Part shown: piece by piece, positions 1 through 64,000 of the stretch | How positions within the stretch are numbered: the first letter of the stretch is position 1 | Layout: every line of letters begins with the position of its first letter | Assembly: GCF_000429725.1 (NCBI RefSeq) | Contig: NZ_AUCK01000015.1 | Coordinates: 1-64,000 of the forward strand | Direction: 5' to 3' | DNA: 64,000 bases | Source: Alkalicoccus chagannorensis DSM 18086 | GTDB taxonomy: Bacteria > Bacillota > Bacilli > Bacillales > Salisediminibacteriaceae | The notes under the pieces: generated by a model | What the model was told of the DNA's origin: nothing | The model's database searches: none | What the model saw: only the letters and a program-made list of their open reading frames with translations | Position numbers and translations under genes: made by a program

Positions 1-163
1 GCCGCGGGGTTGACCTTGAAAATATCAGAAAGACGGAAGAACATCATGGCTCACTTTGCTCAAAAAAGACTCCACTTTCTTGACAGAAGTCCAAAGTGTC
101 CCCAACCGAACATGAAGCGGCCCAAATCCGTTGCGCACCGGCTCAAAAAAACCAAGGTGGCTC

Positions 164-211
164 AAAAAATCGGGAAGCGGCACGGCCGTAGTTCCAGGCC
201 GCCCGCTTCCC
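164..211 (-). terminator. Intrinsic terminator of the glycerophosphodiesterase gene
   Basis: On the minus strand a 9-bp stem (GGGAAGCGG pairing with CCGCTTCCC) encloses a further GGCC/GGCC pairing and is followed by a run of six T. It lies about 80 bases after the stop of the upstream minus-strand gene. The rest of 1-290 holds only unconvincing short frames. Confidence 0.6.
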
Positions 212-293
212 GAAGTAGAGCGTCTCCAATATACAGCGGACCGACCCGCTTCAGCCGTGCCGCGTTGCCATCCGCAGTTTAAGAACTGTTTCC

Positions 294-1436
294 TTAAGAC
301 CGTTCGTCGAGCACGTCCTGCATGCGGTCAGGATAGTCTGTAAAGAGTCCGGTCACGCCCCAGTCCATTAGGCGGTGCATGTCGTCTTCTTCATTAATCG
401 TGTAGATGTGCACCATGAAGTCGTGGTCTCTCATAGTCTGAACGAAATCTTCATCGATGACTTCTGTACCGTCATAATACTCCAGATGAGGACCGATGCC
501 GTCTGCATAATCGGCGATAGCGTCAAAGTCTTCCTCGGTCATGTCATCCGGTGCCGGCGTTACATCGAGCCATTCTTCCATCTCGCCAGTCTCTTCATCT
601 ACTTCCCACCAGAGCAGCTGGACAAGAGGGATGTCGCTGTTAAGTTCGGAGATTTCCTGCAGGCTGTCCTGATGGAAGGACTGGATGATCACGTTATCCT
701 CGTAGCCGAATTCCTCGACCATGTTGACCATCGGCTCTTCCATATCCTCGTTCAGGTACGTGGATTTGGTTTCAATGTAGTAGTTGACGTCTTCTCCGTA
801 CTCTTCAAAAATCTCTTCGAGGGAAAGAATCTCTGCTCCTTCATACGCTTCATCCGCGTCGTCTGGATTTTCTTCGTTGAACCAGGAACCGGCGTCCAGT
901 TCTTTCAGCTCTTCCAGTGTGTGGTCGCCGATTTCGCCTTCGCCATCTGTCGTGCGGTCGATTTCGTCGTCATGGAAAGCTACGAGCTCATCGTCCGCTG
1001 TTTTCTGAATATCAAGCTCGATCCAGTCAGCGCCCATGTCGATCGCCTGATCGATGGCAAAGCTGGTCGCCTCCGGTGCGTGTCCGCTCGCGCCGCGGTG
1101 GGCAATGATTTTCGCTTCATTGTCCGTTCCTTCCGCTGACGTATCTTCCGCGTCGTCTTCGCTGCTGTCGTTGGTACCGTCATTGTTGTTGTCATGATTC
1201 GCTTCATTGTTCATGTTCTCGTCGTTCATGTCGTCCTCGTTATCGTTGTTCTGCTCTTCGTCATTCTCATCAAGGTTCTCGTTGTTGTTATTGTCGTCGT
1301 TGTTCTCGGTTTCTACGTTCGTTTCATTATCGGCACCGCCGTTGTCGTTCATGTTTTCCTCTGCGGCGTTGTTGTCTCCGCAGGCGGTCAGGATCCCGGC
1401 GATAAAAATGGTAGACATCAGGCTTGCTTTTTTCAT
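294..1436 (-). CDS. Glycerophosphodiester phosphodiesterase lipoprotein (GlpQ/GDPD family)
   Basis: Hydrolyses glycerophosphodiesters to an alcohol and glycerol-3-phosphate at the outer face of the membrane. The 380-residue product starts with a lipoprotein signal ending in LTAC (Cys19), followed by an extreme Asn/Asp/Glu-rich linker over about residues 20-105, then a full GDPD domain from about 108. Family signatures are visible: HRG at about 113-115, the ELDIQ metal-site segment, and the FHD segment with the second catalytic His. A neighbouring gene cluster for glycerol-3-phosphate uptake is absent, so it seems to be a solitary scavenging enzyme. The linker is unusual and resembles that of the lipoprotein at 40114-40875; it may act as a hydrophilic spacer through the wall. 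Family assignment is secure; substrate is inferred. Confidence 0.93.
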   Translation of the reverse strand: MKKASLMSTIFIAGILTACGDNNAAEENMNDNGGADNETNVETENNDDNNNNENLDENDEEQNNDNEDDMNDENMNNEANHDNNNDGTNDSSEDDAEDTSAEGTDNEAKIIAHRGASGHAPEATSFAIDQAIDMGADWIELDIQKTADDELVAFHDDEIDRTTDGEGEIGDHTLEELKELDAGSWFNEENPDDADEAYEGAEILSLEEIFEEYGEDVNYYIETKSTYLNEDMEEPMVNMVEEFGYEDNVIIQSFHQDSLQEISELNSDIPLVQLLWWEVDEETGEMEEWLDVTPAPDDMTEEDFDAIADYADGIGPHLEYYDGTEVIDEDFVQTMRDHDFMVHIYTINEEDDMHRLMDWGVTGLFTDYPDRMQDVLDERS

Positions 1437-1506
1437 GTGAATCGCTCCTTTTTTTCTCTTTATCGTGCTGTGATGGAGAGCGTCCTGCGCTTTTGTCCCT
1501 GTTTAA

Positions 1507-1642
1507 GAAAGTATACGTTCTCATACAGGGGAATGCGGCTTCATGCGCTGCACTGGAAGAAACAAAAACGTTTTCTTCCCTCAAAAAGCTTGCAGCGCTT
1601 CCGCACGCCATTCCGACCAAAAGGCGCTTTGCGCTTTTGTCT
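1507..1642 (+). repeat. Interspersed palindromic repeat, copy 1 (full length)
   Basis: Copy of the window-wide repeat: GTAT/ATAC left hairpin, long central palindrome with apical GGAAGAAA/TTTCTTCC stem, and right terminal hairpin with GCGC arms inside AAAA and TTTT. It lies between two minus-strand genes but is oriented plus. The outer stem carries AATG on the left and CATT on the right where most copies have ACGG and CCGT, a compensating change. Confidence 0.85.
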
Positions 1643-1682
1643 CAGGCTTGTATCGTAATGGCCGCTTCCTTCATGAGATGGT

Positions 1683-2579
1683 TTACTCTTCTTCTCCGGC
1701 TTCTGTTTCAAGCCATTCTTCAACCATGTCACGGTTTTCCTCAATCCAGTCTGCGGCAGCATCTTCAATTTCAACATCATTTTCAGCAACATCGAGCATG
1801 ACTTCGTTCATGTCATCGGATTCCCAGTAGAAGTTGTCGAGAATCTCAAACGCGACAGGGTGGTCTTCTTCCAGACCTTCGCGTACCATCGTCCGGATTT
1901 CTTCTGATTCTGCGTAGACACCTTCTGGATCTTCGAGGAAACGGATGTCATACGCGTTGAACTTCCAGTGCGGCTCCCATGCCGTCACAACGACATTCTC
2001 TTCGTTCTGGTAAGCCCCGTCCAGTGCGCCGACCATGGCAGCGTCGGAACTTGGAGAAACGTCGATATCCAAGTCGTATGTTTCTACAACTTCTTCCGTG
2101 GAGAGCATGATGCCGGCACCAGCATCGATCCCGATGATTTCATCTACCACGTCGGAATCGAGTTCATCGATGCTCGTGATATCCATGTAGTCCGGTACAG
2201 CCAGTCCCGTACGGTTTCCTTCGAGGTTAGCACCCAGGTCGACTACGTCGTCGCCGTACTCTTCATACTCTGCTTCCATATCGGAAGGGAGCCAGGCACC
2301 AACAAAGCCATCAGCATCTCCGTTCGCGACACTGACCCACATTGGAGACTGTTCAAGTACGGTAAGTTCTACTTCGTACCCAGCTTCTTCAAGTACTTGT
2401 CCGATGACATTGGTAGACGCAAGCTCCGATTCCCAGGCGACGTAGGTGAGCTCGATTTCTTCGCCTTCTGGATCGTAATCGGCATCGGCTTCCTCTTCGT
2501 TCCCGCCGCAGGCAGACAACAGCAGGGCAGACCCCGTCAGTGCTGCGATGGTTTTCGTGTTAAGAAGTGCTTTTTTCAT
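1683..2579 (-). CDS. Glycine betaine/proline betaine ABC transporter substrate-binding lipoprotein (OpuAC/ProX-like)
   Basis: Captures compatible solutes for import. The start at 2579 follows a clear AAGGGGG ribosome site and opens a lipoprotein signal (MKKALLN...LLLSAC). The mature 270 or so residues form an OpuAC-type binding fold with the characteristic PMWVSVANGDADGF segment and aromatic residues (AWLPSD, AWEPHWKF) that form the cage around trimethylammonium groups in this family. The reading frame is open 110 codons further upstream but that stretch overlaps the neighbouring gene in another frame and has no signal. No ATPase or permease gene is adjacent, so the protein must serve a transporter encoded elsewhere or be an extra binding protein. 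The GbsR-like regulator immediately upstream suggests choline- or osmo-dependent control. Confidence 0.92.
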   Translation of the reverse strand: MKKALLNTKTIAALTGSALLLSACGGNEEEADADYDPEGEEIELTYVAWESELASTNVIGQVLEEAGYEVELTVLEQSPMWVSVANGDADGFVGAWLPSDMEAEYEEYGDDVVDLGANLEGNRTGLAVPDYMDITSIDELDSDVVDEIIGIDAGAGIMLSTEEVVETYDLDIDVSPSSDAAMVGALDGAYQNEENVVVTAWEPHWKFNAYDIRFLEDPEGVYAESEEIRTMVREGLEEDHPVAFEILDNFYWESDDMNEVMLDVAENDVEIEDAAADWIEENRDMVEEWLETEAGEEE

Positions 2580-2589
2580 AATAAAATCC

Positions 2590-2640
2590 CCCTTGAAATA
2601 ATTTGGAAAATTGCCAATATTGAATATTCTATGGAAAGCA
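2590..2640 (-). promoter_or_regulatory. Candidate operator/promoter region of the betaine-binding gene
   Basis: The gap between regulator and binding-protein gene is AT-rich and holds two short palindromes next to each other, CAATATTG-type and GAATATTC, plus TTGG/CCAA arms. These are plausible sites for the adjacent GbsR-type repressor. No confident -35/-10 pair was found; the assignment is by position only. Confidence 0.25.
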
Positions 2641-2694
2641 CACCTGGGCCCAGAACAGCTGGATCCGGGTGCTGAACACACAGGTTCTAAAGCT

Positions 2695-3270
2695 TCAGTT
2701 TTGTTCATTCTCGTCGTCTTCCGGAGGGTGGAAAGGAACCAAGTCGAAAATCTCTCCGGTTTTGACCATATCGGACAATCGCTGCAGCCAATAGTAGTAA
2801 GGCTTGGACTGCTCCAGGATGTCGTAGACTTCTTCTGCTTCCTGCCGTACTTCTTCGCTGAGGGTCGCTGTTTCCATGATGGAGTGGAGCTGTTTCTGCG
2901 ACTGCTCAATTGCCTCCATGTTCAGTACAGCTTCTCTGTCCCACTTATGGCTGAAGAAGTTCGAGAAGAATTTGAAGAAATCACGCTCTGCCACATACGT
3001 GTGTTTGCGCTGTCCGCGTCGGAAGGTCTTTTTGACGACGTTGAAATCCTGCAGCTTCTTGACGCCGGTGGACATGCTCGGTTTGCTCATACCCAGCTCG
3101 TCCCGCATTTCATCGAGCGTCATGTCACCTTCGAAATACATCGTGCCGTACAACGTGCCTGCGCTGCGGGTAACCCCGTACAGGTCCATTGTTTCGGCAA
3201 GGGAGTCAATGACGAGATCTTTAGCATTGCTGATCGACGCTTTCGCCTGGTCATCACCAAATTCGGCCAA
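2695..3270 (-). CDS. GbsR/OpcR-family choline-responsive transcriptional regulator (MarR-type)
   Basis: Product of 191 residues. The N-terminal half holds a winged helix with the conserved DLYGVTRSAGTLYG and LGMSKPSMS segments typical of GbsR-type MarR repressors, which bind choline and de-repress betaine synthesis or uptake genes. The C-terminal half is helical and acidic. Translation starts at TTG (3270) behind a good GGGAGGTTCA site; no in-frame ATG lies nearby. GTTAA/TTAAC arms with an 8-base spacer lie just upstream (about 3295-3312), a possible autoregulatory site. The gene is transcribed towards the betaine-binding lipoprotein with 115 bases between them, which supports control of that gene. 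Family is clear; effector is inferred from the family. Confidence 0.88.
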   Translation of the reverse strand: MAEFGDDQAKASISNAKDLVIDSLAETMDLYGVTRSAGTLYGTMYFEGDMTLDEMRDELGMSKPSMSTGVKKLQDFNVVKKTFRRGQRKHTYVAERDFFKFFSNFFSHKWDREAVLNMEAIEQSQKQLHSIMETATLSEEVRQEAEEVYDILEQSKPYYYWLQRLSDMVKTGEIFDLVPFHPPEDDENEQN

Positions 3271-3513
3271 TAACGTGAACCTCCCTTCCGGTTTGTTAAG
3301 AAAATATTTAACGTTTTTAATGATACTGATATTTGAGCATTTGTAAACCCTTGAATGGGAAGGAACCGCCCAAACTCCGCTCCTGATAGGGGATAGAACG
3401 ATTAAAAAATTTTTAAAAGAACGGCTTCGTGAAGAAGGTATTTGGATGATATTTCAAATAAAAGGAATTATTTAGTCTTTTTATGAGGGGGACGTGTTTG
3501 TGATGCAGGAAAC

Positions 3514-3529
3514 GGGGGGGGGGGGGGGG
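3514..3529. repeat. Run of 16 G in an intergenic region
   Basis: An uninterrupted G16 tract on the plus strand. Such tracts slip during replication and are also a common assembly error. It lies in no supported gene. Confidence 0.9.
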
Positions 3530-3727
3530 CGCTTCCCGACAGGCAGCACCGGCAGCGATGCTGCACATCGTGCGGGCAGGTGGGATTCCGTGTCTATATG
3601 TCCCGAGGGCAGGAGGAAATCGCTGGCCTGCCCGTCGAGAGCTGCTTGAGGTTCTGCCCGGCATGCCGCTCCGACCACGTGGCTTGCTGTGAGTGGGAGG
3701 GAATGCCGGCAGCTTGTGCACAGGTTG

Positions 3728-3835
3728 TCACGTAGAGCGGTGCTTGTTTTCGAGTTCGGCTTCGGCCGCCATGTTGCGGCTCTGCAGAACCACGGCGGTG
3801 AGTGCCAGTGGGATAATTAAAAACAGCCATTCCAT
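3728..3835 (-). CDS. Small single-pass membrane protein, 35 residues
   Basis: A 35-codon frame starting at 3835 behind a near-perfect AAAGGAGGGTGA ribosome site with five bases spacing. The product begins MEWLFLIIPLALTAVVL, one hydrophobic helix, followed by a short charged tail rich in Glu, Asn and Lys. The organisation is typical of bacterial small membrane proteins that modulate larger membrane complexes. No family is recognised. A longer overlapping frame on the same strand lacks a ribosome site and has no recognisable features. The rest of the 3271-4244 gap contains the G16 tract, a repeat fragment and a GC-rich stretch. Confidence 0.6.
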   Translation of the reverse strand: MEWLFLIIPLALTAVVLQSRNMAAEAELENKHRST

Positions 3836-3945
3836 GTCAGTCACCCTCCTTTAAAAGAATCAGCTCTGTTTTCCGTCAAATATTGAAGGGGAAAAGCCTT
3901 CGGCTCCTGTTTCTTTTGCTTTGCAGGAAAGCATAAGATGTCACA

Positions 3946-3980
3946 GCCGCCGTTCCGATCAAAAGGCGCTTTGCGCTATT
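3946..3980 (+). repeat. Interspersed palindromic repeat, right-end fragment
   Basis: Matches only the right end of the window-wide repeat: the GCCGTTCCGATC segment and the terminal hairpin with GCGC arms. The left three quarters are missing. Confidence 0.7.
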
Positions 3981-3991
3981 GATCGCGGCAA

Positions 3992-4076
3992 CGTCACGAA
4001 GCGAAAGCAGGCGGACGCCTGCGGAAGAAGCATACCGCAAGAGACCGCCGTGCGTCCGAGGAGGCTGGAAATGTCC
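3992..4076 (+). repeat. GC-rich segment resembling a Bacillaceae intergenic repeat
   Basis: Contains GAAAGCAGGCGGACGCCTGC, a CGCAAGAGACC segment and CGAGGAGGCTG in that order. From memory this order resembles GC-rich interspersed repeats in intergenic regions of other Bacillaceae. It carries no convincing reading frame. The match is unverified. Confidence 0.3.
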
Positions 4077-4244
4077 TCTACGGCAGGTATGAGGAGCTGC
4101 GGCGGAGGTTCTCCCTGATCAACAAGAAACATGGACAGAGCGATAGAATAAGTCTTTATATGTACCCGTCTCCTCCGGAGGATAAACGCCGCACACCTGT
4201 GTGAGAAGCAGTAGTCTGATAGAATGGGAGGGGGAGGGATACAT

Positions 4245-4427
4245 ATGAAAGCGAAACACCTTATGATGCTGGCGGTCGTCCTGCTCGTCACGGCACTCCT
4301 GCTTCCATTGATGGGAGCTGTGCCGTTGACGGAGCGGTCCATTCTAATTCAAATCGGCGCTGCACTGTTGGCGCTGGCTTACGCGATCCACCTTTATAAG
4401 ATCGAACAGAAAAGCAGCGATTCCTGA
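4245..4427 (+). CDS. Small membrane protein with two transmembrane helices, 60 residues
   Basis: Starts at the second in-frame ATG because a GGAGGGGGAGGG ribosome site sits just before it. The product has two hydrophobic segments (about residues 7-25 and 32-50) separated by a short loop with PLTERS, and ends in a charged tail. Not recognised. It stands alone between repeat-rich gaps. Confidence 0.65.
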   Translation: MKAKHLMMLAVVLLVTALLLPLMGAVPLTERSILIQIGAALLALAYAIHLYKIEQKSSDS

Positions 4428-4542
4428 ACGTCCTGCCAGTAAAGGGGCGGAGGACCATGCTGTGATGGTGCTCCTTTTGGATGTACCTGGAGGTCTGCTC
4501 TTCTCGTTGAGGCCCGCGGACTTTTCAAATCAGAGGGCTCTC

Positions 4543-4846
4543 CGCGCTTTTGTTCCATGATAGGAATGTATAATTTTCATACAGTGTGACGGCGGCTCCA
4601 TGCGCTGCGCGGGAAGAACGTAGAACCTGTTCTTCCCTTGAAAAGCCTGCAGCGACGATGCACGCCGTTCCGACCAAAAGACGCTGCGTGTTTTTGTTCC
4701 AGGATAGGAATGTATAACTTTTCATACAAGGGGACGGCGGCATCGTACGCTGCTCGGGAAGAACGTAGAACCTGTTCTTCCCTTGAAAAGCCTGCAGCGA
4801 CGATGCACGCCGTTCCGACCAAAAGGCGCTTTGCGCTTTTGTTCAG
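4543..4846 (+). repeat. Interspersed palindromic repeat, two tandem copies preceded by a tail fragment
   Basis: Two near-identical copies (about 4561-4698 and 4703-4841) lie head to tail; the first is itself preceded by the right tail of another copy (CGCGCTTTTGTTCC). Each shows the GTAT/ATAC left hairpin, the GGGAAGAAC/GTTCTTCCC apical stem, the CGCTGC/GCAGCG and GGCG/CGCC outer arms, and the right GCGC hairpin. Frames open through the copies have no ribosome site and are rejected. The copies fill most of the 4428-4926 gap. Confidence 0.9.
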
Positions 4847-4926
4847 TAAAAGCAGCATACTGCGTGGGGAAACGGGGTATGAATGCAGAAGAAGACCGTC
4901 CCTGGGACAGAGGAGGAGAGCCGCCG

Positions 4927-6528
4927 ATGGAGGAGGTGCTGCTGGAGCTGCTGGAGGAACCACTCGTCCTGCTGTTCCTCATTTTATTTTTAGGTTCTAT
5001 GCTTGGGAAAGCCCATATTAAGGGGATCAGCCTCGGCATGAGTGCGGTGCTGTTTGTCGCGATGGCGTTCGGACATGCGGGGTTCCAGGTTTCTGACACG
5101 GTTCAGGACCTCGGGCTGAGTTTGTTTATTGTTGCTGTCGGACTGCAGGCCGGTCCGAAGTTTTTCCGCATGATGCGGACGTCGGGAGTGGTGTACGGCC
5201 TTGTTGCTGTCGTTACCATTGCAGCAGCGGCAGGAACGGCGCTGCTTATCGGTAGTTTCATGGAGCTGGATCCAGCTCTCAGTGTCGGGTTGATGGCCGG
5301 AGCATTGACCAGTACCCCGGGACTCGCCGCGGCGCTGGAAGCATCAGGTGAGGCGGCGGCGTCTGTCGGCTATGGCATCGCGTACCCTTTCGGCGTGCTG
5401 GCTGTCGTGTTGTTTGTGCAGTTGTATCCCCGGCTGTTTCGTATCAATATGGAACAGGAGCTCGATGACAAGACGGGGCCGGTCAGAAGCGAGGATGCCC
5501 CGGACGTGATGACCATCGAGGTGGATGATGAAGATGCGCATAAACGCACGCTCAAAGAACTGCAGGTAGGGAGAGGTACTTCCGCTGTCGTCAGCCGCGT
5601 GATCCGCGGAACGCGTAATATCATCAGTCTCAGCGATACCGTTATTCTAAAAGGGGACCACCTCGTCACGGTCGGGAAGAAAGAAGACCTGGAGGAAATC
5701 CGGGATCAGCTCGGTTTTGAAGTGACCGATCCGATGGAAAACCAGGACCACGTCCAGCTGCAGCAGATCACTGTCGGAGCGGAGGACATGGTCGGGAAAA
5801 GCTTGAGTGAACTCGCACTGCGCGGGAAGTATGGTGTTACCGTCACGAGGATTGAACGCGGCGGCATCGAGTACAACCAGCGGCCCGGCTGGCGCCTCGA
5901 GCAGGGGGATGTCCTCACCGTCGTCAGCAGCGAAGACCGTATTGACGAGGTGAAGAAACTATTTCAGCGAAAAAATCTGCAGACGACGAATATTCACCTG
6001 TTCTCTTTGAGCCTCATTCTGCTCATCGGAGTTACTGCCGGTATGATTCCTGTCACCATCCCGGGACTTGGATCGATCACCCTCGGCGTAGCAGGAGGCC
6101 CGCTGCTGGCAGCTCTGCTGATCGGACATTTCGGCCGGCTCGGTCCGATACGCGCGCGGTTTTTCCAGCCTTCGAACACGGTGATCCGGGACCTCGGTCT
6201 GGCGTTGTTTCTCGCGGGAGCCGGGACGACGGCAGGAGAGGGACTCGTGGAAGTGTTAACGGAAGAAGGTCTCTGGCTGATCGGAGCGGGAGCGGTTATG
6301 ACCTTGGTGCCGCTTGCTGTCGGCTTTCTTGTCGCACGTTTTCTTTTCCGTCTCAGCGTCATGCACTCGCTCGGTTCGCTCTGTGGAGGTATGACAAGCA
6401 CACCGGGGCTGGGCGTGCTGAATCAGATGGTAAGCCGGGAGGATGCCTCGATCGCCTATGCGGCGGCTTATCCATTTGCCCTGATTATTGTTGCCGTCGT
6501 GTCGCAGCTGCTCGTCGTGTTGATGTAG
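4927..6528 (+). CDS. AspT/YidE-type transporter with paired RCK_C (TrkA-C) domains
   Basis: Predicted membrane antiporter of the aspartate-alanine exchanger superfamily, substrate unknown. The 533-residue product has about five transmembrane helices, two soluble RCK_C domains (about residues 200-370), then another five or so helices. The duplicated signature GA(L)TSTPGL is present in each membrane half (GALTSTPGLAA and GGMTSTPGLG), as expected for this inverted-duplication family. I chose ATG 4927 because AGGAGGAGAG precedes it; an earlier in-frame ATG at 4879 lies closer to the repeat and lacks a good ribosome site. The RCK_C domains suggest ligand gating. The uracil-DNA glycosylase gene follows after 20 bases and may be cotranscribed. 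Confidence 0.9.
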   Translation: MEEVLLELLEEPLVLLFLILFLGSMLGKAHIKGISLGMSAVLFVAMAFGHAGFQVSDTVQDLGLSLFIVAVGLQAGPKFFRMMRTSGVVYGLVAVVTIAAAAGTALLIGSFMELDPALSVGLMAGALTSTPGLAAALEASGEAAASVGYGIAYPFGVLAVVLFVQLYPRLFRINMEQELDDKTGPVRSEDAPDVMTIEVDDEDAHKRTLKELQVGRGTSAVVSRVIRGTRNIISLSDTVILKGDHLVTVGKKEDLEEIRDQLGFEVTDPMENQDHVQLQQITVGAEDMVGKSLSELALRGKYGVTVTRIERGGIEYNQRPGWRLEQGDVLTVVSSEDRIDEVKKLFQRKNLQTTNIHLFSLSLILLIGVTAGMIPVTIPGLGSITLGVAGGPLLAALLIGHFGRLGPIRARFFQPSNTVIRDLGLALFLAGAGTTAGEGLVEVLTEEGLWLIGAGAVMTLVPLAVGFLVARFLFRLSVMHSLGSLCGGMTSTPGLGVLNQMVSREDASIAYAAAYPFALIIVAVVSQLLVVLM

Positions 6529-6548
6529 AACGGAAGAGAGGAGATGTC

Positions 6549-7238
6549 ATGGAAACACTCATACCGGAATCCCTCGCGGAGCAAATCCGCGGTCAGTCCC
6601 AGCATGCCGCGCTGGAAGGGTTTGTCTACGGAAGAGGACCGGCAGAACCGAAGCTGATGCTGATCGGCGAAGCGCCCGGAGAAACCGAAGTCCACAGCGG
6701 CCTGCCCTTCACGGGACGAGCTGGCAAAGAGCTGACCGCTTCGTTGGAAGAGGCCGGCCTGTCCCGTGAAGAGATGTATATTACCAGTGCCGTCCGCAGC
6801 CGCCCGTACCGCTGGGGGAGACGGAACAACCGGGACGGAACCACCACCTTAAGGAAATACAATCGTCCGCCGACGAAAAAAGAGATTGCCCTGCACGCTC
6901 CACTGTTGGATGTGGAATTGGAGCAGACGACAGCCCCGCTGCTCGTCACCCTCGGGAATGTCGGCCTGCAGCGGCTGATCGGGAAGCATCACACCATCTC
7001 AGAGCAGCATGGACGACTCTACGAAGGGCCGGTGCTTTACTGGGACGGAACCGGGTTCGCGTGGACAGCGCGGACGTACAAGCTCCTGCCGACCTTCCAT
7101 CCTGCATCGGTGTTCTATAATCCTTCAGTTCGAGAGAAGGTCCATGCAGACTGGCAGCAGATCGCCCACGTCCTGCAGCAGACAACTGGCCGGCAGAAAG
7201 GAGAACCACCATGCCACTCAAGCAGAAAATCGGATTGA
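6549..7238 (+). CDS. Uracil-DNA glycosylase superfamily protein (family 4-like)
   Basis: Removes uracil from DNA in base excision repair, if active. Motif A reads GEAPGETE followed by FTGRAG, the usual phosphate- and uracil-pocket region, and motif B reads LPTFHPASVFYNP with the conserved HPA/S. The LVTLGNVGL strand is also typical. The family 4 enzymes I know bind a 4Fe-4S cluster with four cysteines; this 229-residue protein has a single Cys near its C terminus and none near the usual N-terminal cluster site. It therefore cannot hold such a cluster and may be a cluster-free relative. The gene follows the transporter closely and its last 28 bases overlap a tiny membrane-protein frame. Confidence 0.85.
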   Translation: METLIPESLAEQIRGQSQHAALEGFVYGRGPAEPKLMLIGEAPGETEVHSGLPFTGRAGKELTASLEEAGLSREEMYITSAVRSRPYRWGRRNNRDGTTTLRKYNRPPTKKEIALHAPLLDVELEQTTAPLLVTLGNVGLQRLIGKHHTISEQHGRLYEGPVLYWDGTGFAWTARTYKLLPTFHPASVFYNPSVREKVHADWQQIAHVLQQTTGRQKGEPPCHSSRKSD

Positions 7239-7306
7239 TCACAGCAGGGATCATCATCGTCATCATCGTATTGATTCCACTGCTCGGCAACCCACTGGCC
7301 CCCTGA
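7211..7306 (+). CDS. Small single-pass membrane protein, 31 residues
   Basis: A 31-codon frame starting inside the end of the uracil-DNA glycosylase gene, behind AAAGGAG with about eight bases spacing. The product is MPLKQKIG, then an Ile-rich helix of about 18 residues, then a Pro-ended tail. Overlap with the upstream gene suggests translational coupling. Not recognised; accepted on ribosome site and composition only. Confidence 0.5.
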   Translation: MPLKQKIGLITAGIIIVIIVLIPLLGNPLAP

Positions 7307-7350
7307 CTGCCGACAGATAGAACTTCAAAGCCCGCCCTTCATTTTTAAAT

Positions 7351-7484
7351 GTAGGAATGTATAAGTTTTCATACATTGTGACGGCGGCTTCCTGCGCTGC
7401 TCGGGAAGCGCGAAGAACCTGTTCTTCCCTTCAAAATCGGCGGTACACGCCGGTCCGACCAAAAGTAGCTTTGCGCTTTTGTTT
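7351..7484 (+). repeat. Interspersed palindromic repeat, copy with altered right arm
   Basis: Left end and central stem match the consensus, but the GCAGCG right arm is replaced by TCGGCGGTAC, so the lower stem is weaker. The right hairpin is present with a small change (AAAAGTAGC). Located between plus-strand genes. Confidence 0.85.
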
Positions 7485-7644
7485 CGCGGCATCGGCGTGG
7501 TCCAGACCGATACGACCAGCCGAATGCTGCTGGCAGCAGGACCGTTTTCCCCTGTTCCAGATGCAGGGAGAAGGGGGTCGACAAGAGGTGCTTCCTGTGA
7601 AAAAATGGATGAAGAAGGAAAGAAGCACAGGGGGGATGAACGTC

Positions 7645-8235
7645 ATGAAGAAGCTGGTATCAGCGGTGATGTTATTCGCAGGGGCAGGATGTACGTTCGG
7701 AGACAGCAGCCTGGAGAAGTGGGAACCGGAAACCGAAACGGCTGCTTCGATCATGAACACGGTAGGCGGCGACTGGGGAGCAGCTTCCTTTTCAACCGAA
7801 GAAGGGGAATTGACGCTTTCCGTTAAGCATTACGAGTACGGAGAGCTGCAGGAGCATCCGGGCTCGCTTGGTTCGGGTACTGCGGGTGAAGGCACCGTAT
7901 TCGGTTCAAAAAGGGAAGAAGACGGGCGGATGGTGTTTGACTTATACATAGGGGATGAGACACAGTCCACTTCCGCCAGACACTTGATCGAATCGGAGGA
8001 GCTGCCCGAAGAGCTGTCGGCCAGCGGCTCCTTGTCATGGAACGCAGAGGAAGAGGCTGACCTGACAGAAGGTGTCTGCTTGCAGGCGTGGGTTTATTCC
8101 GATTCGCAGCAGCTGGCTGTCGACCCGGAGGTCCTTCGGTGCAGCGGAGCGGAAGACGAGCAGCTCGAAGACTATCCGGCTGCATTTCTGCTGCACGCAG
8201 AGCTTGAACCCGGGGATGCCGACCTCCCGGATTAG
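7645..8235 (+). CDS. Secreted lipoprotein of unknown function
   Basis: Starts at 7645, about nine bases after AGGGGGG; an alternative ATG at 7636 lies directly on that site and is less likely. The 196-residue product has a lipoprotein signal MKKLVSAVMLFAGAGC and a very acidic mature region of mostly beta-type sequence with two further cysteines (LTEGVCLQAW and EVLRCSG), which could form a disulfide outside the cell. No family recognised. It converges with the next gene, leaving only four bases between the stops. Confidence 0.75.
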   Translation: MKKLVSAVMLFAGAGCTFGDSSLEKWEPETETAASIMNTVGGDWGAASFSTEEGELTLSVKHYEYGELQEHPGSLGSGTAGEGTVFGSKREEDGRMVFDLYIGDETQSTSARHLIESEELPEELSASGSLSWNAEEEADLTEGVCLQAWVYSDSQQLAVDPEVLRCSGAEDEQLEDYPAAFLLHAELEPGDADLPD

Positions 8236-8239
8236 CCCA

Positions 8240-9619
8240 TCAAGCCTGGGGAGAGGCCGGTATCAGTTCTTTTTCCAGTTCAGCAAACATCGTCTCATTG
8301 CCGGTAGCCCTCGCCAAGTGGCGGTAGGACTGAACGAGGTTCTTCCGGTCCAGATGGAAGATGCGGCTTTTATCGAGGCATTCCAGCGAATCTTCGGCAA
8401 ACTCCCATAGAATCTGGGCTTTGTCTTCTCCGAGGGTTTCCGCCATGGTCCGGAACGATTTCGCCATTTCTGCGAGAATGAGATGATCGTCTGCGCAGTA
8501 GTGCCGGATAAAGCCGTAGCCTTCGTATAGATAGGATTCAAACGAATCAGCCTGGACGATCAATCTCGTTTCTCCATTTTCATCTGCCAGATATGGGGTG
8601 AAGGTGACATTGGTCACCACCTCCATCATGAGGCCGCTCATCTGATGAAGCGCGTTGACGGCTGTTTTTGGATCGCTGTTCCCGAGAGACTTGATCGCCA
8701 CTTCGGCTAGTTTGTGCATCCCCATCCGGAGGTCCTGGATTTCTATTTCCTTATGACCGACGCGGATCATGTCATGAAACTTCTCGACATCGATCTCCTC
8801 GACTTTTTTCCCTCGAATGCTGAGCAGCTGGTTGCCGTCCAGCACCCAGTCTCCCATGCCGAAATGAAATTCGATGACGATGTCGGTTTTTCTGGCCGCT
8901 TCAATCATTTCCCGGTAATTTATCAGCTGAATGTACCCTGATTTTCGGGAGTAGAGGTGCCGGGAGCTTTCGAAAAATTCATCTTTCAGATCACCGGCAT
9001 CTTTTCTCCGGTATACTTCGAGTTCATTACTGAGCGTATCTTTCATCATTTCTTCTGAGTTGGTTTTCATCGTATCGGTGATATTGTAAACCTGCATCCA
9101 GGTACTCGCGTGGTTAATGAAATAGATGAAGGTTACCGATGTGAAGAAAGCAAGGAAAATCGTCGTCATCGGCACAACGGAGAAAGAGTCGATCTCGGTG
9201 CTGCCAATGAAAAGAAAGACGAGGAGAACGTAGACGAAGCTTCCGTTAAAAATACCGAGCGCGTGCTGCGTTTTTTTGTCGGCGATGAAATTCAGCAGCA
9301 TCCGGGGAGAGAACTGGCCGCTGAACGTCGTCAGGAAGACGAGCAGCGAGTTCAGCGTAAATGCGCTGAGTGTCAGAATACCACCGATGAGCGTGCTGAC
9401 AAGCATCTGGGTTGTATCGGCGTGTATGCGGAGGACGTCCGGAGCATACTGCTCTGCGTTTCTGCCGAGGTCCAGATAGAGCGAGACGGCCGCAAGTGTG
9501 ATGGCTATGCTGATATACAGCGCGGGCATATACCAGAGGGCAGACTGCATCTCGTGCTTTCTTTCTCTTCTCGACATATTGAAGTATTTTGCTACGGATT
9601 CAGGTAAGTAGTTTTTCAC
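8240..9619 (-). CDS. DUF2254-family membrane protein
   Basis: Predicted integral membrane protein of 459 residues. Four hydrophobic segments occupy about residues 25-190, followed by a large soluble C-terminal part. The segment STLIGGILTLSAFTLNSLLV followed by the FSGQFSPRML stretch is the DUF2254 hallmark. I start it at GTG 9619 because GGAGGAGCATAC lies just upstream; the frame extends to 9715 without signals. Function is unknown for the family. Divergent from the methyltransferase gene, with a palindrome in the shared gap. Confidence 0.85.
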   Translation of the reverse strand: MKNYLPESVAKYFNMSRRERKHEMQSALWYMPALYISIAITLAAVSLYLDLGRNAEQYAPDVLRIHADTTQMLVSTLIGGILTLSAFTLNSLLVFLTTFSGQFSPRMLLNFIADKKTQHALGIFNGSFVYVLLVFLFIGSTEIDSFSVVPMTTIFLAFFTSVTFIYFINHASTWMQVYNITDTMKTNSEEMMKDTLSNELEVYRRKDAGDLKDEFFESSRHLYSRKSGYIQLINYREMIEAARKTDIVIEFHFGMGDWVLDGNQLLSIRGKKVEEIDVEKFHDMIRVGHKEIEIQDLRMGMHKLAEVAIKSLGNSDPKTAVNALHQMSGLMMEVVTNVTFTPYLADENGETRLIVQADSFESYLYEGYGFIRHYCADDHLILAEMAKSFRTMAETLGEDKAQILWEFAEDSLECLDKSRIFHLDRKNLVQSYRHLARATGNETMFAELEKELIPASPQA

Positions 9620-9713
9620 GTATGCTCCTCCGTTCGTAAAGATTCTTCTTCTTGCTTCCCTCTGCGGTGCTGTCGTTAAACTGCAGATTGACAGGATCAG
9701 CAGGAATACGTGC

Positions 9714-9730
9714 ACAGGTTATACACCTGT
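9714..9730. promoter_or_regulatory. Palindrome in divergent intergenic region (candidate operator)
   Basis: ACAGGT and ACCTGT form perfect 6-bp arms around a 5-base spacer, about 95 bases upstream of the DUF2254 gene and 126 upstream of the methyltransferase gene. No T-run follows, so a protein-binding site is more likely than a terminator. The regulator is unknown. Confidence 0.35.
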
Positions 9731-9855
9731 TCTGCTAATGTTATGCACGAAAGAGTGCAAGGCTGCTTCCCTTTCCGCTGGAAGAAGAGGCAGGGAACGT
9801 GCATGCGACGAGGGCGGGAGGGGAATAGGAAAGAAAAAGCAGAAGGAGGTCGATA

Positions 9856-10578
9856 ATGATGTGGAAGTCCTATGAAGAGCTGGCGTGGATCGAACCCCTC
9901 CTGCAGCCACTTGCTTCCTGCAGGAAAGAGGCGGAAGACGTGCTCCGGGAACTGGAGGCAGAGGGAGGCAGCATCCTGCACTTCGGATGTGGAGCTGGAT
10001 GCTGGGACGCCCATTGGAAACAGCAGGTGACGATCACCGGCGTCGATTTGAGCCGCGGGATGCTACAGGAAGCTAAAAAACGCAATCCGGAGCTCCGCTA
10101 CATGCAGGGCGATATGCGCTCGATCCAACTGGAAGAAGTTTTTGATGCCGTCGTCATCCCTGATGCTCTGCAGTATATGACGACAGTGGAAGACATCCGG
10201 AAGCTGCTGCGGAACTGCCGCCGGCATTTGAAGGATGGCGGACGGCTGCTCCTGCGTATTTATCCGGAAGAGACGTATGAGAACCGACGTTTTTCGAGTC
10301 ACGCTGCCGGAGATCCATTGGATGTTACTGTATTTGAAGAACATTACCGCCTTCATGAGAATCAGTTTGAAGCACTTTATTTTTACGTCATCCGCCTTCA
10401 CGGAAGCAGGAAGGTAGAGCAGGAAACACATATTCTCGGCCTGTTTCCACGAGCAAAATGGGCGGATTGGCTGCACGAAGCTGGATTCAGTGGACTCACA
10501 GAGGTAGAGGTGGAGACAGCCCGCGGTCGTTTCCTTCATGTCAGCAGTACGAAAGAATCTGCGCCGGACTCGGTATAA
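9856..10578 (+). CDS. Class I SAM-dependent methyltransferase
   Basis: Transfers a methyl group from S-adenosylmethionine to an unknown acceptor. The 240-residue product has the nucleotide-binding loop LHFGCGAG, the acidic strand end VTITGVDLS, the YMQGDMRSI segment and the VVIPDALQYM motif IV, in proper order. The start has a strong AGAAGGAGG site. It carries its own terminator and so is probably monocistronic. The substrate cannot be read from the sequence. Confidence 0.88.
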   Translation: MMWKSYEELAWIEPLLQPLASCRKEAEDVLRELEAEGGSILHFGCGAGCWDAHWKQQVTITGVDLSRGMLQEAKKRNPELRYMQGDMRSIQLEEVFDAVVIPDALQYMTTVEDIRKLLRNCRRHLKDGGRLLLRIYPEETYENRRFSSHAAGDPLDVTVFEEHYRLHENQFEALYFYVIRLHGSRKVEQETHILGLFPRAKWADWLHEAGFSGLTEVEVETARGRFLHVSSTKESAPDSV

Positions 10579-10600
10579 CCATCGCAGACACACATGAATC

Positions 10601-10637
10601 GTCCCGTCCTTTCTATGAAAAGGGACGGGACTTTCTT
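10601..10637 (+). terminator. Intrinsic terminator after the methyltransferase gene
   Basis: GTCCCGTCCTTT pairs with AAGGGACGGGAC around a short loop, followed by a T-rich stretch. Confidence 0.8.
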
Positions 10638-10765
10638 CTTCGTTTGTTTTCAAGCGGTGGCAGGAAGGTTAAGAGCCGATTCTTTCGGGAATAGGTATTT
10701 ACTGGAGTATGATTCGGACTGTATCCCTGGGAGCTTTGCTCACGGATGAAGAGAGGAGGATCACG

Positions 10766-11962
10766 ATGGCAGAAGGAGAATATCGAGAAGATTCACCGCA
10801 GTATATCTGGACAGCCGTGTTCCTGGCGGCTGCTGTTCCTGCAGGCGTCTTTGCATGGCTTGAAGGCGGACTGCAGTTTTTTTTGCTGTACTTGATCGGT
10901 TTCGCTCTTGGGTTCACCCTCTTCCATACAAGGTATGGCTTTTCCGCCGTGTATACGAAATTATTTGAAGAAGGCAACACGGAAATGCTGCGCGGGCATA
11001 TGCAGAAGCTGATCATCACGGTGACGCTCTTTGCGCTCATACTGGGAACCGGCACGGCATTCTTTGATGAAAGGCCCGAAGGGGCAGAAGGTGTACTCAG
11101 TTTCGGGCTGGTTTTCGGTGCTTTTTTATTCGGATTCGGCATGAATATCGGCAGCAACTTTTCTTTTTCTGCCATGAAAACACTGCGCGGCGGTAGAACA
11201 GCCCTGCTGTTTACCGTAGGTGGCTTCATGACGGGAGCCGTCATCGGTGCCTGGCATTTCCCATTCTGGAACATGACGCTTCCACACCACGCGCCGTTAT
11301 CGATAGCGGAAGATACGCCGCTCGGCTATCCGGGTGCCTGGCTGCTGCACGTCTCGTTGTTTGCTGCTGCTGCCTTTGGAACGTACTGGTACCATAAAAA
11401 GAAACGACCGCCGGCACTTCCTCCCCTGCCGCGGGGAACCGGCTGGACGGAAATTCTTTTCTATACGTGGCCGATCTGGGTAGGGGCCACGGTTTTTGCT
11501 TTTTTAAATGCTCTCGTCCTTCTCGTGATGGGAAGTCCGTGGAAGCTGACGGCTGCGTTTATTACGTGGGGGTCCCACTTGTTTCAGTTTTTCGGGGGAA
11601 ACCCGATTGAATGGAGATACTGGGAGGAGGAGCAGCCCCAGCAGGTGCTGATGCACTCGGTGTTTGCCGATGAGACGAGCGTATTGAATCTGGGGATTTT
11701 GACCGGGGTGGTGATTACGATGGCGCTCGCCGGCCTGATCCGCTTTTATAAAATACAAATACCGATGATGTTTGTCTCTCTGGCGGGCGGCCTGCTAATG
11801 GGGTACGGAGCAGCGATTTCCCACGGCGCCAACGTCGGTGCGTATTTCAGCGGCCTTGCCTCGATGAGTCTGCATGCCTGGATCTGGACGGTGATGGCGG
11901 TGCTGGGTGTATGGACGGCTTATAAAATCGGAAGCCGTATTTCCTACCTCCGTCCAAATTAA
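10766..11962 (+). CDS. YeeE/YedE-family membrane protein lacking all cysteines
   Basis: Polytopic membrane protein of 398 residues in the YeeE/YedE family; a characterised member (TsuA) passes thiosulfate and uses conserved cysteines. Family segments are recognisable: TRYGFSAVYTKLFEEGNT, then GAFLFGFGMNIGSNFSFSA, then GAAISHGANVGAYFSGLAS. The positions usually holding Cys in GGGCASG and YGCNIGAY are N/F and A here, and the whole protein has no Cys. It should therefore not work by the known thiol relay. Start at 10766 follows GAGAGGAGGATC; an upstream ATG in frame at 10709 lacks a site. Likely a transporter with a different substrate or mechanism. Confidence 0.85.
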   Translation: MAEGEYREDSPQYIWTAVFLAAAVPAGVFAWLEGGLQFFLLYLIGFALGFTLFHTRYGFSAVYTKLFEEGNTEMLRGHMQKLIITVTLFALILGTGTAFFDERPEGAEGVLSFGLVFGAFLFGFGMNIGSNFSFSAMKTLRGGRTALLFTVGGFMTGAVIGAWHFPFWNMTLPHHAPLSIAEDTPLGYPGAWLLHVSLFAAAAFGTYWYHKKKRPPALPPLPRGTGWTEILFYTWPIWVGATVFAFLNALVLLVMGSPWKLTAAFITWGSHLFQFFGGNPIEWRYWEEEQPQQVLMHSVFADETSVLNLGILTGVVITMALAGLIRFYKIQIPMMFVSLAGGLLMGYGAAISHGANVGAYFSGLASMSLHAWIWTVMAVLGVWTAYKIGSRISYLRPN

Positions 11963-12065
11963 TGCGCACAACCGAATAGTTATTTTTTCTTACTTGTTCT
12001 CGTGCTATACTATTGTAAGTATAAGGCGATAGTCTAACCAGAACATGTATTTGTCCCGAGCAGGT

Positions 12066-12092
12066 GATGCCTGCCGGAAAGGAGCTCCAATG
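12066..12092 (+). promoter_or_regulatory. Ribosome site inside local palindromes before the c-di-GMP gene
   Basis: The leader holds a small GCAGG/CCTGC hairpin, then GGAGCTCC, a self-complementary 8-mer that overlaps the AAAGGAG site. Folding could limit initiation. A -10-like TATACT lies near 12006. No known c-di-GMP riboswitch pattern was recognised here. Confidence 0.3.
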
Positions 12093-14318
12093 AAAACTCG
12101 CAGTTGGAAAGTTGACCCAAGATATCTGTATGATTTTTTTCATCAACTTTATAAGGCTGTATTTTTAATGAAAGTGACAGATACAGGATACGAATATGTG
12201 CAGGTAACGGAAGAAGCGCGCCGACTGGGATCGCTCCCGGTGGATTATCACGGCAAAGCCATTCGTGATATCTACCCTGCGGACGTAGGTGACAAGCTGC
12301 ACATACAGTACGATCAGGCTGTGGAACGGGGAGAGCCTATTTTTTACTCGGACAGGCTTCCGGACGGATCGGACCACCAGTATGTCTCTTCCGTGCTGCT
12401 GCCAATTGAAGATGACGAAGGCAGGATCGGCAGTGTCATTGCCATTACGAATGAACTCAAGGAAGAGATGCTTCACGGCATGCTGCACTCTGTCACGAAA
12501 ATTGATTTCTTGACGCAGCTGCCGAACCTCGTCTGGATCAAAGAAGAGCTGCAGAACCTGCTGGAAAGCCGCGACGGCATCCAGGTGCAGGTGCTTTACA
12601 TGAATGTGGACAGGTTCAAGCTGGTGAATGAGCTCCTCGGCATTGATAAGGGAAATGATCTGCTCCGCGAGTGCGCCGGCCGTATTAAAGAGCTGCTGCC
12701 CGAGGATGCGATGTTCGGACGGGTCGACGGGGATGAATTTGTCGCTGTCTTAAAGAACGCCGATACAGTGGAAGCACGTACCGCCGCTGAACGTATCATG
12801 GAGGCAGTTGCGTCGATGACAGCAGAAGCATCCGGCATGCGCCTCAACTTCAGCGCCTGTGTTGGAATCAGCGGCGGGAGCGAGTATGCCGGCTCTCTGA
12901 TTGTGAATGCCTCTTCCGCGATGGTGGAAGCCAAGCAGGAAGGGCCGGGTACGCTGAGCTTGCATGAAAAGAAGGGGACCGCCCAAAAGAAAATGCATCA
13001 AATGAAAATGGAGATAGAACTCATCGAAGCGGTGGAACGGGACGACGTTTCGGTGGTATACCAGCCCAAGTTCAGTGCACTTGACGGCGCCGCCGGAGTG
13101 GAAGCACTGGCCCGCTGGCATTCCGAGGAATTCGGTCAAGTGTCTCCCGGCGTCTTTATTCCGATCGCGGAACGGTCGCCGCTGATCGAAAAATTAACCC
13201 ACAACGTCATGGAGCAGGTGTGCAGGGATATCGACGCCCGGCCTGATATTTTTGCCGGAAGCATTACAGCAGTGAATTTATCTGCCAAGCTGCTGAAAAA
13301 AGAGGCAGTGAACAGAGTGATCGCTGCTCCGGTTGAAAAGTACGGCTTAAGCCCGTCGATGTTTGAGCTCGAAATTACCGAGCAGATGCTGGTAGAAGAT
13401 ATGAAAAGCGGCCGGGAGATGGTCGATTATCTGCGTCGGTTAGGCTTTCGTGTCGTTATTGATGACTTCGGTGTGAGCTATTCTTCGTTGAACTATCTGA
13501 AGAATTTCTCCCTCGACGGCATCAAAATTGATAAGTCGTTCATCCAGGATATCGACGAATCCGTGAATCCAAAAGAATATCAGATCGTCACGTTCATGAT
13601 GACGCTCGCATCCAAGCTCGGGCTGAGTGTCACGGCGGAGGGAGTGGAAACCATCGGTCAGATGGAGCTTCTGACGGATCTCGGCTGTGAGTACCTGCAG
13701 GGATTTTATTTGAGCCGTCCGATGCCGCTGGACGAACTTCCGGAAGCGATCCGGGAGGGAACAGAAAAAATTCCAGGGGTGTGGGAAAAACCGGCATACG
13801 GTGACATGGTTGCCGATATTCTGCTGGAGACGGAGCGGCAGCGGAATGAGGAACTGCAGAAGCTTGGTGTGCTCCAGACGGATTTCTCCAAGGCGTATGA
13901 CCGAATTACAAGAGTCGTGTCACAGACGTTTGATGTGCCGGTGGCGTTCATAGGCTTCATGTCTCATTCCCGGCAGTATATCAAGTCCGCCGTCGGACTG
14001 CGTCACGAGGACATCGAAGCCCCTATTCCACGCGAAAAGACGATGTGCACCCGCGTCATCGAGTCTGGAAAATCGCTCGTACTGCAGCATGCAGAAAAAG
14101 ATCCCATGTACAAGGATCATTTGTTGGTCCAAAGCGGCTTTCAGTTTTATGCCAGTGTGCCGCTGTATACCGACAGCGGGCATATTCTCGGAACGCTCTG
14201 CCTCATGGATGTGAAGCCGAGATCGTTCAGCAGCGAGGATCTCCTTCAGCTGGAAGAGTTCACCTACTGGGTGATGGCCGAATTGAACCATGCTCTCCAG
14301 AAACGCCCTCAGCAGTGA
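12090..14318 (+). CDS. PAS-GGDEF-EAL-GAF protein, cyclic-di-GMP phosphodiesterase
   Basis: Signalling protein of 742 residues without membrane segments. Order of domains: PAS-like sensor (about 20-125), GGDEF (about 145-305), EAL (about 315-565), GAF (about 590-735). The GGDEF signature is changed to RVDGDEF, losing the first Gly. The EAL domain keeps the residues needed for hydrolysis: EALARW, VIDDFG, IKIDKSF and TAEGVE. I infer that it degrades c-di-GMP, with GGDEF as a GTP-sensing or residual cyclase domain. The C-terminal GAF (SAVGLRHEDIEAPIPRE, TLCLMDVKPR) resembles GAF domains that sense small molecules. Start at 12090 follows AAAGGAG. A strong inverted repeat closes the gene. Confidence 0.9.
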   Translation: MKTRSWKVDPRYLYDFFHQLYKAVFLMKVTDTGYEYVQVTEEARRLGSLPVDYHGKAIRDIYPADVGDKLHIQYDQAVERGEPIFYSDRLPDGSDHQYVSSVLLPIEDDEGRIGSVIAITNELKEEMLHGMLHSVTKIDFLTQLPNLVWIKEELQNLLESRDGIQVQVLYMNVDRFKLVNELLGIDKGNDLLRECAGRIKELLPEDAMFGRVDGDEFVAVLKNADTVEARTAAERIMEAVASMTAEASGMRLNFSACVGISGGSEYAGSLIVNASSAMVEAKQEGPGTLSLHEKKGTAQKKMHQMKMEIELIEAVERDDVSVVYQPKFSALDGAAGVEALARWHSEEFGQVSPGVFIPIAERSPLIEKLTHNVMEQVCRDIDARPDIFAGSITAVNLSAKLLKKEAVNRVIAAPVEKYGLSPSMFELEITEQMLVEDMKSGREMVDYLRRLGFRVVIDDFGVSYSSLNYLKNFSLDGIKIDKSFIQDIDESVNPKEYQIVTFMMTLASKLGLSVTAEGVETIGQMELLTDLGCEYLQGFYLSRPMPLDELPEAIREGTEKIPGVWEKPAYGDMVADILLETERQRNEELQKLGVLQTDFSKAYDRITRVVSQTFDVPVAFIGFMSHSRQYIKSAVGLRHEDIEAPIPREKTMCTRVIESGKSLVLQHAEKDPMYKDHLLVQSGFQFYASVPLYTDSGHILGTLCLMDVKPRSFSSEDLLQLEEFTYWVMAELNHALQKRPQQ

Positions 14319-14406
14319 CTTCCTGAAGCAGATGTACGTGGATTGCTTTCTTTCTACACCTTCGCCAGCTGCGGCGGGCAGAAGGGTGAGAACAGTGTTG
14401 ATCTAT

Positions 14407-14444
14407 CAGAAGCCGCCTCCATCTGACGATGGAGGCGGCTTCTG
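14407..14444 (+). terminator. Strong hairpin after the c-di-GMP phosphodiesterase gene
   Basis: A perfect 17-bp stem with a 4-base loop (CAGAAGCCGCCTCC... pairing with ...GGAGGCGGCTTCTG). No T-run follows, so termination could need a factor or the hairpin may protect the mRNA end. Confidence 0.65.
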
Positions 14445-14503
14445 TATGGTCGAAGGAGGAAAAGATCCTGAGATGACAGCGCTGGCGGAGCGCGCGGCGT
14501 CCC

Positions 14504-14676
14504 GATAAAAAGGTGCTCCGTGCTTTTGTTCTAGTTTAAGAAATCATAAGTTCTCATACAAGGAGACGGCGGCATCGTACGCTGCGCGGGAAGAACGAAG
14601 AACCAGTTCTTCCCTTGAAAAGCCTGCAGCGACGATGCACACCATTCCGACCCAAAGGCGTTTTGCGCTTTTATTC
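14504..14676 (+). repeat. Interspersed palindromic repeat with preceding tail fragment
   Basis: A right-tail fragment (14504-14530) is followed by a complete copy (14533-14676), as in the tandem arrays at 4.6 and 33.9 kb. Arms GGCGGCATCGT and ACGATGC pair in this copy. The remaining gap to 14988 has protein-like stretches but no start with a ribosome site; nothing else is supported there. Confidence 0.88.
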
Positions 14677-14988
14677 AGCGTGGCATACGGTTGTTCCAAC
14701 CTCAACAGGTTCGGAGAAAAAGGCTGCTTCTTGGCAGGACGTCGAGTCTCAGAGGAAACAGCATCGGCTCCTTTGGTCCTCGACCAGGACTTCTGGTCTT
14801 CCTCACTACAAGACAAGCTGCTTATCCAAGATTCCTCTGATGCTTCGTACTGGAAAAGGTGCTTCGACTGACGGGGGCGGCTTCTTTGACGCTTACTCCG
14901 ACCCGCAGGGCGCTCCGGCAGAGTGTAAATGTTCAGCGGAAAGGGTAATGGAAAGATACTATGTCAGGAGGAACCAGGAGGTGGCGCG

Positions 14989-16497
14989 ATGTATGCCGTA
15001 ACACGACAGGAAATGCAGCGTATGGAAACGTATGCGATCGAGACCATCGGGATTCCCTCGCTGGTACTCATGGAAAATGCAGCGAGACACGCTGCAGAAG
15101 CAGCAGTGCAGGCAGCACCCGGCGCAGGGAGATGGATCATTCTCGCAGGGAAAGGGAACAACGGCGGTGACGGGGCTGCCGCGGCCCGCCATTTGATGGA
15201 TTTGGGACGGGAAGCGCTGCTCGTCTATGCTGTTTCTCCGGATTCGTTTGAAGGCGAGGCGGCAGTCCAGCGGGATATCGCAGCAGCGCTGGACGTGCCT
15301 TCAATGGTTTACGGAGAGGAAGAAATTCCGTGGAATCAAGGGGATGCTGTCATCGAAGCCCTGCTCGGGACCGGAGCTTCCGGACCGCCGAGAGAACCGT
15401 ATGCTTCGCTGATCCGCGAATGGAAAACAGCCGGCCTTCCTACGGCAGCCATGGATCTGCCTGCAGGCGTGGATGCCGATACGGGAGAGCTGTCGGAACC
15501 GAATGTCCAGGCTGACTGGACCATGGCGCTCGGTGCTTCCAAACGAGGCCTCGAGCAGTATCCCGGCGCCGCCGCTGCTGGGGAAGTGATGGTCTGCTCG
15601 ATCGGCATTCCGGAGAAAGTGACAGAAGCCTTTTCCCCAGCCGTCCGGAGGGTGGACGAAAAGATGCTGCAGCGCACGTTTGGCAGCACACATCCTCCGA
15701 GAGAAGCGGCCGGTCATAAGGGGACGTATGGACATGTCCTGGTGGCAGCCGGTACGAGAGCGATGGCTGGTGCAGGCCAGCTCTGCGCTGCCGCTTCGCT
15801 TCGAGCTGGTGCGGGATTGGTCACCTGGGCGATGCCGGAGCAGGTGTTCACTGCAGCCGGGTCCCGTATGCCGGAGGTGATGACGGCTCTCCTGCCGGAT
15901 GACGGCGGTGGCAGCTGGGGTGATACGAAGGTACATGATTTTCTTTCGCATGCGGAAGGGAAGGACGTCCTTCTGATTGGTCCGGGACTCGGCCGGTGGA
16001 GAGGAGATACGGACTGGCTGCAGCAGGTGATGGAACAGACCGGCCAGGTGCTGGTACTCGATGCCGACGCCTTGAATATCGCAGCGGAGATGCCATCGCT
16101 TTCCGGTCGGAGAAACCTCGTCCTCACCCCGCATCCTGGAGAAATGGCGCGGCTTCTCGGCCTCTCGATCGAAGCAGTGCAGCGGGACCGGTATGCAGCT
16201 GCATCCCAGCTGGCCGATTCTACGGGTGCCGTCGTAGTACTGAAAGGAGCACGCACCGTTACTGCGGTGCCGGAAGGACGCATGTACGTCAATACATCTG
16301 GGAATCACGGCATGGCCACCGGGGGTGCAGGAGATGTGCTCGCTGGTATCACAGCCGGATTTGCAGCAGGGAGCAGCTCGCTCGAGGCGGCCGTCGTACA
16401 GGCGGTCTATGCCCATGGCCGGGCGGGCGAACGGGCTTCAGCGTCAAGACACACAGCTGCCTCCGTGACAGCCGGCGACTTGATTCAGTACTTCTAA
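14989..16497 (+). CDS. nnr: Bifunctional NAD(P)H-hydrate epimerase / ADP-dependent NAD(P)H-hydrate dehydratase
   Basis: Repairs hydrated, inactive NADH and NADPH. The N-terminal epimerase domain (about 1-215) has the AGKGNNGGDG motif and MDLPAGVDADTG; the C-terminal dehydratase (about 225-502) has the LTPHPGEMARLL segment, VVLKGARTV and the GMATGGAGDVLAGI nucleotide-binding loop. Length of 502 residues is normal for the fused form. Start at 14989 is supported by AGGAGGTGG. The HAD phosphatase gene follows after 25 bases, likely in one transcript. Confidence 0.95.
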   Translation: MYAVTRQEMQRMETYAIETIGIPSLVLMENAARHAAEAAVQAAPGAGRWIILAGKGNNGGDGAAAARHLMDLGREALLVYAVSPDSFEGEAAVQRDIAAALDVPSMVYGEEEIPWNQGDAVIEALLGTGASGPPREPYASLIREWKTAGLPTAAMDLPAGVDADTGELSEPNVQADWTMALGASKRGLEQYPGAAAAGEVMVCSIGIPEKVTEAFSPAVRRVDEKMLQRTFGSTHPPREAAGHKGTYGHVLVAAGTRAMAGAGQLCAAASLRAGAGLVTWAMPEQVFTAAGSRMPEVMTALLPDDGGGSWGDTKVHDFLSHAEGKDVLLIGPGLGRWRGDTDWLQQVMEQTGQVLVLDADALNIAAEMPSLSGRRNLVLTPHPGEMARLLGLSIEAVQRDRYAAASQLADSTGAVVVLKGARTVTAVPEGRMYVNTSGNHGMATGGAGDVLAGITAGFAAGSSSLEAAVVQAVYAHGRAGERASASRHTAASVTAGDLIQYF

Positions 16498-16522
16498 TCA
16501 CATCAAAGAAAGGAAGAGAAGG

Positions 16523-17170
16523 ATGAAAGCAGCGATTTTTGATTTTGATGGTACACTGGCAGATACGCTGCCAATCGTTTTTCGATCATTTCAGGAAGTG
16601 TTCCGCCGGTTTGATGATAAGGAACTGACGGAAGAAGAGATCCGGGATATGCTCGGCCCGGCGGAAGTCGACATTTTGACAGAACATCTGGCATACAGGC
16701 CGGTGGATGAAGCTATGGAATATTTCTATGAAGTGTACGAGCGCGATCATGATTCGCTGGTCACCCAGCGGAGCGATCTGCAGCAGGTGCTCGAAGAAAT
16801 AAAAAAGCAGCTGCCTCTGGCGGTCGTGACCGGAAAGTCTTCCCGTGGACTCGCTATTTCCTTGAAAAAACTCGGCATGGAGCAGCTTTTTGACGTTGTC
16901 ATCAGCGGTGATGACGTTCATGAACCGAAGCCGGACCCAGAAGGTGTGAAAGCGGCCGCTTCCCGGATAGGAATCCGGCCGGAAGAAGCCTTTTTTGCCG
17001 GAGACAGCGATGTCGATATTCTCGCCGGCTCCAGCGCCGGTGCAGTTACCATCGGCGCCCAGTGGCTCGAACATCTCCAGCAGCAGCAGTTCGAAAAGGA
17101 GCCGGACTACACCTTCGCCGATCCGGCCGTTTTTCATGAATTCATTAAATCGGAACTGAAGCAGGGGTAG
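16523..17170 (+). CDS. HAD-superfamily phosphatase, phosphoglycolate phosphatase-like
   Basis: Dephosphorylates a small metabolite. The 215-residue protein shows all four HAD motifs: IFDFDGTLADT (motif I), VVTGKS (motif II), the Lys in EPKPDPEGV (motif III) and FFAGDSDVDILAG (motif IV). A helical cap follows motif I, as in Gph/PpaX enzymes. Good ribosome site AAAGGAAG. Gene order after nnr suggests a metabolite-repair role, for example on aberrant phosphates; this is inference. Confidence 0.9.
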   Translation: MKAAIFDFDGTLADTLPIVFRSFQEVFRRFDDKELTEEEIRDMLGPAEVDILTEHLAYRPVDEAMEYFYEVYERDHDSLVTQRSDLQQVLEEIKKQLPLAVVTGKSSRGLAISLKKLGMEQLFDVVISGDDVHEPKPDPEGVKAAASRIGIRPEEAFFAGDSDVDILAGSSAGAVTIGAQWLEHLQQQQFEKEPDYTFADPAVFHEFIKSELKQG

Positions 17171-17190
17171 CGTCTGATACGTCGGTTCGT

Positions 17191-17305
17191 AAGAAAGCAT
17201 AAGATGGCATAGCAGAATGAAGGCGGCTTCGCGCGCAGCAAGAGAAGAATGAAGGTTCTGTTTTCCCTCAAAAGCCTGCGGCACGCGCAGTGCCCTTATT
17301 CCTTG
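17191..17305 (+). repeat. Interspersed palindromic repeat, degenerate copy
   Basis: Keeps AAGAAAGCATAAG, GGCGGCTTCGCGCGC, TTTTCCCTCAAAAGCCTGCG and a GCGCAG segment in the right order, but both stems have many mismatches. Probably an old copy. Confidence 0.55.
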
Positions 17306-17634
17306 ACGCAGCTTTCGCCGAACGTTACATTATACGAAAAGAGGGAGGTTGTTTTTGTGCAGCACCTCATTTGGAAAGCAGCCCGTGCTGCGGCGATCCG
17401 CTTATTACCTGCGGTCAGCCGTGGTGTAATGAACATGAGCCGAAGTGGAAAAGCCGCTCAAGTCAGAAAAGGGGCCTCTCGGATGATTCAGCGTCTCTGG
17501 CAGACGTTTATGAGAAGATAACCAGCAGCCTTTTCTGTCTGATCGACAAATACGTGTTGAGTAAGGAAAAGAAGCAGGAACAAGCAGCAGTAAGTAAAGA
17601 GCCCCTCACCATGTTTCAGGTGAGGGGCTCTTAG
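17290..17634 (+). CDS. Possible small cysteine-rich protein or gene remnant
   Basis: The frame contains a protein-like middle with a run of cysteines (CFCAAP, CCGDP, TCGQPWCNEHEPKW) that could bind zinc, then a helical segment ending KYVLSKEKKQEQ. Against it: no ribosome site before the first ATG, its start lies in a decayed repeat, and the stop falls inside the terminator hairpin. A competing frame opens with GTG at 17357 after AGGGAGG but has no recognisable content. Could be a truncated gene. Low confidence. Confidence 0.25.
   Translation: MPLFLDAAFAERYIIRKEGGCFCAAPHLESSPCCGDPLITCGQPWCNEHEPKWKSRSSQKRGLSDDSASLADVYEKITSSLFCLIDKYVLSKEKKQEQAAVSKEPLTMFQVRGS
17597..17632 (+). terminator. Intrinsic terminator, possibly bidirectional
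   Basis: A perfect 14-bp stem (AAGAGCCCCTCACC with GGTGAGGGGCTCTT) and 8-base loop. It lies between the HAD gene region and the converging selO gene. Confidence 0.75.
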
Positions 17635-17776
17635 GCTGTTGACAACGTCTATCTGTTTCCCTGTTTATTCGTATGGTTGTATTTCCCCGCTGCTTCCCGG
17701 CGGAAGGGGTCTGTCCGAATCGGCTCCGGCAGCTTCTCTTTCAGCCTGCTGCTCTTACAGTGGGGCATCGGATGCT

Positions 17777-19234
17777 TTACGTGCCGCAGAACGTGCGGTA
17801 AGGAAGGCTCGAAGGCGGCGGCGGCTCCTGATAGGAAGCAGGCGTCTGTTCGTAATCAAAAGGAGAGGACAGAACAGCCATCAAGGCGTGAAGCGGCTCC
17901 ATGTCCCCGCTCTCTGCCGCAGCCAGCGCTTCTTCTACACGGTGGTTCCGCGGAATGACGGCCGGGTTGGCCCGCTTCATGATTGGGAATGCAGGTTCGT
18001 CCTGACGCTCCCGGCGTGCTTTCACTTTCGTGTACCATGTTTGAAAAGCAGGCGTCTGCAGCACATTCGCTTTCTCCCAGTTTTCTTCGGTGAGTCCGGC
18101 GAATGTATTCGTCCAGTCCGCTTCGGCGGCCTGCATCATGCTGAGAAGCTGATCGATCAGCGGTTCATCGTCCTCTTCCTGCCCGGCCAGACCGATTTTG
18201 GCCCGCATGACGTCCAGCCACGCTTCATGGTAAAGCTCCGTGTATCGATACAGTTCTTCCTGTGCCGCTGCCAGGGCTTTTTCTTCGTCTTCGTCGAACA
18301 GCGGCAGCATCGATTCAGCCAGGCGGGCCAGGTTCCAGCCGGCGATTTTCGGCTGGTTTTCATAAGCATAGCGCCCTCCCTGGTCGATGGAGCTGAAGAA
18401 CGTGGCGGGATCATAGGCATTCATGAACGCACAGGGGCCGTAGTCCATCGTTTCCCCGCTGATGAACATATTGTCTGTGTTCATGACCCCGTGAATAAAC
18501 CCAACTCCCTGCCACGAAGCGGTAAGGGAGGCCTGCCGCTCCATCACCCGTCTGAAGAAAGCCAGGTAAGGGTTGTCGGCTTCGGCCGCTTCCGGATCGT
18601 GCCTGTTGATGGCGTAATCCGCCAGCTGCTGGACGAGCTCTGTTGAACCGAACTGGGCTGCATATTGAAAAGTTCCCGCGCGTAGATAGCTGGAGGCAGC
18701 TCTAGTCAGGACCGCGCCCGGTTCCATGCGCTGACGCCGGACTGTCTCCCCGGTTGCAACGACAGCCAGGCTTCGGTTCGTCGGGATCCCCAGGGCGTGC
18801 ATCGCTTCGCTGATGATATACTCCCGGAGCATCGGGCCGAGTGCAGCTCTGCCATCGCCGCCTCGCGAGAAAGGCGTTCTGCCGGATCCTTTTAGTTGAA
18901 TGTCCATCAGCCGTCCGTCCGGACACTGCTGTTCTCCTAAAAGATGTGCTCTGCCATCCCCGAGCATGGTGAAGTGGCCGAACTGATGGCCGGCATAGGC
19001 CTGAGAAATGGGGTACGCCTGCTCGGGAAGCGTGGTGCCAGACAAGGTCTGCGCCGCTTCCGCCTCTGCTTCGTCTGCATCGAGACCGAGAGAATCCGCG
19101 AGACCGCGGTTGAACAGCAGCAGCTTCGGCGCTTCCGCCGGCGCTGGTTCGGCTGGTACAAAAAAGGTTTCATGAAGATAAGCGTATGTCTGCTTCAGCT
19201 GCCATCCGGCAGTAGAAGATTGTGTCATAATCAT
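17777..19234 (-). CDS. selO: SelO-family protein adenylyltransferase (YdiU/UPF0061)
   Basis: Pseudokinase-fold enzyme that transfers AMP to protein Ser, Thr or Tyr residues; in bacteria linked to redox stress. Family signatures are extensive: AYAGHQFGHFTMLGDGRA near the N terminus, IQLKGSGRTPFSRGGDGRA, REYIISEAMHALGIPT, then VGFIHGVMNTDNM and the DYGPCAFM segment. The length, 485 residues, is normal. The C terminus ends FCGT, the Cys form of the site that is selenocysteine in animal SelO. Two in-frame ATG codons (19234 and 19228) follow a GGAGGAGAAAG site; either may be used. Confidence 0.95.
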   Translation of the reverse strand: MIMTQSSTAGWQLKQTYAYLHETFFVPAEPAPAEAPKLLLFNRGLADSLGLDADEAEAEAAQTLSGTTLPEQAYPISQAYAGHQFGHFTMLGDGRAHLLGEQQCPDGRLMDIQLKGSGRTPFSRGGDGRAALGPMLREYIISEAMHALGIPTNRSLAVVATGETVRRQRMEPGAVLTRAASSYLRAGTFQYAAQFGSTELVQQLADYAINRHDPEAAEADNPYLAFFRRVMERQASLTASWQGVGFIHGVMNTDNMFISGETMDYGPCAFMNAYDPATFFSSIDQGGRYAYENQPKIAGWNLARLAESMLPLFDEDEEKALAAAQEELYRYTELYHEAWLDVMRAKIGLAGQEEDDEPLIDQLLSMMQAAEADWTNTFAGLTEENWEKANVLQTPAFQTWYTKVKARRERQDEPAFPIMKRANPAVIPRNHRVEEALAAAESGDMEPLHALMAVLSSPFDYEQTPASYQEPPPPSSLPYRTFCGT

Positions 19235-19327
19235 CCCTCGCTTTCTCCTCCATCATAACAGCTGCAGGCGGGATGGTGATAGTGCCGCCGCTCCGGCAGA
19301 GGAAGTTCCCGGCAGACGTAAGCACGG

Positions 19328-19358
19328 ATAAAAAAACACGCCGGAAGTTCTTCCGGCG
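19328..19358 (-). terminator. Intrinsic terminator of the Nudix-like gene
   Basis: CGCCGGAA and TTCCGGCG pair around a 4-base loop; on the minus strand a run of seven T follows. Confidence 0.85.
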
Positions 19359-19433
19359 CGGGGGTGGGAATCGTCATGCTGTCCGTACTCTGGTGCAGCC
19401 CGGGTGTCAGACAAGCCCTTTGGTACTGGTGCT

Positions 19434-19808
19434 CTATCCAGCAGGAGCAGTGTCGGCTACTTTTACCGCTGCGCTTTTTGGACGGATGTCCAGAGCGGCG
19501 AGCTTAGCTACAGGCATCCAGACCGGATTGGCATAGGCTGTGCTCTGCAGAGTTTCATGGGTCCCGGGGACGAGAGAGACGTAGTAGTAATGTTCCAGCA
19601 TGTCTGCGGCATGGACGAATGCTTTTGTTTCCAGGCGGACAGGGCTGCCGGTAAGGGAGGAAGCTTCCCGGATTGCGGAAGCTTCCAGGTCTGCAGCAGT
19701 GTCTGTTTCGGTCGTCGGGAAAGTGTAGGAGAAGTGATTGCCCTGCCGTTTCTGCAGCAGGAGTACATGGGCTTCCTGTATAATAATCAGTCCGGCACGC
19801 TGTCTCAT
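19434..19808 (-). CDS. Nudix-fold protein with degenerate Nudix box
   Basis: A 124-residue protein with the overall Nudix pattern: N-terminal strand RAGLIIIQEAHVLLLQKR, a box region, and a C-terminal NPVWMPVAKL strand. The box keeps an RE pair (AIREASSLTG) but lacks the Gly at its start and the EE pair that binds Mg2+. It is therefore likely inactive as a pyrophosphohydrolase. It has its own terminator. No ribosome site of high quality is seen, but the start lies next to GGAGGCATCT. Role unknown; ligand binding is possible. Confidence 0.7.
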   Translation of the reverse strand: MRQRAGLIIIQEAHVLLLQKRQGNHFSYTFPTTETDTAADLEASAIREASSLTGSPVRLETKAFVHAADMLEHYYYVSLVPGTHETLQSTAYANPVWMPVAKLAALDIRPKSAAVKVADTAPAG

Positions 19809-20072
19809 TTGAAGATGCCTCCATTCAAGTGGTGTTCCTCGTTATACTAAGTTCTACCCTCTTTTACCGAAGAAGAAAAGGGATAAGTTCCATTTTTCCG
19901 GTATTGTTATGGGAAAGAAAGGTTATTGCAACAAACTGTAATACACAAGGAGGCTTGAATGGAGGGCAGGGGCGTGAATATGTCGAGACACTGTGCAGCT
20001 TTCGCCTGACTGGAATCGACCTGAACCGGCATCTCCGGAAGAAGCCGGTCCTACAAAGCGGATCGAACAGGA

Positions 20073-21086
20073 TTAGGCATGCGTGATGACGATCTTTCCG
20101 ATGTGCTTTTGTTCCGCCAGATACTGGAATGCCTCAGGTGCTTCATCGAAACGGAAAGTCCGGTCGATCACGGGCCGGATCCCGGCAGAGTGGATGACGT
20201 TGTTCATTCGTTCGAAGTCATCCCTTGAACCGACAAAAACGGATCGAATATTGGCGCCGCCGAACAAGTCGAAGTAACTGATGTCATCGCCTTCGGTGCT
20301 TAATACACCGATGAGGACGGCTTCGCCGCCGGGACGAAGGGCAGCCAGCGACTGCTTAATGGTCGCAGGGCCTCCAACTTCAAGCACCCGGTCGACTCCG
20401 CGGCCTGCTTCAGCTGCCTTTTCTCCCCAGGATGGAGTCTCTTTGTAATTGATGATCGTTCCGGCGCCCAGCTCTTTCAATCGTTCGGCTTTCCAGTCCG
20501 CGGACGTAGTACTGACGGTCCGGATGCCGAGTGCGTTTGCGAGCTGGACTGTGAAAATGGAAACGCCGCCGGTGCCGAGGGTGAGAACGGTGTCGCCTGC
20601 TGTCAGCGGGGAAGGGCCCTGAAGGCCGTTCCATGCTGTAACAGCAGCACATGGCAAGGTTGCTGCTTCTTCCATGGTCAAATGTTCCGGCACGGCTGTC
20701 AGCTGTTCCTGATGCACCACTTTGTAATCGGTCAGCCAGCCATCGGAATGGGTGCCGTAAGGCTGAAGATAGTCCGGACGGATCGAGCCGATGAATTCTT
20801 TCATGAAATTCCCGACAACCCGGTCTCCCTTTTGAAATCGGTGGACCTCTTCTCCGAGTGCAATGATTTCGCCGGCTCCGTCGGACAACGGAACTACGCC
20901 GTCTTTGACTCCGCCGGGATACATCCCCTGAAGAATGGCATAGTCCCGATAGTTTAACGAGGTGGCGTGCACGCGGATGAGTACTTCCCCGCGCTGCGGC
21001 TCTGGAATCGATTCGTATTCCAGCTTCAGTGCGGCAGGTGTCTCTGCCGTTATTGTACGATAGACGCGGTTATCCAAACTTCTCAC
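20073..21086 (-). CDS. NAD(P)-dependent MDR-superfamily oxidoreductase (zinc-free, quinone-reductase-like)
   Basis: Medium-chain reductase of 337 residues. The N-terminal domain has ATSLNYRDYAILQG and VVPLSDGAGEI; in zinc alcohol dehydrogenases the latter would be GHE, so the catalytic zinc site is absent. The Rossmann part has LTLGTGGVSIFTVQLA and ends with GKIVITHA. Likely reduces a quinone or alpha,beta-unsaturated carbonyl with NADPH. The gap upstream to the next plus gene contains only weak repeat-like fragments around 21148 and 21220. Confidence 0.9.
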   Translation of the reverse strand: MRSLDNRVYRTITAETPAALKLEYESIPEPQRGEVLIRVHATSLNYRDYAILQGMYPGGVKDGVVPLSDGAGEIIALGEEVHRFQKGDRVVGNFMKEFIGSIRPDYLQPYGTHSDGWLTDYKVVHQEQLTAVPEHLTMEEAATLPCAAVTAWNGLQGPSPLTAGDTVLTLGTGGVSIFTVQLANALGIRTVSTTSADWKAERLKELGAGTIINYKETPSWGEKAAEAGRGVDRVLEVGGPATIKQSLAALRPGGEAVLIGVLSTEGDDISYFDLFGGANIRSVFVGSRDDFERMNNVIHSAGIRPVIDRTFRFDEAPEAFQYLAEQKHIGKIVITHA

Positions 21087-21353
21087 TCCTTCCTGATAGT
21101 CCCCATCCTTTTTCCCGCAGGAGCCGGTGAATAAACGAAGCAGCCTACGTTCTCATCGTGAGAAGCGGGTGATTCGCACGCGGCGGGGGAAGCACTGCGC
21201 CATGTTGTTCTTTGCAGGCCCTCCTGAAGGGAAGAAAGAAGGGTCTTTTCGCTACAAACCGTGAAAAATTTTCAAATTTGAGGGTGCTCCCTGCTTTCAG
21301 AGAGGATTGTGCAGTATACTAAAGAGAGAAGGAAGCAGGAAAGGATGTAAATC

Positions 21354-21830
21354 ATGATCAGAACAACGATCCACTGGCATGAAGCAGTGAGACTTTATGA
21401 AGAGATCCATGGTAAAGAGCCGGGCCTGCTGAAACAGTTTCAGCGGCACGGCCGCGAAGAAGGGTTTCATGTCCGCGTATTCGAACGGCGGGGAAAGCTG
21501 AAAGGATTTGCCTACGGGATATCCGGAAAGGCCGTCCGTACAGAAGCACCGTGGATGCTGCCATCTGACTGGTATATGGACGACATTCAGCATACGTTTT
21601 TCATCATGCAGGTGCAGGCTCTAAAGGATGAGAAAGAAGAGAACATGGAGGCGGTCCTGATCCGGGCACTCGCTGCCGGTCCTGAAGCGAAACGGATTGC
21701 CCTGGTTGTACCGGAGGACGACGAGTCGCTGGCCGGGAAACTGGAAGCTCTCGCGTGGGAAAAAGCGGGGACGGTCAAGAAACCCGATGGCACGCGGGGG
21801 ATCTGCTGGATCCAGGAGCGGAAGAAGTAA
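21354..21830 (+). CDS. Uncharacterised protein, possible GNAT-like fold
   Basis: A 158-residue soluble protein. The N-terminal half is rich in His and Arg; a central segment DDIQHTFFIMQVQALKD is followed by alternating helices and strands (AVLIRALA, RIALVVPEDDESLAGKLEAL) that resemble the end of acyltransferases. The acetyl-CoA loop is not recognisable, so the assignment is weak. Ribosome site GAAAGGATG lies upstream. A hairpin terminator follows at 21988. Confidence 0.7.
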   Translation: MIRTTIHWHEAVRLYEEIHGKEPGLLKQFQRHGREEGFHVRVFERRGKLKGFAYGISGKAVRTEAPWMLPSDWYMDDIQHTFFIMQVQALKDEKEENMEAVLIRALAAGPEAKRIALVVPEDDESLAGKLEALAWEKAGTVKKPDGTRGICWIQERKK

Positions 21831-21987
21831 CCCGCTGCTGTTCGAACGCGGTATTCTCCGGTGTGTCCAGCGGGACTACGGTGCGATCAGCGGAGGCACA
21901 AGCTTCTTTCCTATGGGATAGGATGTGTACAGCGGAAGCCTCACGCGGAAGAAAAGACAGGCAGTGCGTTCGTTTATCAACAACTTG

Positions 21988-22029
21988 ACGAGCCGGCGAT
22001 GGATTCACTCCATCGCCGGCTCGTTTTTT
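21988..22029 (+). terminator. Strong intrinsic terminator
   Basis: A perfect 16-bp GC-rich stem around a 5-base loop, followed by six T. It sits 158 bases after the stop of the upstream gene and directly before a repeat copy. Confidence 0.9.
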
Positions 22030-22033
22030 GTAG

Positions 22034-22175
22034 TAATAGGAATGTATAAGTTCTCATACAAGAAGACGGCTGCTCTATGCGCTGCACGGGAAGAACGAAG
22101 CACGTGTTCTTTCCTCAAAAAGCTTGCAGCGCTTCCGCACGCCGTTCCGACCAAAAGGCGCTTTGCGCTTTTGTA
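22034..22175 (+). repeat. Interspersed palindromic repeat, full copy
   Basis: Begins immediately after a terminator. Central loop stem here is GGGAAGAACG...CGTGTTCTTTCC, and the outer GCGCTGC/GCAGCGC arms match copy 1 rather than the tandem copies, so at least two subtypes exist. Confidence 0.88.
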
Positions 22176-22199
22176 CTTTGATTGGCATGCAGGAAGCCG

Positions 22200-22434
22200 G
22201 TGCTGCGGCGCGTCGAGGTTTCTTCGTGAGTCGACAGGGTTGGCAGCATACCTCGACGTACCTCCCGCTTTGGGTGGCGGGGGCGAAGCCGTCTGGCGGA
22301 CTTTTTCTCCGGGGCAACGGGCTTTCGGCGCGGGGCGTCGAGGTTTGGAAGTCCGGGCGACAGGCTTTGCCTGCCGAGTCGACGAGGTTGCTGCCGGCCG
22401 CCGGACCAGAGGCCAGGACGAAAGAGAGATCGGT
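22200..22434. other. GC-rich structured intergenic segment with a duplicated motif
   Basis: GCGTCGAGGTTT followed by GAGTCGAC and GGTTG occurs twice (22210-22240 and 22335-22390); the second copy has an inserted CAGGC/GCCTG hairpin. CCTCGACG near 22250 pairs with CGTCGAGG near 22342, enclosing a CTCCCGC/GCGGGGG stem. No frame here looks coding. Could be a structured RNA, the tail of the minus-strand gene's mRNA, or an old repeat. Strand unknown. Confidence 0.35.
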
Positions 22435-22602
22435 TCACCTTCTCGGGTAGCCGCGTCGCTCCGCGTAGGGAACACAGATAAAACAAACGGAGATGGGATT
22501 TCGATCAGCATCCAAAAAGGACTGCAGCTCTCCTTTTTTTCTGCCGCAGAAATGGCAGGACCTCCGTGTCATCCATGCCTGCAGCTGTTGTCGTAGTTTC
22601 AT
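22435..22602 (-). CDS. Small zinc-ribbon-like protein with two CxxC motifs, 55 residues
   Basis: A compact frame beginning MKLRQQLQAWMTRRSC. The product has CHFC and CFIC pairs 22 residues apart, separated by a charged beta-type stretch, and ends VPYAERRGYPRR. Four cysteines in this spacing suggest a structural zinc site as in small treble-clef or ribbon proteins. AGGAG lies nine bases before the ATG. The ATG overlaps the stop of an upstream small frame as ATGA, which suggests coupling. A hairpin-like AAAAAGGA/TCCTTTTT within the gene is part of the coding sequence. I cannot name a characterised homologue. Confidence 0.6.
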   Translation of the reverse strand: MKLRQQLQAWMTRRSCHFCGRKKGELQSFLDADRNPISVCFICVPYAERRGYPRR

Positions 22603-22724
22603 GCTGGGGGTCTCCTCTCTTTTGATTCGATGCTTTCATTCTGCGGCAGAAGGCGATTTTCTGCAATCCTCTTGTTTCTGGTTAGGAGAAAAGCAAAAAC
22701 GGGAAAAATGCCCGTGAATACCAT
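22599..22724 (-). CDS. Possible small upstream frame, 41 residues
   Basis: Frame ending in a four-base ATGA overlap with the CxxC gene. It begins with MVFTGIFPVFAFLL, a short hydrophobic stretch, followed by a charged tail. A G-rich stretch lies 11 bases upstream, a poor ribosome site. The overlap is the main support. Confidence 0.25.
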   Translation of the reverse strand: MVFTGIFPVFAFLLTRNKRIAENRLLPQNESIESKERRPPA

Positions 22725-22839
22725 ACCGGAAAAAGCCCCCCCCTGAACATCATGCGGCACGGCTGGTGAGAGCATGCCACCCAACGCTTGGGCAGCTGCA
22801 TGAAGCGGACAGGGAATCACCAAAAGGAGGAAAAACGAT

Positions 22840-23370
22840 ATGAAACGTGCGCTCTTAGTTATTGATGTGCAGAGAGGACTGGTGGAGGCCGGGTCTTTCG
22901 GAAAAGAGCTGTCGATGATAGCGGAGATGATCCGGACCTACAAACAGCGGGAGGAGCCGGTTTTCTTTCTGCGGCATGTGTATCGTGGAGAAGGGTCGAT
23001 TTTCTCGGCCGACAGCCGGACCGCTGACCTGCACGAATCTGTAGAAAAAGAAGCGGACATGGTGTTGGAGAAAGAGAGGCCGAGCGCCTTTCTTGATACG
23101 AACCTGCATGAAGAGCTGCAGAAGCAGGGCGTCGAAGAAATCGTCATCACAGGGTTCAATGCAGAATTCTGCTGCATGTTCACGGCTGTCGCGGGCGTGG
23201 AGTATGGATATCAGGTGACGTACATGGAGGATGCGGTCGCTTCCGTTCATTCTCCGGAACGCTACGGAGCAGAGGGCGGAAGCACAGGAAGCATTATTGC
23301 TCGTATCATGGAGGCGTCCAGTACGGTCCGTGTGGAAAAAGGCGTCGGCAGAACTCCGTCAGCACAATAG
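22840..23370 (+). CDS. Isochorismatase-family cysteine hydrolase
   Basis: Hydrolase of 176 residues, alpha-beta-alpha fold. The catalytic triad of the family is visible: Asp in VIDVQRG near residue 9, Lys in LEKERPSAF near 78, and Cys in NAEFCCMFTA near 114, with the preceding VITGFNAE strand. The family includes nicotinamidases and N-carbamoyl hydrolases; the metal-binding residues of nicotinamidases are not evident, so the substrate is open. Strong AAAGGAGG ribosome site. The alpha/beta hydrolase follows 56 bases later, possibly cotranscribed. Confidence 0.88.
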   Translation: MKRALLVIDVQRGLVEAGSFGKELSMIAEMIRTYKQREEPVFFLRHVYRGEGSIFSADSRTADLHESVEKEADMVLEKERPSAFLDTNLHEELQKQGVEEIVITGFNAEFCCMFTAVAGVEYGYQVTYMEDAVASVHSPERYGAEGGSTGSIIARIMEASSTVRVEKGVGRTPSAQ

Positions 23371-23426
23371 GAGGAAAATGATGGTACAATGGAAGAGAAC
23401 GAGGGACAGCGGAGGTGAGCGGGGAT

Positions 23427-24221
23427 ATGCCGTATCTACAGCATCAAGGCGCTTCATTATATTATGAAGAACATGGGACCGGCAACGAGGTGATGCTCTT
23501 CACCCACGGGGCTTCCCTGGACCATCGCATGTGGAAGACACAGGTGCAGCATTTCTCAAAACGGCACCGTGTCATCACATGGGATGTGCGTGGGCACGGC
23601 CTTTCCTCGCTGCCTAAAGGACCGGTGGACCCGGATGTGTTTTATCAGGATCTGCTCCGGCTGATCGAGGAGACGGAGGCAGACCAGGTTACTTTATGCG
23701 GCTTGTCCATGGGCGGCCATATGGCACTCCAGGCAGCAGCTGCAGCACCGGAAAAAGTAAAAGGACTCGTGCTGATGGGGACACCTTTTACGTATTCGCT
23801 TCACTGGCACGAGAAGCTGGCTGCCCCTTTGAACAGGTGGACGATGTATTCTCTGCCGATGGCTGTCACGACGAAGCTGCAGGGCCATATCCTCTCGAAA
23901 CACCGCCCGGCCAATAAAGATTATATTCTCGCTGCTTCCGGACGGATGAAAAAGAACAGCTGGTCCAGAATATGGGGTGCGGTGACAAAGATGGACAGCA
24001 GCAACGACCTGCCGTTGATCGAAGCACCGGCGCTGCTGATCATCGGTGAGGATGACTGGCTTGTTCGTCAGCAGCAGGAGCACATGGAAGAGCAGATGCA
24101 GCGGGCGGAGAGTGTGATTATTCCGCGGGCGCACCATGCGGTGAACCTCGATAATCCGAAAGCAGTCAACGAACGAATCGATTTATTTCTCCAGCATATG
24201 GAAGCCGGTATTCAAAAATAA
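23427..24221 (+). CDS. Alpha/beta hydrolase
   Basis: Serine hydrolase of 264 residues. Elements in order: FTHGASLDHRMW oxyanion region, WDVRGHGLSS, nucleophile elbow GLSMGG, acid in IIGEDDWLV and catalytic His in PRAHHAVNLDNP. The cap segment between strands six and seven is short. Start at ATG 23427 because GGAGGTGAG precedes it; four extra codons upstream are possible. Resembles 3-oxoadipate enol-lactonase or esterase branches; the substrate is not determined. Confidence 0.9.
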   Translation: MPYLQHQGASLYYEEHGTGNEVMLFTHGASLDHRMWKTQVQHFSKRHRVITWDVRGHGLSSLPKGPVDPDVFYQDLLRLIEETEADQVTLCGLSMGGHMALQAAAAAPEKVKGLVLMGTPFTYSLHWHEKLAAPLNRWTMYSLPMAVTTKLQGHILSKHRPANKDYILAASGRMKKNSWSRIWGAVTKMDSSNDLPLIEAPALLIIGEDDWLVRQQQEHMEEQMQRAESVIIPRAHHAVNLDNPKAVNERIDLFLQHMEAGIQK

Positions 24222-24242
24222 CCGGCAGAAGGAGCAGCAATA

Positions 24243-24824
24243 ATGGAAAATCTGCGCATTTTTGAAGAGGACGGAACGCTGATCGGCGTAAAAGAACGGG
24301 ACGACGTGCACCGGGACGGAGACTGGCATGAAACCTTTCAGCTTTGGATCTTGGAAGCTGGTGAGCGCCCGAGGCTGCACGTCCAGCTGAGGTCGGATGG
24401 GAAAAAAGATTTCCCAGGTCTGTTTGACATAACGGCAGCCGGCCATCTGGAAGATGGAGAGAGAAGACTGAATGGCCTCCGGGAAGTGAAAGAGGAGATT
24501 GGCCTGTCCCTCCGGTTTAAAGATCTTGTCTACCTCGGGGTCCAGCAGGATGAGTATCAGGAAGGGGCCTTCATCGACCGGGAATTCTGCCACGTTCACC
24601 TTTATCTCTATCAAGGAGAAACGTATGACGTTGACCCGCAGGAAACCACTGGTGTATGGAGTATGGACCTCCAGGAAGCAGAAGCCATGTGGAAAGACGG
24701 TGCATCCGCTGTCGTGACAGATACTGCGACGGGAGAAGAGCGGGTGGTGACGGCTGCTGACTTTGCTCCACACAGCGCAGCGTATACAACGGCACTGCTG
24801 GAAGGCTGCAGACGACTTCTATAG
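24243..24824 (+). CDS. Nudix hydrolase (isopentenyl-isomerase-like subgroup)
   Basis: A 193-residue protein. Begins with RIFEEDGTLIGVKERDDVHR and WHETFQLWI, the opening of the subgroup related to type I isopentenyl diphosphate isomerase. The Nudix box GHLEDGE...REVKEEIGL retains RE and EE; the spacer between the first Glu and RE is six residues instead of the textbook seven. An acidic tail follows. Substrate unknown, probably a nucleoside diphosphate derivative. Lies 22 bases after the alpha/beta hydrolase gene. Confidence 0.88.
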   Translation: MENLRIFEEDGTLIGVKERDDVHRDGDWHETFQLWILEAGERPRLHVQLRSDGKKDFPGLFDITAAGHLEDGERRLNGLREVKEEIGLSLRFKDLVYLGVQQDEYQEGAFIDREFCHVHLYLYQGETYDVDPQETTGVWSMDLQEAEAMWKDGASAVVTDTATGEERVVTAADFAPHSAAYTTALLEGCRRLL

Positions 24825-25025
24825 AGCCATCAAGCCAGGACGGCTGCGTCTTGAGCAGACCCGCGGCTTCCCGCTTTCTGCAAGGACAACCTTTTTCTCG
24901 AACACGAGCAGGGCGTCGGTGGAAGCAGGAGGCCGCAGGCTTATCCACAGACAGAGGACGTCTGCAGCGTGATGAATGAAAGCAGCAGAAGGAAACAACA
25001 CCTTTACAATAGAAAGGATGAGTAC

Positions 25026-25421
25026 ATGACCATTCTAGGACTGGATCATGCACAAATCACGATCCCGACAGGGGCAGAGCAGCAGGCGAAAGCATTCTAT
25101 CTCGACCTCCTCGGACTGGTGGAAATCGAGAAGCCCGAGGCCCTCCAGGGGCGCGGCGGGTTCTGGATGAAAGCAGGGCCGATGGAAGTACATATTGGAA
25201 CAGAAAAAGGCGTCGACCGGATGCAGACGAAGGCGCACCTCGCTTATCAGGTGCCGGATGTGAACCCTTGGAGGGAAACCTTGGAACAGGCAGGGGTGGA
25301 CATCATCGAAGCGGCAGCAATTCCAGGTGCGGAACGCTTTGAATTCCGGGATCCATTCGGCAACAGGGTGGAACTCATTCAGCGTCTTCATCCGCAAGCG
25401 CGGACCGGCGATTCGCAGTAA
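25026..25421 (+). CDS. VOC-family (glyoxalase/bleomycin-resistance fold) protein
   Basis: A 131-residue single-domain VOC protein. Metal-type positions: His in GLDHAQITIP, His in MEVHIGTEKG, a strand with HLAYQV, and Glu in FGNRVELIQ. Start at 25026 is preceded by GAAAGGATG. Could isomerise, open or sequester a small electrophile. The preceding gap 24825-25025 shows no feature. Confidence 0.88.
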   Translation: MTILGLDHAQITIPTGAEQQAKAFYLDLLGLVEIEKPEALQGRGGFWMKAGPMEVHIGTEKGVDRMQTKAHLAYQVPDVNPWRETLEQAGVDIIEAAAIPGAERFEFRDPFGNRVELIQRLHPQARTGDSQ

Positions 25422-25505
25422 ACAGGCCGCAGGAGCCGGGGAAGATGCAGCATCGTCCTGCGCAGCGCTCCTTTCAGCAGAAGACGGGAAGAGGGGGTAG
25501 GGAGT

Positions 25506-26093
25506 ATGAAACAACTGCCGGCTTACTGGATACCATCCATCGTCTCCGTGGTGCTGCTGCTGACGGGACTGCTGCGCGGCTGGCCGGAAGGAATCATCCC
25601 ATCGGCGGCCGGTGCTGCAGCACTTGCACGGACGGCCCTGCTCCAGCAGCGCATGACAGCCGCAAGGCAGGAATACATACGGTATCAAATGATTGCCTGG
25701 ACGGCAGGTGCAGCTGCTGTCTTTGCTTTCAGCGCGGGGGTAGGATGGGGGCCTGCCCTGTTGGTTTTCTGCTTCTCGGCAGGCGTCGGTTTTTTTGCGG
25801 TGGTCCTTGTCCGGGCGGATAGGAAGAACCGGCCGAAGCACCAGAAGATCGCGGAACATTACGACCGGCTTCCGCTCATCCATCACGAGCAGATGCTCTA
25901 TATCAAACAAAATCATTTGTTCTACCTGGATGAAGACGGATCGCAGGTACGTGTGCCGTGCAGCGTGAGCCTGACGCTCGACCGGCATTGTCCTCCCTGC
26001 TTCTGGCCCGGCCAGGGAGGAAGAACGGGACTGCTCTACACAGAACTGGCTGCGTATCAGCAGCTCCAGCGGAAAGGCCGTAGAACGTCATGA
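25506..26093 (+). CDS. Uncharacterised membrane protein
   Basis: A 195-residue protein with about four hydrophobic segments in residues 8-105, then a soluble C-terminal part carrying KHQKIAEHYDRLPLIHHEQM, a DEDGSQVRVPC strand and two further Cys (CPPC). Ribosome site GGGGGTAGGGAG. No family recognised. It precedes the P-type ATPase by 71 bases on the same strand. Confidence 0.7.
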   Translation: MKQLPAYWIPSIVSVVLLLTGLLRGWPEGIIPSAAGAAALARTALLQQRMTAARQEYIRYQMIAWTAGAAAVFAFSAGVGWGPALLVFCFSAGVGFFAVVLVRADRKNRPKHQKIAEHYDRLPLIHHEQMLYIKQNHLFYLDEDGSQVRVPCSVSLTLDRHCPPCFWPGQGGRTGLLYTELAAYQQLQRKGRRTS

Positions 26094-26164
26094 GCATGGC
26101 CTTCCCACTTCAGGAGAAGCAGGTCAGCAGCGGATAATCAGCATCTTTCCAGGAGGGAGTCAGT

Positions 26165-28840
26165 ATGGCAGACAAGCAATGGCACGCATCCGGGTATGAA
26201 GAGACCGTCAAGGCATTCGACAGCGACCGTACCGAAGGACTGGAAAAACAAGAAGCTGCAGACAGGCTTGATACATACGGCCGCAATGAGCTGCCAGAGG
26301 GGGAAGAGGAATCGAGCCTGATCAAGTTTTTCCGGCACTTTCACGATGTGCTGATTTATATTCTTCTCGCAGCCGCCGTCGTCACCGCCGTGCTCGGGCA
26401 TTATATCGATACCGTCGTCATTCTGCTCGTCGCCGTGATCAACGCGTCTATCGGCTATCTGCAGGAGAGCCGGGCGGAGAAAGCCCTGCAGGGGATCAAA
26501 AATATGCTGTCGCTCGAAGCAACGGTCGTGCGCGGGGGCAGTCGAATCGATATCGATGCCGGCGAACTGGTTCCGGGGGATGTGGTGATTCTCCGCGCTG
26601 GAGATAAAGTTCCGGCGGACATGCGGCTGCTGGAAGCAGACAACCTTGCAGCCGAGGAAGCCGCGCTGACAGGGGAATCGACGTCAGCAGAGAAAACGAC
26701 CGACGTGCAGGAAGAAGATATCGTGCTCGGCGACCGCTTTAATATGGTGTTTTCCGGCACGTCGATCACTTCCGGCAGCGGCCGGGGCATAGTCACGGCG
26801 ACCGGCGAACAGACAGAAATCGGGAAGATCAACGAATCCATTAACCAGGTCGAAGAAACGAAGACGCCACTGATGAAGCAGACGGACCGTTTCGGTAAAC
26901 AGGTTGCGTTCTTCATTCTTGGTGCCGCGGCGGTCATGTACCTCTTCGGCTTTTTCGTGCAGGGATATGAGGCAGGAGAACTCCTGCTTTCTGTAATCGG
27001 TCTTGCCGTGGCTGCGATTCCGGAAGGACTTCCGGCGATCATCTCCATCATTCTGGCGCTCGGCGTGCAGAACATGGCGGATCGCAAAGCGATCGTCCGC
27101 AGCCTCCCTTCGGTAGAAACACTCGGAGCGGTCTCGGTGATCTGCTCGGACAAGACCGGGACCTTGACGAAAAATGAGATGACGGTGACCTCGATTCTGA
27201 CGGAGGAGCACAGCTTTGACGTCAGCGGCACAGGGTATGAGCCGGACGGCCGCATCAAGCTGGATGGGGAGGAAGCAGACCCGGAAACCAGGACGGACCT
27301 GAAAGAACTGCTGAGCGCCATGATCTCCTGCAACGAAGCCGAGCTGACGAAAACGGAGGACGGCTGGCAGATGAACGGTGAGCCGACAGAAGGATGCCTC
27401 CTGACGGCAGCAGAAAAAGCGGCCTCGACCATTCCGAGACACAGCCCGGCAGCGAAAATTCCGTTCGACTCTGAATATAAATACATGGCTGTCCTGGCCG
27501 ATACAGATGAAGACCGCGTTATTTATGTGAAGGGAGCGCCGGACCGGCTGTTTGATATGGCGGCTTCTTCCGATGATGGGTTTGATCGTGATCACTGGGA
27601 AAAACTGATGAAAACGCGCACGTCGAAAGGCGAGCGGGTGCTCGCAGCCGGCAGAATCACCGTATCCGGGGAGAAAACCTCCCTCGAGCACGAAGACCTG
27701 CATTCGGGGGTGGAATTTCTCGGACTGACCGGCATCATTGATCCCCCGCGCGAAGAGGCGAAAGCGGCCGTAAACGAATGCCGTTCCGCAGGGGTGAGCG
27801 TGAAGATGATCACGGGAGATCATAAAGATACGGCCGTAGCGATTGGATATGAACTCGGCATCGGGGATGGAACCAAAGGGTTGGAAGGCCGCGAACTGGA
27901 TGCGATGTCCGATGAGGAAATGGAGGAGGCGGTGCTGAAGTACGATGTTTTCGCCAGGACGAGCCCCGATAACAAACTCCGGCTTGTGGAGGCACTGCAG
28001 AAGCAGGGCAAAGTCGCTGCGATGACAGGGGATGGCGTCAATGACGCACCGGCGCTGAAACGGGCTGATATCGGTGTAGCAATGGGCATCAAAGGCACCG
28101 AGGTGGCGAAAGAATCCTCGAAAATGGTTCTGACCGACGACAACTTCGAAACCATCGTCGGGGCAGTGGAAGAAGGCAGGCGCGTCTACGCGAATCTGAA
28201 GAAGACGATTCTCTATATTCTGCCGACCAACGGCGCGCAGTCCCTGCTGATTGTGACAGCGATTCTGCTTGGAGCTGTCATGCCGTTGACCCCGATTCAA
28301 ATTTTGTGGGTCAACATGGTGATTGCGGTTACCGTATCGCTGGCGCTGGCCTTTGAGCCGCTGGAAGAAGGAGCGATGGAGCGTCCGCCTAGGCCTGTGA
28401 GTACGCCGCTGCTGACGCCGTATTACATGTTCAGAATCATCTTTGTTTCGCTGTTGATTGCAGGCGTGACGTTTGCCGTGTATCTCTACCTGCAGGCGCA
28501 GGGCGTCAGTGAGACGATGCTGCATGCCGCCGTGCTGCACACTATTGTCATTCTGCAGATGTTCCACTTGTTCAACTGCCGCAGTGAGCTCGGATTCGCC
28601 TTCAACCGGAACTTTTTCAAAAACAAAGTAGCATTCCTCGTATCCGGGGCGCTGATCGTGCTGCAGCTGCTGATTCTTTACGTGCCGTTTATGCAGACAG
28701 CGTTCGGCACGACGGCGCTCACGATAGAATACTGGCTCGTGCCTGCGGGGTTGGGTGTTGTGATATTTGGTCTGATTGAACTGGAAAAAAGCGTCTCCCG
28801 CCGAGTGATCGGCCGAAGACAGAAAGGGGTCCGCGAGTGA
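26165..28840 (+). CDS. Calcium-transporting P-type ATPase (P2 type)
   Basis: Exports Ca2+ or a related divalent ion with ATP. The 891 residues cover the whole family: N-terminal cation-ATPase domain, actuator loop with TGES, M4 motif PEGLP, phosphorylation site DKTGTLTKNEMT (Asp at about 329), nucleotide-binding KGAPDRLF, hinge TGDGVNDAPALKRADIG, and a C-terminal domain with four helices. The M4 PEGLP sequence fits SERCA/PMCA-type pumps such as bacterial YloB. Strong AGGAGGGAG ribosome site. The next gene overlaps its stop. Confidence 0.95.
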   Translation: MADKQWHASGYEETVKAFDSDRTEGLEKQEAADRLDTYGRNELPEGEEESSLIKFFRHFHDVLIYILLAAAVVTAVLGHYIDTVVILLVAVINASIGYLQESRAEKALQGIKNMLSLEATVVRGGSRIDIDAGELVPGDVVILRAGDKVPADMRLLEADNLAAEEAALTGESTSAEKTTDVQEEDIVLGDRFNMVFSGTSITSGSGRGIVTATGEQTEIGKINESINQVEETKTPLMKQTDRFGKQVAFFILGAAAVMYLFGFFVQGYEAGELLLSVIGLAVAAIPEGLPAIISIILALGVQNMADRKAIVRSLPSVETLGAVSVICSDKTGTLTKNEMTVTSILTEEHSFDVSGTGYEPDGRIKLDGEEADPETRTDLKELLSAMISCNEAELTKTEDGWQMNGEPTEGCLLTAAEKAASTIPRHSPAAKIPFDSEYKYMAVLADTDEDRVIYVKGAPDRLFDMAASSDDGFDRDHWEKLMKTRTSKGERVLAAGRITVSGEKTSLEHEDLHSGVEFLGLTGIIDPPREEAKAAVNECRSAGVSVKMITGDHKDTAVAIGYELGIGDGTKGLEGRELDAMSDEEMEEAVLKYDVFARTSPDNKLRLVEALQKQGKVAAMTGDGVNDAPALKRADIGVAMGIKGTEVAKESSKMVLTDDNFETIVGAVEEGRRVYANLKKTILYILPTNGAQSLLIVTAILLGAVMPLTPIQILWVNMVIAVTVSLALAFEPLEEGAMERPPRPVSTPLLTPYYMFRIIFVSLLIAGVTFAVYLYLQAQGVSETMLHAAVLHTIVILQMFHLFNCRSELGFAFNRNFFKNKVAFLVSGALIVLQLLILYVPFMQTAFGTTALTIEYWLVPAGLGVVIFGLIELEKSVSRRVIGRRQKGVRE

Positions 28841-29283
28841 AAATACTGATGGAGAGGCCGAAGCTGTCCCAGCGGCGGCCTCTGGAACTTTTATTGAATG
28901 GGAACAAAGCGGCCATCGTCCCTGAAGGAGACGGAGTGAATGCTGCGGTCCACCTCGGAGAAGAGATCTGGACCTTTCGGGAAACAGGACGGACCGAGGC
29001 CGGGGAAAAAATCTATGACGTCTCTCATGCCGGGGGAAGTGAGGTGCTTTACGGTCCCCGTCCAGAAGATACGCGGCATCTTCTGCGGATGGAGTCGGAA
29101 GAACTGATGATCGAATCTGCCATGGGACAGAGCGGGATGGTTCAATATCAAGGACGCGTCGCCGGGGAAACGAAGACGACGGGGTTTCTCTTCCGGACGT
29201 TCTGGGAAATGACCATCGACACAGACGAAATCCCTGCACCGGTGCTTGCAGGGATGATGTACATATTCTGGCACACCTTCTAA
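28837..29283 (+). CDS. Uncharacterised protein coupled to the calcium ATPase
   Basis: A 148-residue soluble, mainly beta-type protein. It starts at GTG overlapping the ATPase stop as GTGA, so translation is likely coupled. The C terminus has WEMTIDTDEIPAPVLAGMM and ends YIFWHTF. No family recognised with confidence; a compact beta-barrel like the LURP/tubby-like group is a guess. The overlap suggests an accessory role for the pump. Confidence 0.75.
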   Translation: MKILMERPKLSQRRPLELLLNGNKAAIVPEGDGVNAAVHLGEEIWTFRETGRTEAGEKIYDVSHAGGSEVLYGPRPEDTRHLLRMESEELMIESAMGQSGMVQYQGRVAGETKTTGFLFRTFWEMTIDTDEIPAPVLAGMMYIFWHTF

Positions 29284-29320
29284 CCTGGCGCCAGGCCTGC
29301 GTTCGACGCCGGCGAAGCAG

Positions 29321-29830
29321 CTAATCCTCGTATTCCGGCTCGTAGTCAAACTCCGTCTTGACGGAGAATTCACGCTCTTCGCCGCTTTCCTCTTCTTCAA
29401 AAGAAGCGATGGCAATCACCGTGTAGGTGCCGGGATCCGGTCCCATTTCCAAAAAGGAGTCAAAGCTGTAGTGCCATACTTCCGGGAACTGCGGGCGGAT
29501 CATGCCTTCGTTGCTGCGGCCGACCCTGACACCGGTCGGGGTGTAGCTGTTCAAGTTTTCATCGGCGATACGAAAACGCACGAGCGACGTATACGTGACT
29601 TCAACTGGATCCGAACCGCGGTAGGTGAGCGTCGCTTCAAAATCCCGGTTGTTTTCGGCGCGGATGGTCATGGTGTAATCGCCGTCTTCGACAATGTCCT
29701 CTTCCGCATTGTCAACCATAGCAGGCGGTATTTCTGCTGCGGTCGGCTCGGCATCGGTACCGGACCAGTCTGTCCAGTCCACGGCGCAGCCGCTGAGACC
29801 AAGCAGCAGAACAAGCAGGAGAGCTTTCAT
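29321..29830 (-). CDS. Lipoprotein, possibly with a BsuPI-like beta-sandwich domain
   Basis: A 169-residue protein with a lipoprotein signal MKALLLVLLLGLSGC and an acidic beta-sandwich part: RAENNRDFEATLTYRG, EVWHYSFDSF, then PGTYTVIAIASFEEEE. The sequence order resembles the intracellular proteinase inhibitor (BsuPI) domain found in many Bacillus surface proteins, but the similarity is only by eye. Divergent from the penicillin acylase gene with a 165-base gap. Confidence 0.7.
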   Translation of the reverse strand: MKALLLVLLLGLSGCAVDWTDWSGTDAEPTAAEIPPAMVDNAEEDIVEDGDYTMTIRAENNRDFEATLTYRGSDPVEVTYTSLVRFRIADENLNSYTPTGVRVGRSNEGMIRPQFPEVWHYSFDSFLEMGPDPGTYTVIAIASFEEEESGEEREFSVKTEFDYEPEYED

Positions 29831-29995
29831 CCGTCATCACTCCTTTGTCTTCCAGCCGGCAGCACAGGACTGGTACGGCCGGCAGGATTCACGTACAATG
29901 AACATGCATTACGTTCCATTCTAGCAGAAACAGTGGTGCTTCGCCTGCATTTTCCATACATAGGCGTGCCGCTGTTCATTAAAGGAGGTAGTAAC

Positions 29996-32509
29996 GTGGC
30001 CAAAGGACCATCTTTTTCACCTGACAACCGGCCATTCTGGGAGAAGCGCTGGGTGAAAGTGCTGCTCTGGACATTGGTCGGACTGCTTGCTGCTGCCATC
30101 ATCGCTGTGCTGATCGCCTACTGGTTCCTGGCACAGAGCCTGCCAGATACGGAAGAGGGGGCTGTGGAGGCACAAGTAGAACGGGACGTCGAGGTATCGC
30201 GGACAGATGACGGTGTCCCCCGTATCGCGGGGGACGACCTGGAAGAAGTCTTCTACACCCAGGGATATGTCATGGCCCAGGACCGGCTCTTCCAGATGGA
30301 CATGACACGCAGGCTCGCCGGCGGTGAACTTGCCGAGGTGATAGGGGAAGACGCGCTGGAGAGCGATGAATACTTCCGGACCTACGGCATGCACCGCGCG
30401 GCTGGAGACATGCTCGATTTATTCGATGAAGAAACGGAAAGCATGGTCACTGCTTTTGCGGAAGGAGTGACCCAGTACATAGAAGAAACATCCGCTGCAG
30501 GAGAACTGCCGCTGGAATTCCGTATACTGGATTATGAACCGGAGCCGTGGACGATAGAAGACACGGCGGTGGCGGTGAAGTACATGGGCTACACGTTAAC
30601 GGGAAATTTCACCGAGGAGCTGGAAAATTATGAAATCGTCCGGGAGCTCGGCATGGAAGCGGAAGCTTTGTTTCCGGATTATGATCTCGACGGGGACTTT
30701 CCTGTGATTGATGAAGAGACGACAGGGTCCGGAGAGGCCAATGAGAGCGATGCTGCGCTGCAGGCGTACAGCGGTCTGGCATCGGAAGATCCGCCCGGTT
30801 ATGAAGACAGGCTCGATCTGCACGCCCACGCCCCTCCAGCGTGGAACGGCAGCAACAACTGGGCTGTTTCTGGAGAACATACAGCGTCCGGTGCACCGCT
30901 TATTGCGGACGACCCGCACCTCGGACTGGATATACCGGCAGTCTGGTACCAGGTCGAGCTGGAAGTCGAAGGCGATTTCCATTCCACCGGGGTGACGGTT
31001 CCCGGTATTCCCGGTGTCGTCTTAGGGCATAACGGCAGTGTGAGCTGGGGTGTGACGTCGTTATCGGCTGACTATGAAGATGTGTTTCTCGAACAGGTGA
31101 ATCCGGAGAACCCGAATGAATACTTATATGATGACGAGTGGGAAGAAGCAGAGCGGGTCATCGAAGACATCTACGTGGAGGGAGAAGAAGAACCGCGGGA
31201 ATTTGTGGTCGATATTACCAGGAACGGCCCGGTGATGAACCGGGTGATGGAAGAAGGCGGACCTTATCAGGCGTATTCCATGCGCTGGAGCGGGCTGGAA
31301 CCTGGAGAGGAATTGAACGGCATTCTTGCGCTGAGCCGGGCAGAAGATGCTGATACGTTCCGCGAAGGACTCGAAGGGTTTGTGACACCCGGGCTCAGCT
31401 GGGTGTTCGCGGATCAGGACGGAAATATCGGCTATCAGGGGCAGGCGCTGATACCGATACGGCAGGCGTCGGACGGACGGTTCCCCGTGCCTGGATGGGA
31501 TCCTGATTTTCAGTGGGACGGCTTTGTTCCGCAGGAGGATCTCCCGTCCGCGGCTAATCCGGAGAGCGGATACATCATGACAGCGAATCACATGCCGGTC
31601 GGGGACCAGTATTCGTATGAAATCGGCCGCAGCTATCATCCTTACCGCGGTCAGCGTCTGGAAACGATGATCGAAGAGCAGCTGGAGAGCGGGGAGCCGT
31701 TTACGCTTGAAACGATGGCAGCGATGCAGCAGGATGTGAAAAACGTGCAGGCAGAAGCGCTGCTGCCGCTCATGACCGAGGGCGTTCGTTCCTGGACAGA
31801 AGACATGGAAGCGCGGGGTGCCGACGGTGAGCCGGTCGGCTCCTTATCAGAAGTGGAAGAAGCAGCGCTTGCAGAAGTGGAAAACTGGGATTACGAAGAA
31901 ACCGCGGAGGCGTCCGGAGCGCTCATCTGGCAGCTTTGGTATGAAGGACTCCCGGAGCACGTATATGAACGTCATCTGGAGATTCCGCTCACGAATCATC
32001 TTACAAGGCACCATACGATCGAAGAAGGAGCGGATGACGGGATGATGTTCGCCTTTCTCGATGAACGGTTCCACGTCCCGTTCGCCCAGGCCATGCGTGA
32101 AAGCTTCTATGAAGCCGTGCACCGTGCCGAGGAAATGCAGGGGGATGACCCTGGTGACTGGGAATGGGGCGACTGGCATCAGCTCAGCCTTTCCCATCCG
32201 CTGGGGGCGGTCTGGCCGCTGAACCATGTGTTTGACCTTGGAGGTCAGGCGGTCGGCGGCAGTGGCGCGACGCCGGCGGCAATGAGCTTTGATGTCGAAA
32301 CTGGAGAAGCTGATCACGGAGCGGGCTGGCGCTTTATTGGAGATCTGTCCGATCCGGATCACTTCTATGATGTCCTGCTGCCGGGGCAGTCCGGACAGCG
32401 TCTCTCGCCTCATTACGCCGATCAAATCGACACCTGGCTCGATGGAGACTACACGCGCATGCCGTATCAGTCGGAGGGAGAGGCGCGTTTCTCTGATGAG
32501 CAGCAGTAG
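29996..32509 (+). CDS. Penicillin acylase family N-terminal-nucleophile amidase, membrane anchored
   Basis: Family members hydrolyse penicillins, acyl-homoserine lactones or other N-acyl compounds after self-cleavage. Starts at GTG 29996 behind AAAGGAGG. An N-terminal helix (about residues 19-44) serves as anchor. Then comes the alpha-chain, a linker rich in Asp and Glu, and the nucleophile Ser at about residue 286 in the NGSNNWAVSG motif, which becomes the N terminus of the beta chain. The motif GHNGSVSWG, the NG(P)VMN segment and FADQDGNIGYQ are all typical. The 837-residue length is normal. A role in quorum quenching or cell-wall acyl amide turnover is possible; the substrate is not shown. 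Confidence 0.93.
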   Translation: MAKGPSFSPDNRPFWEKRWVKVLLWTLVGLLAAAIIAVLIAYWFLAQSLPDTEEGAVEAQVERDVEVSRTDDGVPRIAGDDLEEVFYTQGYVMAQDRLFQMDMTRRLAGGELAEVIGEDALESDEYFRTYGMHRAAGDMLDLFDEETESMVTAFAEGVTQYIEETSAAGELPLEFRILDYEPEPWTIEDTAVAVKYMGYTLTGNFTEELENYEIVRELGMEAEALFPDYDLDGDFPVIDEETTGSGEANESDAALQAYSGLASEDPPGYEDRLDLHAHAPPAWNGSNNWAVSGEHTASGAPLIADDPHLGLDIPAVWYQVELEVEGDFHSTGVTVPGIPGVVLGHNGSVSWGVTSLSADYEDVFLEQVNPENPNEYLYDDEWEEAERVIEDIYVEGEEEPREFVVDITRNGPVMNRVMEEGGPYQAYSMRWSGLEPGEELNGILALSRAEDADTFREGLEGFVTPGLSWVFADQDGNIGYQGQALIPIRQASDGRFPVPGWDPDFQWDGFVPQEDLPSAANPESGYIMTANHMPVGDQYSYEIGRSYHPYRGQRLETMIEEQLESGEPFTLETMAAMQQDVKNVQAEALLPLMTEGVRSWTEDMEARGADGEPVGSLSEVEEAALAEVENWDYEETAEASGALIWQLWYEGLPEHVYERHLEIPLTNHLTRHHTIEEGADDGMMFAFLDERFHVPFAQAMRESFYEAVHRAEEMQGDDPGDWEWGDWHQLSLSHPLGAVWPLNHVFDLGGQAVGGSGATPAAMSFDVETGEADHGAGWRFIGDLSDPDHFYDVLLPGQSGQRLSPHYADQIDTWLDGDYTRMPYQSEGEARFSDEQQ

Positions 32510-32538
32510 AGAAAACAAGATAGAAAGGAGCTGCTTCC

Positions 32539-33732
32539 ATGCAGCATACTACAGGCCGGGAGCGAATCCTTCTGCTCGATGTCATCCGGGGAGCGGCGCT
32601 TCTCGGGATTGTCCTTGCGAACATGGCTTTTTTCAAATCACCTGTCTTTCAAAAAATGGCATCCCTCGATCCGGAGCCGATGCCAGCCGAACCGCTAGAC
32701 CGTGCGGCGGCGCTGATCGTCGATGCATTGATACTCGGCAAATTTTATCCAATGTTCTCGCTTCTTTTCGGTCTCGGTTTTTATTTATTCATGACGAGAC
32801 TGGAACAAAGGGGACTGCAGGCACGTTCCTATTTTCAGCGGCGGTTGACGTTTCTGCTGCTGCTCGGACTGATTCACCTGGTGGTCATCTGGTCCGGCGA
32901 TATTCTGTTTACGTATGCGCTCGGCGGCTTCTTTCTGCTTTTCTTTGTGAAGAAGGAGGTGCGGTCGCTCGTCCGTTGGGGCATCGGCCTGCTGCTGACG
33001 TCGAGCCTGGTGATGGGGCTGCTGCTGCTGGCAGGAAATTTTGCCGCTGTCGTGAAGCCGGACATGGCGACAGGAGGCGTGGACGAAGCACACAACGTGA
33101 TGAGCAATGGCACGTGGATGGAGATTTTCTCCTATCGGCTCAGCAATGAAGTATTTCTCGTGCTATTCAACGAACCCTTTGCTGTGCTGAACGTGCTGGG
33201 TATTTTCCTGATCGGCGCGGCGCTAGGAAAAGCTGGGTGGTTTCATGATATGGAACGGCATCTGGAAGGATGGAAGAAACTCTGCTTTCATGCCGGGTGG
33301 AGCGGGGTCCTGCTGACGATGCTGTTTCTCCTGCTGACGTATCAGGCGTTAGGGCTTCCGGTGTGGATGTCGGATGCGCTCGGCGAGGGGCTGAACATTC
33401 TCGCCGGTCCGCTGCTGATGCTGTTTTATGTATCGGCGGCGGTGCTCATCTGGCACGGGCGCAGCTTGGAAGTCTGGACGGCTCCGTTTGCCGCTGTCGG
33501 CCGGATGGCGCTCACGAACTACATGATGCAGTCCGTCGTGATGGTGCTGATTTTCAACGGCTACGGCCTTGGATTTTATGGGCAGATCAGCATTTTTAAC
33601 GGATTCCTGATTGGACTGATGGTGTATGCGGTGCAGGTCATCCTCAGTACGATCTGGATGAGCCGCTTCGATCAGGGACCGCTGGAAAAACTCTGGCGCC
33701 GCTGGACCTACCCGGAAAAGAAAACCTCCTGA
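32539..33732 (+). CDS. DUF418-family membrane protein
   Basis: A 397-residue polytopic protein. Starts RILLLDVIRGAALLGIVLAN, which is the hallmark of DUF418/YeiB-type proteins, and includes FSLLFGLGFYLF, LLLLLGLIHLVVIWSGDIL, and the C-terminal GRMALTNYMMQSV. The family is related to acyltransferase-3 membrane proteins but the function is not established. Located 29 bases after the acylase gene, so both are probably in one operon. Good ribosome site GAAAGGAG. Confidence 0.92.
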   Translation: MQHTTGRERILLLDVIRGAALLGIVLANMAFFKSPVFQKMASLDPEPMPAEPLDRAAALIVDALILGKFYPMFSLLFGLGFYLFMTRLEQRGLQARSYFQRRLTFLLLLGLIHLVVIWSGDILFTYALGGFFLLFFVKKEVRSLVRWGIGLLLTSSLVMGLLLLAGNFAAVVKPDMATGGVDEAHNVMSNGTWMEIFSYRLSNEVFLVLFNEPFAVLNVLGIFLIGAALGKAGWFHDMERHLEGWKKLCFHAGWSGVLLTMLFLLLTYQALGLPVWMSDALGEGLNILAGPLLMLFYVSAAVLIWHGRSLEVWTAPFAAVGRMALTNYMMQSVVMVLIFNGYGLGFYGQISIFNGFLIGLMVYAVQVILSTIWMSRFDQGPLEKLWRRWTYPEKKTS

Positions 33733-33782
33733 CCGCCTGCAGGGTACAGGCAGAGCTGCCGGAAAGGCAGCGCACGCAACAA

Positions 33783-33814
33783 GGCACCGGATCACGTATC
33801 CGGTGCCTTTTTTG
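33783..33814 (+). terminator. Intrinsic terminator after the DUF418 gene
   Basis: GGCACCGGAT pairs with ATCCGGTGCC around five bases and is followed by six T. Confidence 0.92.
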
Positions 33815-33818
33815 CATG

Positions 33819-34108
33819 ATAGGAATATATACCTTCTCATTCAAGGGGACGGCGGCTCCATGCGCTGCTCGGGAAGAAACAAAGAACGTTTTCTTCCCTA
33901 AAAAAGCCTGCAGCGACTCTGCACGCCGTTCCGACCAAAAGACGCTGCGCGCTTTTGTTCCATGGTAGGAATGTAAAAGTTTTCATACAAGGGGACGGCG
34001 GCTCCATGCGCTGCTCGGGAAGAAACAAAGAATGTTTTCTTCCCTAAAAAAGCCTGCAGCGACTCTGCACGCCGTTCCGACCAAAAGACGCTGCGCGCTT
34101 TTGTTCCA
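33819..34108 (+). repeat. Interspersed palindromic repeat, two tandem copies and trailing fragment
   Basis: Two almost identical copies (about 33819-33962 and 33966-34108) lie head to tail just after a terminator. Apical stem is GGGAAGAAA/TTTTCTTCCC here. A further fragment with CCGTTCCGACTGG occurs near 34130. The array separates the convergent DUF418 and ectD genes. Confidence 0.9.
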
Positions 34109-34204
34109 TGAAGGAGCTGCAGCGGCGGAATCCGTTCCGACTGGAAGCCGATCCGTGCTTCTGGTCAACTGGGGAAATGAGTAATCATGCCAGAAGCGCT
34201 TGTT

Positions 34205-35134
34205 CTAGCTGTGATGAAGCTGGTCGCGCCCCGGGTGAATCGGCTTGATATTGTTTCGGTTAGCCAGGAATTCCGGCCGTGGTCCCTGGCCGGAAAACGG
34301 CTCCTGCAGCTGGTTCTCGATCGAGTTGTAGACGAAGAACACATTGCTGCGGTCGTATGGGGAAATGTTTCCGGCGGAGCCGTGCATCGTGTTGCAGTCA
34401 AAGAAGAGAACCGAGCCGGCCGGACCGGTAGCACGGTCGATCTGTCCGTCAGCCTGATCAACAAGCCAAGACATGCTGTCGTTGTCCGGGACACCGGACT
34501 CCTGCTTTTTCAGCGACTCCTTGTAGTTGCCTTCCGGCGTCATGCCCGGGCAGGACACATACCAGTTCTGCGATCCTGGAATGAGCATCAGCGGCCCGTT
34601 GAACTCGTAATTGTCGGTCAGCACGATCGAGCAGCTGACGGCACGCATGTCCGGCATCCCGTCCTCTACATGCCACGTTTCGAAATCAGAGTGCCAATAG
34701 AATTCTTTCCCCTTAAAGCCCGGCTTGAAGTTGATGCGGGACTGGGTGATATAAACCTGGCTTGCCAGAAGCTGCTCCGCAATTTTCACGATTCGTTCGT
34801 TTTTACTCAGTGCTTCAAAAAACCCCCCGTCTTTATGGATCTCAAAAACAGAACGAATCTCGTTGCTTCCGGGCTCTTTAATGACATCGTCAGCATCGCG
34901 GGACTTGTTACGGTCCATGAGCTGGCGCAGTTCTTCTTTCAGAATCTTAACTTCTTCCTCATTGAACAGTCTTTCCTTGAGTAAGTATCCCTGCTCATCA
35001 AACCGCTTCATTTCCTCTTTGGTAAGCGGACCATCGCTGTCAGCCTTCTGATGAATGACGGGATCCTTTCGTTCAAGAATCTCTGCTTTGTTTCCTGTGC
35101 GGGATGGGTACTTATCGACTTTTGTCTGTGCCAT
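34205..35134 (-). CDS. ectD: Ectoine hydroxylase
   Basis: 2-oxoglutarate- and Fe(II)-dependent dioxygenase that turns ectoine into 5-hydroxyectoine, a stress protectant. The signature FYWHSDFETWHVEDGMPDMR supplies the iron ligands His148 and Asp150; the third, His251, lies in NTMHGSAGN. Length 309 matches the family. RBS AAAAAGGAGG. No ectABC genes are in this window, so ectoine synthesis must be encoded elsewhere or ectoine taken up. A SigB-like promoter lies 60 bases upstream. Confidence 0.96.
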   Translation of the reverse strand: MAQTKVDKYPSRTGNKAEILERKDPVIHQKADSDGPLTKEEMKRFDEQGYLLKERLFNEEEVKILKEELRQLMDRNKSRDADDVIKEPGSNEIRSVFEIHKDGGFFEALSKNERIVKIAEQLLASQVYITQSRINFKPGFKGKEFYWHSDFETWHVEDGMPDMRAVSCSIVLTDNYEFNGPLMLIPGSQNWYVSCPGMTPEGNYKESLKKQESGVPDNDSMSWLVDQADGQIDRATGPAGSVLFFDCNTMHGSAGNISPYDRSNVFFVYNSIENQLQEPFSGQGPRPEFLANRNNIKPIHPGRDQLHHS

Positions 35135-35194
35135 TGTGTTCCTCCTTTTTCTTGATTGGTGATTGGCCCTTTAGAAGAGCTCCTGCTGAGTAGA

Positions 35195-35219
35195 GTACCC
35201 TTAAAATAAACGGATAAAC
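35195..35219 (-). promoter_or_regulatory. SigB-type promoter candidate for ectD
   Basis: On the minus strand GTTTAT, 13 bases, then GGGTAC. The known general-stress SigB consensus is GTTTAA, 12-15 bases, GGGTAT, so 10 of 12 positions match. The -10-like part ends about 60 bases before the ATG. A SigA promoter was not obvious. Activity is inferred. Confidence 0.55.
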
Positions 35220-35455
35220 ACATATTTTCTTATTTTATGGTCTTTTTATATGTTATTTATCTAGTCCTATCGTTAACGACAGATGAAGGGAGCTTCCTGG
35301 AGATAGGGAGACATATCCTGGTGAAAAAACAGCATGCGTTCCAAAGAGACGGCTGAGGAAGCCGGATGCGCCGCAGGATCGCGGAATACGTTGTTTGAAT
35401 CAGCAGGATTCGGGAACGAGGTTGTTGTGACTATAATGAAAAAGGTGGTTAAATC

Positions 35456-36202
35456 ATGAGTTCATGGAACGGAAAAACAGTCGTTATTACTGGTGCAAGC
35501 AGTGGAATCGGCGAAGCGACGGCAGAGCGCTTCGTTCAGGAAGGCGCGAATGTGGTTCTCGGGGCCCGCCGGGAAGAGCGGCTGCAGGAAATCCAGTCCA
35601 AGCTGTCCGGTGAACCTGGTGAGGTGTCATATCAAAGCGTGGATGTGACGTCCCAGGAGCAGGTGGAGAGCCTGATTCAGCATGCCATAGATAAGTTCGG
35701 CCAGGTGGACGTGCTGTTCAATAATGCTGGTCTGATGCCGCTCAGCTTTATGAAAAACAAAAAAGTAGATGAGTGGGAGCAGATGGTTGATGTGAATATC
35801 AAAGGGGTGCTGTACGGAGTCGGCGCTGTCCTTCCACACATGCTGGAGCGTAACGAAGGGCACATCATTACGACGTCGTCCATCGCCGGACATGAAATTA
35901 TGCCGGCAGGAGCAGTTTACTGCGGCACGAAGTTTGCGGCCCGGGTAATCATGGAAGGGCTCGGCAAGGAAGTCGCGCAGAGTAACGTCCGTACGACCAG
36001 CATCTCGCCGGGGATTGTCGAAACAGAGCTGATGAGTACCATCACGGATGAAGACGTACACGACATGCTGAAGAACTGGAACATGGATGAGCTGACGCCG
36101 CTGCAGAGCAAAGACATTGCGGAAGCTGTTTTCTACACGGTAAACCAGCCGCAGCACGTCGATGTGAACGAAGTCATCGTCCGACCGAACAACCAGGGCT
36201 GA
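35456..36202 (+). CDS. Short-chain dehydrogenase/reductase
   Basis: A 248-residue classical SDR. Cofactor loop TGASSGIGEAT, then VDVTSQEQV, the NNAGLMPLS motif, catalytic Ser in TSSIAGHE, and YCGTKFA with the Tyr-x3-Lys pair. The sequence ARREER after the second strand favours NADP. Substrate unknown; adjacent to divergent ectD but with a 320-base gap. Ribosome site AAAAGGTGG. The gap between ectD and this gene contains the SigB-like site and a TATAAT box near 35432. Confidence 0.92.
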   Translation: MSSWNGKTVVITGASSGIGEATAERFVQEGANVVLGARREERLQEIQSKLSGEPGEVSYQSVDVTSQEQVESLIQHAIDKFGQVDVLFNNAGLMPLSFMKNKKVDEWEQMVDVNIKGVLYGVGAVLPHMLERNEGHIITTSSIAGHEIMPAGAVYCGTKFAARVIMEGLGKEVAQSNVRTTSISPGIVETELMSTITDEDVHDMLKNWNMDELTPLQSKDIAEAVFYTVNQPQHVDVNEVIVRPNNQG

Positions 36203-36258
36203 TCCCCTCTCAGCCTCAGGGCGGTCAAACCGACTTTTTCACAACTGGACACGAGGAC

Positions 36259-36299
36259 AAAAGAGCCACGCCGGGAGAGAACGCCGGCGTGGCTCTTTT
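36259..36299 (+). terminator. Intrinsic terminator after the SDR gene
   Basis: AAAAGAGCCACGCCGG pairs with CCGGCGTGGCTCTTTT around nine bases. The symmetrical A and T ends make it usable from both sides, and the hpt gene converges on it. Confidence 0.88.
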
Positions 36300-36300
36300 G

Positions 36301-36345
36301 AATGTATACGTTTTTCATACAGGGTGACGGCGGCATTCTCGGCTG
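36301..36345 (+). repeat. Interspersed palindromic repeat, left-end fragment
   Basis: Only the left end is present (ATGTATACG...TTCATACAGGG, then GACGGCGGCATTC, GGCTGCGCGG). It directly abuts a terminator. The rest of the gap to 36711 has GC-rich sequence with two GTGGCTCA motifs and no supported gene. Confidence 0.7.
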
Positions 36346-36711
36346 CGCGGACAACCAGGCTGCCGGTTGACCGCTGATATTCCGGCAGGGCCTGATGGAA
36401 AGAGTCCGTCGTCAAAGCGGATACGGCTGGCTCCATACGCGGAGGGAGCGTCCGGAAAAGGAGGGCAAAGCGTCTCCTGTGCCGATAAGAGTGGCTCAAA
36501 AGCGAGCAGGTGGCTCAACATAGCTGTCGGGCGACGCGGAGAGGCAGCCAGGGGCCGCTTCCGATGCCATGGTGCGGGATGGAACAGCAGGGGGAAGCGA
36601 AAAGATGCGTACCTGTTGGCGTACCTGCCGTGTGCTTCGGCTGGTCATGGGCCTTTGACTCGAAACCTGAAGAAGCACAGGGGATACGCCTTTGCAGTAG
36701 AGCGGCTCTGT

Positions 36712-37233
36712 TTAGACGATGCGGCCGATATAAGGGAGGTTGCGGTACTGCTGTGCATAGTCGATCCCGTAGCCGACGATGAACGTATCCGGAATATCAA
36801 AACCGATGTAGTCTATCGGAGTTTCAATTCTCCTTCTCTCCGGCTTGTTCAACAGGCTGCAGATTTTCAGTTCAGCCGGATGATGGAGGCGGAAGTGATC
36901 GACGAGGAAGTCGAGCGTCAAGCCGCTGTCGACGATATCTTCGACGATAACTGCGTACTTATCTGTAATGTCATGGTCGAGGTCTTTCAGCAGGCGGACC
37001 TTGCCGGTAGTTTCCGTCTGGTTCCCGTAGCTGGAAACGGCAATGAAATCGATCTCTACACTGGTCTTCATCGCCCGCATCAAATCGGCGGCAAAGACGA
37101 AAGATCCTTTTAAGACGGCAATCAGCACAACAGGCCGTCCGGCTGCATCGGCCTCAATCTCCGCAGCGAGTTCCTGAACCCGAGCGGCGATTTTCTGTTC
37201 ATCAATCATCACTTCCGTGTTCCATGTTTCCAT
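36712..37233 (-). CDS. hpt: Hypoxanthine phosphoribosyltransferase
   Basis: Salvages hypoxanthine or guanine with PRPP. The 173-residue protein has the PRPP-binding loop VEDIVDSGLTL, the flexible loop with SSYGNQTETTG, and the base-contacting Val-rich strand YIGFDIPDTFIVGYG with a Asp-Tyr. Length matches bacterial Hpt. In Bacillus, hpt normally lies between tilS and ftsH; here it stands alone, so it may be a second copy. Divergent from the PhnD-like gene. Confidence 0.93.
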   Translation of the reverse strand: METWNTEVMIDEQKIAARVQELAAEIEADAAGRPVVLIAVLKGSFVFAADLMRAMKTSVEIDFIAVSSYGNQTETTGKVRLLKDLDHDITDKYAVIVEDIVDSGLTLDFLVDHFRLHHPAELKICSLLNKPERRRIETPIDYIGFDIPDTFIVGYGIDYAQQYRNLPYIGRIV

Positions 37234-37461
37234 GAGTAGATCCTCTCCTTGTGAACGTTTTTACGTAAATTATACCAATCGTTCGTTATTCCAACGGTTA
37301 TTGTAACGAGGATTCCCGTTTTTGTAAATATGAATCGGATACATACGAATGTTCATACCCCGTGCATAAAATTTACTGAACGTTTGAATCTCCTTAAAAC
37401 GGCCTTGATATTCTTCTACTAGCATGAAAGCAGTAAGAAAGATATTGATGGAGGGATAAAC

Positions 37462-38364
37462 ATGAAAGCATGGTGGATGATGGCGGGAGCCGCTCTTGTA
37501 TTGAGTGCCTGTGGTTCCGAAGATAACAGCGGAGCGGAGGAAGAAGATCCAGAAGAAATCGTCATGGGATTTGTGCCGACAACGGACTCGGATGAGATTG
37601 CTTCGACGGTGGAGCCGCTGGCGGAGCGGTTATCTGAGATTCTGGATCGTCCTGTCGAAGGGACGGTCATGACTAGTTTTTCCGGCCTTGTGGCAGCGAT
37701 GGGTAACGGAGAAGCGCATATTGGTTTTCTGCCGGCCTTCGGATACGTCCAAGGAAATGAAGAATATGATCTGGAGGTCATGCTGAAATCTGAAAGAGAT
37801 GGAGCATCCTCCTACCGGGCTCAGTTCGTCGTGCGGGAAGATGCCGGTCTGGAAACATTGGATGATCTGGAAGGGACCGGTTGGACGTTTCCGGATGTTG
37901 CTTCTCCGGCAGGCTATCTCTTTCCAGCTGCCCATATCGCCGAGCACCGCGGGGACATTGGGGATGTAGAAACGGAATTTTTCGGAGACGTGCTGGAATC
38001 GGGCTCGCATGACAATGCGCTGACAGCTGTAATCGAAGGAGAGATGGATGTCGCAACGACGTATGAAGATGCGCGTGACGTCATTCTCGATGACTATCCA
38101 GAAGCCGAAGAGGAACTGAAGGTTATCGAATATACAGACGAGATTCCAAACGACACCATCAGCGTGATGGATGGTCTGGACGAAGGGTTGAAGGAAGAAA
38201 TAAAAGAAGCCTTTCTGCAATTCAATGAAGAAGAAGAGATGATCCAAGTCATGAATGACGTGTACCGCTGGGATGCGATCGTGGAAGCCGAAGACAGCGA
38301 TTATGATATCGTGCGGGAAACGTATGATAATTTCCGTGATGAGATTGATGTCGACGATCTGTAA
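37462..38364 (+). CDS. PhnD-like phosphate/phosphonate ABC transporter substrate-binding lipoprotein
   Basis: A 300-residue lipoprotein (signal MKAWWMMAGAALVLSAC). The mature protein shows the PhnD fold: VMGFVPTTDSDEIASTVEPL, MTSFSGLVAAMGNGEAHIGFLP, SYRAQFVVREDAGLETLDDL, TWTFPDVASPAG-like loop and DVATTYEDARDVI. It ends without a transporter gene beside it. A -10-like TATTCT lies upstream. Substrate could be a phosphonate or phosphite; unknown. It is the second solitary binding protein in the window. Confidence 0.9.
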   Translation: MKAWWMMAGAALVLSACGSEDNSGAEEEDPEEIVMGFVPTTDSDEIASTVEPLAERLSEILDRPVEGTVMTSFSGLVAAMGNGEAHIGFLPAFGYVQGNEEYDLEVMLKSERDGASSYRAQFVVREDAGLETLDDLEGTGWTFPDVASPAGYLFPAAHIAEHRGDIGDVETEFFGDVLESGSHDNALTAVIEGEMDVATTYEDARDVILDDYPEAEEELKVIEYTDEIPNDTISVMDGLDEGLKEEIKEAFLQFNEEEEMIQVMNDVYRWDAIVEAEDSDYDIVRETYDNFRDEIDVDDL

Positions 38365-38518
38365 GTCGTCCGCGGCGTAAGAGAAGCGGTGGAGCGTTGA
38401 CGAAGCTGTTTTTCGTCGTCATCTTGCCCTTCCGGCATATTCTGGTTACAATCAAACAAATGATTGGTTGTACAGGAAGAGATCCGGCCGGCCCGGATGT
38501 TCCGGAAGGAGGGTAAGG

Positions 38519-39826
38519 ATGAATCGTAAACAGCGTGCTGCGGCAGCATTGAAGCAGACGGGGCTCTTCCCGCTCAGCACTAGGGACGTGCAGCGGGCGC
38601 TTGAGGAGCCTGAACAACATCACGAAGGAGACCTGGCACTTAGCTGTATCCCCGCTTCGAGACAGCTGCAGAGGACCGCCGTGGAGCTTGCTGCTGAAAC
38701 GGCAGCAGCGCTCGAAGACTTTCCGTGGATAACCGCTGAAGCCGACGGGCACCGGGTCTTCCTGCGTTTTCACCGGCCGGTGGTCGGCGACTGGGTGCTC
38801 CAGCATGCAGACGATCCAGACTATGGCAGGAGTACGACCGAACGACCGCAGACGGCAGCGGTGGTCCTTGGCACTTCCCGGGACCTGGACATGCCGGAGT
38901 GGGCGGATCTGCGAGCTGCTGCGGTCACCCAGTCGCTGCTGCGGCTGGCGGACAACGGAGGGTGGACGAGCATTCGCGCAGAGAAAGCCGCGTCGTGGGA
39001 GGTGGATTTCGGCCTGCACGACGAAAAGACGAAGGAGCCGTCGGAGGAGCCGGCCGCGCGTGTGATCCAGCAGTTAATGGAACAGGAGTTAATTACCCGG
39101 ACAGAGGAGGGGTATGCGGTTCCTCTGTCCGGACTGCCGCCGCTGCTTCTCTACAGCAGGGACGCGGCCGAAGGGGAAGCAAGAGCTTTGGCAGCCGTGG
39201 TCGCCAGAAAAGAACAGCTTGATTTTGATGTGCTGCTGGATGTTTCGGATAACCGGAGACAGCTGCATATCGAACAGCTTCGTCAAGTACTGCGGCAGGG
39301 AGGCTGGCCGTGGGGAGGGCAGCTCGAGCATGTAGGGATATCGGAAGTGCAGTCCCGCTATACCCCCACGGACCTCCTGAAGCGGACGAGAGAGCTTTTT
39401 CCGGATGCCAAGCAGGCGGCCGGCGTGCTCCTGTTTCATCTGCTGCTGCCGGATCGGATGGACCGCCCGCCGCTGACCCCGCACCTGCTCGGTGAAGACA
39501 GGGGCGGGCGCTACATACAACAGACGTATAACGAGGTTTGTTATTCCGTAAGCGAAGGGCGAGCGGACGGCTCAGCATGGCCGGATGCCGTCTGGCGGGT
39601 CGTATGTCGGATCGACGACTTCCCGGAAACAGCGAAAACAGCGTGGGAGCGGAGGCAGCCCTCGCTGCTTGCGGCACTGATGCTGAATCTGGCCGAAGCA
39701 GTGCGTGCCGTACCGCCGGAAGCATGGGAAGATGCCGATCACCGCCTCCCCGAAGCAGCCTGCCGTGTGTTGCGAAGAGGCATGTTCCTCCTCGGAGTGG
39801 AGCTGGAGGTCCGGGCAGGCAAGTGA
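38519..39826 (+). CDS. Arginyl-tRNA-synthetase-like protein without catalytic motifs
   Basis: Collinear with bacillar arginyl-tRNA synthetase by eye. The N-terminal domain is recognisable in EGDLALSCIPASRQLQRTAV; the position of the ATP-binding HIGH motif reads DLDMPEWADLR, so both His residues are lost; RQLHIEQLRQVLRQGGW followed by GQLEHVG matches the region before the KMSK loop, which is also lost; the anticodon-binding DALR end is seen in AWERRQPSLLAALML and VLRRGMFLLGVELE. It has 435 residues against about 560, with the loss inside the catalytic domain. Start 38519 has an AAGGAGGG site, and the frame is intact. It should not aminoacylate; tRNA-Arg or arginine binding is a guess. Confidence 0.8.
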   Translation: MNRKQRAAAALKQTGLFPLSTRDVQRALEEPEQHHEGDLALSCIPASRQLQRTAVELAAETAAALEDFPWITAEADGHRVFLRFHRPVVGDWVLQHADDPDYGRSTTERPQTAAVVLGTSRDLDMPEWADLRAAAVTQSLLRLADNGGWTSIRAEKAASWEVDFGLHDEKTKEPSEEPAARVIQQLMEQELITRTEEGYAVPLSGLPPLLLYSRDAAEGEARALAAVVARKEQLDFDVLLDVSDNRRQLHIEQLRQVLRQGGWPWGGQLEHVGISEVQSRYTPTDLLKRTRELFPDAKQAAGVLLFHLLLPDRMDRPPLTPHLLGEDRGGRYIQQTYNEVCYSVSEGRADGSAWPDAVWRVVCRIDDFPETAKTAWERRQPSLLAALMLNLAEAVRAVPPEAWEDADHRLPEAACRVLRRGMFLLGVELEVRAGK

Positions 39827-39885
39827 CTTTCTTTCTGCCGTTCCTGTGGCACTTCCCAAGGCTGAAAGTAGAAAGAAGGCATGAA

Positions 39886-39924
39886 AAAGAGCGGCTTTCT
39901 CCTGCGGGAGGACCGCTCTTGTCT
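39886..39924 (+). terminator. Intrinsic terminator after the ArgRS-like gene
   Basis: AAGAGCGG pairs with CCGCTCTT, with an inner CTCC/GGAG pair and a T-rich end. The rest of 39925-40113 is an AT-rich promoter region. Confidence 0.65.
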
Positions 39925-40113
39925 GCGTGGCAGAAAGCTCCCCCCTTTCTGGCAGAGGTGCTTGTTTTCGTTTCGTTTTCCGGATTAAATCTAAAAAAAT
40001 GTCGCATAAATACCATTAAATTCCCAAACTTTTAGAGGCGGTACAATGATTCAAAGCCGGCCTTTTTGGTTATGATGTAACATGGATGAAATAATCGAAA
40101 AGGATGTGTCTAC

Positions 40114-40875
40114 ATGAAAAAAGCAGCGCTCTTGTCTACCGTTGCTGGGAGTGCCCTTCTCCTGGCCGCGTGCGGAGGCGAAAATAACGAAATGAACAAC
40201 GAGGAAGCAGGAAATCCTGCGGACAACAACGGTGTGGAGAACGAGGAGAACAACGATAACAACAGCGATAACAACGAAGAAGCGGACGAGAACAATGAGA
40301 ACGCTGACGAAGAAGAGAACGGGGAGGAAGCGGCTGGCGACGTCGAGGATCTTGCAGCTGACTATGACCTCGACGTGACGGTCGAGGAGGACGGCGGCGA
40401 CGCGCCGGAAGCATCGATGGAAGAGCTGGAAGAAGTCTTCGCCCTCGTGAGCACAGCGCAGGAAGCGGACATGCTCGCTTTCGTGGAATCCCCGCAGGAA
40501 GGGGAGGCAGAAGAAAGCGGCTCGGTCGAAGCACATTACGAAGTGCCGGGCGTGGAACTGGAAGAAGTGGAAGCGCACCTCGTTCTCGAATTCGACTATG
40601 AATTCGGCGGCGATCTGGGAGATGACGATGTTCATCCATCTTTTGAAGACCTCAGCTCAGAAGAAGCATCCTTAGAGGGTCCTGAATTTCTGACTTGGGA
40701 AACCGATGCCCTCGAGGCAGATACTGCAGGTGCCGGAACGATCGCTGAATTCACAGGAGAAGGTGCCTGGGTACTGGAAGCGGAACATGACGGAGTGCAC
40801 GTCACGTTTGAAGAAGAGGACGAATGGCTGGCCGAATTCGCTTCCGACATCCTTGCAGGTATTGAAGAGGAATAA
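40114..40875 (+). CDS. Acidic lipoprotein with Asn/Glu-rich linker
   Basis: A 253-residue protein with lipoprotein signal MKKAALLSTVAGSALLLAAC, then about 55 residues composed almost only of Asn, Glu, Asp and Ala, then a beta-rich acidic domain (about 85-250) with AHYEVPGVELEEVEAHLVLEF and FTGEGAWVLEAEHDGVHVTF. It resembles the antibody-like accessory domains of surface proteins but no family is recognised. Its linker is similar in composition to that of the glycerophosphodiesterase at the left edge. Downstream is a hairpin of the second repeat family. Confidence 0.75.
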   Translation: MKKAALLSTVAGSALLLAACGGENNEMNNEEAGNPADNNGVENEENNDNNSDNNEEADENNENADEEENGEEAAGDVEDLAADYDLDVTVEEDGGDAPEASMEELEEVFALVSTAQEADMLAFVESPQEGEAEESGSVEAHYEVPGVELEEVEAHLVLEFDYEFGGDLGDDDVHPSFEDLSSEEASLEGPEFLTWETDALEADTAGAGTIAEFTGEGAWVLEAEHDGVHVTFEEEDEWLAEFASDILAGIEEE

Positions 40876-40954
40876 CCCCCTTGCAGCCCCCAGCGTGAAG
40901 GCGGTGTAGTTTCCATGAACCGTGCTGGGACAATAAAAGTTGAAATGAGCAGAA

Positions 40955-40995
40955 AAACGCTTCCGATGATTCCTATGGTATCGTCGGAAGCGTTT
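40955..40995 (+). repeat. Hairpin repeat family 2, copy 1
   Basis: AAACGCTTCCGATGAT pairs with ATCGTCGGAAGCGTTT (one G-U wobble) around a 9-base loop. Two other copies lie at 51269 and 53450. Likely acts as a terminator or mRNA 3' end structure downstream of the lipoprotein gene. Confidence 0.85.
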
Positions 40996-41140
40996 CGCAT
41001 GCAGGGGAGAATGCCATGGCTGATTCCGTCTGCCGGGACCGGATTACAGAAAAAAGAGGCCATCTCCTCTGGAGGCGGCCTCGATCGATCTATGTTGTGG
41101 GAGAACGCGGCCTGCTGCCGGCGCTCCTGCTGTGACTTCG

Positions 41141-41530
41141 TTAAAATGATTCTGAGCTCCGGTCCACGACAAAGCGGGATACTTCTGCACGGATTTCCTG
41201 CAGGACGTCCTCGTAGTCGGATTCTTCTTCCATGTGCATACGGACTTCTCCGTTTTCATATAAAATCAAGCTCGGCAGTTCTTCTGCCTGCAGGTGAGGA
41301 GCCGCACTGGCAGCCTCGGTTCCTTCAACCACGTGGACATCAATCGGTTTGCTTTTCTCCAGTTCGAGAAGGGCATCCAGATAAGCGTGGTTTCGTTCAT
41401 CTTCCTGATCATCAAGAAGCAGAATGGCGTGGAGGGTTTCTTCCGCTTGAAGATCGGGAAGAACATCATATACGTCAGCAGAGCTGCATCCAGCAGTAAT
41501 GAATAATAATAACAGCATGAGTGTTTTCAT
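41141..41530 (-). CDS. Thioredoxin-fold lipoprotein lacking the CxxC motif
   Basis: A 129-residue lipoprotein (signal MKTLMLLLLFITAGC). The sequence HAILLLDDQEDERNHAYLDALLELE, VDV/VHVVEGTEAA, and LPSLILYENGE with the cis-Pro strand gives a thioredoxin-like order. The usual WCxxC is replaced by DDQED-type residues and no cysteine besides the lipid one is present. It could bind a partner but not exchange disulfides. Promoter region is divergent from the transglycosylase gene, with a repeat copy between. Confidence 0.7.
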   Translation of the reverse strand: MKTLMLLLLFITAGCSSADVYDVLPDLQAEETLHAILLLDDQEDERNHAYLDALLELEKSKPIDVHVVEGTEAASAAPHLQAEELPSLILYENGEVRMHMEEESDYEDVLQEIRAEVSRFVVDRSSESF

Positions 41531-41783
41531 GGCGGAGACCTCCTTATCGCCTGTTCGTCCCCTATCATAACTGCTGTGTGCTTGAAAAACAGCGTTGTTA
41601 CACGATTATTATCGAAGTGTCACCGAAATGAGATATTAGTAATCACTGCCGTAAAAAATGAGATTTTTTGCCGGGGCCGTTCCGGAGTGGATTCCTGCTC
41701 GTGAGAATTTGCCATTGTGCACGTTCAATCCGGGGAGAACCGCCGACTACTGCCTGTGGCACGGGGGGGAAGATGGTATAGGA

Positions 41784-41894
41784 AAAACGGCGTCGCGCGC
41801 TGCACGGGACGAAAGTAGAACCTTTTCTTCCCTCGAAAAGCCTGCAGCGACGCCGTCCGCTGTTCCGACTTGAAGACGCTGCGCGATTTTGTTC
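41784..41894 (+). repeat. Interspersed palindromic repeat, divergent copy with compensated arms
   Basis: The left arm reads ACGGCGTCG and the right arm CGACGCCGT, a perfect 9-bp pairing although both differ from the consensus. CGCTGC/GCAGCG and the GCGC right hairpin are retained, but the apical stem is altered. The left GTAT hairpin is weak. Confidence 0.8.
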
Positions 41895-41946
41895 TGTGAC
41901 AGCGGTGGTTATGCGGTATGATAGAGAGAGGAAGCAGGTGAGCGTC

Positions 41947-42597
41947 ATGAAACAACCTGGGGTCAAAGGTGCCGGCATTTTTCTGGCAGCAGCCGTTTTC
42001 TTCTTCGTGCTGCTCTGGGGCGTGTCGTCCATATACGAACAAACACAGGAGGAGTCGGAGGAACCGGAGCCGCAGATTGCCTCTTATGAAATACCGGCCT
42101 CCTTCATCCCGGTCTACCAGGAGGCGGAAGAAGAATACGGCGTGCCGTGGCGGCTCCTGGCCGCTGTGCATCGAATTGAAACGGTGTTTTCGACGATGGA
42201 CACCCTCGTGAGTCCTGTTGGAGCAGAAGGGCATCTGCAGTTTATGCCGTGTACGTGGGCCGGCTGGAATCATCCATCCTGCGAAGGACTCGGGGAAGGA
42301 GATATTAGTGAAAGCGAGCTGACCGATCCGGACGTCATCGCCCAGTACGGCGGGTATGGCGTCGACGCCGATGGTAACGGTCAGGCGGACCCTTACAGTC
42401 TCGAAGACGCCGTGTTCAGCGCTGCCAACTATCTGGCTGATGCCGGAGCTGCCGACGGCCGGCTGGAGGATGCGGTGTATGACTATAACCGGGCCGACTG
42501 GTATGTCGACGATGTCCTGGAATTTTACGAGATTTACGAAGCAGGGTACGAAACAGTAGAACTGGAAGAGCAGGATATGGAATACGTCGTAGAATGA
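41947..42597 (+). CDS. Lytic transglycosylase-like protein, membrane anchored
   Basis: Cleaves peptidoglycan glycan strands. One N-terminal helix (about residues 8-28) anchors the 216-residue protein outside the membrane. The SLT fold is seen in GVPWRLLAAVHRIETVF, where the Glu of RIET is the likely catalytic acid, then SPVGAEGHLQFMPCTWAGW (the usual SAxGxMQFMP motif, here with Gly-His), and PYSLEDAVFSAANYLAD. Three extra cysteines are unusual. Start at 41947 with AGGTGAG. Ends with a terminator. Confidence 0.85.
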   Translation: MKQPGVKGAGIFLAAAVFFFVLLWGVSSIYEQTQEESEEPEPQIASYEIPASFIPVYQEAEEEYGVPWRLLAAVHRIETVFSTMDTLVSPVGAEGHLQFMPCTWAGWNHPSCEGLGEGDISESELTDPDVIAQYGGYGVDADGNGQADPYSLEDAVFSAANYLADAGAADGRLEDAVYDYNRADWYVDDVLEFYEIYEAGYETVELEEQDMEYVVE

Positions 42598-42638
42598 TGG
42601 CAGAATATCGAATGATTCTGTCATCTTTCTCTTTTTTT
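42596..42638 (+). terminator. Intrinsic terminator overlapping the transglycosylase stop
   Basis: GATGGCAGAAT pairs with ATTCTGTCATC (one G-U) around eight bases, followed by a T-rich run. It starts at the stop codon. Confidence 0.85.
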
Positions 42639-42707
42639 CGTTATACTGGAAAGTAATTCGCCGTTCGAAATAAAACGGCAGACTTTGACAGGAAGAGGAT
42701 GATTAGT

Positions 42708-44510
42708 ATGGCACGCACGCGAGCAGACATTCCAGAGCAGGAAAAATGGAATCTGGATGATTTATTTTCATCTCAGGAAGCATGGCAGAAAGCCATGGAC
42801 AAAATTCCTGCGATGCTCCAGGAAGTGCAGCAGTGGGAGCATCAGGTGACCAAAGATGGAGCATCCTTGTACCAGTCGTTAACATCGTATGAAGCGCTGC
42901 AGATCCATATGGTGCAGACAGGAACCTATGCTTCCCTGCGGGAGAGTGGAGATGGGTCTGACCCGGAAAACCAGGCGCTGACGGCGGCCTTTTCCTCGGT
43001 GCAGGGAGAGGTGCAGGCTGGCGTCTCGTTTCTGGAATCGGAACTGCAGCATCTGACGGCGGATGAAGTCACGATGATGATCGCGGAAGAGCCGAGGCTC
43101 GAGGATTTCCGGCGTACGCTGGACCGGGTGCTGGATGAACAGCCGTTCCGGCTCGGGCCGGAGGCGGAAAAGGTACTTGCTTCCTTCGGCGAAGTACATA
43201 AAGCTCCGTTTATGATCTACGAGCGGAGCAAATCATCGGATCTGCGTTTTCCTTCTTTTCCGACGTCGGACGGAAAAGAGCATCCACTGACCTTCAATTC
43301 GTTTGCTTCCTACGAAACGTCGCCGGAGACAGAAGTCCGCCGGCGTGCCTACGAGACCTTCTACGAACAGCTGAGCCGCTATCAGCATACGTATGCGGCG
43401 GCCTATGCGACGGAAGTGAAAAAGCAGGTGATCGAATCAAACCTGCGCGGCTATGATTCGGTGACTCACATGCTTCTCTCGAAACAGGAAGTGACGGAAG
43501 CGATGTACCACCGTCAGCTGGACACGATCCAGGAGCAGCTGGCTCCGGTCATGCGCCGGTTTGCTGCGCTGAAAAAAGAGGTGCTCGGCCTGGATCGGAT
43601 GACGTATGCGGACCTCAAGGCACCGATCGACCCGGACAACAACCCGGAGATGTCCTATGAGGAGGCGTCTGCGCTCGTGCTCGATTCGCTGGATGTCATG
43701 GGCCCGGAATACAAACAGTTCATGCAGCGGGCCATCGACGAACGCTGGGTCGACTATGCGGATAACGAAGGCAAGCGTTCCGGTGCGTTCTGTTCGAGTC
43801 CTTATGGCGTGCACCCGTACATCCTGGTGACGTGGCACCATTCTATGCAGGATGCGTTCACTCTGGCCCATGAGCTGGGCCATGCCGGTCACTTTGCGCT
43901 CGCACAGAAGTATCAGCGTCTCTCGAATACACGACCGTCGATGTATTTCATCGAAGCGCCTTCCACGATGAATGAAATGCTTCTGAGCCGGCATATTCTG
44001 GAACAGTCCACGGACGAGAAAACGCGCAGATGGGTGCTGCTGCAGTCGCTCGGGACGTACTACCATAACTTTGTTACACACATTCTTGAAGGTGAGCTGC
44101 AGCGGCGGGTGTACGCCCATGCCGAGGCCGGGACGCCGATTACAGCGAAACTGCTGAACGAAGAAAAGACAGATGCGCTGCGCGCCTTCTGGGGAGAAGA
44201 GGTGGAGATTCCGGACAGTGCCGGTCTGACATGGATGCGTCAGCCGCACTACTACATGGGCCTCTATCCGTACACGTATTCCGCAGGCCTCACGGTGTCG
44301 ACCGCGGCCGCGCAGCAGATGAAGGGGAGAGAAGAAGAAGCTGCGGCCGCTTGGCTCGATGTGCTCAAAGCCGGCGGCACGATGAAACCACTGGAGCTGA
44401 TGCAGCAGGCCGGCGTGGATATGACGACCAAAGCGCCTATTCAGGAAGCAGTAGCCTATGTAGATGGGATTGTCTCGGAGCTGGAAAGCCTCTTCGCTCT
44501 GAAGAGGTAG
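42708..44510 (+). CDS. pepF: Oligoendopeptidase F
   Basis: Zinc metallopeptidase of family M3 that cleaves short peptides in the cytoplasm. The HELGH motif (about residues 388-392) is followed by the Glu-containing third ligand in FIEAPSTMNEMLLS. The N-terminal helical domain has WNLDDLFSSQEAW, as in PepF. Total length 600 residues is normal. I start at 42708 because GGAAGAGG is well spaced there; ATG 42699 lies right on that site. The MFS gene begins three bases after the stop, so both are likely cotranscribed. Confidence 0.95.
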   Translation: MARTRADIPEQEKWNLDDLFSSQEAWQKAMDKIPAMLQEVQQWEHQVTKDGASLYQSLTSYEALQIHMVQTGTYASLRESGDGSDPENQALTAAFSSVQGEVQAGVSFLESELQHLTADEVTMMIAEEPRLEDFRRTLDRVLDEQPFRLGPEAEKVLASFGEVHKAPFMIYERSKSSDLRFPSFPTSDGKEHPLTFNSFASYETSPETEVRRRAYETFYEQLSRYQHTYAAAYATEVKKQVIESNLRGYDSVTHMLLSKQEVTEAMYHRQLDTIQEQLAPVMRRFAALKKEVLGLDRMTYADLKAPIDPDNNPEMSYEEASALVLDSLDVMGPEYKQFMQRAIDERWVDYADNEGKRSGAFCSSPYGVHPYILVTWHHSMQDAFTLAHELGHAGHFALAQKYQRLSNTRPSMYFIEAPSTMNEMLLSRHILEQSTDEKTRRWVLLQSLGTYYHNFVTHILEGELQRRVYAHAEAGTPITAKLLNEEKTDALRAFWGEEVEIPDSAGLTWMRQPHYYMGLYPYTYSAGLTVSTAAAQQMKGREEEAAAAWLDVLKAGGTMKPLELMQQAGVDMTTKAPIQEAVAYVDGIVSELESLFALKR

Positions 44511-44513
44511 GCC

Positions 44514-45668
44514 GTGAGCCCTCAGGCGCTGTGGCAGAAGTACCGTTCGCTGGCTGCTGGTGCCATCGCTTTAGCGCTCGTGATGGGCATCGGGCGGTTC
44601 GTCTACACACCGATCCTTCCGCTGATGGAGGTCGAGGGGCTCTCTACAACAGCAGGAGGAGCCCTTGCTTCTGCAAACTACGCCGGCTACATGATCGGCG
44701 CTCTGGCAGCCGTCCGGTTGAAAAAATCGAGCCTGCGCCTGCTGCTTCTGCTGTTGGCGAATGTGCTGTTCACATGGTCGATGGCCTACACAGACAGCCT
44801 CTTCTGGATGCACCTGCTCCGCTTTTTATCCGGTCTCTCAAGCGGGCTCGCTTTTGTTCTCGTCTCTGCCCTGATTCTGGCCGCATGGCGGCCGCGTCCG
44901 AACGGTATGCTGTATGCAGGCATACTCTTCGGCGGTGTCGGAGCCGGCATCTTTCTGTCCGGAGCGCTCACGCCGTTGTTCCAAGATGCGGACAGCGCCT
45001 GGGTCGGCTTCGGTATCGTGAGCCTCCTTCTTCTTGCAGTGGCGGCGGCCGCTTATCGGCATGAAGAGGTGCCAGAGGTGGGAGATCCCGGTGTTGTTCT
45101 GCGAGCATCCGGCCCGCACCGGAAAAAACATGCGGCCGCCTATTTCTTTGAAGGATTCGGCTATATCATTTTTGCTACTTATATCGTATCCATGCTTGTC
45201 TCGATGGACGATCTTCCCATCGACCCTGCCTACGTCTGGGCTGCCGTGGGTCTTGGTGTGATGCCCTCCTGTGTTTTCTGGGCGGTCGTGGCACGAAGGC
45301 GCGGGACGCTGGCAGCTCTGCGCATGGCCTATGTCCTGCAGCTGACAGGCATGCTGCTTCCCGTCCTGAACCAGAGCGTCGCGGTTCTGCTTTTCAGCGC
45401 CATCTGTTTTGGCGGGACATTTATGGGTATAACGATGTTAACGATGACGTATGCACCGATTACCGGCCAGCGGGCTATCGGCGTATTGACTGGTGGATAC
45501 GGACTCGGGCAGCTTCTCGGGCCGCTGGCTGCCGCATGGGTGATCGTCCGTACAGAACCGTTGATGGCGCTGGTACTTGGGGCTGCGGCGCTCGCAGCAG
45601 CACTCGTTCTGATCCAGAACATGATACGAGAAGAAAGGAGGGGCACGCATGCCATACGTGAATATTAA
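44514..45668 (+). CDS. MFS transporter, YbfB/YjiJ family
   Basis: Membrane transporter of 384 residues with 12 predicted helices. The opening MGIGRFVYTPILPLM and SANYAGYMIGAL are the family hallmark; DXXGRR-like loops are weak, as usual in this branch. Starts at GTG 44514, immediately after the pepF stop, with AAGAGGTAGG overlapping that stop. Its last 20 bases overlap the tautomerase gene. Substrate unknown; some members are linked to drug or aromatic compound export. Confidence 0.88.
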   Translation: MSPQALWQKYRSLAAGAIALALVMGIGRFVYTPILPLMEVEGLSTTAGGALASANYAGYMIGALAAVRLKKSSLRLLLLLLANVLFTWSMAYTDSLFWMHLLRFLSGLSSGLAFVLVSALILAAWRPRPNGMLYAGILFGGVGAGIFLSGALTPLFQDADSAWVGFGIVSLLLLAVAAAAYRHEEVPEVGDPGVVLRASGPHRKKHAAAYFFEGFGYIIFATYIVSMLVSMDDLPIDPAYVWAAVGLGVMPSCVFWAVVARRRGTLAALRMAYVLQLTGMLLPVLNQSVAVLLFSAICFGGTFMGITMLTMTYAPITGQRAIGVLTGGYGLGQLLGPLAAAWVIVRTEPLMALVLGAAALAAALVLIQNMIREERRGTHAIREY

Positions 45669-45858
45669 GGTTACGCATGAACACGGCGGTCTGACGAAAG
45701 AACAGAAGCACGAGCTGATCGAAGGGGTGACAGACCTGCTGTCTGAGAAGCTGCAGAAAAACCCGGCTTCCACGGTCGTGGTCATTGATGAAATCGACAC
45801 GGATAACTACGGGCTCGGGGGAGAGCAGATCACCGAACGCAGAAAGAAAGAATCGTAA
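45649..45858 (+). CDS. 4-oxalocrotonate tautomerase-family enzyme
   Basis: A 69-residue protein that begins MPYVNIKVT, so Pro1 after Met removal is the catalytic base. The helix EQKHELIEGVTDLLSEKL and strand VVVIDEIDTDNYG are typical, as is the length. RBS AAAGGAGGGG lies inside the MFS gene, indicating coupling. Converts enol to keto forms or detoxifies halogenated or unsaturated acids. Its pairing with an exporter suggests a shared aromatic or acid substrate. Confidence 0.92.
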   Translation: MPYVNIKVTHEHGGLTKEQKHELIEGVTDLLSEKLQKNPASTVVVIDEIDTDNYGLGGEQITERRKKES

Positions 45859-45876
45859 CAAGAAGGAGTCATCCAG

Positions 45877-46698
45877 ATGACGGAAACTAGTGGCCGGGAA
45901 CGAATCATGTCAGCGAAAGAAGTGATCCGACGCGCGTGGCATTGGATCATGGATCAGAAAAAACAGGTTTTTCTTTTGAGCCTTCTCTTACTTGCCCCGC
46001 CTCTCATCCTCGAATGGGTCATTCGTGCCGGGCTGGGGATGCCGCTGGTGACGGGACCTGGAGCCGGCACGCCGGTGTGGGAACTTTTCTGGACTGGGGG
46101 ATCGGAACCATCAGCCGTATCGCTGCTGTGGTGGGAACCTTTGTTGAACATACTGGCATTTCTGCTGTGGCCGTTGTTTGTCATCAGCTTTGTGCTGCTG
46201 CGGCAGGAAAGGAACGATGGTGTCGGTGCCATTTTGAGGCGGACGGGCCAATTATCTTTGCAGGCTGTTTTTTCGACCCTGCTCGTGGTGGTGGCATCGA
46301 TGGGGGTGATGGCGGTTTTTCTTCTGCTTGGATCTCCCGCTGGAGGCATCATTTCGCTGCTGCTTTTCGTGATTGGCGGGGCGATGCTGCTGTTTCTACT
46401 GCTTAAATCAAGTCTCTACCTCGGTTTGATTGCAAGTGGAGAGGCTCCACCTGCACTGATCCAGTCCTGGAGCTGGATCCAGGATCATACCGGGCGCACA
46501 GCGCTGCTGTTTTTCCTTGTGCTTCTAGTCTTCGGTATTGGGGGAGCCGTGCTGCAGCTTTCGGTTGTGTCGCTCCTTGGCTTCAGTCTCTTGTCGGAGG
46601 CCGTGCGTCTAGGTACGGTGTATCTCACCTACGTTGCTGCAGCTTCGGTCTATTCGGTATTGTTTGTAAATATCTACCGATGGGAACGAGGAGAGTAG
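45877..46698 (+). CDS. Uncharacterised polytopic membrane protein
   Basis: A 273-residue protein with about six hydrophobic segments; a hydrophilic N terminus RIMSAKEVIRRAWHW precedes them. Internal Leu/Val-rich helices and a SWSWIQDHTGRTALLFFLVLL segment are visible. No family recognised; similar in style to ABC-associated or DUF975-type membrane proteins. AAGGAG site with eight bases spacing. The small membrane protein below follows after 22 bases. Confidence 0.72.
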   Translation: MTETSGRERIMSAKEVIRRAWHWIMDQKKQVFLLSLLLLAPPLILEWVIRAGLGMPLVTGPGAGTPVWELFWTGGSEPSAVSLLWWEPLLNILAFLLWPLFVISFVLLRQERNDGVGAILRRTGQLSLQAVFSTLLVVVASMGVMAVFLLLGSPAGGIISLLLFVIGGAMLLFLLLKSSLYLGLIASGEAPPALIQSWSWIQDHTGRTALLFFLVLLVFGIGGAVLQLSVVSLLGFSLLSEAVRLGTVYLTYVAAASVYSVLFVNIYRWERGE

Positions 46699-46719
46699 TC
46701 GAAAAAAGGGGGACTATGT

Positions 46720-47073
46720 ATGAAGAACGCTATGAGAGGAACGGCAGCAGCGGCTGCAGCCGGAATTCTGGCTGTAGTAGCCGTCCTTGCTTCGGACAGC
46801 TTATATGCCCTGCTCGCAGTGAGCGGGGCTGTCATGCTTGCTGCAGGAGCGGTGATGCTGGTCATGCTGGTCAAAACAAGCGGGGCGGCAGTTCCTACCG
46901 TGTACGGGACATCCAAACCGAACAGCATGACGACCGTCAGCCGGGCAGAAGGCAGCGGAGAGGCAGAAGAAGATCGAGGACGCCGGCAGAAGCTGGTCTT
47001 CTGGGGTGTGCTGCTCGGGTGGATGATCCTGCTCTTCTTTGCTGGCGTCATTGCCCTGCAGCCGTCCGCCTGA
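46720..47073 (+). CDS. Uncharacterised small membrane protein
   Basis: A 117-residue protein with two N-terminal hydrophobic helices (Ala/Val-rich, residues 8-52), a polar middle with TTVSRAEGSGEAEEDRGRR, and one more C-terminal helix. Ribosome site AAAAAGGGGG. Not recognised. Probably the last gene of the group ending at the terminator near 47200. Confidence 0.68.
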   Translation: MKNAMRGTAAAAAAGILAVVAVLASDSLYALLAVSGAVMLAAGAVMLVMLVKTSGAAVPTVYGTSKPNSMTTVSRAEGSGEAEEDRGRRQKLVFWGVLLGWMILLFFAGVIALQPSA

Positions 47074-47187
47074 ACGAGCCGCATGGGTCGGAAGGAACGG
47101 CCTGCTCCAGCATAAAACAGCTGCCGGGTGCCATGCCCGGATTCGGAAGACCGACAGCCATGTCCTTTCCTCAAACAATCATGGTAC

Positions 47188-47219
47188 CTCTCTTTACGAA
47201 CACGTAAAGGGAGTTTTTT
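47188..47219 (+). terminator. Intrinsic terminator after the small membrane protein gene
   Basis: CTCTCTTTACG pairs with CGTAAAGGGAG (one G-U) around four bases, with six T. A fragment like the left end of the repeat follows at about 47226-47262. Confidence 0.88.
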
Positions 47220-47374
47220 CTTGGGATAAACATGGATACTTTCTCATCGAAGGGGCGGCAGGCACAGGGCTTTATCTCTGTCTGCTTCCGCTGGCGCCTG
47301 CTCGTGGAACGTTTTTCCTTTCTCTTCAGAGGGAATAGACAAGAAGATGGATGAAAAAAGAAGGGGGAGAGCCC

Positions 47375-48586
47375 ATGTTCCAAGTATTCTCCGAAATCGA
47401 GCCGCTCCGTAAAGTGCTGCTGCACCGCCCGGGCAGGGAAATTGAGAACGTGACCCCCGATGAAATGAGCCAGCTGCTTTTTGATGATATTCCCTACCTC
47501 CCTGCGATGCAGAAAGAGCATGATGTGTTTGCCGATACGCTCCGCAGCCAGGGTGTCGAGGTCGTCTATCTGCATGACTGGATGACGACCTGCCTTCAGG
47601 ACGACGAGCCCCGGATCCGCTTTCTTGAGCGAATGGCGGAAGCTTCGATGATGGCACAGGGGCGTTCGGCTTCTGCGCTGAAAGAATATCTTCTCGATCT
47701 GGATGCAGGAGCTTTCGTCGAAAAGATGATGTCCGGCGTTCGGAAAGAAGAGCTGCCTGAACAAAGGCGTCAGCATTTGTACGAACTCATGACGAAGCAC
47801 TATCCTTTCTACCTTGCGCCGATGCCGAACCTGTACTTCACGCGGGATCCGGCTGCCGTCATCGGTCACGGCATTTCGTTGAATCCGATGAGCCAGGAAG
47901 CACGGAAGCGGGAATCGATGTTCATGGAATGCATTCTGGAGGAGGATGCCGGACTCCAGCACGTGCCGCGGTGGATGACAAGGGATCATCCTTTCCCAGT
48001 AGAAGGCGGCGATCAGCTCGTACTAGACCGGTGGACAGTGGCGATTGGTGTTAGTGAACGCACCTCCGCGCGGGCCGTGGAGGATCTTGCTGCTTCCCTC
48101 TTTGCCTCATCCGATTTTCAGCGTGTTGTCGTCGTCGAAATACCGAAAAAGCGGGCGTCGATGCACCTGGATACGGTATTTACGATGGTGGATACCGACC
48201 AGTTCACCACGCATGCGGAAGTGATAGATAAAGATGGACAGATGAATATCTTTCTCCTGGAGCGGGGCGATCCCCTGACGATTACACGATGGTCCAGCTT
48301 ATCAGCCGCGTTAAAAGAAGTACTCGGTCTGAGCGAGATCAACATGATCCCGTGTGGCGGTGGAGATAAAATCGCATCTGCCAGAGAGCAGTGGAACGAC
48401 GGATCGAACACGCTGGCGGTTGCACCAGGGGTTGTCGTGACCTATGAACGGAACTACGTATCCAATGAGCTGATGCGGCGGAACGGCCTGCAGGTGTTGG
48501 AAGTACCAAGTTCGGAACTCGTCCGCGGGCGCGGCGGTCCACGCTGCATGAGTATGCCGCTCGTACGTGGAGACAGCAGAGCATAG
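47375..48586 (+). CDS. arcA: Arginine deiminase
   Basis: Hydrolyses L-arginine to citrulline and ammonia. The 403-residue protein keeps the guanidino-modifying enzyme residues: nucleophile Cys391 in GGPRCMSMP, MPNLYFTRDP, the VEGGDQLVL acidic pair, and MHLDTVFTMVD with the catalytic His. A high level of similarity to bacillar ArcA is apparent. AGAAGGGGGAG lies before ATG 47375. Partners arcB, arcC and arcD are not present, so the enzyme may act in ammonia release or arginine use rather than a complete ATP-forming pathway. ArgR-type sites were not recognised. Confidence 0.95.
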   Translation: MFQVFSEIEPLRKVLLHRPGREIENVTPDEMSQLLFDDIPYLPAMQKEHDVFADTLRSQGVEVVYLHDWMTTCLQDDEPRIRFLERMAEASMMAQGRSASALKEYLLDLDAGAFVEKMMSGVRKEELPEQRRQHLYELMTKHYPFYLAPMPNLYFTRDPAAVIGHGISLNPMSQEARKRESMFMECILEEDAGLQHVPRWMTRDHPFPVEGGDQLVLDRWTVAIGVSERTSARAVEDLAASLFASSDFQRVVVVEIPKKRASMHLDTVFTMVDTDQFTTHAEVIDKDGQMNIFLLERGDPLTITRWSSLSAALKEVLGLSEINMIPCGGGDKIASAREQWNDGSNTLAVAPGVVVTYERNYVSNELMRRNGLQVLEVPSSELVRGRGGPRCMSMPLVRGDSRA

Positions 48587-48639
48587 AAAGAGCGGTGGCT
48601 GCGTCGTGTGAGTTGAAACGGCTCGAGAAGGCAACGTCT

Positions 48640-48770
48640 TTTCGATAATGCCGGACGTCGCAGCGGCGACGCTCAAGCGACGTGCGTTGCATCGTCGAGG
48701 GCAGTGCCTCTGAGTAAGCGTCCACCGAAAGCGAAAAAATCAACGACGAACGATTCACAAGCTTCATAAA
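48640..48770 (-). repeat. GC-rich intergenic repeat-like segment
   Basis: On the minus strand the order TTTTCGCTTTCGGTGGACGC, then AGAGGCACTGCC, then CTCGACGATGC resembles a repeat of other Bacillaceae intergenic regions as I remember it. Several CGTCG/CGACG arms could fold. No gene frame is supported. It lies just before the persulfide dioxygenase gene, whose promoter may be close. Confidence 0.35.
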
Positions 48771-48783
48771 AAGGAGAATATCT

Positions 48784-50172
48784 ATGCTGTTACAACATTT
48801 CTATGATGACAAACTCGCCCAGGCATCGTATCTCGTCGGGTGTCAAAAGACGGGGGAAGCCATCGTCATTGACCCATCGCGTTCCATTGCTCCTTACTTG
48901 GAAGCAGCGGAAAAGCAGGGGCTGACAATCACGAAGGCATTGGAAACGCATATTCATGCGGATTTTGTTTCCGGTGTGCGGGAACTGAACGACCGTGCCG
49001 GTGCGACGGTCGTCGTATCTGGATACGGAGCGTACACGTTCCCGAAAGAGGTGGATGTGCTTCGAGTAAAAGACGGGGACGAACTATGGGTCGGACATAA
49101 TAGGCTGGACGTTCTGCACACTCCCGGTCATACGCCGGAGCACGTGTCCTACCTCCTGACGGATGGAGCGAATCCGGAAGCGCCGATCGGGTTGTTCTCC
49201 GGAGACTTCCTGTTCGTCGGGGATGTCGGCAGACCGGACCTGCTGGAGAAGGCCGCAGATCAGCCCGACACGGCAAGGCAGGGTGCGCAGGATATGTTTG
49301 CGTCGCTGCAAAAACTGGAGGAACTGGACGGTTTTGTTCAAGTATGGCCGGGGCACGGCGCAGGAAGTGCCTGCGGGAAATCGTTGGGGTCTGTCCCTTC
49401 CTCCACGATCGGGTATGAGAAAAAATTCAACCCGGCTCTTCAATTCAGCAGCCGGGATGCCTTTATCGCTTTCCTTCTGGAAGGACAGCCGGAACCGCCG
49501 GTGTACTTTGCTGAAATGAAGCGGATCAACCCGGGACTCGTGCTTCCGCTATCCGAAGAACGGAGAAAGGGGATCCTGCATGCACGGCCGGGATTAGCAG
49601 CAGCGCTGGCTGCGGATCAGGAAGCGGTCGTGATTGACACGAGACCGTCTCCTTCCGCTGCGGCAGGGTTTCTGCCCGGCAGCATCAACCTTCCTTACAC
49701 GCCGGGCTTTCTTCAATGGTTCGGCTGGCTGGTGGATTATACGAAGCCGCATTACTTCATTGCAGCCCCGGAGCTCGCGGATGCACTCTATGACGAATGC
49801 GCCCGCATCGGCATCATGCCGGCGGGTATTTTCCCACCCGCAGCAGTCAAAGGCAGCCTGCATCATATACCCCAGTGGACACCGGAAGATCTGCATGCGG
49901 ACGAGTTGGTCCAGGCGGTGGATGTCCGGCTCGATGATGAATGGGAAGAAGGCCACGTTCCGGGAGCGCTCCATGTGAAGCTGCATGATATTCCCGAGCG
50001 TGCCGGGGAAGTCCTGGACAAGGAGCAGCCGGTGCACGTCTACTGCCTCACGGGCGTCCGTTCTGCGGCGGCCGCTTCCCTGCTGAAGAATCAGGGATTT
50101 CGTGTGATTGATACGATCGGCGGCTTGAAAGGCTGGCGTTCCCGCCGGCTGCCGGAAGAAGCTTCTCATTGA
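48784..50172 (+). CDS. Persulfide dioxygenase-rhodanese fusion (CstB-like)
   Basis: Oxidises low-molecular-weight persulfides. The 462-residue protein has an N-terminal ETHE1-type metallo-beta-lactamase domain (about 1-240) with ETHIHADFVSG, HTPGHTPEH and FSGDFLFVGDVGRPD. Then a degenerate rhodanese domain without Cys at the loop, and a C-terminal rhodanese (about 375-460) with the active Cys in VYCLTGVRSAA. This order matches CstB of Staphylococcus. No CstR repressor or sqr gene is in the window. Ribosome site AAAAAGGAG. Confidence 0.9.
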   Translation: MLLQHFYDDKLAQASYLVGCQKTGEAIVIDPSRSIAPYLEAAEKQGLTITKALETHIHADFVSGVRELNDRAGATVVVSGYGAYTFPKEVDVLRVKDGDELWVGHNRLDVLHTPGHTPEHVSYLLTDGANPEAPIGLFSGDFLFVGDVGRPDLLEKAADQPDTARQGAQDMFASLQKLEELDGFVQVWPGHGAGSACGKSLGSVPSSTIGYEKKFNPALQFSSRDAFIAFLLEGQPEPPVYFAEMKRINPGLVLPLSEERRKGILHARPGLAAALAADQEAVVIDTRPSPSAAAGFLPGSINLPYTPGFLQWFGWLVDYTKPHYFIAAPELADALYDECARIGIMPAGIFPPAAVKGSLHHIPQWTPEDLHADELVQAVDVRLDDEWEEGHVPGALHVKLHDIPERAGEVLDKEQPVHVYCLTGVRSAAAASLLKNQGFRVIDTIGGLKGWRSRRLPEEASH

Positions 50173-50184
50173 CGTACAGAATAA

Positions 50185-50212
50185 AATTAAGTATACTTTA
50201 ATTAGTTACTTA
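50185..50212 (+). promoter_or_regulatory. Candidate operator before the ring-cleaving dioxygenase gene
   Basis: AATTAAGTATACTTTAATT has a perfect AAGTATACTT core, and TAAGTA is repeated inverted as TACTTA 18 bases later. The position 30-60 bases before the start suits a MarR/DUF24-type repressor site. In Bacillus subtilis mhq genes answer to MhqR; the site here does not match its known sequence by eye. Confidence 0.4.
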
Positions 50213-50243
50213 CAAAAATAAAGTTAAATGAGGAGGCTTCATG

Positions 50244-51227
50244 ATGAAGGGCCTGAAAGGACTGCACCACGTGACTGCTATTACAAGCAGTGCTGAAAAA
50301 AACTATGAATTTTTTACGTATGTACTGGGCATGCGTCTCGTGAAAAAGACGGTGAACCAGGATGATATCCAGACGTATCACCTCTTTTTTGCAGATGATG
50401 AAGGGAATGCAGGGACGGACATGACGTTTTTCGATTTTCCCGGCATTCCGAAAGGACGCCACGGCACCAACGAATTGTATAAAACGGGCTTCCGTGTCCC
50501 GAGCGATGATGCGCTGCATTACTGGGTGAAACGGTTTGACCGTCTCGATGTTAAGCACCAGGGCATCAAAGAAATGTTCGGCAAGAAGCTGTTGACGTTC
50601 CAAGATTTCGATGAGCAGATGTATATGCTCGTGTCGGATGAGAAAGACAACGGCGTGCCGGCCGGAAAGCCTTGGAAGGGCGGTCCTGTACCAGAAGAGT
50701 TTGCCATTACCGGCCTCGGTCCGATGCAGATTCGGATTGAACCTGCGGAAGGATTTCACGAGATTCTCGAAAAAGCATACGGATTTCAAGAAGTAGACCG
50801 GGAAGGTTCGATCCGGCTGTTTGAAACAGGAGAAGGCGGCAACGGGGCGCAGCTGTTTGTCGAGCATAATGCCGTGCTTCCGCCTGCGCAGCAGGGATAC
50901 GGCACCGTGCACCATATTGCGTTCCGTGTAGAAGACCGGGATGCAATCCATGCCTGGGACAGCCACCTCCGCGAACTCGGTTTTCAGACATCCGGCCATG
51001 TAGACCGCTTTTATTTTGAATCTCTTTATATTCCGAGCGGACCGCAGATTCTCTTCGAACTCGCGACAGATGGTCCCGGCTTTACCGGAGATGAACCATA
51101 CGAAACACTAGGAGAAAAGCTTGCGCTTCCTCCGAAGCTCGAGCCGAAGCGTGAAGAAATCGAAGGGTACGTGCGGCATATTGATACTGTCCGCAGTACG
51201 AAAACGATCGAAAAAGAATACGAATAA
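50244..51227 (+). CDS. Ring-cleaving dioxygenase, MhqO/MhqA-like (VOC)
   Basis: Two VOC modules in 327 residues. First module: GLHHVTAITSSAEKN and a His-Glu style end in FDFPGIPKGRHG; second: GYGTVHHIAFRVED and a Glu in QILFELATDGPGF. The pair of His (HH) in each module and the Glu form the metal site. Family members open hydroquinone-type rings and defend against quinones. Two ATG codons in tandem are available; I prefer 50244 because GGAGG lies seven bases before it, but 50241 is possible. The leader has a palindrome. Confidence 0.92.
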   Translation: MKGLKGLHHVTAITSSAEKNYEFFTYVLGMRLVKKTVNQDDIQTYHLFFADDEGNAGTDMTFFDFPGIPKGRHGTNELYKTGFRVPSDDALHYWVKRFDRLDVKHQGIKEMFGKKLLTFQDFDEQMYMLVSDEKDNGVPAGKPWKGGPVPEEFAITGLGPMQIRIEPAEGFHEILEKAYGFQEVDREGSIRLFETGEGGNGAQLFVEHNAVLPPAQQGYGTVHHIAFRVEDRDAIHAWDSHLRELGFQTSGHVDRFYFESLYIPSGPQILFELATDGPGFTGDEPYETLGEKLALPPKLEPKREEIEGYVRHIDTVRSTKTIEKEYE

Positions 51228-51268
51228 AGAGAAGCCGGCTCTGCTGCAGCGGGGTCCTTCATGAAAAT

Positions 51269-51305
51269 ACGCTTCCGGTGATCCCGTATGGATTGTCGGA
51301 AGCGT
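51269..51305 (+). repeat. Hairpin repeat family 2, copy 2
   Basis: ACGCTTCCGGTGATCC pairs with GGATTGTCGGAAGCGT; three neighbouring pairs are G-U or U-G wobbles, so the RNA stem is kept though the sequence differs from the other copies. Lies just after the dioxygenase gene. Confidence 0.85.
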
Positions 51306-51490
51306 TTCGTGTATACCTGGAAATAAGGTTAGTGGCTCATGCAGAGGATTATGTTCCTTTTGGCATGTGAGCAGGCCGCTTCTGCTCGCGGAAGGGGGTG
51401 AATCTCCAACCTGTTCAGGCTGCCCGGACGTGATCCGCAGCGATCTTCCTGCGATTTCACGAAATTGTGATACTCTCTTCGGATTTTCCT

Positions 51491-51520
51491 TTGAGCAGAA
51501 TGGTAGAATTCCTGTATAAT
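51491..51520 (+). promoter_or_regulatory. SigA-type promoter of htpX
   Basis: TTGAGC and a perfect TATAAT separated by 18 bases, ending 66 bases before the htpX ATG. Good match to the housekeeping consensus. Confidence 0.75.
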
Positions 51521-51586
51521 ATATAAGGATAGCGGCTGCTGTCGATAAAGCCGGAAAAGATCGCTGAAAGAAGTGGAGGGGAATAT

Positions 51587-52510
51587 ATGGGAAAACGCGT
51601 TGGTTTGTTTATTCTGACCAATATCCTTGTCATCACGACCATTCTCATTGCCTGGACCGTGATTACAACATTTACGGATATTAACCGTTCCTATGATCTC
51701 GGTGCAGACGCTGGAGGTCTTGGGATTGACTACGTATCGCTGGGTGTACTCAGTATTTTGATTGGTTTTGCAGGGTCCTTTATTTCACTGGCGCTGTCGA
51801 GAGTGATGGCGAAGAAGATGATGAAGGTCAAAGTCATCGACCCGGACAATCCTGCCAATGCGCATGAACGGAATGTCGTTGAAAAAGTACATCGATTTTC
51901 ACGTGCAGCTGGACTTATGCATATGCCGGAAGTTGGGATCTATCAGTCTCCGGAAGTGAACGCATTCGCCACAGGCCCGACAAAAAAACGATCGCTTGTT
52001 GCGGTCTCTCAGGGGCTGCTGCAGTCCATGGATGATGACGCGGTTGAAGGCGTCGTTGCACACGAAGTGGCCCACGTAGCCAATGGCGACATGGTCACCA
52101 TGACGCTGCTGCAGGGCATTGTCAACACGTTCGTCGTGTTCTTCTCCCGGATCGCGGCACTGCTTGTGTCCCGACTGGTCCGCTCGGAGATGCAGTTCAT
52201 CGTCCGCATTGCGGCGATTTTCATCTTTCAGATTCTCTTCTCGATTCTGGGCAGTCTCGTCGTCATGGCCTACTCGCGCTGGCGCGAATACCATGCAGAC
52301 CGGGGCGGCGCTGATCTGGCCGGCAAAGACAAAATGGCCCATGCGCTTCGTTCCCTGCAGGCTCATGTCGAGAAAGCGAATATCAAGCAGGACCGTACCG
52401 ACGATTCTGCTGTCGCAACCATGAAAATCAGTACGAAGGGAAGTGCAGCACGCCTGTTCTCTTCTCACCCACCGCTGGATGAGCGGATTGCACGACTGGA
52501 AGAGCGTTAA
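51587..52510 (+). CDS. htpX: HtpX-family membrane zinc metalloprotease
   Basis: Degrades damaged membrane proteins. 307 residues with two helices at the N terminus (about 7-28 and 52-72), the catalytic HEVAH (His159, Glu160, His163), two more helices (about 185-235), and the third ligand region [13 protein letters not shown]. Length and order match HtpX. Strong AGTGGAGGGG ribosome site and a good SigA promoter. No CssRS-type site recognised. A terminator follows. Confidence 0.95.
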
Positions 52511-52523
52511 AGAAACGCAGGAA

Positions 52524-52560
52524 GGGACCGTCTCTGAACAAAGCAGAGGCGGTCCCTTTG
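52524..52560 (+). terminator. Intrinsic terminator after htpX
   Basis: GGGACCGTCTCTG pairs with CAGAGGCGGTCCC (one G-U) around seven bases, followed by TTTG. Confidence 0.82.
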
Positions 52561-52664
52561 TCTATACGAGAGCTCCCTATTCTTCGGTTCTAAAATTAAT
52601 GATGGGGCAGCGGTTCATTTCTGTGGCACCTTTTCTTCCGTTTTAGGCGGACGTCTGCCAAGGA

Positions 52665-52728
52665 GCGCTGCGCTCAAAGAACCCGCGGTACACGCCGTTC
52701 CGATCACAAGGCGCTCCGCGCTTACGTT
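52665..52728 (+). repeat. Interspersed palindromic repeat, right-half fragment
   Basis: Keeps CTCAAAGAACCCGCGGTA, CACGCCGTTCCGATC and the right GCGC hairpin. The left half is missing. Confidence 0.7.
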
Positions 52729-52933
52729 TCTTCTGGTGGTGGAGTATATGATTATCACTTTTTTCATGCTTCATGTTATACTGACTTCCACGGGTGGATG
52801 ATGCCCGTAAACGGTTCCGACTTCTTCCGCTGCTTCCGTTTCCGCACCAGGAGAAATTGTCGACGATAGAACTAGATAAGTATCCTGCAGGTTCGGGTAT
52901 ACCTATACTAAAGGACAGAAAGGAGCTTGCTCT

Positions 52934-53386
52934 ATGCTTTGGTTTTTTCTCATGGTCATGATGTTTTTCGGTTTCGTTGTCCTGGTGTCCGCCGCGTTCA
53001 CTCCTGGTGCAAGACCACCGGCTGATGACGCGCTTGTTGGGAAGGAAGTTGCGAGAAAGAGAGAGGTACAGGCCAAGGCCGGCACGTTTGATGTCGTGCT
53101 GATCAAAATGCCTAGTGCGTATGAAGACCGCTGCTACCGTATTGAGTTGATGAAAAACGGCATGCTCGTCCATAAGAATATCGATTTCTTCGATCAGGAC
53201 GCCTCCTACACGGAAGTCATTAAAGGCTTCATCAAGGAGTTTGACCGCCGGATGGCGGAAAAGCATGCGGAAGAGCAGGCAGAAGCTGACCAGCGTTTTG
53301 AAGTGGAAGTATGGGATGGAGATGTATATGAGGACAACGTGACGGAAATACCGAAGCGTGTGGAGGACAAAGCCTCCAACTCCTGA
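52934..53386 (+). CDS. Uncharacterised membrane-anchored protein
   Basis: A 150-residue protein with one N-terminal helix (residues 2-22) and a soluble part rich in charges: AGTFDVVLIKMPSAYEDRCYRIELMKNGMLV, then a helix EVIKGFIKEFDRRMAEKHAEEQ. Ribosome site AAAGGAG. No family known to me. It is preceded by a 200-base gap with a GTATACC-type near-palindrome. Confidence 0.7.
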   Translation: MLWFFLMVMMFFGFVVLVSAAFTPGARPPADDALVGKEVARKREVQAKAGTFDVVLIKMPSAYEDRCYRIELMKNGMLVHKNIDFFDQDASYTEVIKGFIKEFDRRMAEKHAEEQAEADQRFEVEVWDGDVYEDNVTEIPKRVEDKASNS

Positions 53387-53449
53387 ATACCCTCCCCAAA
53401 TGAATAAAAACGAAAAGAGCAGGAACAAACCAGCTCTAAATAAGGGAAA

Positions 53450-53493
53450 AAACGCTTCCGATGATCCAAAACAATGGATCGTCGGAAGCGTTT
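53450..53493 (+). repeat. Hairpin repeat family 2, copy 3
   Basis: AAACGCTTCCGATGATCC pairs over 18 positions with GGATCGTCGGAAGCGTTT around an 8-base loop. It lies between convergent genes and is the best-paired copy. Confidence 0.88.
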
Positions 53494-53529
53494 CGTCTGT
53501 ACATAGACATCACGGAACCGGCGTGCCTT

Positions 53530-53590
53530 GACGCCGCAGGTTTTTAGAGGGAAGAAGGCATTTTTCGTGCTTCCCGAAAAGCGGACACTG
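53530..53590 (-). repeat. Interspersed palindromic repeat, degenerate minus-strand fragment
   Basis: GCCGCAGGTTTTTAGAGGGA followed by GCTTCCCGAAAAGCGG matches the reverse complement of the central stem of the repeat. It is the only clear fragment in this orientation. Confidence 0.55.
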
Positions 53591-53601
53591 CACTGGCCTG
53601 C

Positions 53602-54021
53602 TCAGGGAGAGCCCGGCTTCTCCTCATCGTCCCGGACAGCGGAAATCCCTTTTTCTTCAAAGATTTCTCCTGCGATGCGTATCGCTGTTGCCGCTTTCGG
53701 GAAGCCCGCATAAGCGGAACACTGAAGCATCACTTCCACAATCTCCTCGGCTGAAAATCCCGCCTTCAGCGCCGCCCGGATATGGAACGGCAGCTGTTCG
53801 AATGCCCCTTGGGAAATGAGGGAAGAGAGCGTGATCAGCGTGCGCTGCTGCTGATCCAGCACGTCCCGGTCGTACACTTCCCCGAAACCGTAGCCGACCA
53901 TCATGTCGACAAACCTGGGAGAGATATTTCTGTAGTTTTCAATCATCTGCACGCCTTGATCATCGGTCATGGTGCGCAGTTTAGCGAGTCCTTTTTGATA
54001 AGCGTCTCCGTCTCTGTTCAC
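53602..54021 (-). CDS. Carboxymuconolactone decarboxylase family protein
   Basis: A 139-residue AhpD-like/CMD fold protein. The central TLITLSSLISQGAFEQLPFHIRAALKAG segment and the EEIVEVMLQCSAYAGFPKA helix are characteristic. Only one Cys (QCSAY) is present, so the CxxC peroxidase site of AhpD is absent; this fits the decarboxylase-like or uncharacterised branch. Ribosome site GGGGCACC is weak. It lies downstream of the thiamine-diphosphate enzyme gene by 111 bases on the same strand. Confidence 0.85.
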   Translation of the reverse strand: MNRDGDAYQKGLAKLRTMTDDQGVQMIENYRNISPRFVDMMVGYGFGEVYDRDVLDQQQRTLITLSSLISQGAFEQLPFHIRAALKAGFSAEEIVEVMLQCSAYAGFPKAATAIRIAGEIFEEKGISAVRDDEEKPGSP

Positions 54022-54132
54022 TGCAGGTGCCCCTTTCCTGAATGGTTCCTCTCATTTTAACACAGGCACCGTTTCTGCGGAGGACAGGCCGGAAAATCAG
54101 GATAAATCATGCGGCTCTTTCCCCCGTAAGCC

Positions 54133-55746
54133 TCACCCCCGGCGCATCGTTGGAGGAATTTCTTCCGTATCGACCACGAGTTCGAGTACATAGGGGCTCT
54201 TCAGCGGAAAAAGATGCTCAAGCGCGCGTGCGAGGGACGCCTCATCGCTCACCCTGGAGGAAGCAGCTCCAAGCGATGAAGCAAAATCTGCCGCATGCAC
54301 CGGGAATTTGTAGGTCGTCCCGACCGAGCGGCCGAGATGGCGCTTCATGCCTTTATCGACCATGTCGAGGGCCTGATTATTAATCACCACAAACAGGACG
54401 GCCGCATCGTTTTCCACTGCGGTGGCAATTTCAGTTCCGTGCATAAAGAGGCAGCCATCCCCTGTCAGGCAGACGACCGGCAGTGATGGTGCGGTAAGCT
54501 TAGCGCCAATCGAGAGGCCGATGCCATGGCCCATGGCACCAAATACATCATCAAAGAAAAACGTGCCGGGGTGGAGGATGTCATACTGCTGAATCGCAAA
54601 AAACGTATGACTGCCGTCATCGCCGTACAGTACGGTCTCCTCCGGTACATGTTCTCGTAACATCTGGACGGCCCGGGCAGTTGAGAGCGCGCTTCCTGAT
54701 GCAGGCTCCTCAGGACGAGGAAGGTTCGGCAGCGTCTGGCTTTCCACTTCCTGATCCGGGAGTGGAAAGTGGCGCAGATTGTAGCGCAGGTCTCCTTCGA
54801 CCGCCAGCGCTGGCACCGCGAACGAGCGGCCGATCACACTCGTATCTATGTCAAAATGAAGGATCTGCTCTGGCGGCTGATCTGCAGGCCAGCCCGCGGT
54901 GCTCATATCGCTCAGCTTGGACCCGCAGACAATCAGCAGATCAATGCCCTGCTCGATGTAGGCGTGCGGTTCTTCATTGCCTCCGAGGCCGAGTGCCCCG
55001 AGGGAGAGCCGGTGCCGGCTGGGAATACAGCCTTTCCCTCCCGGAGTGGTGCTGACCGGTATTTCCCAGTTTTCAGCAAAAGTGAGAAGCTCCTCGTATG
55101 CTCTGCAGGCATCGACGCCTTTTCCGGCAAGAATCATCGGCCGCTCCGCCTGGGCAAGCAGCCTGGATGCTTCTTCAAGCCGGCTGGATCGCAGCGGATG
55201 ACTATCTGGAAGCGGGAGCTGGAACGGTTCCATGTCAGCGGTCAGGACATCGGCTGGGATGGACAGGTGGACTGGGCCCTTCTTTCCGCTCAGTGCGGTA
55301 TGTACAGCATAGTCGAGCACGGCTTTCACGTTATCCGTCCGTTCGATGCGCGTGCTGAACTTAGTGACCGGTTCAAAAAGTTTTACAAGGTCGGTTCCAT
55401 ACATGGAAGAATCCTGTCCCTGAGGTTTCGTCGAAGCGCCGATAGAGGGGTGACCGGTAATGAAGAGGACCGGGGCATAGAGCGCGGAAGCCTGAGCAGC
55501 GGCGGTCACCATGTTGGAGCCTCCCGGTCCGGACGTACCGACAGCAACGGCAGGCAGACCGGAAGTCATCGCGGCCCCTGCCGCAGCGTATCCGCCGCCG
55601 CCTTCATGTTTTGCGAGGACGAAGGGAATGCCGGCATGGTCTGCCGCAAGAATCAAGGGGACAACCGGTTTTCCCGGAATGCCGAAAAGGTGCTGGATTC
55701 CCCAGGCTTTGAATTGGTCGGCAAGGACAGCTGCGGTGCTCTTCAT
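54133..55746 (-). CDS. Thiamine-diphosphate-dependent enzyme, acetolactate-synthase-like
   Basis: Member of the POX/AHAS family, 537 residues. Pyrimidine-binding domain has the catalytic Glu48 in AKHEGGGGYAAAGAA; the middle domain has PMILAGKGVD and a FAD/ADP-like region; the C-terminal domain has the thiamine motif TGDGCLFMHGTEIATA...NNQ. It could be an acetolactate synthase, pyruvate oxidase or sulfopyruvate-type decarboxylase; substrate is open. The ATG overlaps the stop of the preceding GGDEF-EAL gene as TGATG, so the two are translationally coupled. Confidence 0.88.
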   Translation of the reverse strand: MKSTAAVLADQFKAWGIQHLFGIPGKPVVPLILAADHAGIPFVLAKHEGGGGYAAAGAAMTSGLPAVAVGTSGPGGSNMVTAAAQASALYAPVLFITGHPSIGASTKPQGQDSSMYGTDLVKLFEPVTKFSTRIERTDNVKAVLDYAVHTALSGKKGPVHLSIPADVLTADMEPFQLPLPDSHPLRSSRLEEASRLLAQAERPMILAGKGVDACRAYEELLTFAENWEIPVSTTPGGKGCIPSRHRLSLGALGLGGNEEPHAYIEQGIDLLIVCGSKLSDMSTAGWPADQPPEQILHFDIDTSVIGRSFAVPALAVEGDLRYNLRHFPLPDQEVESQTLPNLPRPEEPASGSALSTARAVQMLREHVPEETVLYGDDGSHTFFAIQQYDILHPGTFFFDDVFGAMGHGIGLSIGAKLTAPSLPVVCLTGDGCLFMHGTEIATAVENDAAVLFVVINNQALDMVDKGMKRHLGRSVGTTYKFPVHAADFASSLGAASSRVSDEASLARALEHLFPLKSPYVLELVVDTEEIPPTMRRG

Positions 55747-57998
55747 CAATGTTCATCGACTCCTTTTTTCACTTTCTGTTTAATTTCATCGATCAGTGGC
55801 TGATAGTTCGCTGCAAACGTTTCTGCAGGAAGCGGGGCGGAAAAATAAAATCCCTGAATGTACGGAGAGCCTAGTTCCAGCAGGCGCTGCAGCTGGACGT
55901 CACTTTCCACCCCTTCGGCAACGGCCCGCATCCCGAGCGTTTCCGCCATGGCAAGCATCGTGCCGACGAGCACCGAGTCCCCTTCGCAGCCGGACAGGTC
56001 ATCGATAAACGTTTTGTCGATTTTCAGCGTCTGGATATTGAACCGCTTCAAATAATACAGCGAGCTGTACCCGGTCCCAAAGTCGTCCATGCTGATGTGC
56101 AGGCCGAGCCCGCGGAGTTCTTTCAAGACATGTTCAGCATGGTTGAAGTCCATTGCCATCGATTCGGTAATTTCGATGTCGAGAAACTCCGGGCTGACTT
56201 CATAAAGGGCGAGGGCGTCGGCGATGCTCTGCACGAAATCCCGCTTCAAAAACTGCTGGGCGGAGATGTTCACGCAGATCTGGACAGGCGGGAGTCCCTG
56301 CTCTTTCCACGCCTGATGCTGCCGGCACGCCTCCCGGATTACCCATTCTCCCATCGGTACAATCAGTCCGGTTCGTTCTGCGAGTGGAATGAATTTCCCC
56401 GGGGAAAGCAGCCCATGTTCCGGATGATGCCAGCGGATCAAGGCTTCGCAGCAGGCAATCGACGCCGTGTTGATATCGACGATAGGCTGATAATGCAGCA
56501 CGAGTTCTCCCCGGTCGAGCGCCCGGCGGAATTCACTTTCCATCATTAAATCTTCACGGGAATGCAGGTGCATTTCCGGAGAAAACATCCGGTAATCATT
56601 TTTTCCTGAAGATTTCGCTTTGTACATCGCCGCATCGACATGCACCATGTACGACTCGAGGTTCGGCGGCTGTTGTTCGTATACTGCGCCGCCGATGCTC
56701 GCCGTAATGTGCAGACTTCGGTCATCAATATCGAACGGGTGCTGGAATTCGCGCAGGATCGAAGCAGCTATCTCGTTCAACTGGCATTCGCCGCTCAAAT
56801 GCCGCACGAGAACGAGAAATTCATCTCCGCTGATTCTAAACAGCTGGCCGCGGCGGCTGATGACAGCATTCAAGCGCTGAGCGACGGACTGCAGCAGCTG
56901 ATCACCATTGCTGTGTCCGAATGTGTCATTGATGCTTTTAAAGCCGTCCAGGTCAATCAGCAGCAGCCCTGTGTCCGCTTCGCGGCGGTGCATGAGTTTT
57001 TCCAGTTCGTTCTGGAAGAAGCGCCGATTCGGGAGCCCGGTCAGCTCGTCGTGATAAGCGAGGTAGTTGTACTGCTCCTGCAGTCGGTGACGCTCGGTAA
57101 TATCGCGGAGCTGGGCAAAACCGCCGATGATTCGCTCCTCTTTCGCATCATAGATCGGCTGAGCATCGAAAAGACAGATGTACTGCGGGCGGCCGTCGTT
57201 TTTGACATCAATTTCCACGTCTTTATAAATCTTGCCTTCACAGAGTACTTGTTCAAAATAGTCCCCTGTGATAGAAGAATCAAAAATGCTCAGCCCGAGA
57301 ATGTTGTCACGGTCAAACCCGGAGATCTGTTCGGCAGATGCGTTGTATTCGGTTACCACCCCGCGGGCATCTGTGACAATCACCGCGTTCTGCGTCCGCT
57401 CCATCATGATCTGGTTCAACACATTCAATTTATCATTCTGCCTCCGAAGCAGAAGTTCCCGCTCAATCGAACCGACGACGTTGGTCAGCATATGGTGGAA
57501 CAAATAGTTCTCATGCTCCATGGTAGTCATGATCGAAATAGAGCCGAGCAGGGTATTATCATCGGTATACCGAAAAGGGGAGCTGTAGCAGGCAGTAGCA
57601 TGAAGAAAATGAAAATAATGATCGTCGCCGATCAGCGCCACGGGTTTCTGCTCATTTAATGCGAGAGAAATGACGTTGGGACCGAGGTCTGTCAGCGTGA
57701 AGCGGACTCCGCTTTCAATACCGAGCTGCTGAATCATCTCCTGGATTGCAGCATCCCCGCGAATGTCCAGGATATACCCCTGCTCATCAGAAATGACGAT
57801 CAACAGCGGCGTCCCCTCCAGGGAACGAAGCACTTGCCGGGAAAAAGCGTGAACGACTTCCAGAATATCCGAGTAGAACTGGCGCTTCTCTGCCAGCTTT
57901 CCTTCCGACAGGACTTCAGAAGGACGCCTGATTTCCGCAGGGTCCATTCCACGTTGGCGGCATTCTTGATGTGCAGTTTCCAGCTTGTTTCTCAGCAT
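55746..57998 (-). CDS. GAF-PAS-GGDEF-EAL cyclic-di-GMP protein
   Basis: A 750-residue soluble signalling protein. The N-terminal part (about 40-200) resembles the GAF-type sensor of AcoR/DhaR activators: LIVISDEQGYILDIRGD, LGPNVISLALNEQKPVALIG and ATACYSSPFR. Then PAS (about 205-330, ITERHRLQ end), GGDEF (about 335-495, signature FRISGDEF) and EAL (about 505-745) with EALIRW, SMDDFGTGYSS, LKIDKTF and AVAEGVE. The EAL looks active; SGDEF may be active or not. Start 57998 follows AAAGGAGGGG. TGATG overlap with the thiamine-diphosphate enzyme gene suggests a shared signal. Confidence 0.92.
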   Translation of the reverse strand: MLRNKLETAHQECRQRGMDPAEIRRPSEVLSEGKLAEKRQFYSDILEVVHAFSRQVLRSLEGTPLLIVISDEQGYILDIRGDAAIQEMIQQLGIESGVRFTLTDLGPNVISLALNEQKPVALIGDDHYFHFLHATACYSSPFRYTDDNTLLGSISIMTTMEHENYLFHHMLTNVVGSIERELLLRRQNDKLNVLNQIMMERTQNAVIVTDARGVVTEYNASAEQISGFDRDNILGLSIFDSSITGDYFEQVLCEGKIYKDVEIDVKNDGRPQYICLFDAQPIYDAKEERIIGGFAQLRDITERHRLQEQYNYLAYHDELTGLPNRRFFQNELEKLMHRREADTGLLLIDLDGFKSINDTFGHSNGDQLLQSVAQRLNAVISRRGQLFRISGDEFLVLVRHLSGECQLNEIAASILREFQHPFDIDDRSLHITASIGGAVYEQQPPNLESYMVHVDAAMYKAKSSGKNDYRMFSPEMHLHSREDLMMESEFRRALDRGELVLHYQPIVDINTASIACCEALIRWHHPEHGLLSPGKFIPLAERTGLIVPMGEWVIREACRQHQAWKEQGLPPVQICVNISAQQFLKRDFVQSIADALALYEVSPEFLDIEITESMAMDFNHAEHVLKELRGLGLHISMDDFGTGYSSLYYLKRFNIQTLKIDKTFIDDLSGCEGDSVLVGTMLAMAETLGMRAVAEGVESDVQLQRLLELGSPYIQGFYFSAPLPAETFAANYQPLIDEIKQKVKKGVDEH

Positions 57999-58282
57999 GG
58001 ACTGATCCCCTCCTTTTGTCTCAGTATACGTGTTTTCAAAAAGCGTTGTCACGGAAAAACCTGTAAGTGAGGCAGTGTGTCTATCGCAAAAAAGACAGGA
58101 TAGGAAGTAGGTAGGAAGCTTCGCGAAAAGTAACAGAAGTGCGGTAGGTATATTATTGTCGGCAAGGGGGAGGGGGGAGAATGGGATAAAATGGACCAAT
58201 CGGCATTCGCCTGACTGCTGTGGAGATGCTTCTGGTTTATTATGAAAGCAAACATGGTATCACTCCTGACCATTCGATGCTC

Positions 58283-58324
58283 AAAAAAGGCTGCGCCTTC
58301 ACCCAAAGGGAGAGGCGCAGCCGA
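58283..58324 (-). terminator. Intrinsic terminator for the minus-strand gene at 58.5 kb
   Basis: GGCTGCGCCT pairs perfectly with AGGCGCAGCC; on the minus strand six T follow. It also has T-rich sequence on the other side. Confidence 0.85.
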
Positions 58325-58334
58325 GCTTTTTCTA

Positions 58335-58464
58335 GTAGTTTAAGAAAGTTCTCATACTAGGAGACGACGGCTCCAGCTGCTCGGGAAGCAGGAAGAACCG
58401 GTGCTTCCCTCAAAGAATCTGCGGTACACGCCGTTCCGGTCAAAAGGCGCTCTGCGCTCTAGTC
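58335..58464 (+). repeat. Interspersed palindromic repeat with compensated apical stem
   Basis: Apical stem reads GGGAAGCA with TGCTTCCC instead of GGGAAGAAC with GTTCTTCCC; the A-T pair became C-G on both arms. The right arm has CTGCGGTAC like copy 7351-7484. Right hairpin present. Confidence 0.85.
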
Positions 58465-58513
58465 AGCCTCGCTGTTCGGCCACGCAGACGCCCTCGATGG
58501 TTCTCCGGATCAA

Positions 58514-58984
58514 TCAGGACGTTTGCTGCTCCGGCTCATATTCCTTATCGAATTTGAGGCTTTCAAACAGCTTCTCCTGTTCTTTCAGCGAAGCGTTCGC
58601 TGCCAGCCCGGACGCAGCAGACAGCGCTGCTGCAGCGAGGATCACCGTGCCAAATCCAAATGCCTTAGGCAGCTGCCATGGCAGAATGCCGTTGGCAAAC
58701 AGCTGTCCGAGAGCAGGGAGAATCAAGAAAAACGGCAGGTGCCGGGCAATCGACCGGATCAGCCTCGCCTGCTTCGGCCAATGGCGGATGCTGCGCCATT
58801 TCTGGTAAAATCGTTCATGGACCGCCGGCAGATTCTTGACCCGGTAGAGAAGGTATAGGGCTGCACCTGCTAGCAGGCTGTAATAAAGAGGAAGATAATA
58901 CATTTCCGCGAGAAGCGGAAAAACAGCTAAAAGGACAAGGCCGAGTGTACCACCAATGGCCAGTGTTTTTTGTCGTTGATTCAT
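58514..58984 (-). CDS. Uncharacterised membrane protein
   Basis: A 156-residue protein with two helices in the N-terminal 50 residues, a basic loop (KWRSIRHWPKQARLIRSIARH), and two more helices near 80-125, ending with a charged tail. Ribosome site GGAAGGAGCG lies before the start. Family not recognised. Its terminator is shared with the region of the repeat. Confidence 0.72.
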   Translation of the reverse strand: MNQRQKTLAIGGTLGLVLLAVFPLLAEMYYLPLYYSLLAGAALYLLYRVKNLPAVHERFYQKWRSIRHWPKQARLIRSIARHLPFFLILPALGQLFANGILPWQLPKAFGFGTVILAAAALSAASGLAANASLKEQEKLFESLKFDKEYEPEQQTS

Positions 58985-59057
58985 ACGTCATCGCTCCTTC
59001 CGAAGAAGATTGTATCACAGGAAGGAACACGGGGGAATACGGGAGGAGGAAGCCAAT

Positions 59058-59573
59058 ATGACAGAGAGATACATACGTGCATGGATGAAAGCAGACTGGC
59101 CGGCGGCCGCAGCGATTTACGAGGAAGGCATTCAGGAACCGGATGCTACGTTTGAGGAGATCGTGCCGGACTGGGACGATTGGGACCGGGTGCACCTCCA
59201 GAGGGGAAGGCTCATGGTGGAAACAGCCGGTGTCATGGCTGCCTGGACCGCCCTGGCACCAGTCTCCGCGCGCCGTGCGTATGCTGGTGCAGCGGAAGTC
59301 AGTATTTATGCAGCTTCATGGGCTCGGGGACAGGGTATAGGAAAGGAACTGCTCGCCGCTCTGGAAGAAGAGGCGGCAGCAGCCGGCATCTGGACCCTGC
59401 AGGCAACGATTTTTGCAGACAACGAACCGAGTCTCCGCCTCCACAGCCGGGCTGGATTCCGCACGGTCGGCCGGAGAGAGAAGATTGCCAGAAAGAATGG
59501 GTGCTGGAAAGACACGATCATCATGGAGAAGCGCAGCCGTTGGATCGGCAGAGAGGAGTCAGAACATGTATAA
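59058..59573 (+). CDS. GNAT-family N-acetyltransferase, phosphinothricin-acetyltransferase-like
   Basis: A 171-residue acetyltransferase. MTERYIRAWMKADWPAAAAIYEEGI and the DATFEE segment follow the Pat/YwnH type; the acetyl-CoA loop is ARGQGIGKELL, and HSRAGFRTVGRRE is the typical C-terminal piece. Members acetylate amino acid analogues such as phosphinothricin or methionine sulfoximine. Start at 59058 has GGGAGGAGG. Its stop overlaps the next gene by eight bases. Confidence 0.9.
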   Translation: MTERYIRAWMKADWPAAAAIYEEGIQEPDATFEEIVPDWDDWDRVHLQRGRLMVETAGVMAAWTALAPVSARRAYAGAAEVSIYAASWARGQGIGKELLAALEEEAAAAGIWTLQATIFADNEPSLRLHSRAGFRTVGRREKIARKNGCWKDTIIMEKRSRWIGREESEHV

Positions 59574-60234
59574 AGCCGTTTTTCTTGATGCTTACGGAAC
59601 GTTGTTTGATGTACGTTCACCGGAGAAAGCGCTCCGTCGTTTTGTCGGAGAACAGGCCGCAGAAGCCGGCCAGCTCTGGCGCAGGAAACAATTGGACTAT
59701 GCATTTACGAAGGAGATGACCGGGCAGTGGGAACCGCTCTCCACTTGTACGCGGCGGGCACTGGACTATGTGATGAACGTGTATGGCATAGGAGGAGGGG
59801 CGGATGTCAGGGAGACGCTGTTTGAGGAATACATGAAACTCGAACCATTCGATGAATCAAAAGAAGTACTGGAGGCCTGCGGCGGAAAAGCTGCCCGGGT
59901 GATTCTCTCCAACGGATCCTACGATATGCTCCGTCCGTTAACGGACCGTTCTATTCTGGCAGCCTGCCTGGACCGCGTGCTGAGTGTCGAAGAGATACGC
60001 CGGTTCAAACCAGCCCCGGAAACATACCAATTCGGCCTTGATACGATGCAGCTGGAACCGGAGGAGGTGCTGTTCGTTTCTTCTAATACGTGGGATATCA
60101 CCGGAGCGGCAGCCGCCGGGCTGGATACGCTGTGGATCAACCGCAGCCAGGTGCCGTTTGAACAAGGGTTTCCGGCTCCTGCCTACGAAGCAGCTTCTCT
60201 GCACCGGCTTGAACAGCTCCTTCGTCGTGAATAG
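59566..60234 (+). CDS. L-2-haloacid dehalogenase-type HAD hydrolase
   Basis: A 222-residue HAD protein. Motif I is VFLDAYGTLFDV (DAYGT, the type II haloacid dehalogenase signature), motif II ILSNGSYDML, motif III Lys in FKPAPETYQFG, and motif IV FVSSNTWDITGA. These residues are all compatible with dehalogenase activity on 2-haloacids, though the true substrate in halophiles may differ. GAGAGGAGTC site. Overlap with the GNAT gene suggests one operon. Confidence 0.92.
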   Translation: MYKAVFLDAYGTLFDVRSPEKALRRFVGEQAAEAGQLWRRKQLDYAFTKEMTGQWEPLSTCTRRALDYVMNVYGIGGGADVRETLFEEYMKLEPFDESKEVLEACGGKAARVILSNGSYDMLRPLTDRSILAACLDRVLSVEEIRRFKPAPETYQFGLDTMQLEPEEVLFVSSNTWDITGAAAAGLDTLWINRSQVPFEQGFPAPAYEAASLHRLEQLLRRE

Positions 60235-60273
60235 GAGAAGCAGCTGCCGGGAGTCTTCCTGTGCCGGGCATGA

Positions 60274-60999
60274 TCAGCCGCGGGCATCGTCCACCGCTTC
60301 GGGAATGTCCCGGAGCTCTTCGGTAAGTAATACCGCCTCCTCATGATCGGCGACGATGTAGAAGGGGTAGCTCTCTATCTGCCATTCGGAAGCGGCATAG
60401 GCCGCGATGCTGTCCGCATGCATCGCCTGGGCTGCTGCAAGATCCGGATGCAGATCCAGCAGTTCTCTGAGTGTAGCTTCGGTGATCGAAGCCTCCGGTG
60501 CGGCGATCGTCACGACCCATTCCCCTTCATTTTCTGCGAGCACGGAATCCGGGAGGGACCCGCTCTCCTGTTCCGGTGCCGCGCTGAGCAGCAGGTCGGA
60601 CGCCTCGATGCTGAAATCATCCGGCGCCGGGGCCGGGCTGACAGCAGCAGACTGTCCTTCCTCCATATCCTGATATCCGAGCATGTTCCCTGCTTCATCC
60701 ACCACTGCGGTATCCTCGGTAATGTGAATGACGTGCCGTCGATCCTCCTCCGGCGCTTCCACGACGACTTGATCATCATTTTGATGAATCTGCGACAGCG
60801 TGCCGTGAAATGTATCCTCTTCGGCATCCGGCTCCGAGGTGCTTTCCTCATACCAGTCCCCTGTATCGACTTCCTCCCGTTCTTCTTCAAACAGGCGCGG
60901 TTCGCGTTCCATGTCCTCTTCGTTAAAGAATGATCCATCTCTCTCTGTGCATGCCGGTACCATCGCGGCAGCAGAAAGCAGCGTAAGAAAAACCCTCAT
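60274..60999 (-). CDS. Acidic lipoprotein of unknown function
   Basis: A 241-residue protein with a signal ending MVPAC. The mature region is strongly acidic near the N terminus (EEDMEREPRLFEEEREEVD), then a beta-rich OB-like part (DTFHGTLSQI, HVIHITEDTAVVDEAGNML) resembling surface DUF-type domains in Bacilli, and a C-terminal alpha/beta part with ATLRELLDLHPDLAAAQAM. No family recognised. Divergent from the decarboxylase gene. Confidence 0.75.
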   Translation of the reverse strand: MRVFLTLLSAAAMVPACTERDGSFFNEEDMEREPRLFEEEREEVDTGDWYEESTSEPDAEEDTFHGTLSQIHQNDDQVVVEAPEEDRRHVIHITEDTAVVDEAGNMLGYQDMEEGQSAAVSPAPAPDDFSIEASDLLLSAAPEQESGSLPDSVLAENEGEWVVTIAAPEASITEATLRELLDLHPDLAAAQAMHADSIAAYAASEWQIESYPFYIVADHEEAVLLTEELRDIPEAVDDARG

Positions 61000-61076
61000 G
61001 TGAAACAGCCTCCTGTTTTCGTCTGTTTTATTGTAACAGGTGCGGCGGCACGGCGGGAGGGACAGAATATTCTTAT

Positions 61077-61106
61077 TTGCAAGACTTTAATGAAAGCGGT
61101 TACAAT
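61077..61106 (+). promoter_or_regulatory. SigA promoter with overlapping CcpA (cre) site
   Basis: TTGCAA and TACAAT lie 18 bases apart. TGAAAGCGGTTACA (61091-61104) matches the cre consensus TGWAANCGNTNWCA at every position and overlaps the -10 box, so carbon catabolite repression of the decarboxylase gene is likely. Confidence 0.75.
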
Positions 61107-61158
61107 ACTGTGGTGCTTCGGCTACACTGGAAGAAACAGGTGGGGAGGAGCTGCATCC

Positions 61159-62799
61159 ATGAAGACAAAGGACGATGTATTGGCATTGACAGGTGAGGCG
61201 CTTGAACCGGCGGAGCGCAGCGGCGTGTATGAACAAATGACAGCCGGCATGCAGGAGAAGATGAGGTATTTTCTTGGCTATCAGGTCAATCAGGATCTGT
61301 CGTATTCGGAAGAACTGCACCCCTTTTTAGGGATGCACTTAAACAACATCGGCGATCCGTTTACGGATGGGAACATGACCATGCACAGCAAAGAGATGGA
61401 GCGGGCCGTGCTTGATTATTATGCTTCGCTCTGGCACGCCGAGACGCCTCATGCGAATGAGAACGGCAACTCCTACTGGGGCTATACGCTCTCGATGGGC
61501 AGTACGGAGGGGAACGTGTACGCGATCTGGAATGCACGAGACTATCTATCGGGAAAACTGCTCCTCTCCCAAGAGGATGCGGAAGCGGAGGCAGACCGGG
61601 CGAGTCGGAGCGGGAAACCTGCCAGAGCCGCGGGGCTGCAGTACAGCCAGGCGGATGAGCGGCTGGAAAATCCGAACGCGTATCGTCCGGTTGCGTTCTT
61701 CTCACAGGATACCCACTATTCGATTGTCAAAGCGATGCGTGTCCTCGCTTTTGATACCTTTTACAGCCTCGGAACCCAGCTCGGCAGCTGTCCTCTCTCG
61801 TATCCGGCGGACTATCCGGACGGATTCTCCAAAGAGTATATCGGGGAACGGGGATGGCCGAGGGAAGTGCCTTCAGACCTGGACGGCGCTGTCTATGTGC
61901 CGGCACTGAAAAAACTAGTCGAATACTTTCTGGCAGAAGGGCATCCGATTTTTGTCTGCTTCAACTATGGGACGACATTCAAAGGCGCGTATGATCCAGT
62001 GGAGAGCGCTGTCGAGGCCCTGTCTCCGCTCCTGGAGGCGTATGGGATGCTCGAGCGCACCATCGTGTACGAGAAGAATGGGCAGAAATATACGGATGTG
62101 CGCAGCGGATTCTGGTTTCATGTAGATGGTGCTCTCGGCGCGGGGCATATGCCTTACGTCGAGAAAGCCGCAGCCCGGGGACTGCTTCCAGAGCAAGAAG
62201 TTCCTGTGTTCGATTTTCGTCTGCCGGAGATTCAGTCGATCTGCATGAGTGGACACAAGGCACTCGGAGCGCCCTTTCCATGCGGGGTTTACATGACGAA
62301 GACGAAATATCAGCTGCTTCCGCCGGATGATCCTATGTACATCGGTGCACCGGACACTACGTTTGCCGGCTCGCGCAGCAGTCTGGCCGCGATGTATATG
62401 TGGGACCAGCTCGCGCGCATGTCAGAGGATGATCACGTCGCGCAGGCCGTGCATATGCAGAAGATGGCAGCGTATGCCGCCGCTGTGTTGACGAAGGTGG
62501 CAGAAGATATCTGCTATGATCTGTGGGTGGAGCATACATCCCTCTCCCTCACGGTCCGTTTCCGCCGGCCGCATCCGGACATCGTCGATACGTATTCGCT
62601 CTCCTGCGAAGCTCTCTATGTCGACGGGGAAAAGCGTCATTATGCGCATTTGTTTGCCATGAAGCATGTGAGCCGGGAACTGCTTGATACGTTAGCGGAA
62701 GATCTGCGCCAAGAGGGTGCATTCCCCTGCAGGGAGACGAAGCACCAAGGACCCGGCCCGGCAGCCGATACACTTCTCTCCGGCAGGAGTTTCAAGTAA
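61159..62799 (+). CDS. Pyridoxal-phosphate group II decarboxylase (histidine/aromatic type)
   Basis: A 546-residue PLP enzyme. PLP Lys367 lies in MSGHKALGAPFP, and the preceding HVDGALG holds the Asp that binds the ring nitrogen. SMGSTEGNVYAIWNAR is the phosphate cup, as in bacterial histidine decarboxylases; SQDTHYSIVKAMRV provides the stacking His. It probably decarboxylates an amino acid, histidine-like or aromatic, releasing an amine. Start 61159 has GGGGAGGAG. A cre site overlaps its promoter. A hairpin terminator follows. Confidence 0.9.
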   Translation: MKTKDDVLALTGEALEPAERSGVYEQMTAGMQEKMRYFLGYQVNQDLSYSEELHPFLGMHLNNIGDPFTDGNMTMHSKEMERAVLDYYASLWHAETPHANENGNSYWGYTLSMGSTEGNVYAIWNARDYLSGKLLLSQEDAEAEADRASRSGKPARAAGLQYSQADERLENPNAYRPVAFFSQDTHYSIVKAMRVLAFDTFYSLGTQLGSCPLSYPADYPDGFSKEYIGERGWPREVPSDLDGAVYVPALKKLVEYFLAEGHPIFVCFNYGTTFKGAYDPVESAVEALSPLLEAYGMLERTIVYEKNGQKYTDVRSGFWFHVDGALGAGHMPYVEKAAARGLLPEQEVPVFDFRLPEIQSICMSGHKALGAPFPCGVYMTKTKYQLLPPDDPMYIGAPDTTFAGSRSSLAAMYMWDQLARMSEDDHVAQAVHMQKMAAYAAAVLTKVAEDICYDLWVEHTSLSLTVRFRRPHPDIVDTYSLSCEALYVDGEKRHYAHLFAMKHVSRELLDTLAEDLRQEGAFPCRETKHQGPGPAADTLLSGRSFK

Positions 62800-62860
62800 C
62801 AGGGGAGCACTGCCCGCGGCAGGCGATGGTCCCGCGGTCCCATTCACCTTCATGAAACCG

Positions 62861-62896
62861 GAGGCCTTTCCCCAAAAATGGGGAGGGCCTCTTTGG
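62861..62896 (+). terminator. Intrinsic terminator after the decarboxylase gene
   Basis: GAGGCC...CCCCA pairs with TGGGG...GGCCTC around four A, followed by TTT. Confidence 0.75.
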
Positions 62897-62903
62897 GTAA
62901 TAA

Positions 62904-62953
62904 GAGTGTACACGTTCTCATCGAGGGAGACGGCGGTGCGCGCTTTTGTTCAA
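62904..62953 (+). repeat. Interspersed palindromic repeat, internally deleted
   Basis: Left end (GTGTACACGTTCTCATCG, GAGACGGCGG) joined directly to the right tail (CGCGCTTTTGTTC); the central stem is deleted. A gene remnant starts just after it. Confidence 0.65.
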
Positions 62954-62960
62954 GTATAGG

Positions 62961-63300
62961 GCGCTGGATTTTCGCCTCGTTCTGATCCTCGTATTCGAGG
63001 TCCTCCGATATCGGCAGCAGGCCGTACGCTTCAACTGCCTGATTATCATAGGCACGAGCTTGTTACATACGGACGGAACTTTACCCATGCGACGTTTCCA
63101 GGAGGAATCGGGATGCCAGTAGCTTCAACGTATTTACCATGAAAGCGGAATAGCCTTCGTGTCTGCGTATCGTGACGTCTTTCTCCAATAAGCAGATCCG
63201 TTTCACCGACGTGTCCGGCGGGGACGCCTGTGGCATCAGCGCAGCCTGAAGATCCTTTCTCAGGGGGGCTTTCCTGAGAAATAGCTGAAGGCAAGCTTCC
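62961..63300 (-). pseudogene. Frameshifted gene remnant on the minus strand
   Basis: Two adjoining frames give protein-like sequence: the first has GHVGETDLLIGERRHDTQ and EATGIPIPPGNVAWVKFRPYV, the second QARAYDNQAVEAYGLLPISE and DLEYEDQNEAKIQ. They join if one base is shifted near 63070. The remnant is flanked by an internally deleted repeat copy on its left and a right-half repeat copy on its right. Faint resemblance to small His-rich beta proteins such as YmaF is not secure; I do not recognise the function. Confidence 0.4.
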
Positions 63301-63338
63301 GCCGGTAAGCAGAGGGGAAATACAGCCAAACGAATAAA

Positions 63339-63408
63339 CAGGTTTCTTCCCTTAAAGAACCTGCGCCGCACGCCGTTCCGAACAAAAGGCGCTGCGCGCT
63401 TTTATTCT
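63339..63408 (+). repeat. Interspersed palindromic repeat, right-half fragment
   Basis: Contains TTTCTTCCCTTAAAGAACCTGC..., CACGCCGTTCCGAAC and the right hairpin GGCGCTGCGCGC. The left half is missing. The gap up to 63647 beyond it is AT-rich, with the sat leader. Confidence 0.7.
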
Positions 63409-63594
63409 TGTGTGCATGCCGGTCAGCCGATGTCCCTCTTGTTGATCGGGCAGGTTAGTTTTTAATACTTAGTTGAGTAATCTTATGTGAAATGTATCCT
63501 AATTTTCAAAAAAAGGTTGAAGTTCGCGTTGGACGGGGCTATGATTACGATCATACACTTTTTCACAGCCGGAAGGCTTTTCTTTTTACGTTTA

Positions 63595-63617
63595 ATTCAT
63601 AGTTAACAGGTATGAAT
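63595..63617 (+). promoter_or_regulatory. Inverted repeat before the sulfate adenylyltransferase gene
   Basis: ATTCATA and TATGAAT form perfect 7-bp arms around nine bases, 30 bases before the start. A regulator of sulfur assimilation (for example CymR-like) might bind it, but it does not match a known box by eye. No S-box riboswitch was recognised. Confidence 0.4.
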
Positions 63618-63647
63618 GATGTAAATACTTTATGAGGAGGAAATGAT

Positions 63648-64000
63648 ATGGTAAATACCCCGCATGGCGGCAGCTTAATTCAACGGGAGGCATCTCCTTC
63701 AGAGAAAGCGGCCCTGCAGCAGAAAGCAGCATCGCTGCCGGTACTGGAAATCTCAGCCTGGACTCTCTCTGATCTGGAGCTCATTGCCCTTGGTGGATTC
63801 AGTCCGTTAACTGGTTTTTTGAAGAAAGCGGATTATGAACGGGTGGTCGAGGAAGGCCGCCTGGCGGATGGAACACCATGGCCTGTTCCGATCACGCTGC
63901 CTCTGAAGCAAGCAGAGGCCGACACGGTACAAGCCGGGAAGCAGGCCGCCCTGCGCGGAGCAGACGGAATCATCTACGCGATTCTTGAGGTCGAAGAAAT
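63648..64000 (+). CDS. sat: Sulfate adenylyltransferase, N-terminal part (cut by window end)
   Basis: Converts sulfate and ATP to adenosine phosphosulfate for assimilation. The 117 codons visible start MVNTPHGGSLIQRE and contain LSDLELIALGGFSPLTGFL, the typical opening of the PUA-like N domain, followed by the WPVPITLPL strand. The start is preceded by TATGAGGAGG. The catalytic HxGH part lies beyond the window. Confidence 0.92.
   Translation, partial: MVNTPHGGSLIQREASPSEKAALQQKAASLPVLEISAWTLSDLELIALGGFSPLTGFLKKADYERVVEEGRLADGTPWPVPITLPLKQAEADTVQAGKQAALRGADGIIYAILEVEE

Follow-up and report, generated by a model that had tools for sequence, protein, structure and literature searches.

A 143-nt non-coding hairpin repeat of Alkalicoccus chagannorensis looks like a probable new family of tiny mobile elements

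What is the folded repeat of about 140 bp that occupies so many gaps between genes in Alkalicoccus chagannorensis DSM 18086, and how does so short a sequence come to be so frequent? The window analysed here is a 64-kb stretch (54.5% GC) on contig C13 of the 3.52-Mb genome, which is assembled in 38 contigs. An initial annotation, made from the letters of the window, had described an interspersed structured repeat with tandem pairs and scattered pieces. A covariance model (R1), built from an alignment of the ~143-nt repeats of the host genome, gave 18 matches in the window (Table 1). They cover every copy and piece of that description, including the tandem pairs at 4558/4702 and 33817/33963. The search of the full genome that the annotation had proposed returned at least 150 full-length copies, with E values down to 6e-49, so the repeat is not scarce outside the window. 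The copies measure ~143-146 nt and hold no protein-coding content. As argued below, this non-coding hairpin repeat looks like a probable new family of tiny mobile elements.

Table 1. Copies and pieces of the repeat in the window, structural parts of the copy at 4702, and two host terminators used as landing sites
Feature	Position	Strand	Basis and remarks
Full-length copy	1501..1642	+	R1 145.8 bits; preceded by GTCCTGCGCTTTTGTCC, probably a remnant right end
Partial copy, right end kept	3880..3984	+	R1 29.8 bits; right-end half-model match 3948-3984
Full-length copy, first of head-to-tail pair	4558..4699	+	R1 160.7 bits
Full-length copy, second of pair	4702..4844	+	R1 175.4 bits; best match of the genome
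Left hairpin TGTAT/ATACA of 4702 copy	4711..4728	+	Mapped structure, pairing counts
Central long nested hairpin of 4702 copy	4731..4816	+	Predicted structure
Tip hairpin GGGAAGAAC...GTTCTTCCC of 4702 copy	4756..4782	+	Alignment, pairing counts
Conserved unpaired A-rich bulge TTGAAAA, 3' of tip hairpin	4783..4789	+	Position kept in distant relatives
Right terminator-like hairpin AAAAGGCGC-TTT-GCGCTTTTGTTC, end of 4702 copy	4821..4844	+	Sequence
Full-length copy	7349..7484	+	R1 134 bits
Decayed copy abutting the 14534 copy	14399..14531	+	R1 24.4 bits; additional to the initial annotation
Full-length copy	14534..14676	+	R1 157.5 bits
Decayed copy	17187..17301	+	R1 42.5 bits
Host intrinsic terminator, landing site (stem-loop and T6)	21992..22029	+	Sequence
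Full-length copy, few nt past the T-run of terminator 21992..22029	22034..22176	+	R1 161.7 bits
Host intrinsic terminator, landing site of 33817 copy	33783..33813	+	Sequence
Full-length copy, first of head-to-tail pair	33817..33960	+	R1 156.8 bits
Full-length copy, second of pair	33963..34106	+	R1 160.9 bits
Left-end piece behind terminator 36265-36299	36294..36382	+	R1 36.2 bits
Copy, left end damaged	41766..41894	+	R1 90.9 bits
Right-part piece	52605..52728	+	R1 33.2 bits
Decayed copy, sole minus-strand one of the window	53515..53628	-	R1 43.5 bits
Shortened copy behind terminator ending at 58331	58338..58465	+	R1 101.6 bits
Copy with internal deletion, its left and right ends joined	62898..62951	+	R1 23.8 bits
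Right-part piece	63315..63407	+	R1 54.9 bits

A DNA search for the repeat in seven congeneric genomes found none, and this contrast with the at least 150 full-length matches of the host means that the repeat is not a product of chance. The covariance model recovered two diverged copies from a single congener (G006). Searches of plasmids, phages and IMG/VR found no related elements. Rfam 15 had no match at the gathering threshold in the window, in line with the earlier statement that no named family applies. Against the element loci of both genera that carry the repeat (Alkalicoccus and Salipaludibacillus, see below), it returned sub-threshold matches at chance level only, and no shared transposon ends were found. 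In a literature search of incomplete coverage we found no description of a non-intron repeat targeted to terminators. Copies were also said to avoid genes. This is true of clear genes, while some copies lie within mechanical calls from our simple ORF calling that are unvalidated as genes.

Each congeneric species seems to have a repeat set of its own. The complete genome of G003 (45.5% GC; loci L095-L114) carries different, longer interspersed repeats ending like CTTTATTTTCAAGGCAGCC, with ~40 matches in some stretches of the 400 kb sampled. A third, unrelated composite repeat array (GAAGACAAGCCCACGGCAAGCTTCTGCCG...) was seen in G002 (L247, L248, L251, L253-L255).

The three hairpins ascribed to each copy, a left one, a long central one with a strong tip and a right terminator-like one, are predicted in essentially every copy, and their pairing is conserved. 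Across 36 distinct host copies, pairing holds in 85.6% of the structure cells; shifting the partner strand by 1-3 columns lowers this to 37-51%. Double-sided changes number 29 in these copies against 15.5 in shuffles, and 23 against 7 among 18 relatives, drawn from S. neizhouensis and a further genome, where 92.5% of cells pair; since copies share ancestry, these shuffle counts are not probabilities. Compensatory changes in the host copies fall at the tip and right hairpins, and the tip pair GGGAAGAAC...GTTCTTCCC covaries with GGGAAGCAT...ATGCTTCCC in another subfamily. The arms of the right hairpin are an A-run and a T-run, as in an intrinsic terminator.

The flanks of copies that share 97-100% identity over 142-146 nt are unrelated, and the similarity ends at the same two edges (left ~N4-ATARGAATG, right ...GCGCTTTTGTTC in the aligned copies). 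Therefore, the element moves, or moved recently, as a unit of ~146 bp. A near-identical head-to-tail dimer is present at two loci. Moreover, 13 abutting pairs and one triple occur among the 150 matches listed, all of them in direct orientation. Many copies are truncated or decayed. The pieces at 62904 and 63339 were considered as the two ends of one long element and rejected: they are two separate remnants. Left and right half-models, run over 0.70 Mb, gave no pair with a gene between them, that is, no autonomous long copy.

The MITE-like or REP-like nature proposed at first is right in the broad sense of a non-coding, mobile, interspersed and structured repeat, but fails under the strict definitions. 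No target-site duplication was seen at the aligned edges, and no clear terminal inverted repeat was found in the host genome (left GATAGGAATG, inverted right GAACAAAAGG). A REP/RAYT pair is missing as well: the search for a RAYT gene in the host genome found only an IS605 tnpA with its tnpB. We therefore disfavour, and give little probability to, a DDE-type MITE whose terminal repeats have degenerated and whose driving transposase has been lost. Short length, high copy number and lack of coding content would suit such an element, and a few bases are common to the left end (ATAAGAA) and the right end (TAAGAAA, inverted) of the S. neizhouensis element. However, the missing duplication and inverted repeat speak against it, as does the fact that orientation is strictly single with respect to both target and replication.

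This target is a transcription terminator. Just ahead of the left edge, and on the same strand as the element, stands the T-run of an intrinsic terminator. In 500 kb of stretches, partly picked near known copies (which biases density, not orientation), a simple rule found a hairpin and T-run 3-14 nt upstream of 29 of 44 well-preserved copies, against 131 of 6900 random intergenic points (1.9%). All 22 copies positive under a stricter rule have a T-run that begins 8-11 nt before their left edge, so the remark that copies often follow terminators could be sharpened to a fixed spacing. About one third of the good copies have no terminator by the simple rule, and many of these stand behind a hairpin whose T-run is shorter, or behind another copy's right end. 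As the element itself ends in a hairpin and T-run, copies stack head to tail. Up to the 5S terminator, which they share, the four assembled 3' ends of rRNA operons have one sequence; in the T-run of this terminator or just after it they part, each continuing into a different element or remnant. For one host gene pair (terminator 33783..33813), the orthologous region of G002 has a terminator and no element.

The orientation of the elements follows replication. Over the same 500 kb, 63 of 66 element matches (63:3) agree with GC skew, compared with 329 of 468 genes (329:139; Fisher p = 2e-6) and 81:82 for element-free terminators. Thus, orientation tracks replication more closely than genes or terminators do. 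On contig C1 the sign of the GC skew flips near 250 kb, where the strand of the elements switches too; on other contigs, 130 of 136 copies among the matches listed are on the contig's majority strand. In these bacteria the G-rich strand is the leading strand, and taking it as such, the terminator hairpin that precedes the element is on the lagging-strand template. In principle, the strand bias could come from selection after insertion.

These observations bear on the other early proposal, an RNA processing or termination module. Since the right hairpin resembles a terminator, such activity may be a side effect. A module of this kind, taken as the main explanation, leaves out the mobility with unrelated flanks, the strand bias in excess of that seen for genes and terminators, and the head-to-tail stacking. 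We think it quite unlikely that the copies are primarily functional RNAs, selected as backup or bidirectional terminators or as stabilisers of RNA 3' ends, with their spread being secondary. The A-run and T-run arms and the conservation across genera of the structure and of several unpaired motifs would fit that role. Yet the copies sit past a terminator that already exists, many are truncated or decayed, most congeners lack the element, none stands behind the orthologous G002 gene, and the strand bias tracks replication, not genes.

We consider it likely that the repeat is a non-autonomous mobile element of ~143-146 nt, which inserts as a unit and in one orientation directly 3' of a terminator stem-loop and T-run. 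Its target would be the terminator hairpin, folded where the lagging-strand template is single-stranded at the replication fork, and used as IS200/IS605 (Y1) elements or group IIC introns use theirs. The hairpins of the element may be the substrate of a putative enzyme supplied in trans, which would join the element to the 3' side of the terminator hairpin. The right hairpin and T-run of every copy would then offer the next landing site, and head-to-tail arrays would arise because every copy is a new one. Landing behind terminators and bringing a terminator along would make insertions nearly harmless; such minimal harm would allow a high copy number.

Which enzyme could do this? No mobilising enzyme is linked to the element among the Y1 transposase and group II intron of the host genome. 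The lack of a ribozyme in the element favours Y1-type machinery over the group IIC type. In its enzyme-specific version, the preferred reading becomes that of a palindrome-bearing, PATE-like derivative moved by a TnpA that reads the hairpins which the derivative forms on the lagging-strand template. We offer this as a tentative proposal and give it less than an even chance. IS200/IS605 elements are recognised by hairpins near both ends, absence of target duplication, a fixed left target, a single orientation and a lagging-template bias (PMC6006769), and the element displays these hallmarks of the class. S. neizhouensis has several Y1 genes, some of them broken, but no element at their loci. 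The only Y1 transposase of the host genome belongs to one IS605 copy with complete tnpA-tnpB (L115; C11 15,291-15,647). It lies directly behind the T-run of a host gene terminator (CAGCCTTTTTTAC|AGACTTCC), as this proposal would have it; against the proposal, its ends are unlike those of the element and it is on the strand opposite to the repeats of contig C11. This IS605 and a second tnpB locus were rejected as partners since their ends differ, and a weak R1 match beside the IS605, in flanking sequence, was taken as chance.

The resident group II intron (L116, at C1 495,253-495,870 on the minus strand; L238; starts of contigs C3 and C32) suggests another source of the activity: element RNA could be inserted at terminator hairpins and reverse-transcribed by the intron's enzyme, in the manner of a SINE. 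The intron reverse transcriptase is the only RT family of the host genome and is closest to the GsI-IIC RT (6ar1; 410 bits, E 1e-121). Both visible 5' junctions of the intron lie directly behind terminator stem-loops, and insertion at terminators and the use of fork primers are established for group IIC introns (PMC4424553; PMC10190682). Two systems with a like landing habit and different ends thus share one genome. Nevertheless, a parasite of this intron is an unlikely identity for the element. RF00029 matches the resident introns, whereas the Rfam search of the window and element loci found no RF00029, domain V or ribozyme core in the element, and the intron sequence is not similar to it. 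Moreover, the intron ends (GTGTGCCC...CTCGAT) differ from those of the element, and the intron uses a TTCGT-like 5' exon sequence where the element uses T-runs.

A multi-copy IS110-family insertion sequence (protein start MNYNRNENIKQIHSETLIIGVDIAKK), with relatives in several Bacillaceae, abuts copies of the repeat and looked like a convincing autonomous partner from its left junctions. Eight left ends of the IS were found at contig breaks (L153 1-342, the ends of L152 and L151, L161 1-349, and the ends of C4, C9, C17 and C30), seven of them beside an element-like left end, AAGTATARG or CAGGATAGG. The right junctions (ends of C18, C29 and C34) refuted that role: two of the three run into the rest of the repeat (GAGGGAG|TATAAGTTTTCATACA...), so that the IS had inserted into the repeat, and we regard a partnership as highly improbable. 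With seven of eight left and two of three right junctions in the left end of the repeat, the IS110 is therefore a user of the repeat and not its mover. This parallels the IS110-family elements that target REP sequences, such as IS621, ISPa11 and ISPpu9/10 (PMC1525189), and makes the repeat a target in Bacillota for an insertion sequence of the guide-RNA type.

Relatives of the element exist beyond the genus. In Salipaludibacillus neizhouensis DSM 19794 (contigs NZ_KZ614146 and NZ_KZ614147), of the same family as the host, R1 found at least 33 diverged copies. A reverse covariance model (R2), built without any host-genome sequence, finds the copies of the window with E values down to 5e-13. On the main 3.63-Mb scaffold of S. 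neizhouensis, one change of strand near 1.83 Mb accounts for the orientation of 25 of 28 copies, and many copies of this species lie behind terminator T-runs. The terminator and replication-strand rules are common to both genera. A few other Bacillales genomes contain weak relatives that keep the architecture; the sequences are few and their scores modest. It is tempting to see here an unrecognised superfamily of structured, terminator-homing mobile elements across Bacillales with a replication-coupled mechanism of its own, in which, for example, the group IIC reverse transcriptase of the host would copy an element RNA. The tip hairpin, A-rich bulge and right terminator hairpin would be its common parts in at least three genera. 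We rate so broad a reading as rather unlikely; if true, the RNA-copied elements would be bacterial analogues of SINEs.

Comparison with known systems helps to place the non-autonomous element that we favour. It resembles group IIC introns in landing directly 3' of a terminator stem-loop on the same strand and in its dependence on the strand at the replication fork; it differs in being ~143 nt long without domain V, ribozyme core or ORF, in its ends, and in preferring T-runs over TTCGT. With IS200/IS605 elements and PATEs it shares subterminal hairpins, lack of target duplication, oriented insertion 3' of a fixed target and lagging-template bias, but no Y1-coding relative has its ends, and its target is a hairpin and T-run where theirs is a bare tetra- or pentanucleotide. 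REP/REPIN-RAYT systems are likewise high-copy, clustered, intergenic hairpin repeats targeted by IS110-family elements. However, REPs are 20-40 nt long against 143 nt here, and the element forms direct head-to-tail arrays and lacks a RAYT and the GTAG/CGTC tag. By their description, the MITE-like, structured and transcribed repeats bcr1-bcr3 of the Bacillus cereus group are close to the element in being of similar size, intergenic, folded, mobile and high-copy in Bacillaceae; as far as that description goes, terminator targeting sets the element apart from them (PMC3446304).

Such an element offers a simple reason why a compact genome can hold hundreds of copies of one short repeat: insertion takes place past the end of transcription, and each copy brings a terminator that restores the landing site. 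The users of folded DNA at the replication fork thereby gain a third kind, one that is no ribozyme. Which enzyme reads a terminator hairpin in DNA is a question testable in cultured Bacillaceae, for example S. neizhouensis DSM 19794. Terminator-adjacent repeats will also confuse the annotation of 3'-UTRs and sRNAs in these species.

A separate observation concerns the terminators themselves. A near-identical terminator hairpin, GCTTCCGATGATCC...GGATCGTCGGAAGCGTTT, stands behind unrelated genes at 40953-40997 and 51265-51309 of the window, with near copies in L022, L037, L155 and C32, as if a single terminator sequence had been copied.

What the first reader, a model, noticed from the sequence alone, without database searches (positions are those of the whole stretch)
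38519..39826. An arginyl-tRNA-synthetase-like protein that has lost its catalytic motifs
The 435-codon frame follows bacillar ArgRS along its length, including the N-terminal domain, the EHVG segment and the anticodon-binding end, yet HIGH is replaced by MPEWAD and the KMSK region is gone; about 120 residues are missing inside the catalytic core. It has a strong ribosome site and a terminator, so it looks maintained. Such relics of tRNA synthetases elsewhere became regulators, amino-acid sensors or RNA binders. A standalone arginine deiminase lies 8 kb away.
Basis: partly seen in the sequence, partly recalled or inferred. Interest (0 to 1): 0.78.

Follow-up and report, generated by a model that had tools for sequence, protein, structure and literature searches.

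The report
Catalytically dead arginyl-tRNA synthetase relative
One bacterium carries, beside its normal enzyme that loads arginine onto transfer RNA, a distant cousin that appears to have kept the enzyme's fold but lost every working part that could be checked, and that stayed readable as a gene; what it does now is unknown.

Summary
Window 38519-39826 is an intact 435-codon gene homologous to arginyl-tRNA synthetase (ArgRS) over its whole length; HIGH and KMSK are replaced and about 128 residues are missing. It descends from the second ArgRS ("type 2", my label) that 18 of 35 genomes of its family carry, not from the genome's own intact argS. All 10 type-2 loci examined are preceded by a T-box leader; this gene has none.

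It is not ordinary decay: 0 of 1080 simulated neutral decays to the same divergence stayed open, codon-position composition is gene-like, hydropathy is kept at substituted positions, and losses are concentrated in the substrate motifs.

No orthologue was found: 1 of 8 genus, 1 of 35 family genomes; in 397 order genomes the next match is an ordinary-length ArgRS at 58 bits. Best reading: a maintained, non-catalytic pseudo-synthetase that works by binding a partner. Function is unproven and recent loss of function cannot be excluded. The arginine deiminase nearby has no shown link.

The parts
38519..39826 (+). Pseudo-ArgRS gene, 435 aa: N-terminal domain about 1-100, class I core about 109-325, helical anticodon-domain remnant about 330-428 (domain limits approximate)
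38864..38920 (+). Residues 116-134, equivalent to the ancestral HIGH stretch; 2 of 17 conserved residues kept
39341..39364 (+). Residues 275-282, equivalent to KKMSTRxG; 1 of 7 conserved residues kept
38506..38513 (+). Shine-Dalgarno AAGGAGGG, 5 nt before ATG; paired in the predicted leader fold
38428..38509 (+). Inverted repeat arms 38428-38445 and 38492-38509 that could hide the ribosome site (only if transcription starts upstream of 38428)
   Evidence: no comparative support
38447..38472 (+). Palindrome TACAATCAA-N8-TTGGTTGTA overlapping a promoter-like -10 (38424-38452): possible operator
   Evidence: consensus match only
39887..39920 (+). Strong hairpin after the gene, weak T run

Best explanation
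A pseudo-synthetase. A T-box-controlled second ArgRS was duplicated or acquired, lost its T-box, ATP/HIGH and KMSK motifs, arginine pocket and tRNA-Arg contacts, but kept the N-terminal domain, Rossmann core and part of the helical C-terminal domain (shown by alignment; fold by prediction). It most likely works without catalysis, as a protein that binds a partner through the retained surfaces, made from its own ribosome site and not induced by arginine starvation (inferred). The partner is unknown; a protein partner is thought more likely than tRNA-Arg because the tRNA contact positions are gone (inferred).
For: Homology. All 18 family genomes other than its own that P0001 hits are the 18 with a second ArgRS over the cut-off; no type-1 ArgRS is hit. 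T-box upstream of 10 of 10 type-2 loci examined; none near the gene and none of the genome's 16 T-boxes lies on its contig. Coding constraint: 0 of 1080 neutral simulations stayed open at the observed retention (45 of 107 invariant positions), minimum 2 stops; GC1-GC2 contrast 0.265 against a simulated maximum of 0.196. Selective loss: 8 of 44 conserved positions kept in five substrate motifs against 50 of 95 elsewhere, Fisher p=9e-5; on the broader alignment p=0.001 at the 90% and 0.008 at the 80% threshold. Hydropathy r=0.48 at 310 substituted positions, 0 of 5000 shuffles reach it. Model pLDDT 87, pTM 0.87; Z 32.9 to yeast ArgRS over 431 residues. The genome's own argS is full length without stops.
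Against: Found in one species only, so selection between orthologues cannot be measured. The AlphaFold model rests on ArgRS rows; without them it fails (pLDDT 39.7). The motif blocks were chosen by me. The alignment method may itself raise hydropathy agreement. No partner, operon or expression evidence. The branch is saturated (about 10 changes per column).
Confidence: 0.55

Rival explanations
1. A gene that was constrained until recently and is now functionless, not yet broken.
For: Single-species occurrence; only about half of the conserved positions outside the motifs kept; a type-2 ArgRS elsewhere in the family (G029) is already split with a TGA, so the paralogue can be dispensable.
Against: No stop or frameshift, good Shine-Dalgarno, gene-like codon-position composition.
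Confidence: 0.22
2. An RNA binder: the helical and N-terminal domains still bind tRNA or another RNA and regulate it without charging.
For: The tRNA-contacting domains are among those retained in the model; LeuRS paralogues with tRNA binding but little or no charging exist (PMC9437257, passages).
Against: Equivalents of the A20-contact residues Phe82 and Asn84 of E. coli are Arg79 and Phe81, and the segment that carries yeast Tyr565/Trp569 (roles recalled) is deleted (PMC8975779). Specific tRNA-Arg recognition is therefore unlikely; other RNA is open.
Confidence: 0.14
3. Arginine or arginyl-adenylate sensor, as first suggested, perhaps tied to the arginine deiminase.
For: ArgRS ancestry; deiminase 7.5 kb away.
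Against: Five aligned arginine-pocket positions are all changed: yeast Glu148, Asn153, Tyr347, Asp351, Gln375 (roles recalled) are Val116, Arg121, Glu220, Ala223, Arg247; the HIGH-loop lysine is Asp124; the T-box is gone; a gene block conserved in the genus lies between it and the deiminase.
Confidence: 0.04
4. A member of a real but unsampled pseudo-ArgRS family brought in by horizontal transfer (compatible with the best explanation).
For: Absent from seven congeners; gene order around it differs there; extreme divergence.
Against: GC3 0.68 is near the host's, so any transfer is old or from a similar genome; no relative in viral, plasmid, phage or genome collections.
Confidence: 0.2

Closest known systems
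Second, T-box-controlled ArgRS of Bacillales (type 2 here; compare the multiple argS of B. cereus ATCC 10987, one of three T-box regulated: PMC2494555, figure-legend passage)
   Same: Same order of domains, 25-28% identity end to end
   Different: Has HIGH/KMSK, arginine pocket, T-box and about 128 more residues
Canonical ArgRS (1bs2, 6ao8, 5b63)
   Same: Predicted fold, Z about 24-33
   Different: Catalytic, arginine and tRNA positions replaced
HisZ-type aaRS-like regulatory subunits (a reference title in PMC9437257; details recalled)
   Same: Synthetase fold without aminoacylation; partner binding, which is assumed here
   Different: HisZ is class II and has a known partner; here none is known
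LeuRS-I and LeuRS2 of archaea (PMC9437257, passages)
   Same: Duplicated class I synthetase, role outside charging unknown
   Different: Those keep tRNA binding; here the contact positions are gone

Membership tests
Functional ArgRS | HIGH motif with catalytic loop lysine | tested here: not met
   2 of 17 conserved positions kept; Lys to Asp124; role of the lysine from a reference title in PMC8975779
Functional ArgRS | KMSK-type loop | tested here: not met
   1 of 7 kept, flanking deletions
Functional ArgRS | Arginine-pocket residues | tested here: not met
   5 of 5 aligned positions changed; residue roles recalled
Functional ArgRS | tRNA A20 contacts in the N-terminal domain | tested here: not met
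   Type-2 Tyr/Asn (taken as E. coli Phe82/Asn84) are Arg79/Phe81
Functional ArgRS | ArgRS equivalog score (TIGR00456 cut-off 261.65 bits) | tested here: not met
   27.1 bits
ArgRS superfamily by descent | Full-length homology and fold | tested here: met
   the fold model depends on ArgRS rows
T-box-regulated second ArgRS | T-box leader | tested here: not met
   No T-box match in 36000-41500; 10 of 10 type-2 loci have it
aaRS-like pseudoenzyme with new function (HisZ kind) | Loss of catalysis with kept fold | tested here: met
   By sequence and prediction only
aaRS-like pseudoenzyme with new function (HisZ kind) | Demonstrated new partner or activity | not testable with these tools
   Needs experiment

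The most novel reading that the evidence does not exclude
A class I pseudo-synthetase lineage built on ArgRS in which the ATP, arginine and tRNA-Arg sites have all been erased while the multi-domain fold was kept under selection for a new, partner-binding role, cut loose from arginine (T-box) control.
Probability: 0.4. Interest if true: 0.62.

Novelty: new variant of a known kind. Interest (0 to 1): 0.45.

Why it matters
Synthetase-derived proteins with new jobs are a known theme, but in the review read here (PMC9437257, passages only) 'arginyl' occurs once, in a reference title. This gene suggests an ArgRS fold that outlived its motifs and its regulation. If other strains keep it, it offers a clean case to ask what a synthetase body is good for once charging, amino-acid sensing and tRNA reading are gone.

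Tried and rejected
Rejected: pseudogene by long neutral decay; origin from the genome's own argS (no type-1 hit); T-box control; defence gene (no PADLOC match at E up to 0.1 for it or its two neighbours). Looked for relatives in vain: genome contigs with P0001 alone, plasmids and phages by protein, viral contigs, class and phylum samples at E up to 1e-12. The profile-based scan kept 80 loci; I read 43 of these, all 517-582 aa, and used 42 in A2 (L170 dropped as short); the other 37 were not inspected for degeneration. The tree could not place the gene. The single-sequence fold was uninformative. Paper searches with no useful hit; 'pseudoenzyme' with ArgRS and 'paralog' gave 0 papers. The palindrome core has 1 exact place and 18 one-mismatch places in the genome (each listed on both strands; the read-backwards control gave 1); not followed up.

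Errors: one search took wrong frames for loci with minus-strand matches (for example L005), and one search failed for the same reason; alignment A1 used 18 of the 25 full-length plus-strand ORFs, in which 45 loci had been tried.

Full report
What is there. Window 38519-39826 holds an uninterrupted 435-codon frame with a Shine-Dalgarno 5 nt before the ATG. The other five frames of the same stretch hold 3 to 12 stops. Sequence searches find ArgRS independently in Pfam, NCBIfam and the PDB. The matches are weak by ArgRS standards: 27 bits where the family cut-off is 262. Pfam's N-terminal ArgRS domain matches 18 of the 19 members of A1; this protein is the one that it misses.

Which ArgRS it comes from. 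The genome has its own complete argS on contig 2. In the family, 18 of 35 genomes have a second ArgRS above cut-off, and exactly these 18, besides the window's own genome, are hit by the protein. It aligns with 18 type-2 ArgRS from family and order at 25-28% from end to end. The eight genomes of its own genus have only the ordinary type; the second match in G005 is a fragment at a contig end. The tree cannot place it because its branch is saturated.

Distribution and place. It was found as itself in 1 of 8 genomes of the genus and 1 of 35 of the family. Of 397 order genomes sampled, 61 had a match at E up to 1e-8, its own included; the next best is a 557-aa frame at 58.5 bits. Samples of 398 class and 398 phylum genomes gave only itself at E up to 1e-12; these samples overlap the earlier ones. 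The upstream phosphonate-binding-protein-like gene has an 81% orthologue in one congener, where no relative of this gene follows. The downstream block (40114-44510) is present in all six congeners examined by synteny, in G007 without a match to its first gene; in five of the six a membrane-protein-like gene of 468-478 aa (symporter-like in my reading, not searched) lies within about 1.4 kb upstream of it instead. So the gene sits at a point where gene order differs.

What was lost. In five motif blocks 8 of 44 conserved positions are kept, against 50 of 95 elsewhere. The test also holds on the broader alignment. The blocks were picked by me from known class I motifs and conserved strings. Yeast residues that I recall as arginine contacts align with changed residues in all five cases. 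The A20 contacts named in PMC8975779 (passages) are replaced where type-2 ArgRS keeps Tyr and Asn. The same paper reports that yeast mutants at equivalent positions have wild-type kinetics, so this argument bears on A20-dependent enzymes only. The segment equivalent to yeast Tyr565-Trp569 is deleted in the MAFFT alignment, though phmmer aligned it differently. All 10 type-2 loci whose surroundings were scanned carry a T-box 62-339 bases before the argS match or start; this gene has none.

What was kept. Random point changes applied to six type-2 genes until 42% of invariant positions remained left 9-13 stops on average and no open frame in 1080 runs. Codon positions 1 and 2 differ in G+C by 0.265, more than in any run. 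This rejects neutral decay for most of its history but not a recent loss. Hydropathy is kept at substituted positions. AlphaFold with 42 ArgRS rows gives pLDDT 87 and matches yeast ArgRS with Z 32.9 over 431 residues. Without the rows it gives no usable model, so the fold claim leans on homology.

How it may work. I commit to a non-catalytic, partner-binding protein. The steps shown are descent, motif loss, open-frame constraint and T-box loss. The steps inferred are partner binding, the kind of partner and present-day function. The leader may carry an operator (palindrome over a promoter-like -10) or an RNA fold that hides the ribosome site; both are single-sequence guesses.

Comparison. Literature seen: PMC9437257, PMC2494555, PMC8975779 and PMC4742068 as passages only; the rest as search listings. 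Duplicated synthetases that became regulators or lost charging are an established theme, so this is a new variant of a known kind.

Noticed in passing
38428-38513: Predicted leader helix pairs the Shine-Dalgarno of the gene with an upstream CCTTCCGG stretch (fold z -2.58); possible translational control.
   Followed up: partly
38447-38472: Near-perfect palindrome over a promoter-like -10; the two window matches are the same place on both strands.
   Followed up: partly
   Followed up: no
37462-38364: Phosphonate-binding-protein-like lipoprotein; a 62% paralogue lies elsewhere in the genome (G000:C7:121089-121916).
   Followed up: no
40114-40875: Very acidic lipoprotein-like gene (net acid excess 31 per 100 residues, no Arg) with no Pfam match, found in 5 of 6 congeners examined.
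   Followed up: no
47351-48586: Arginine deiminase gene; no other arginine-deiminase-pathway gene was looked for.
   Followed up: no
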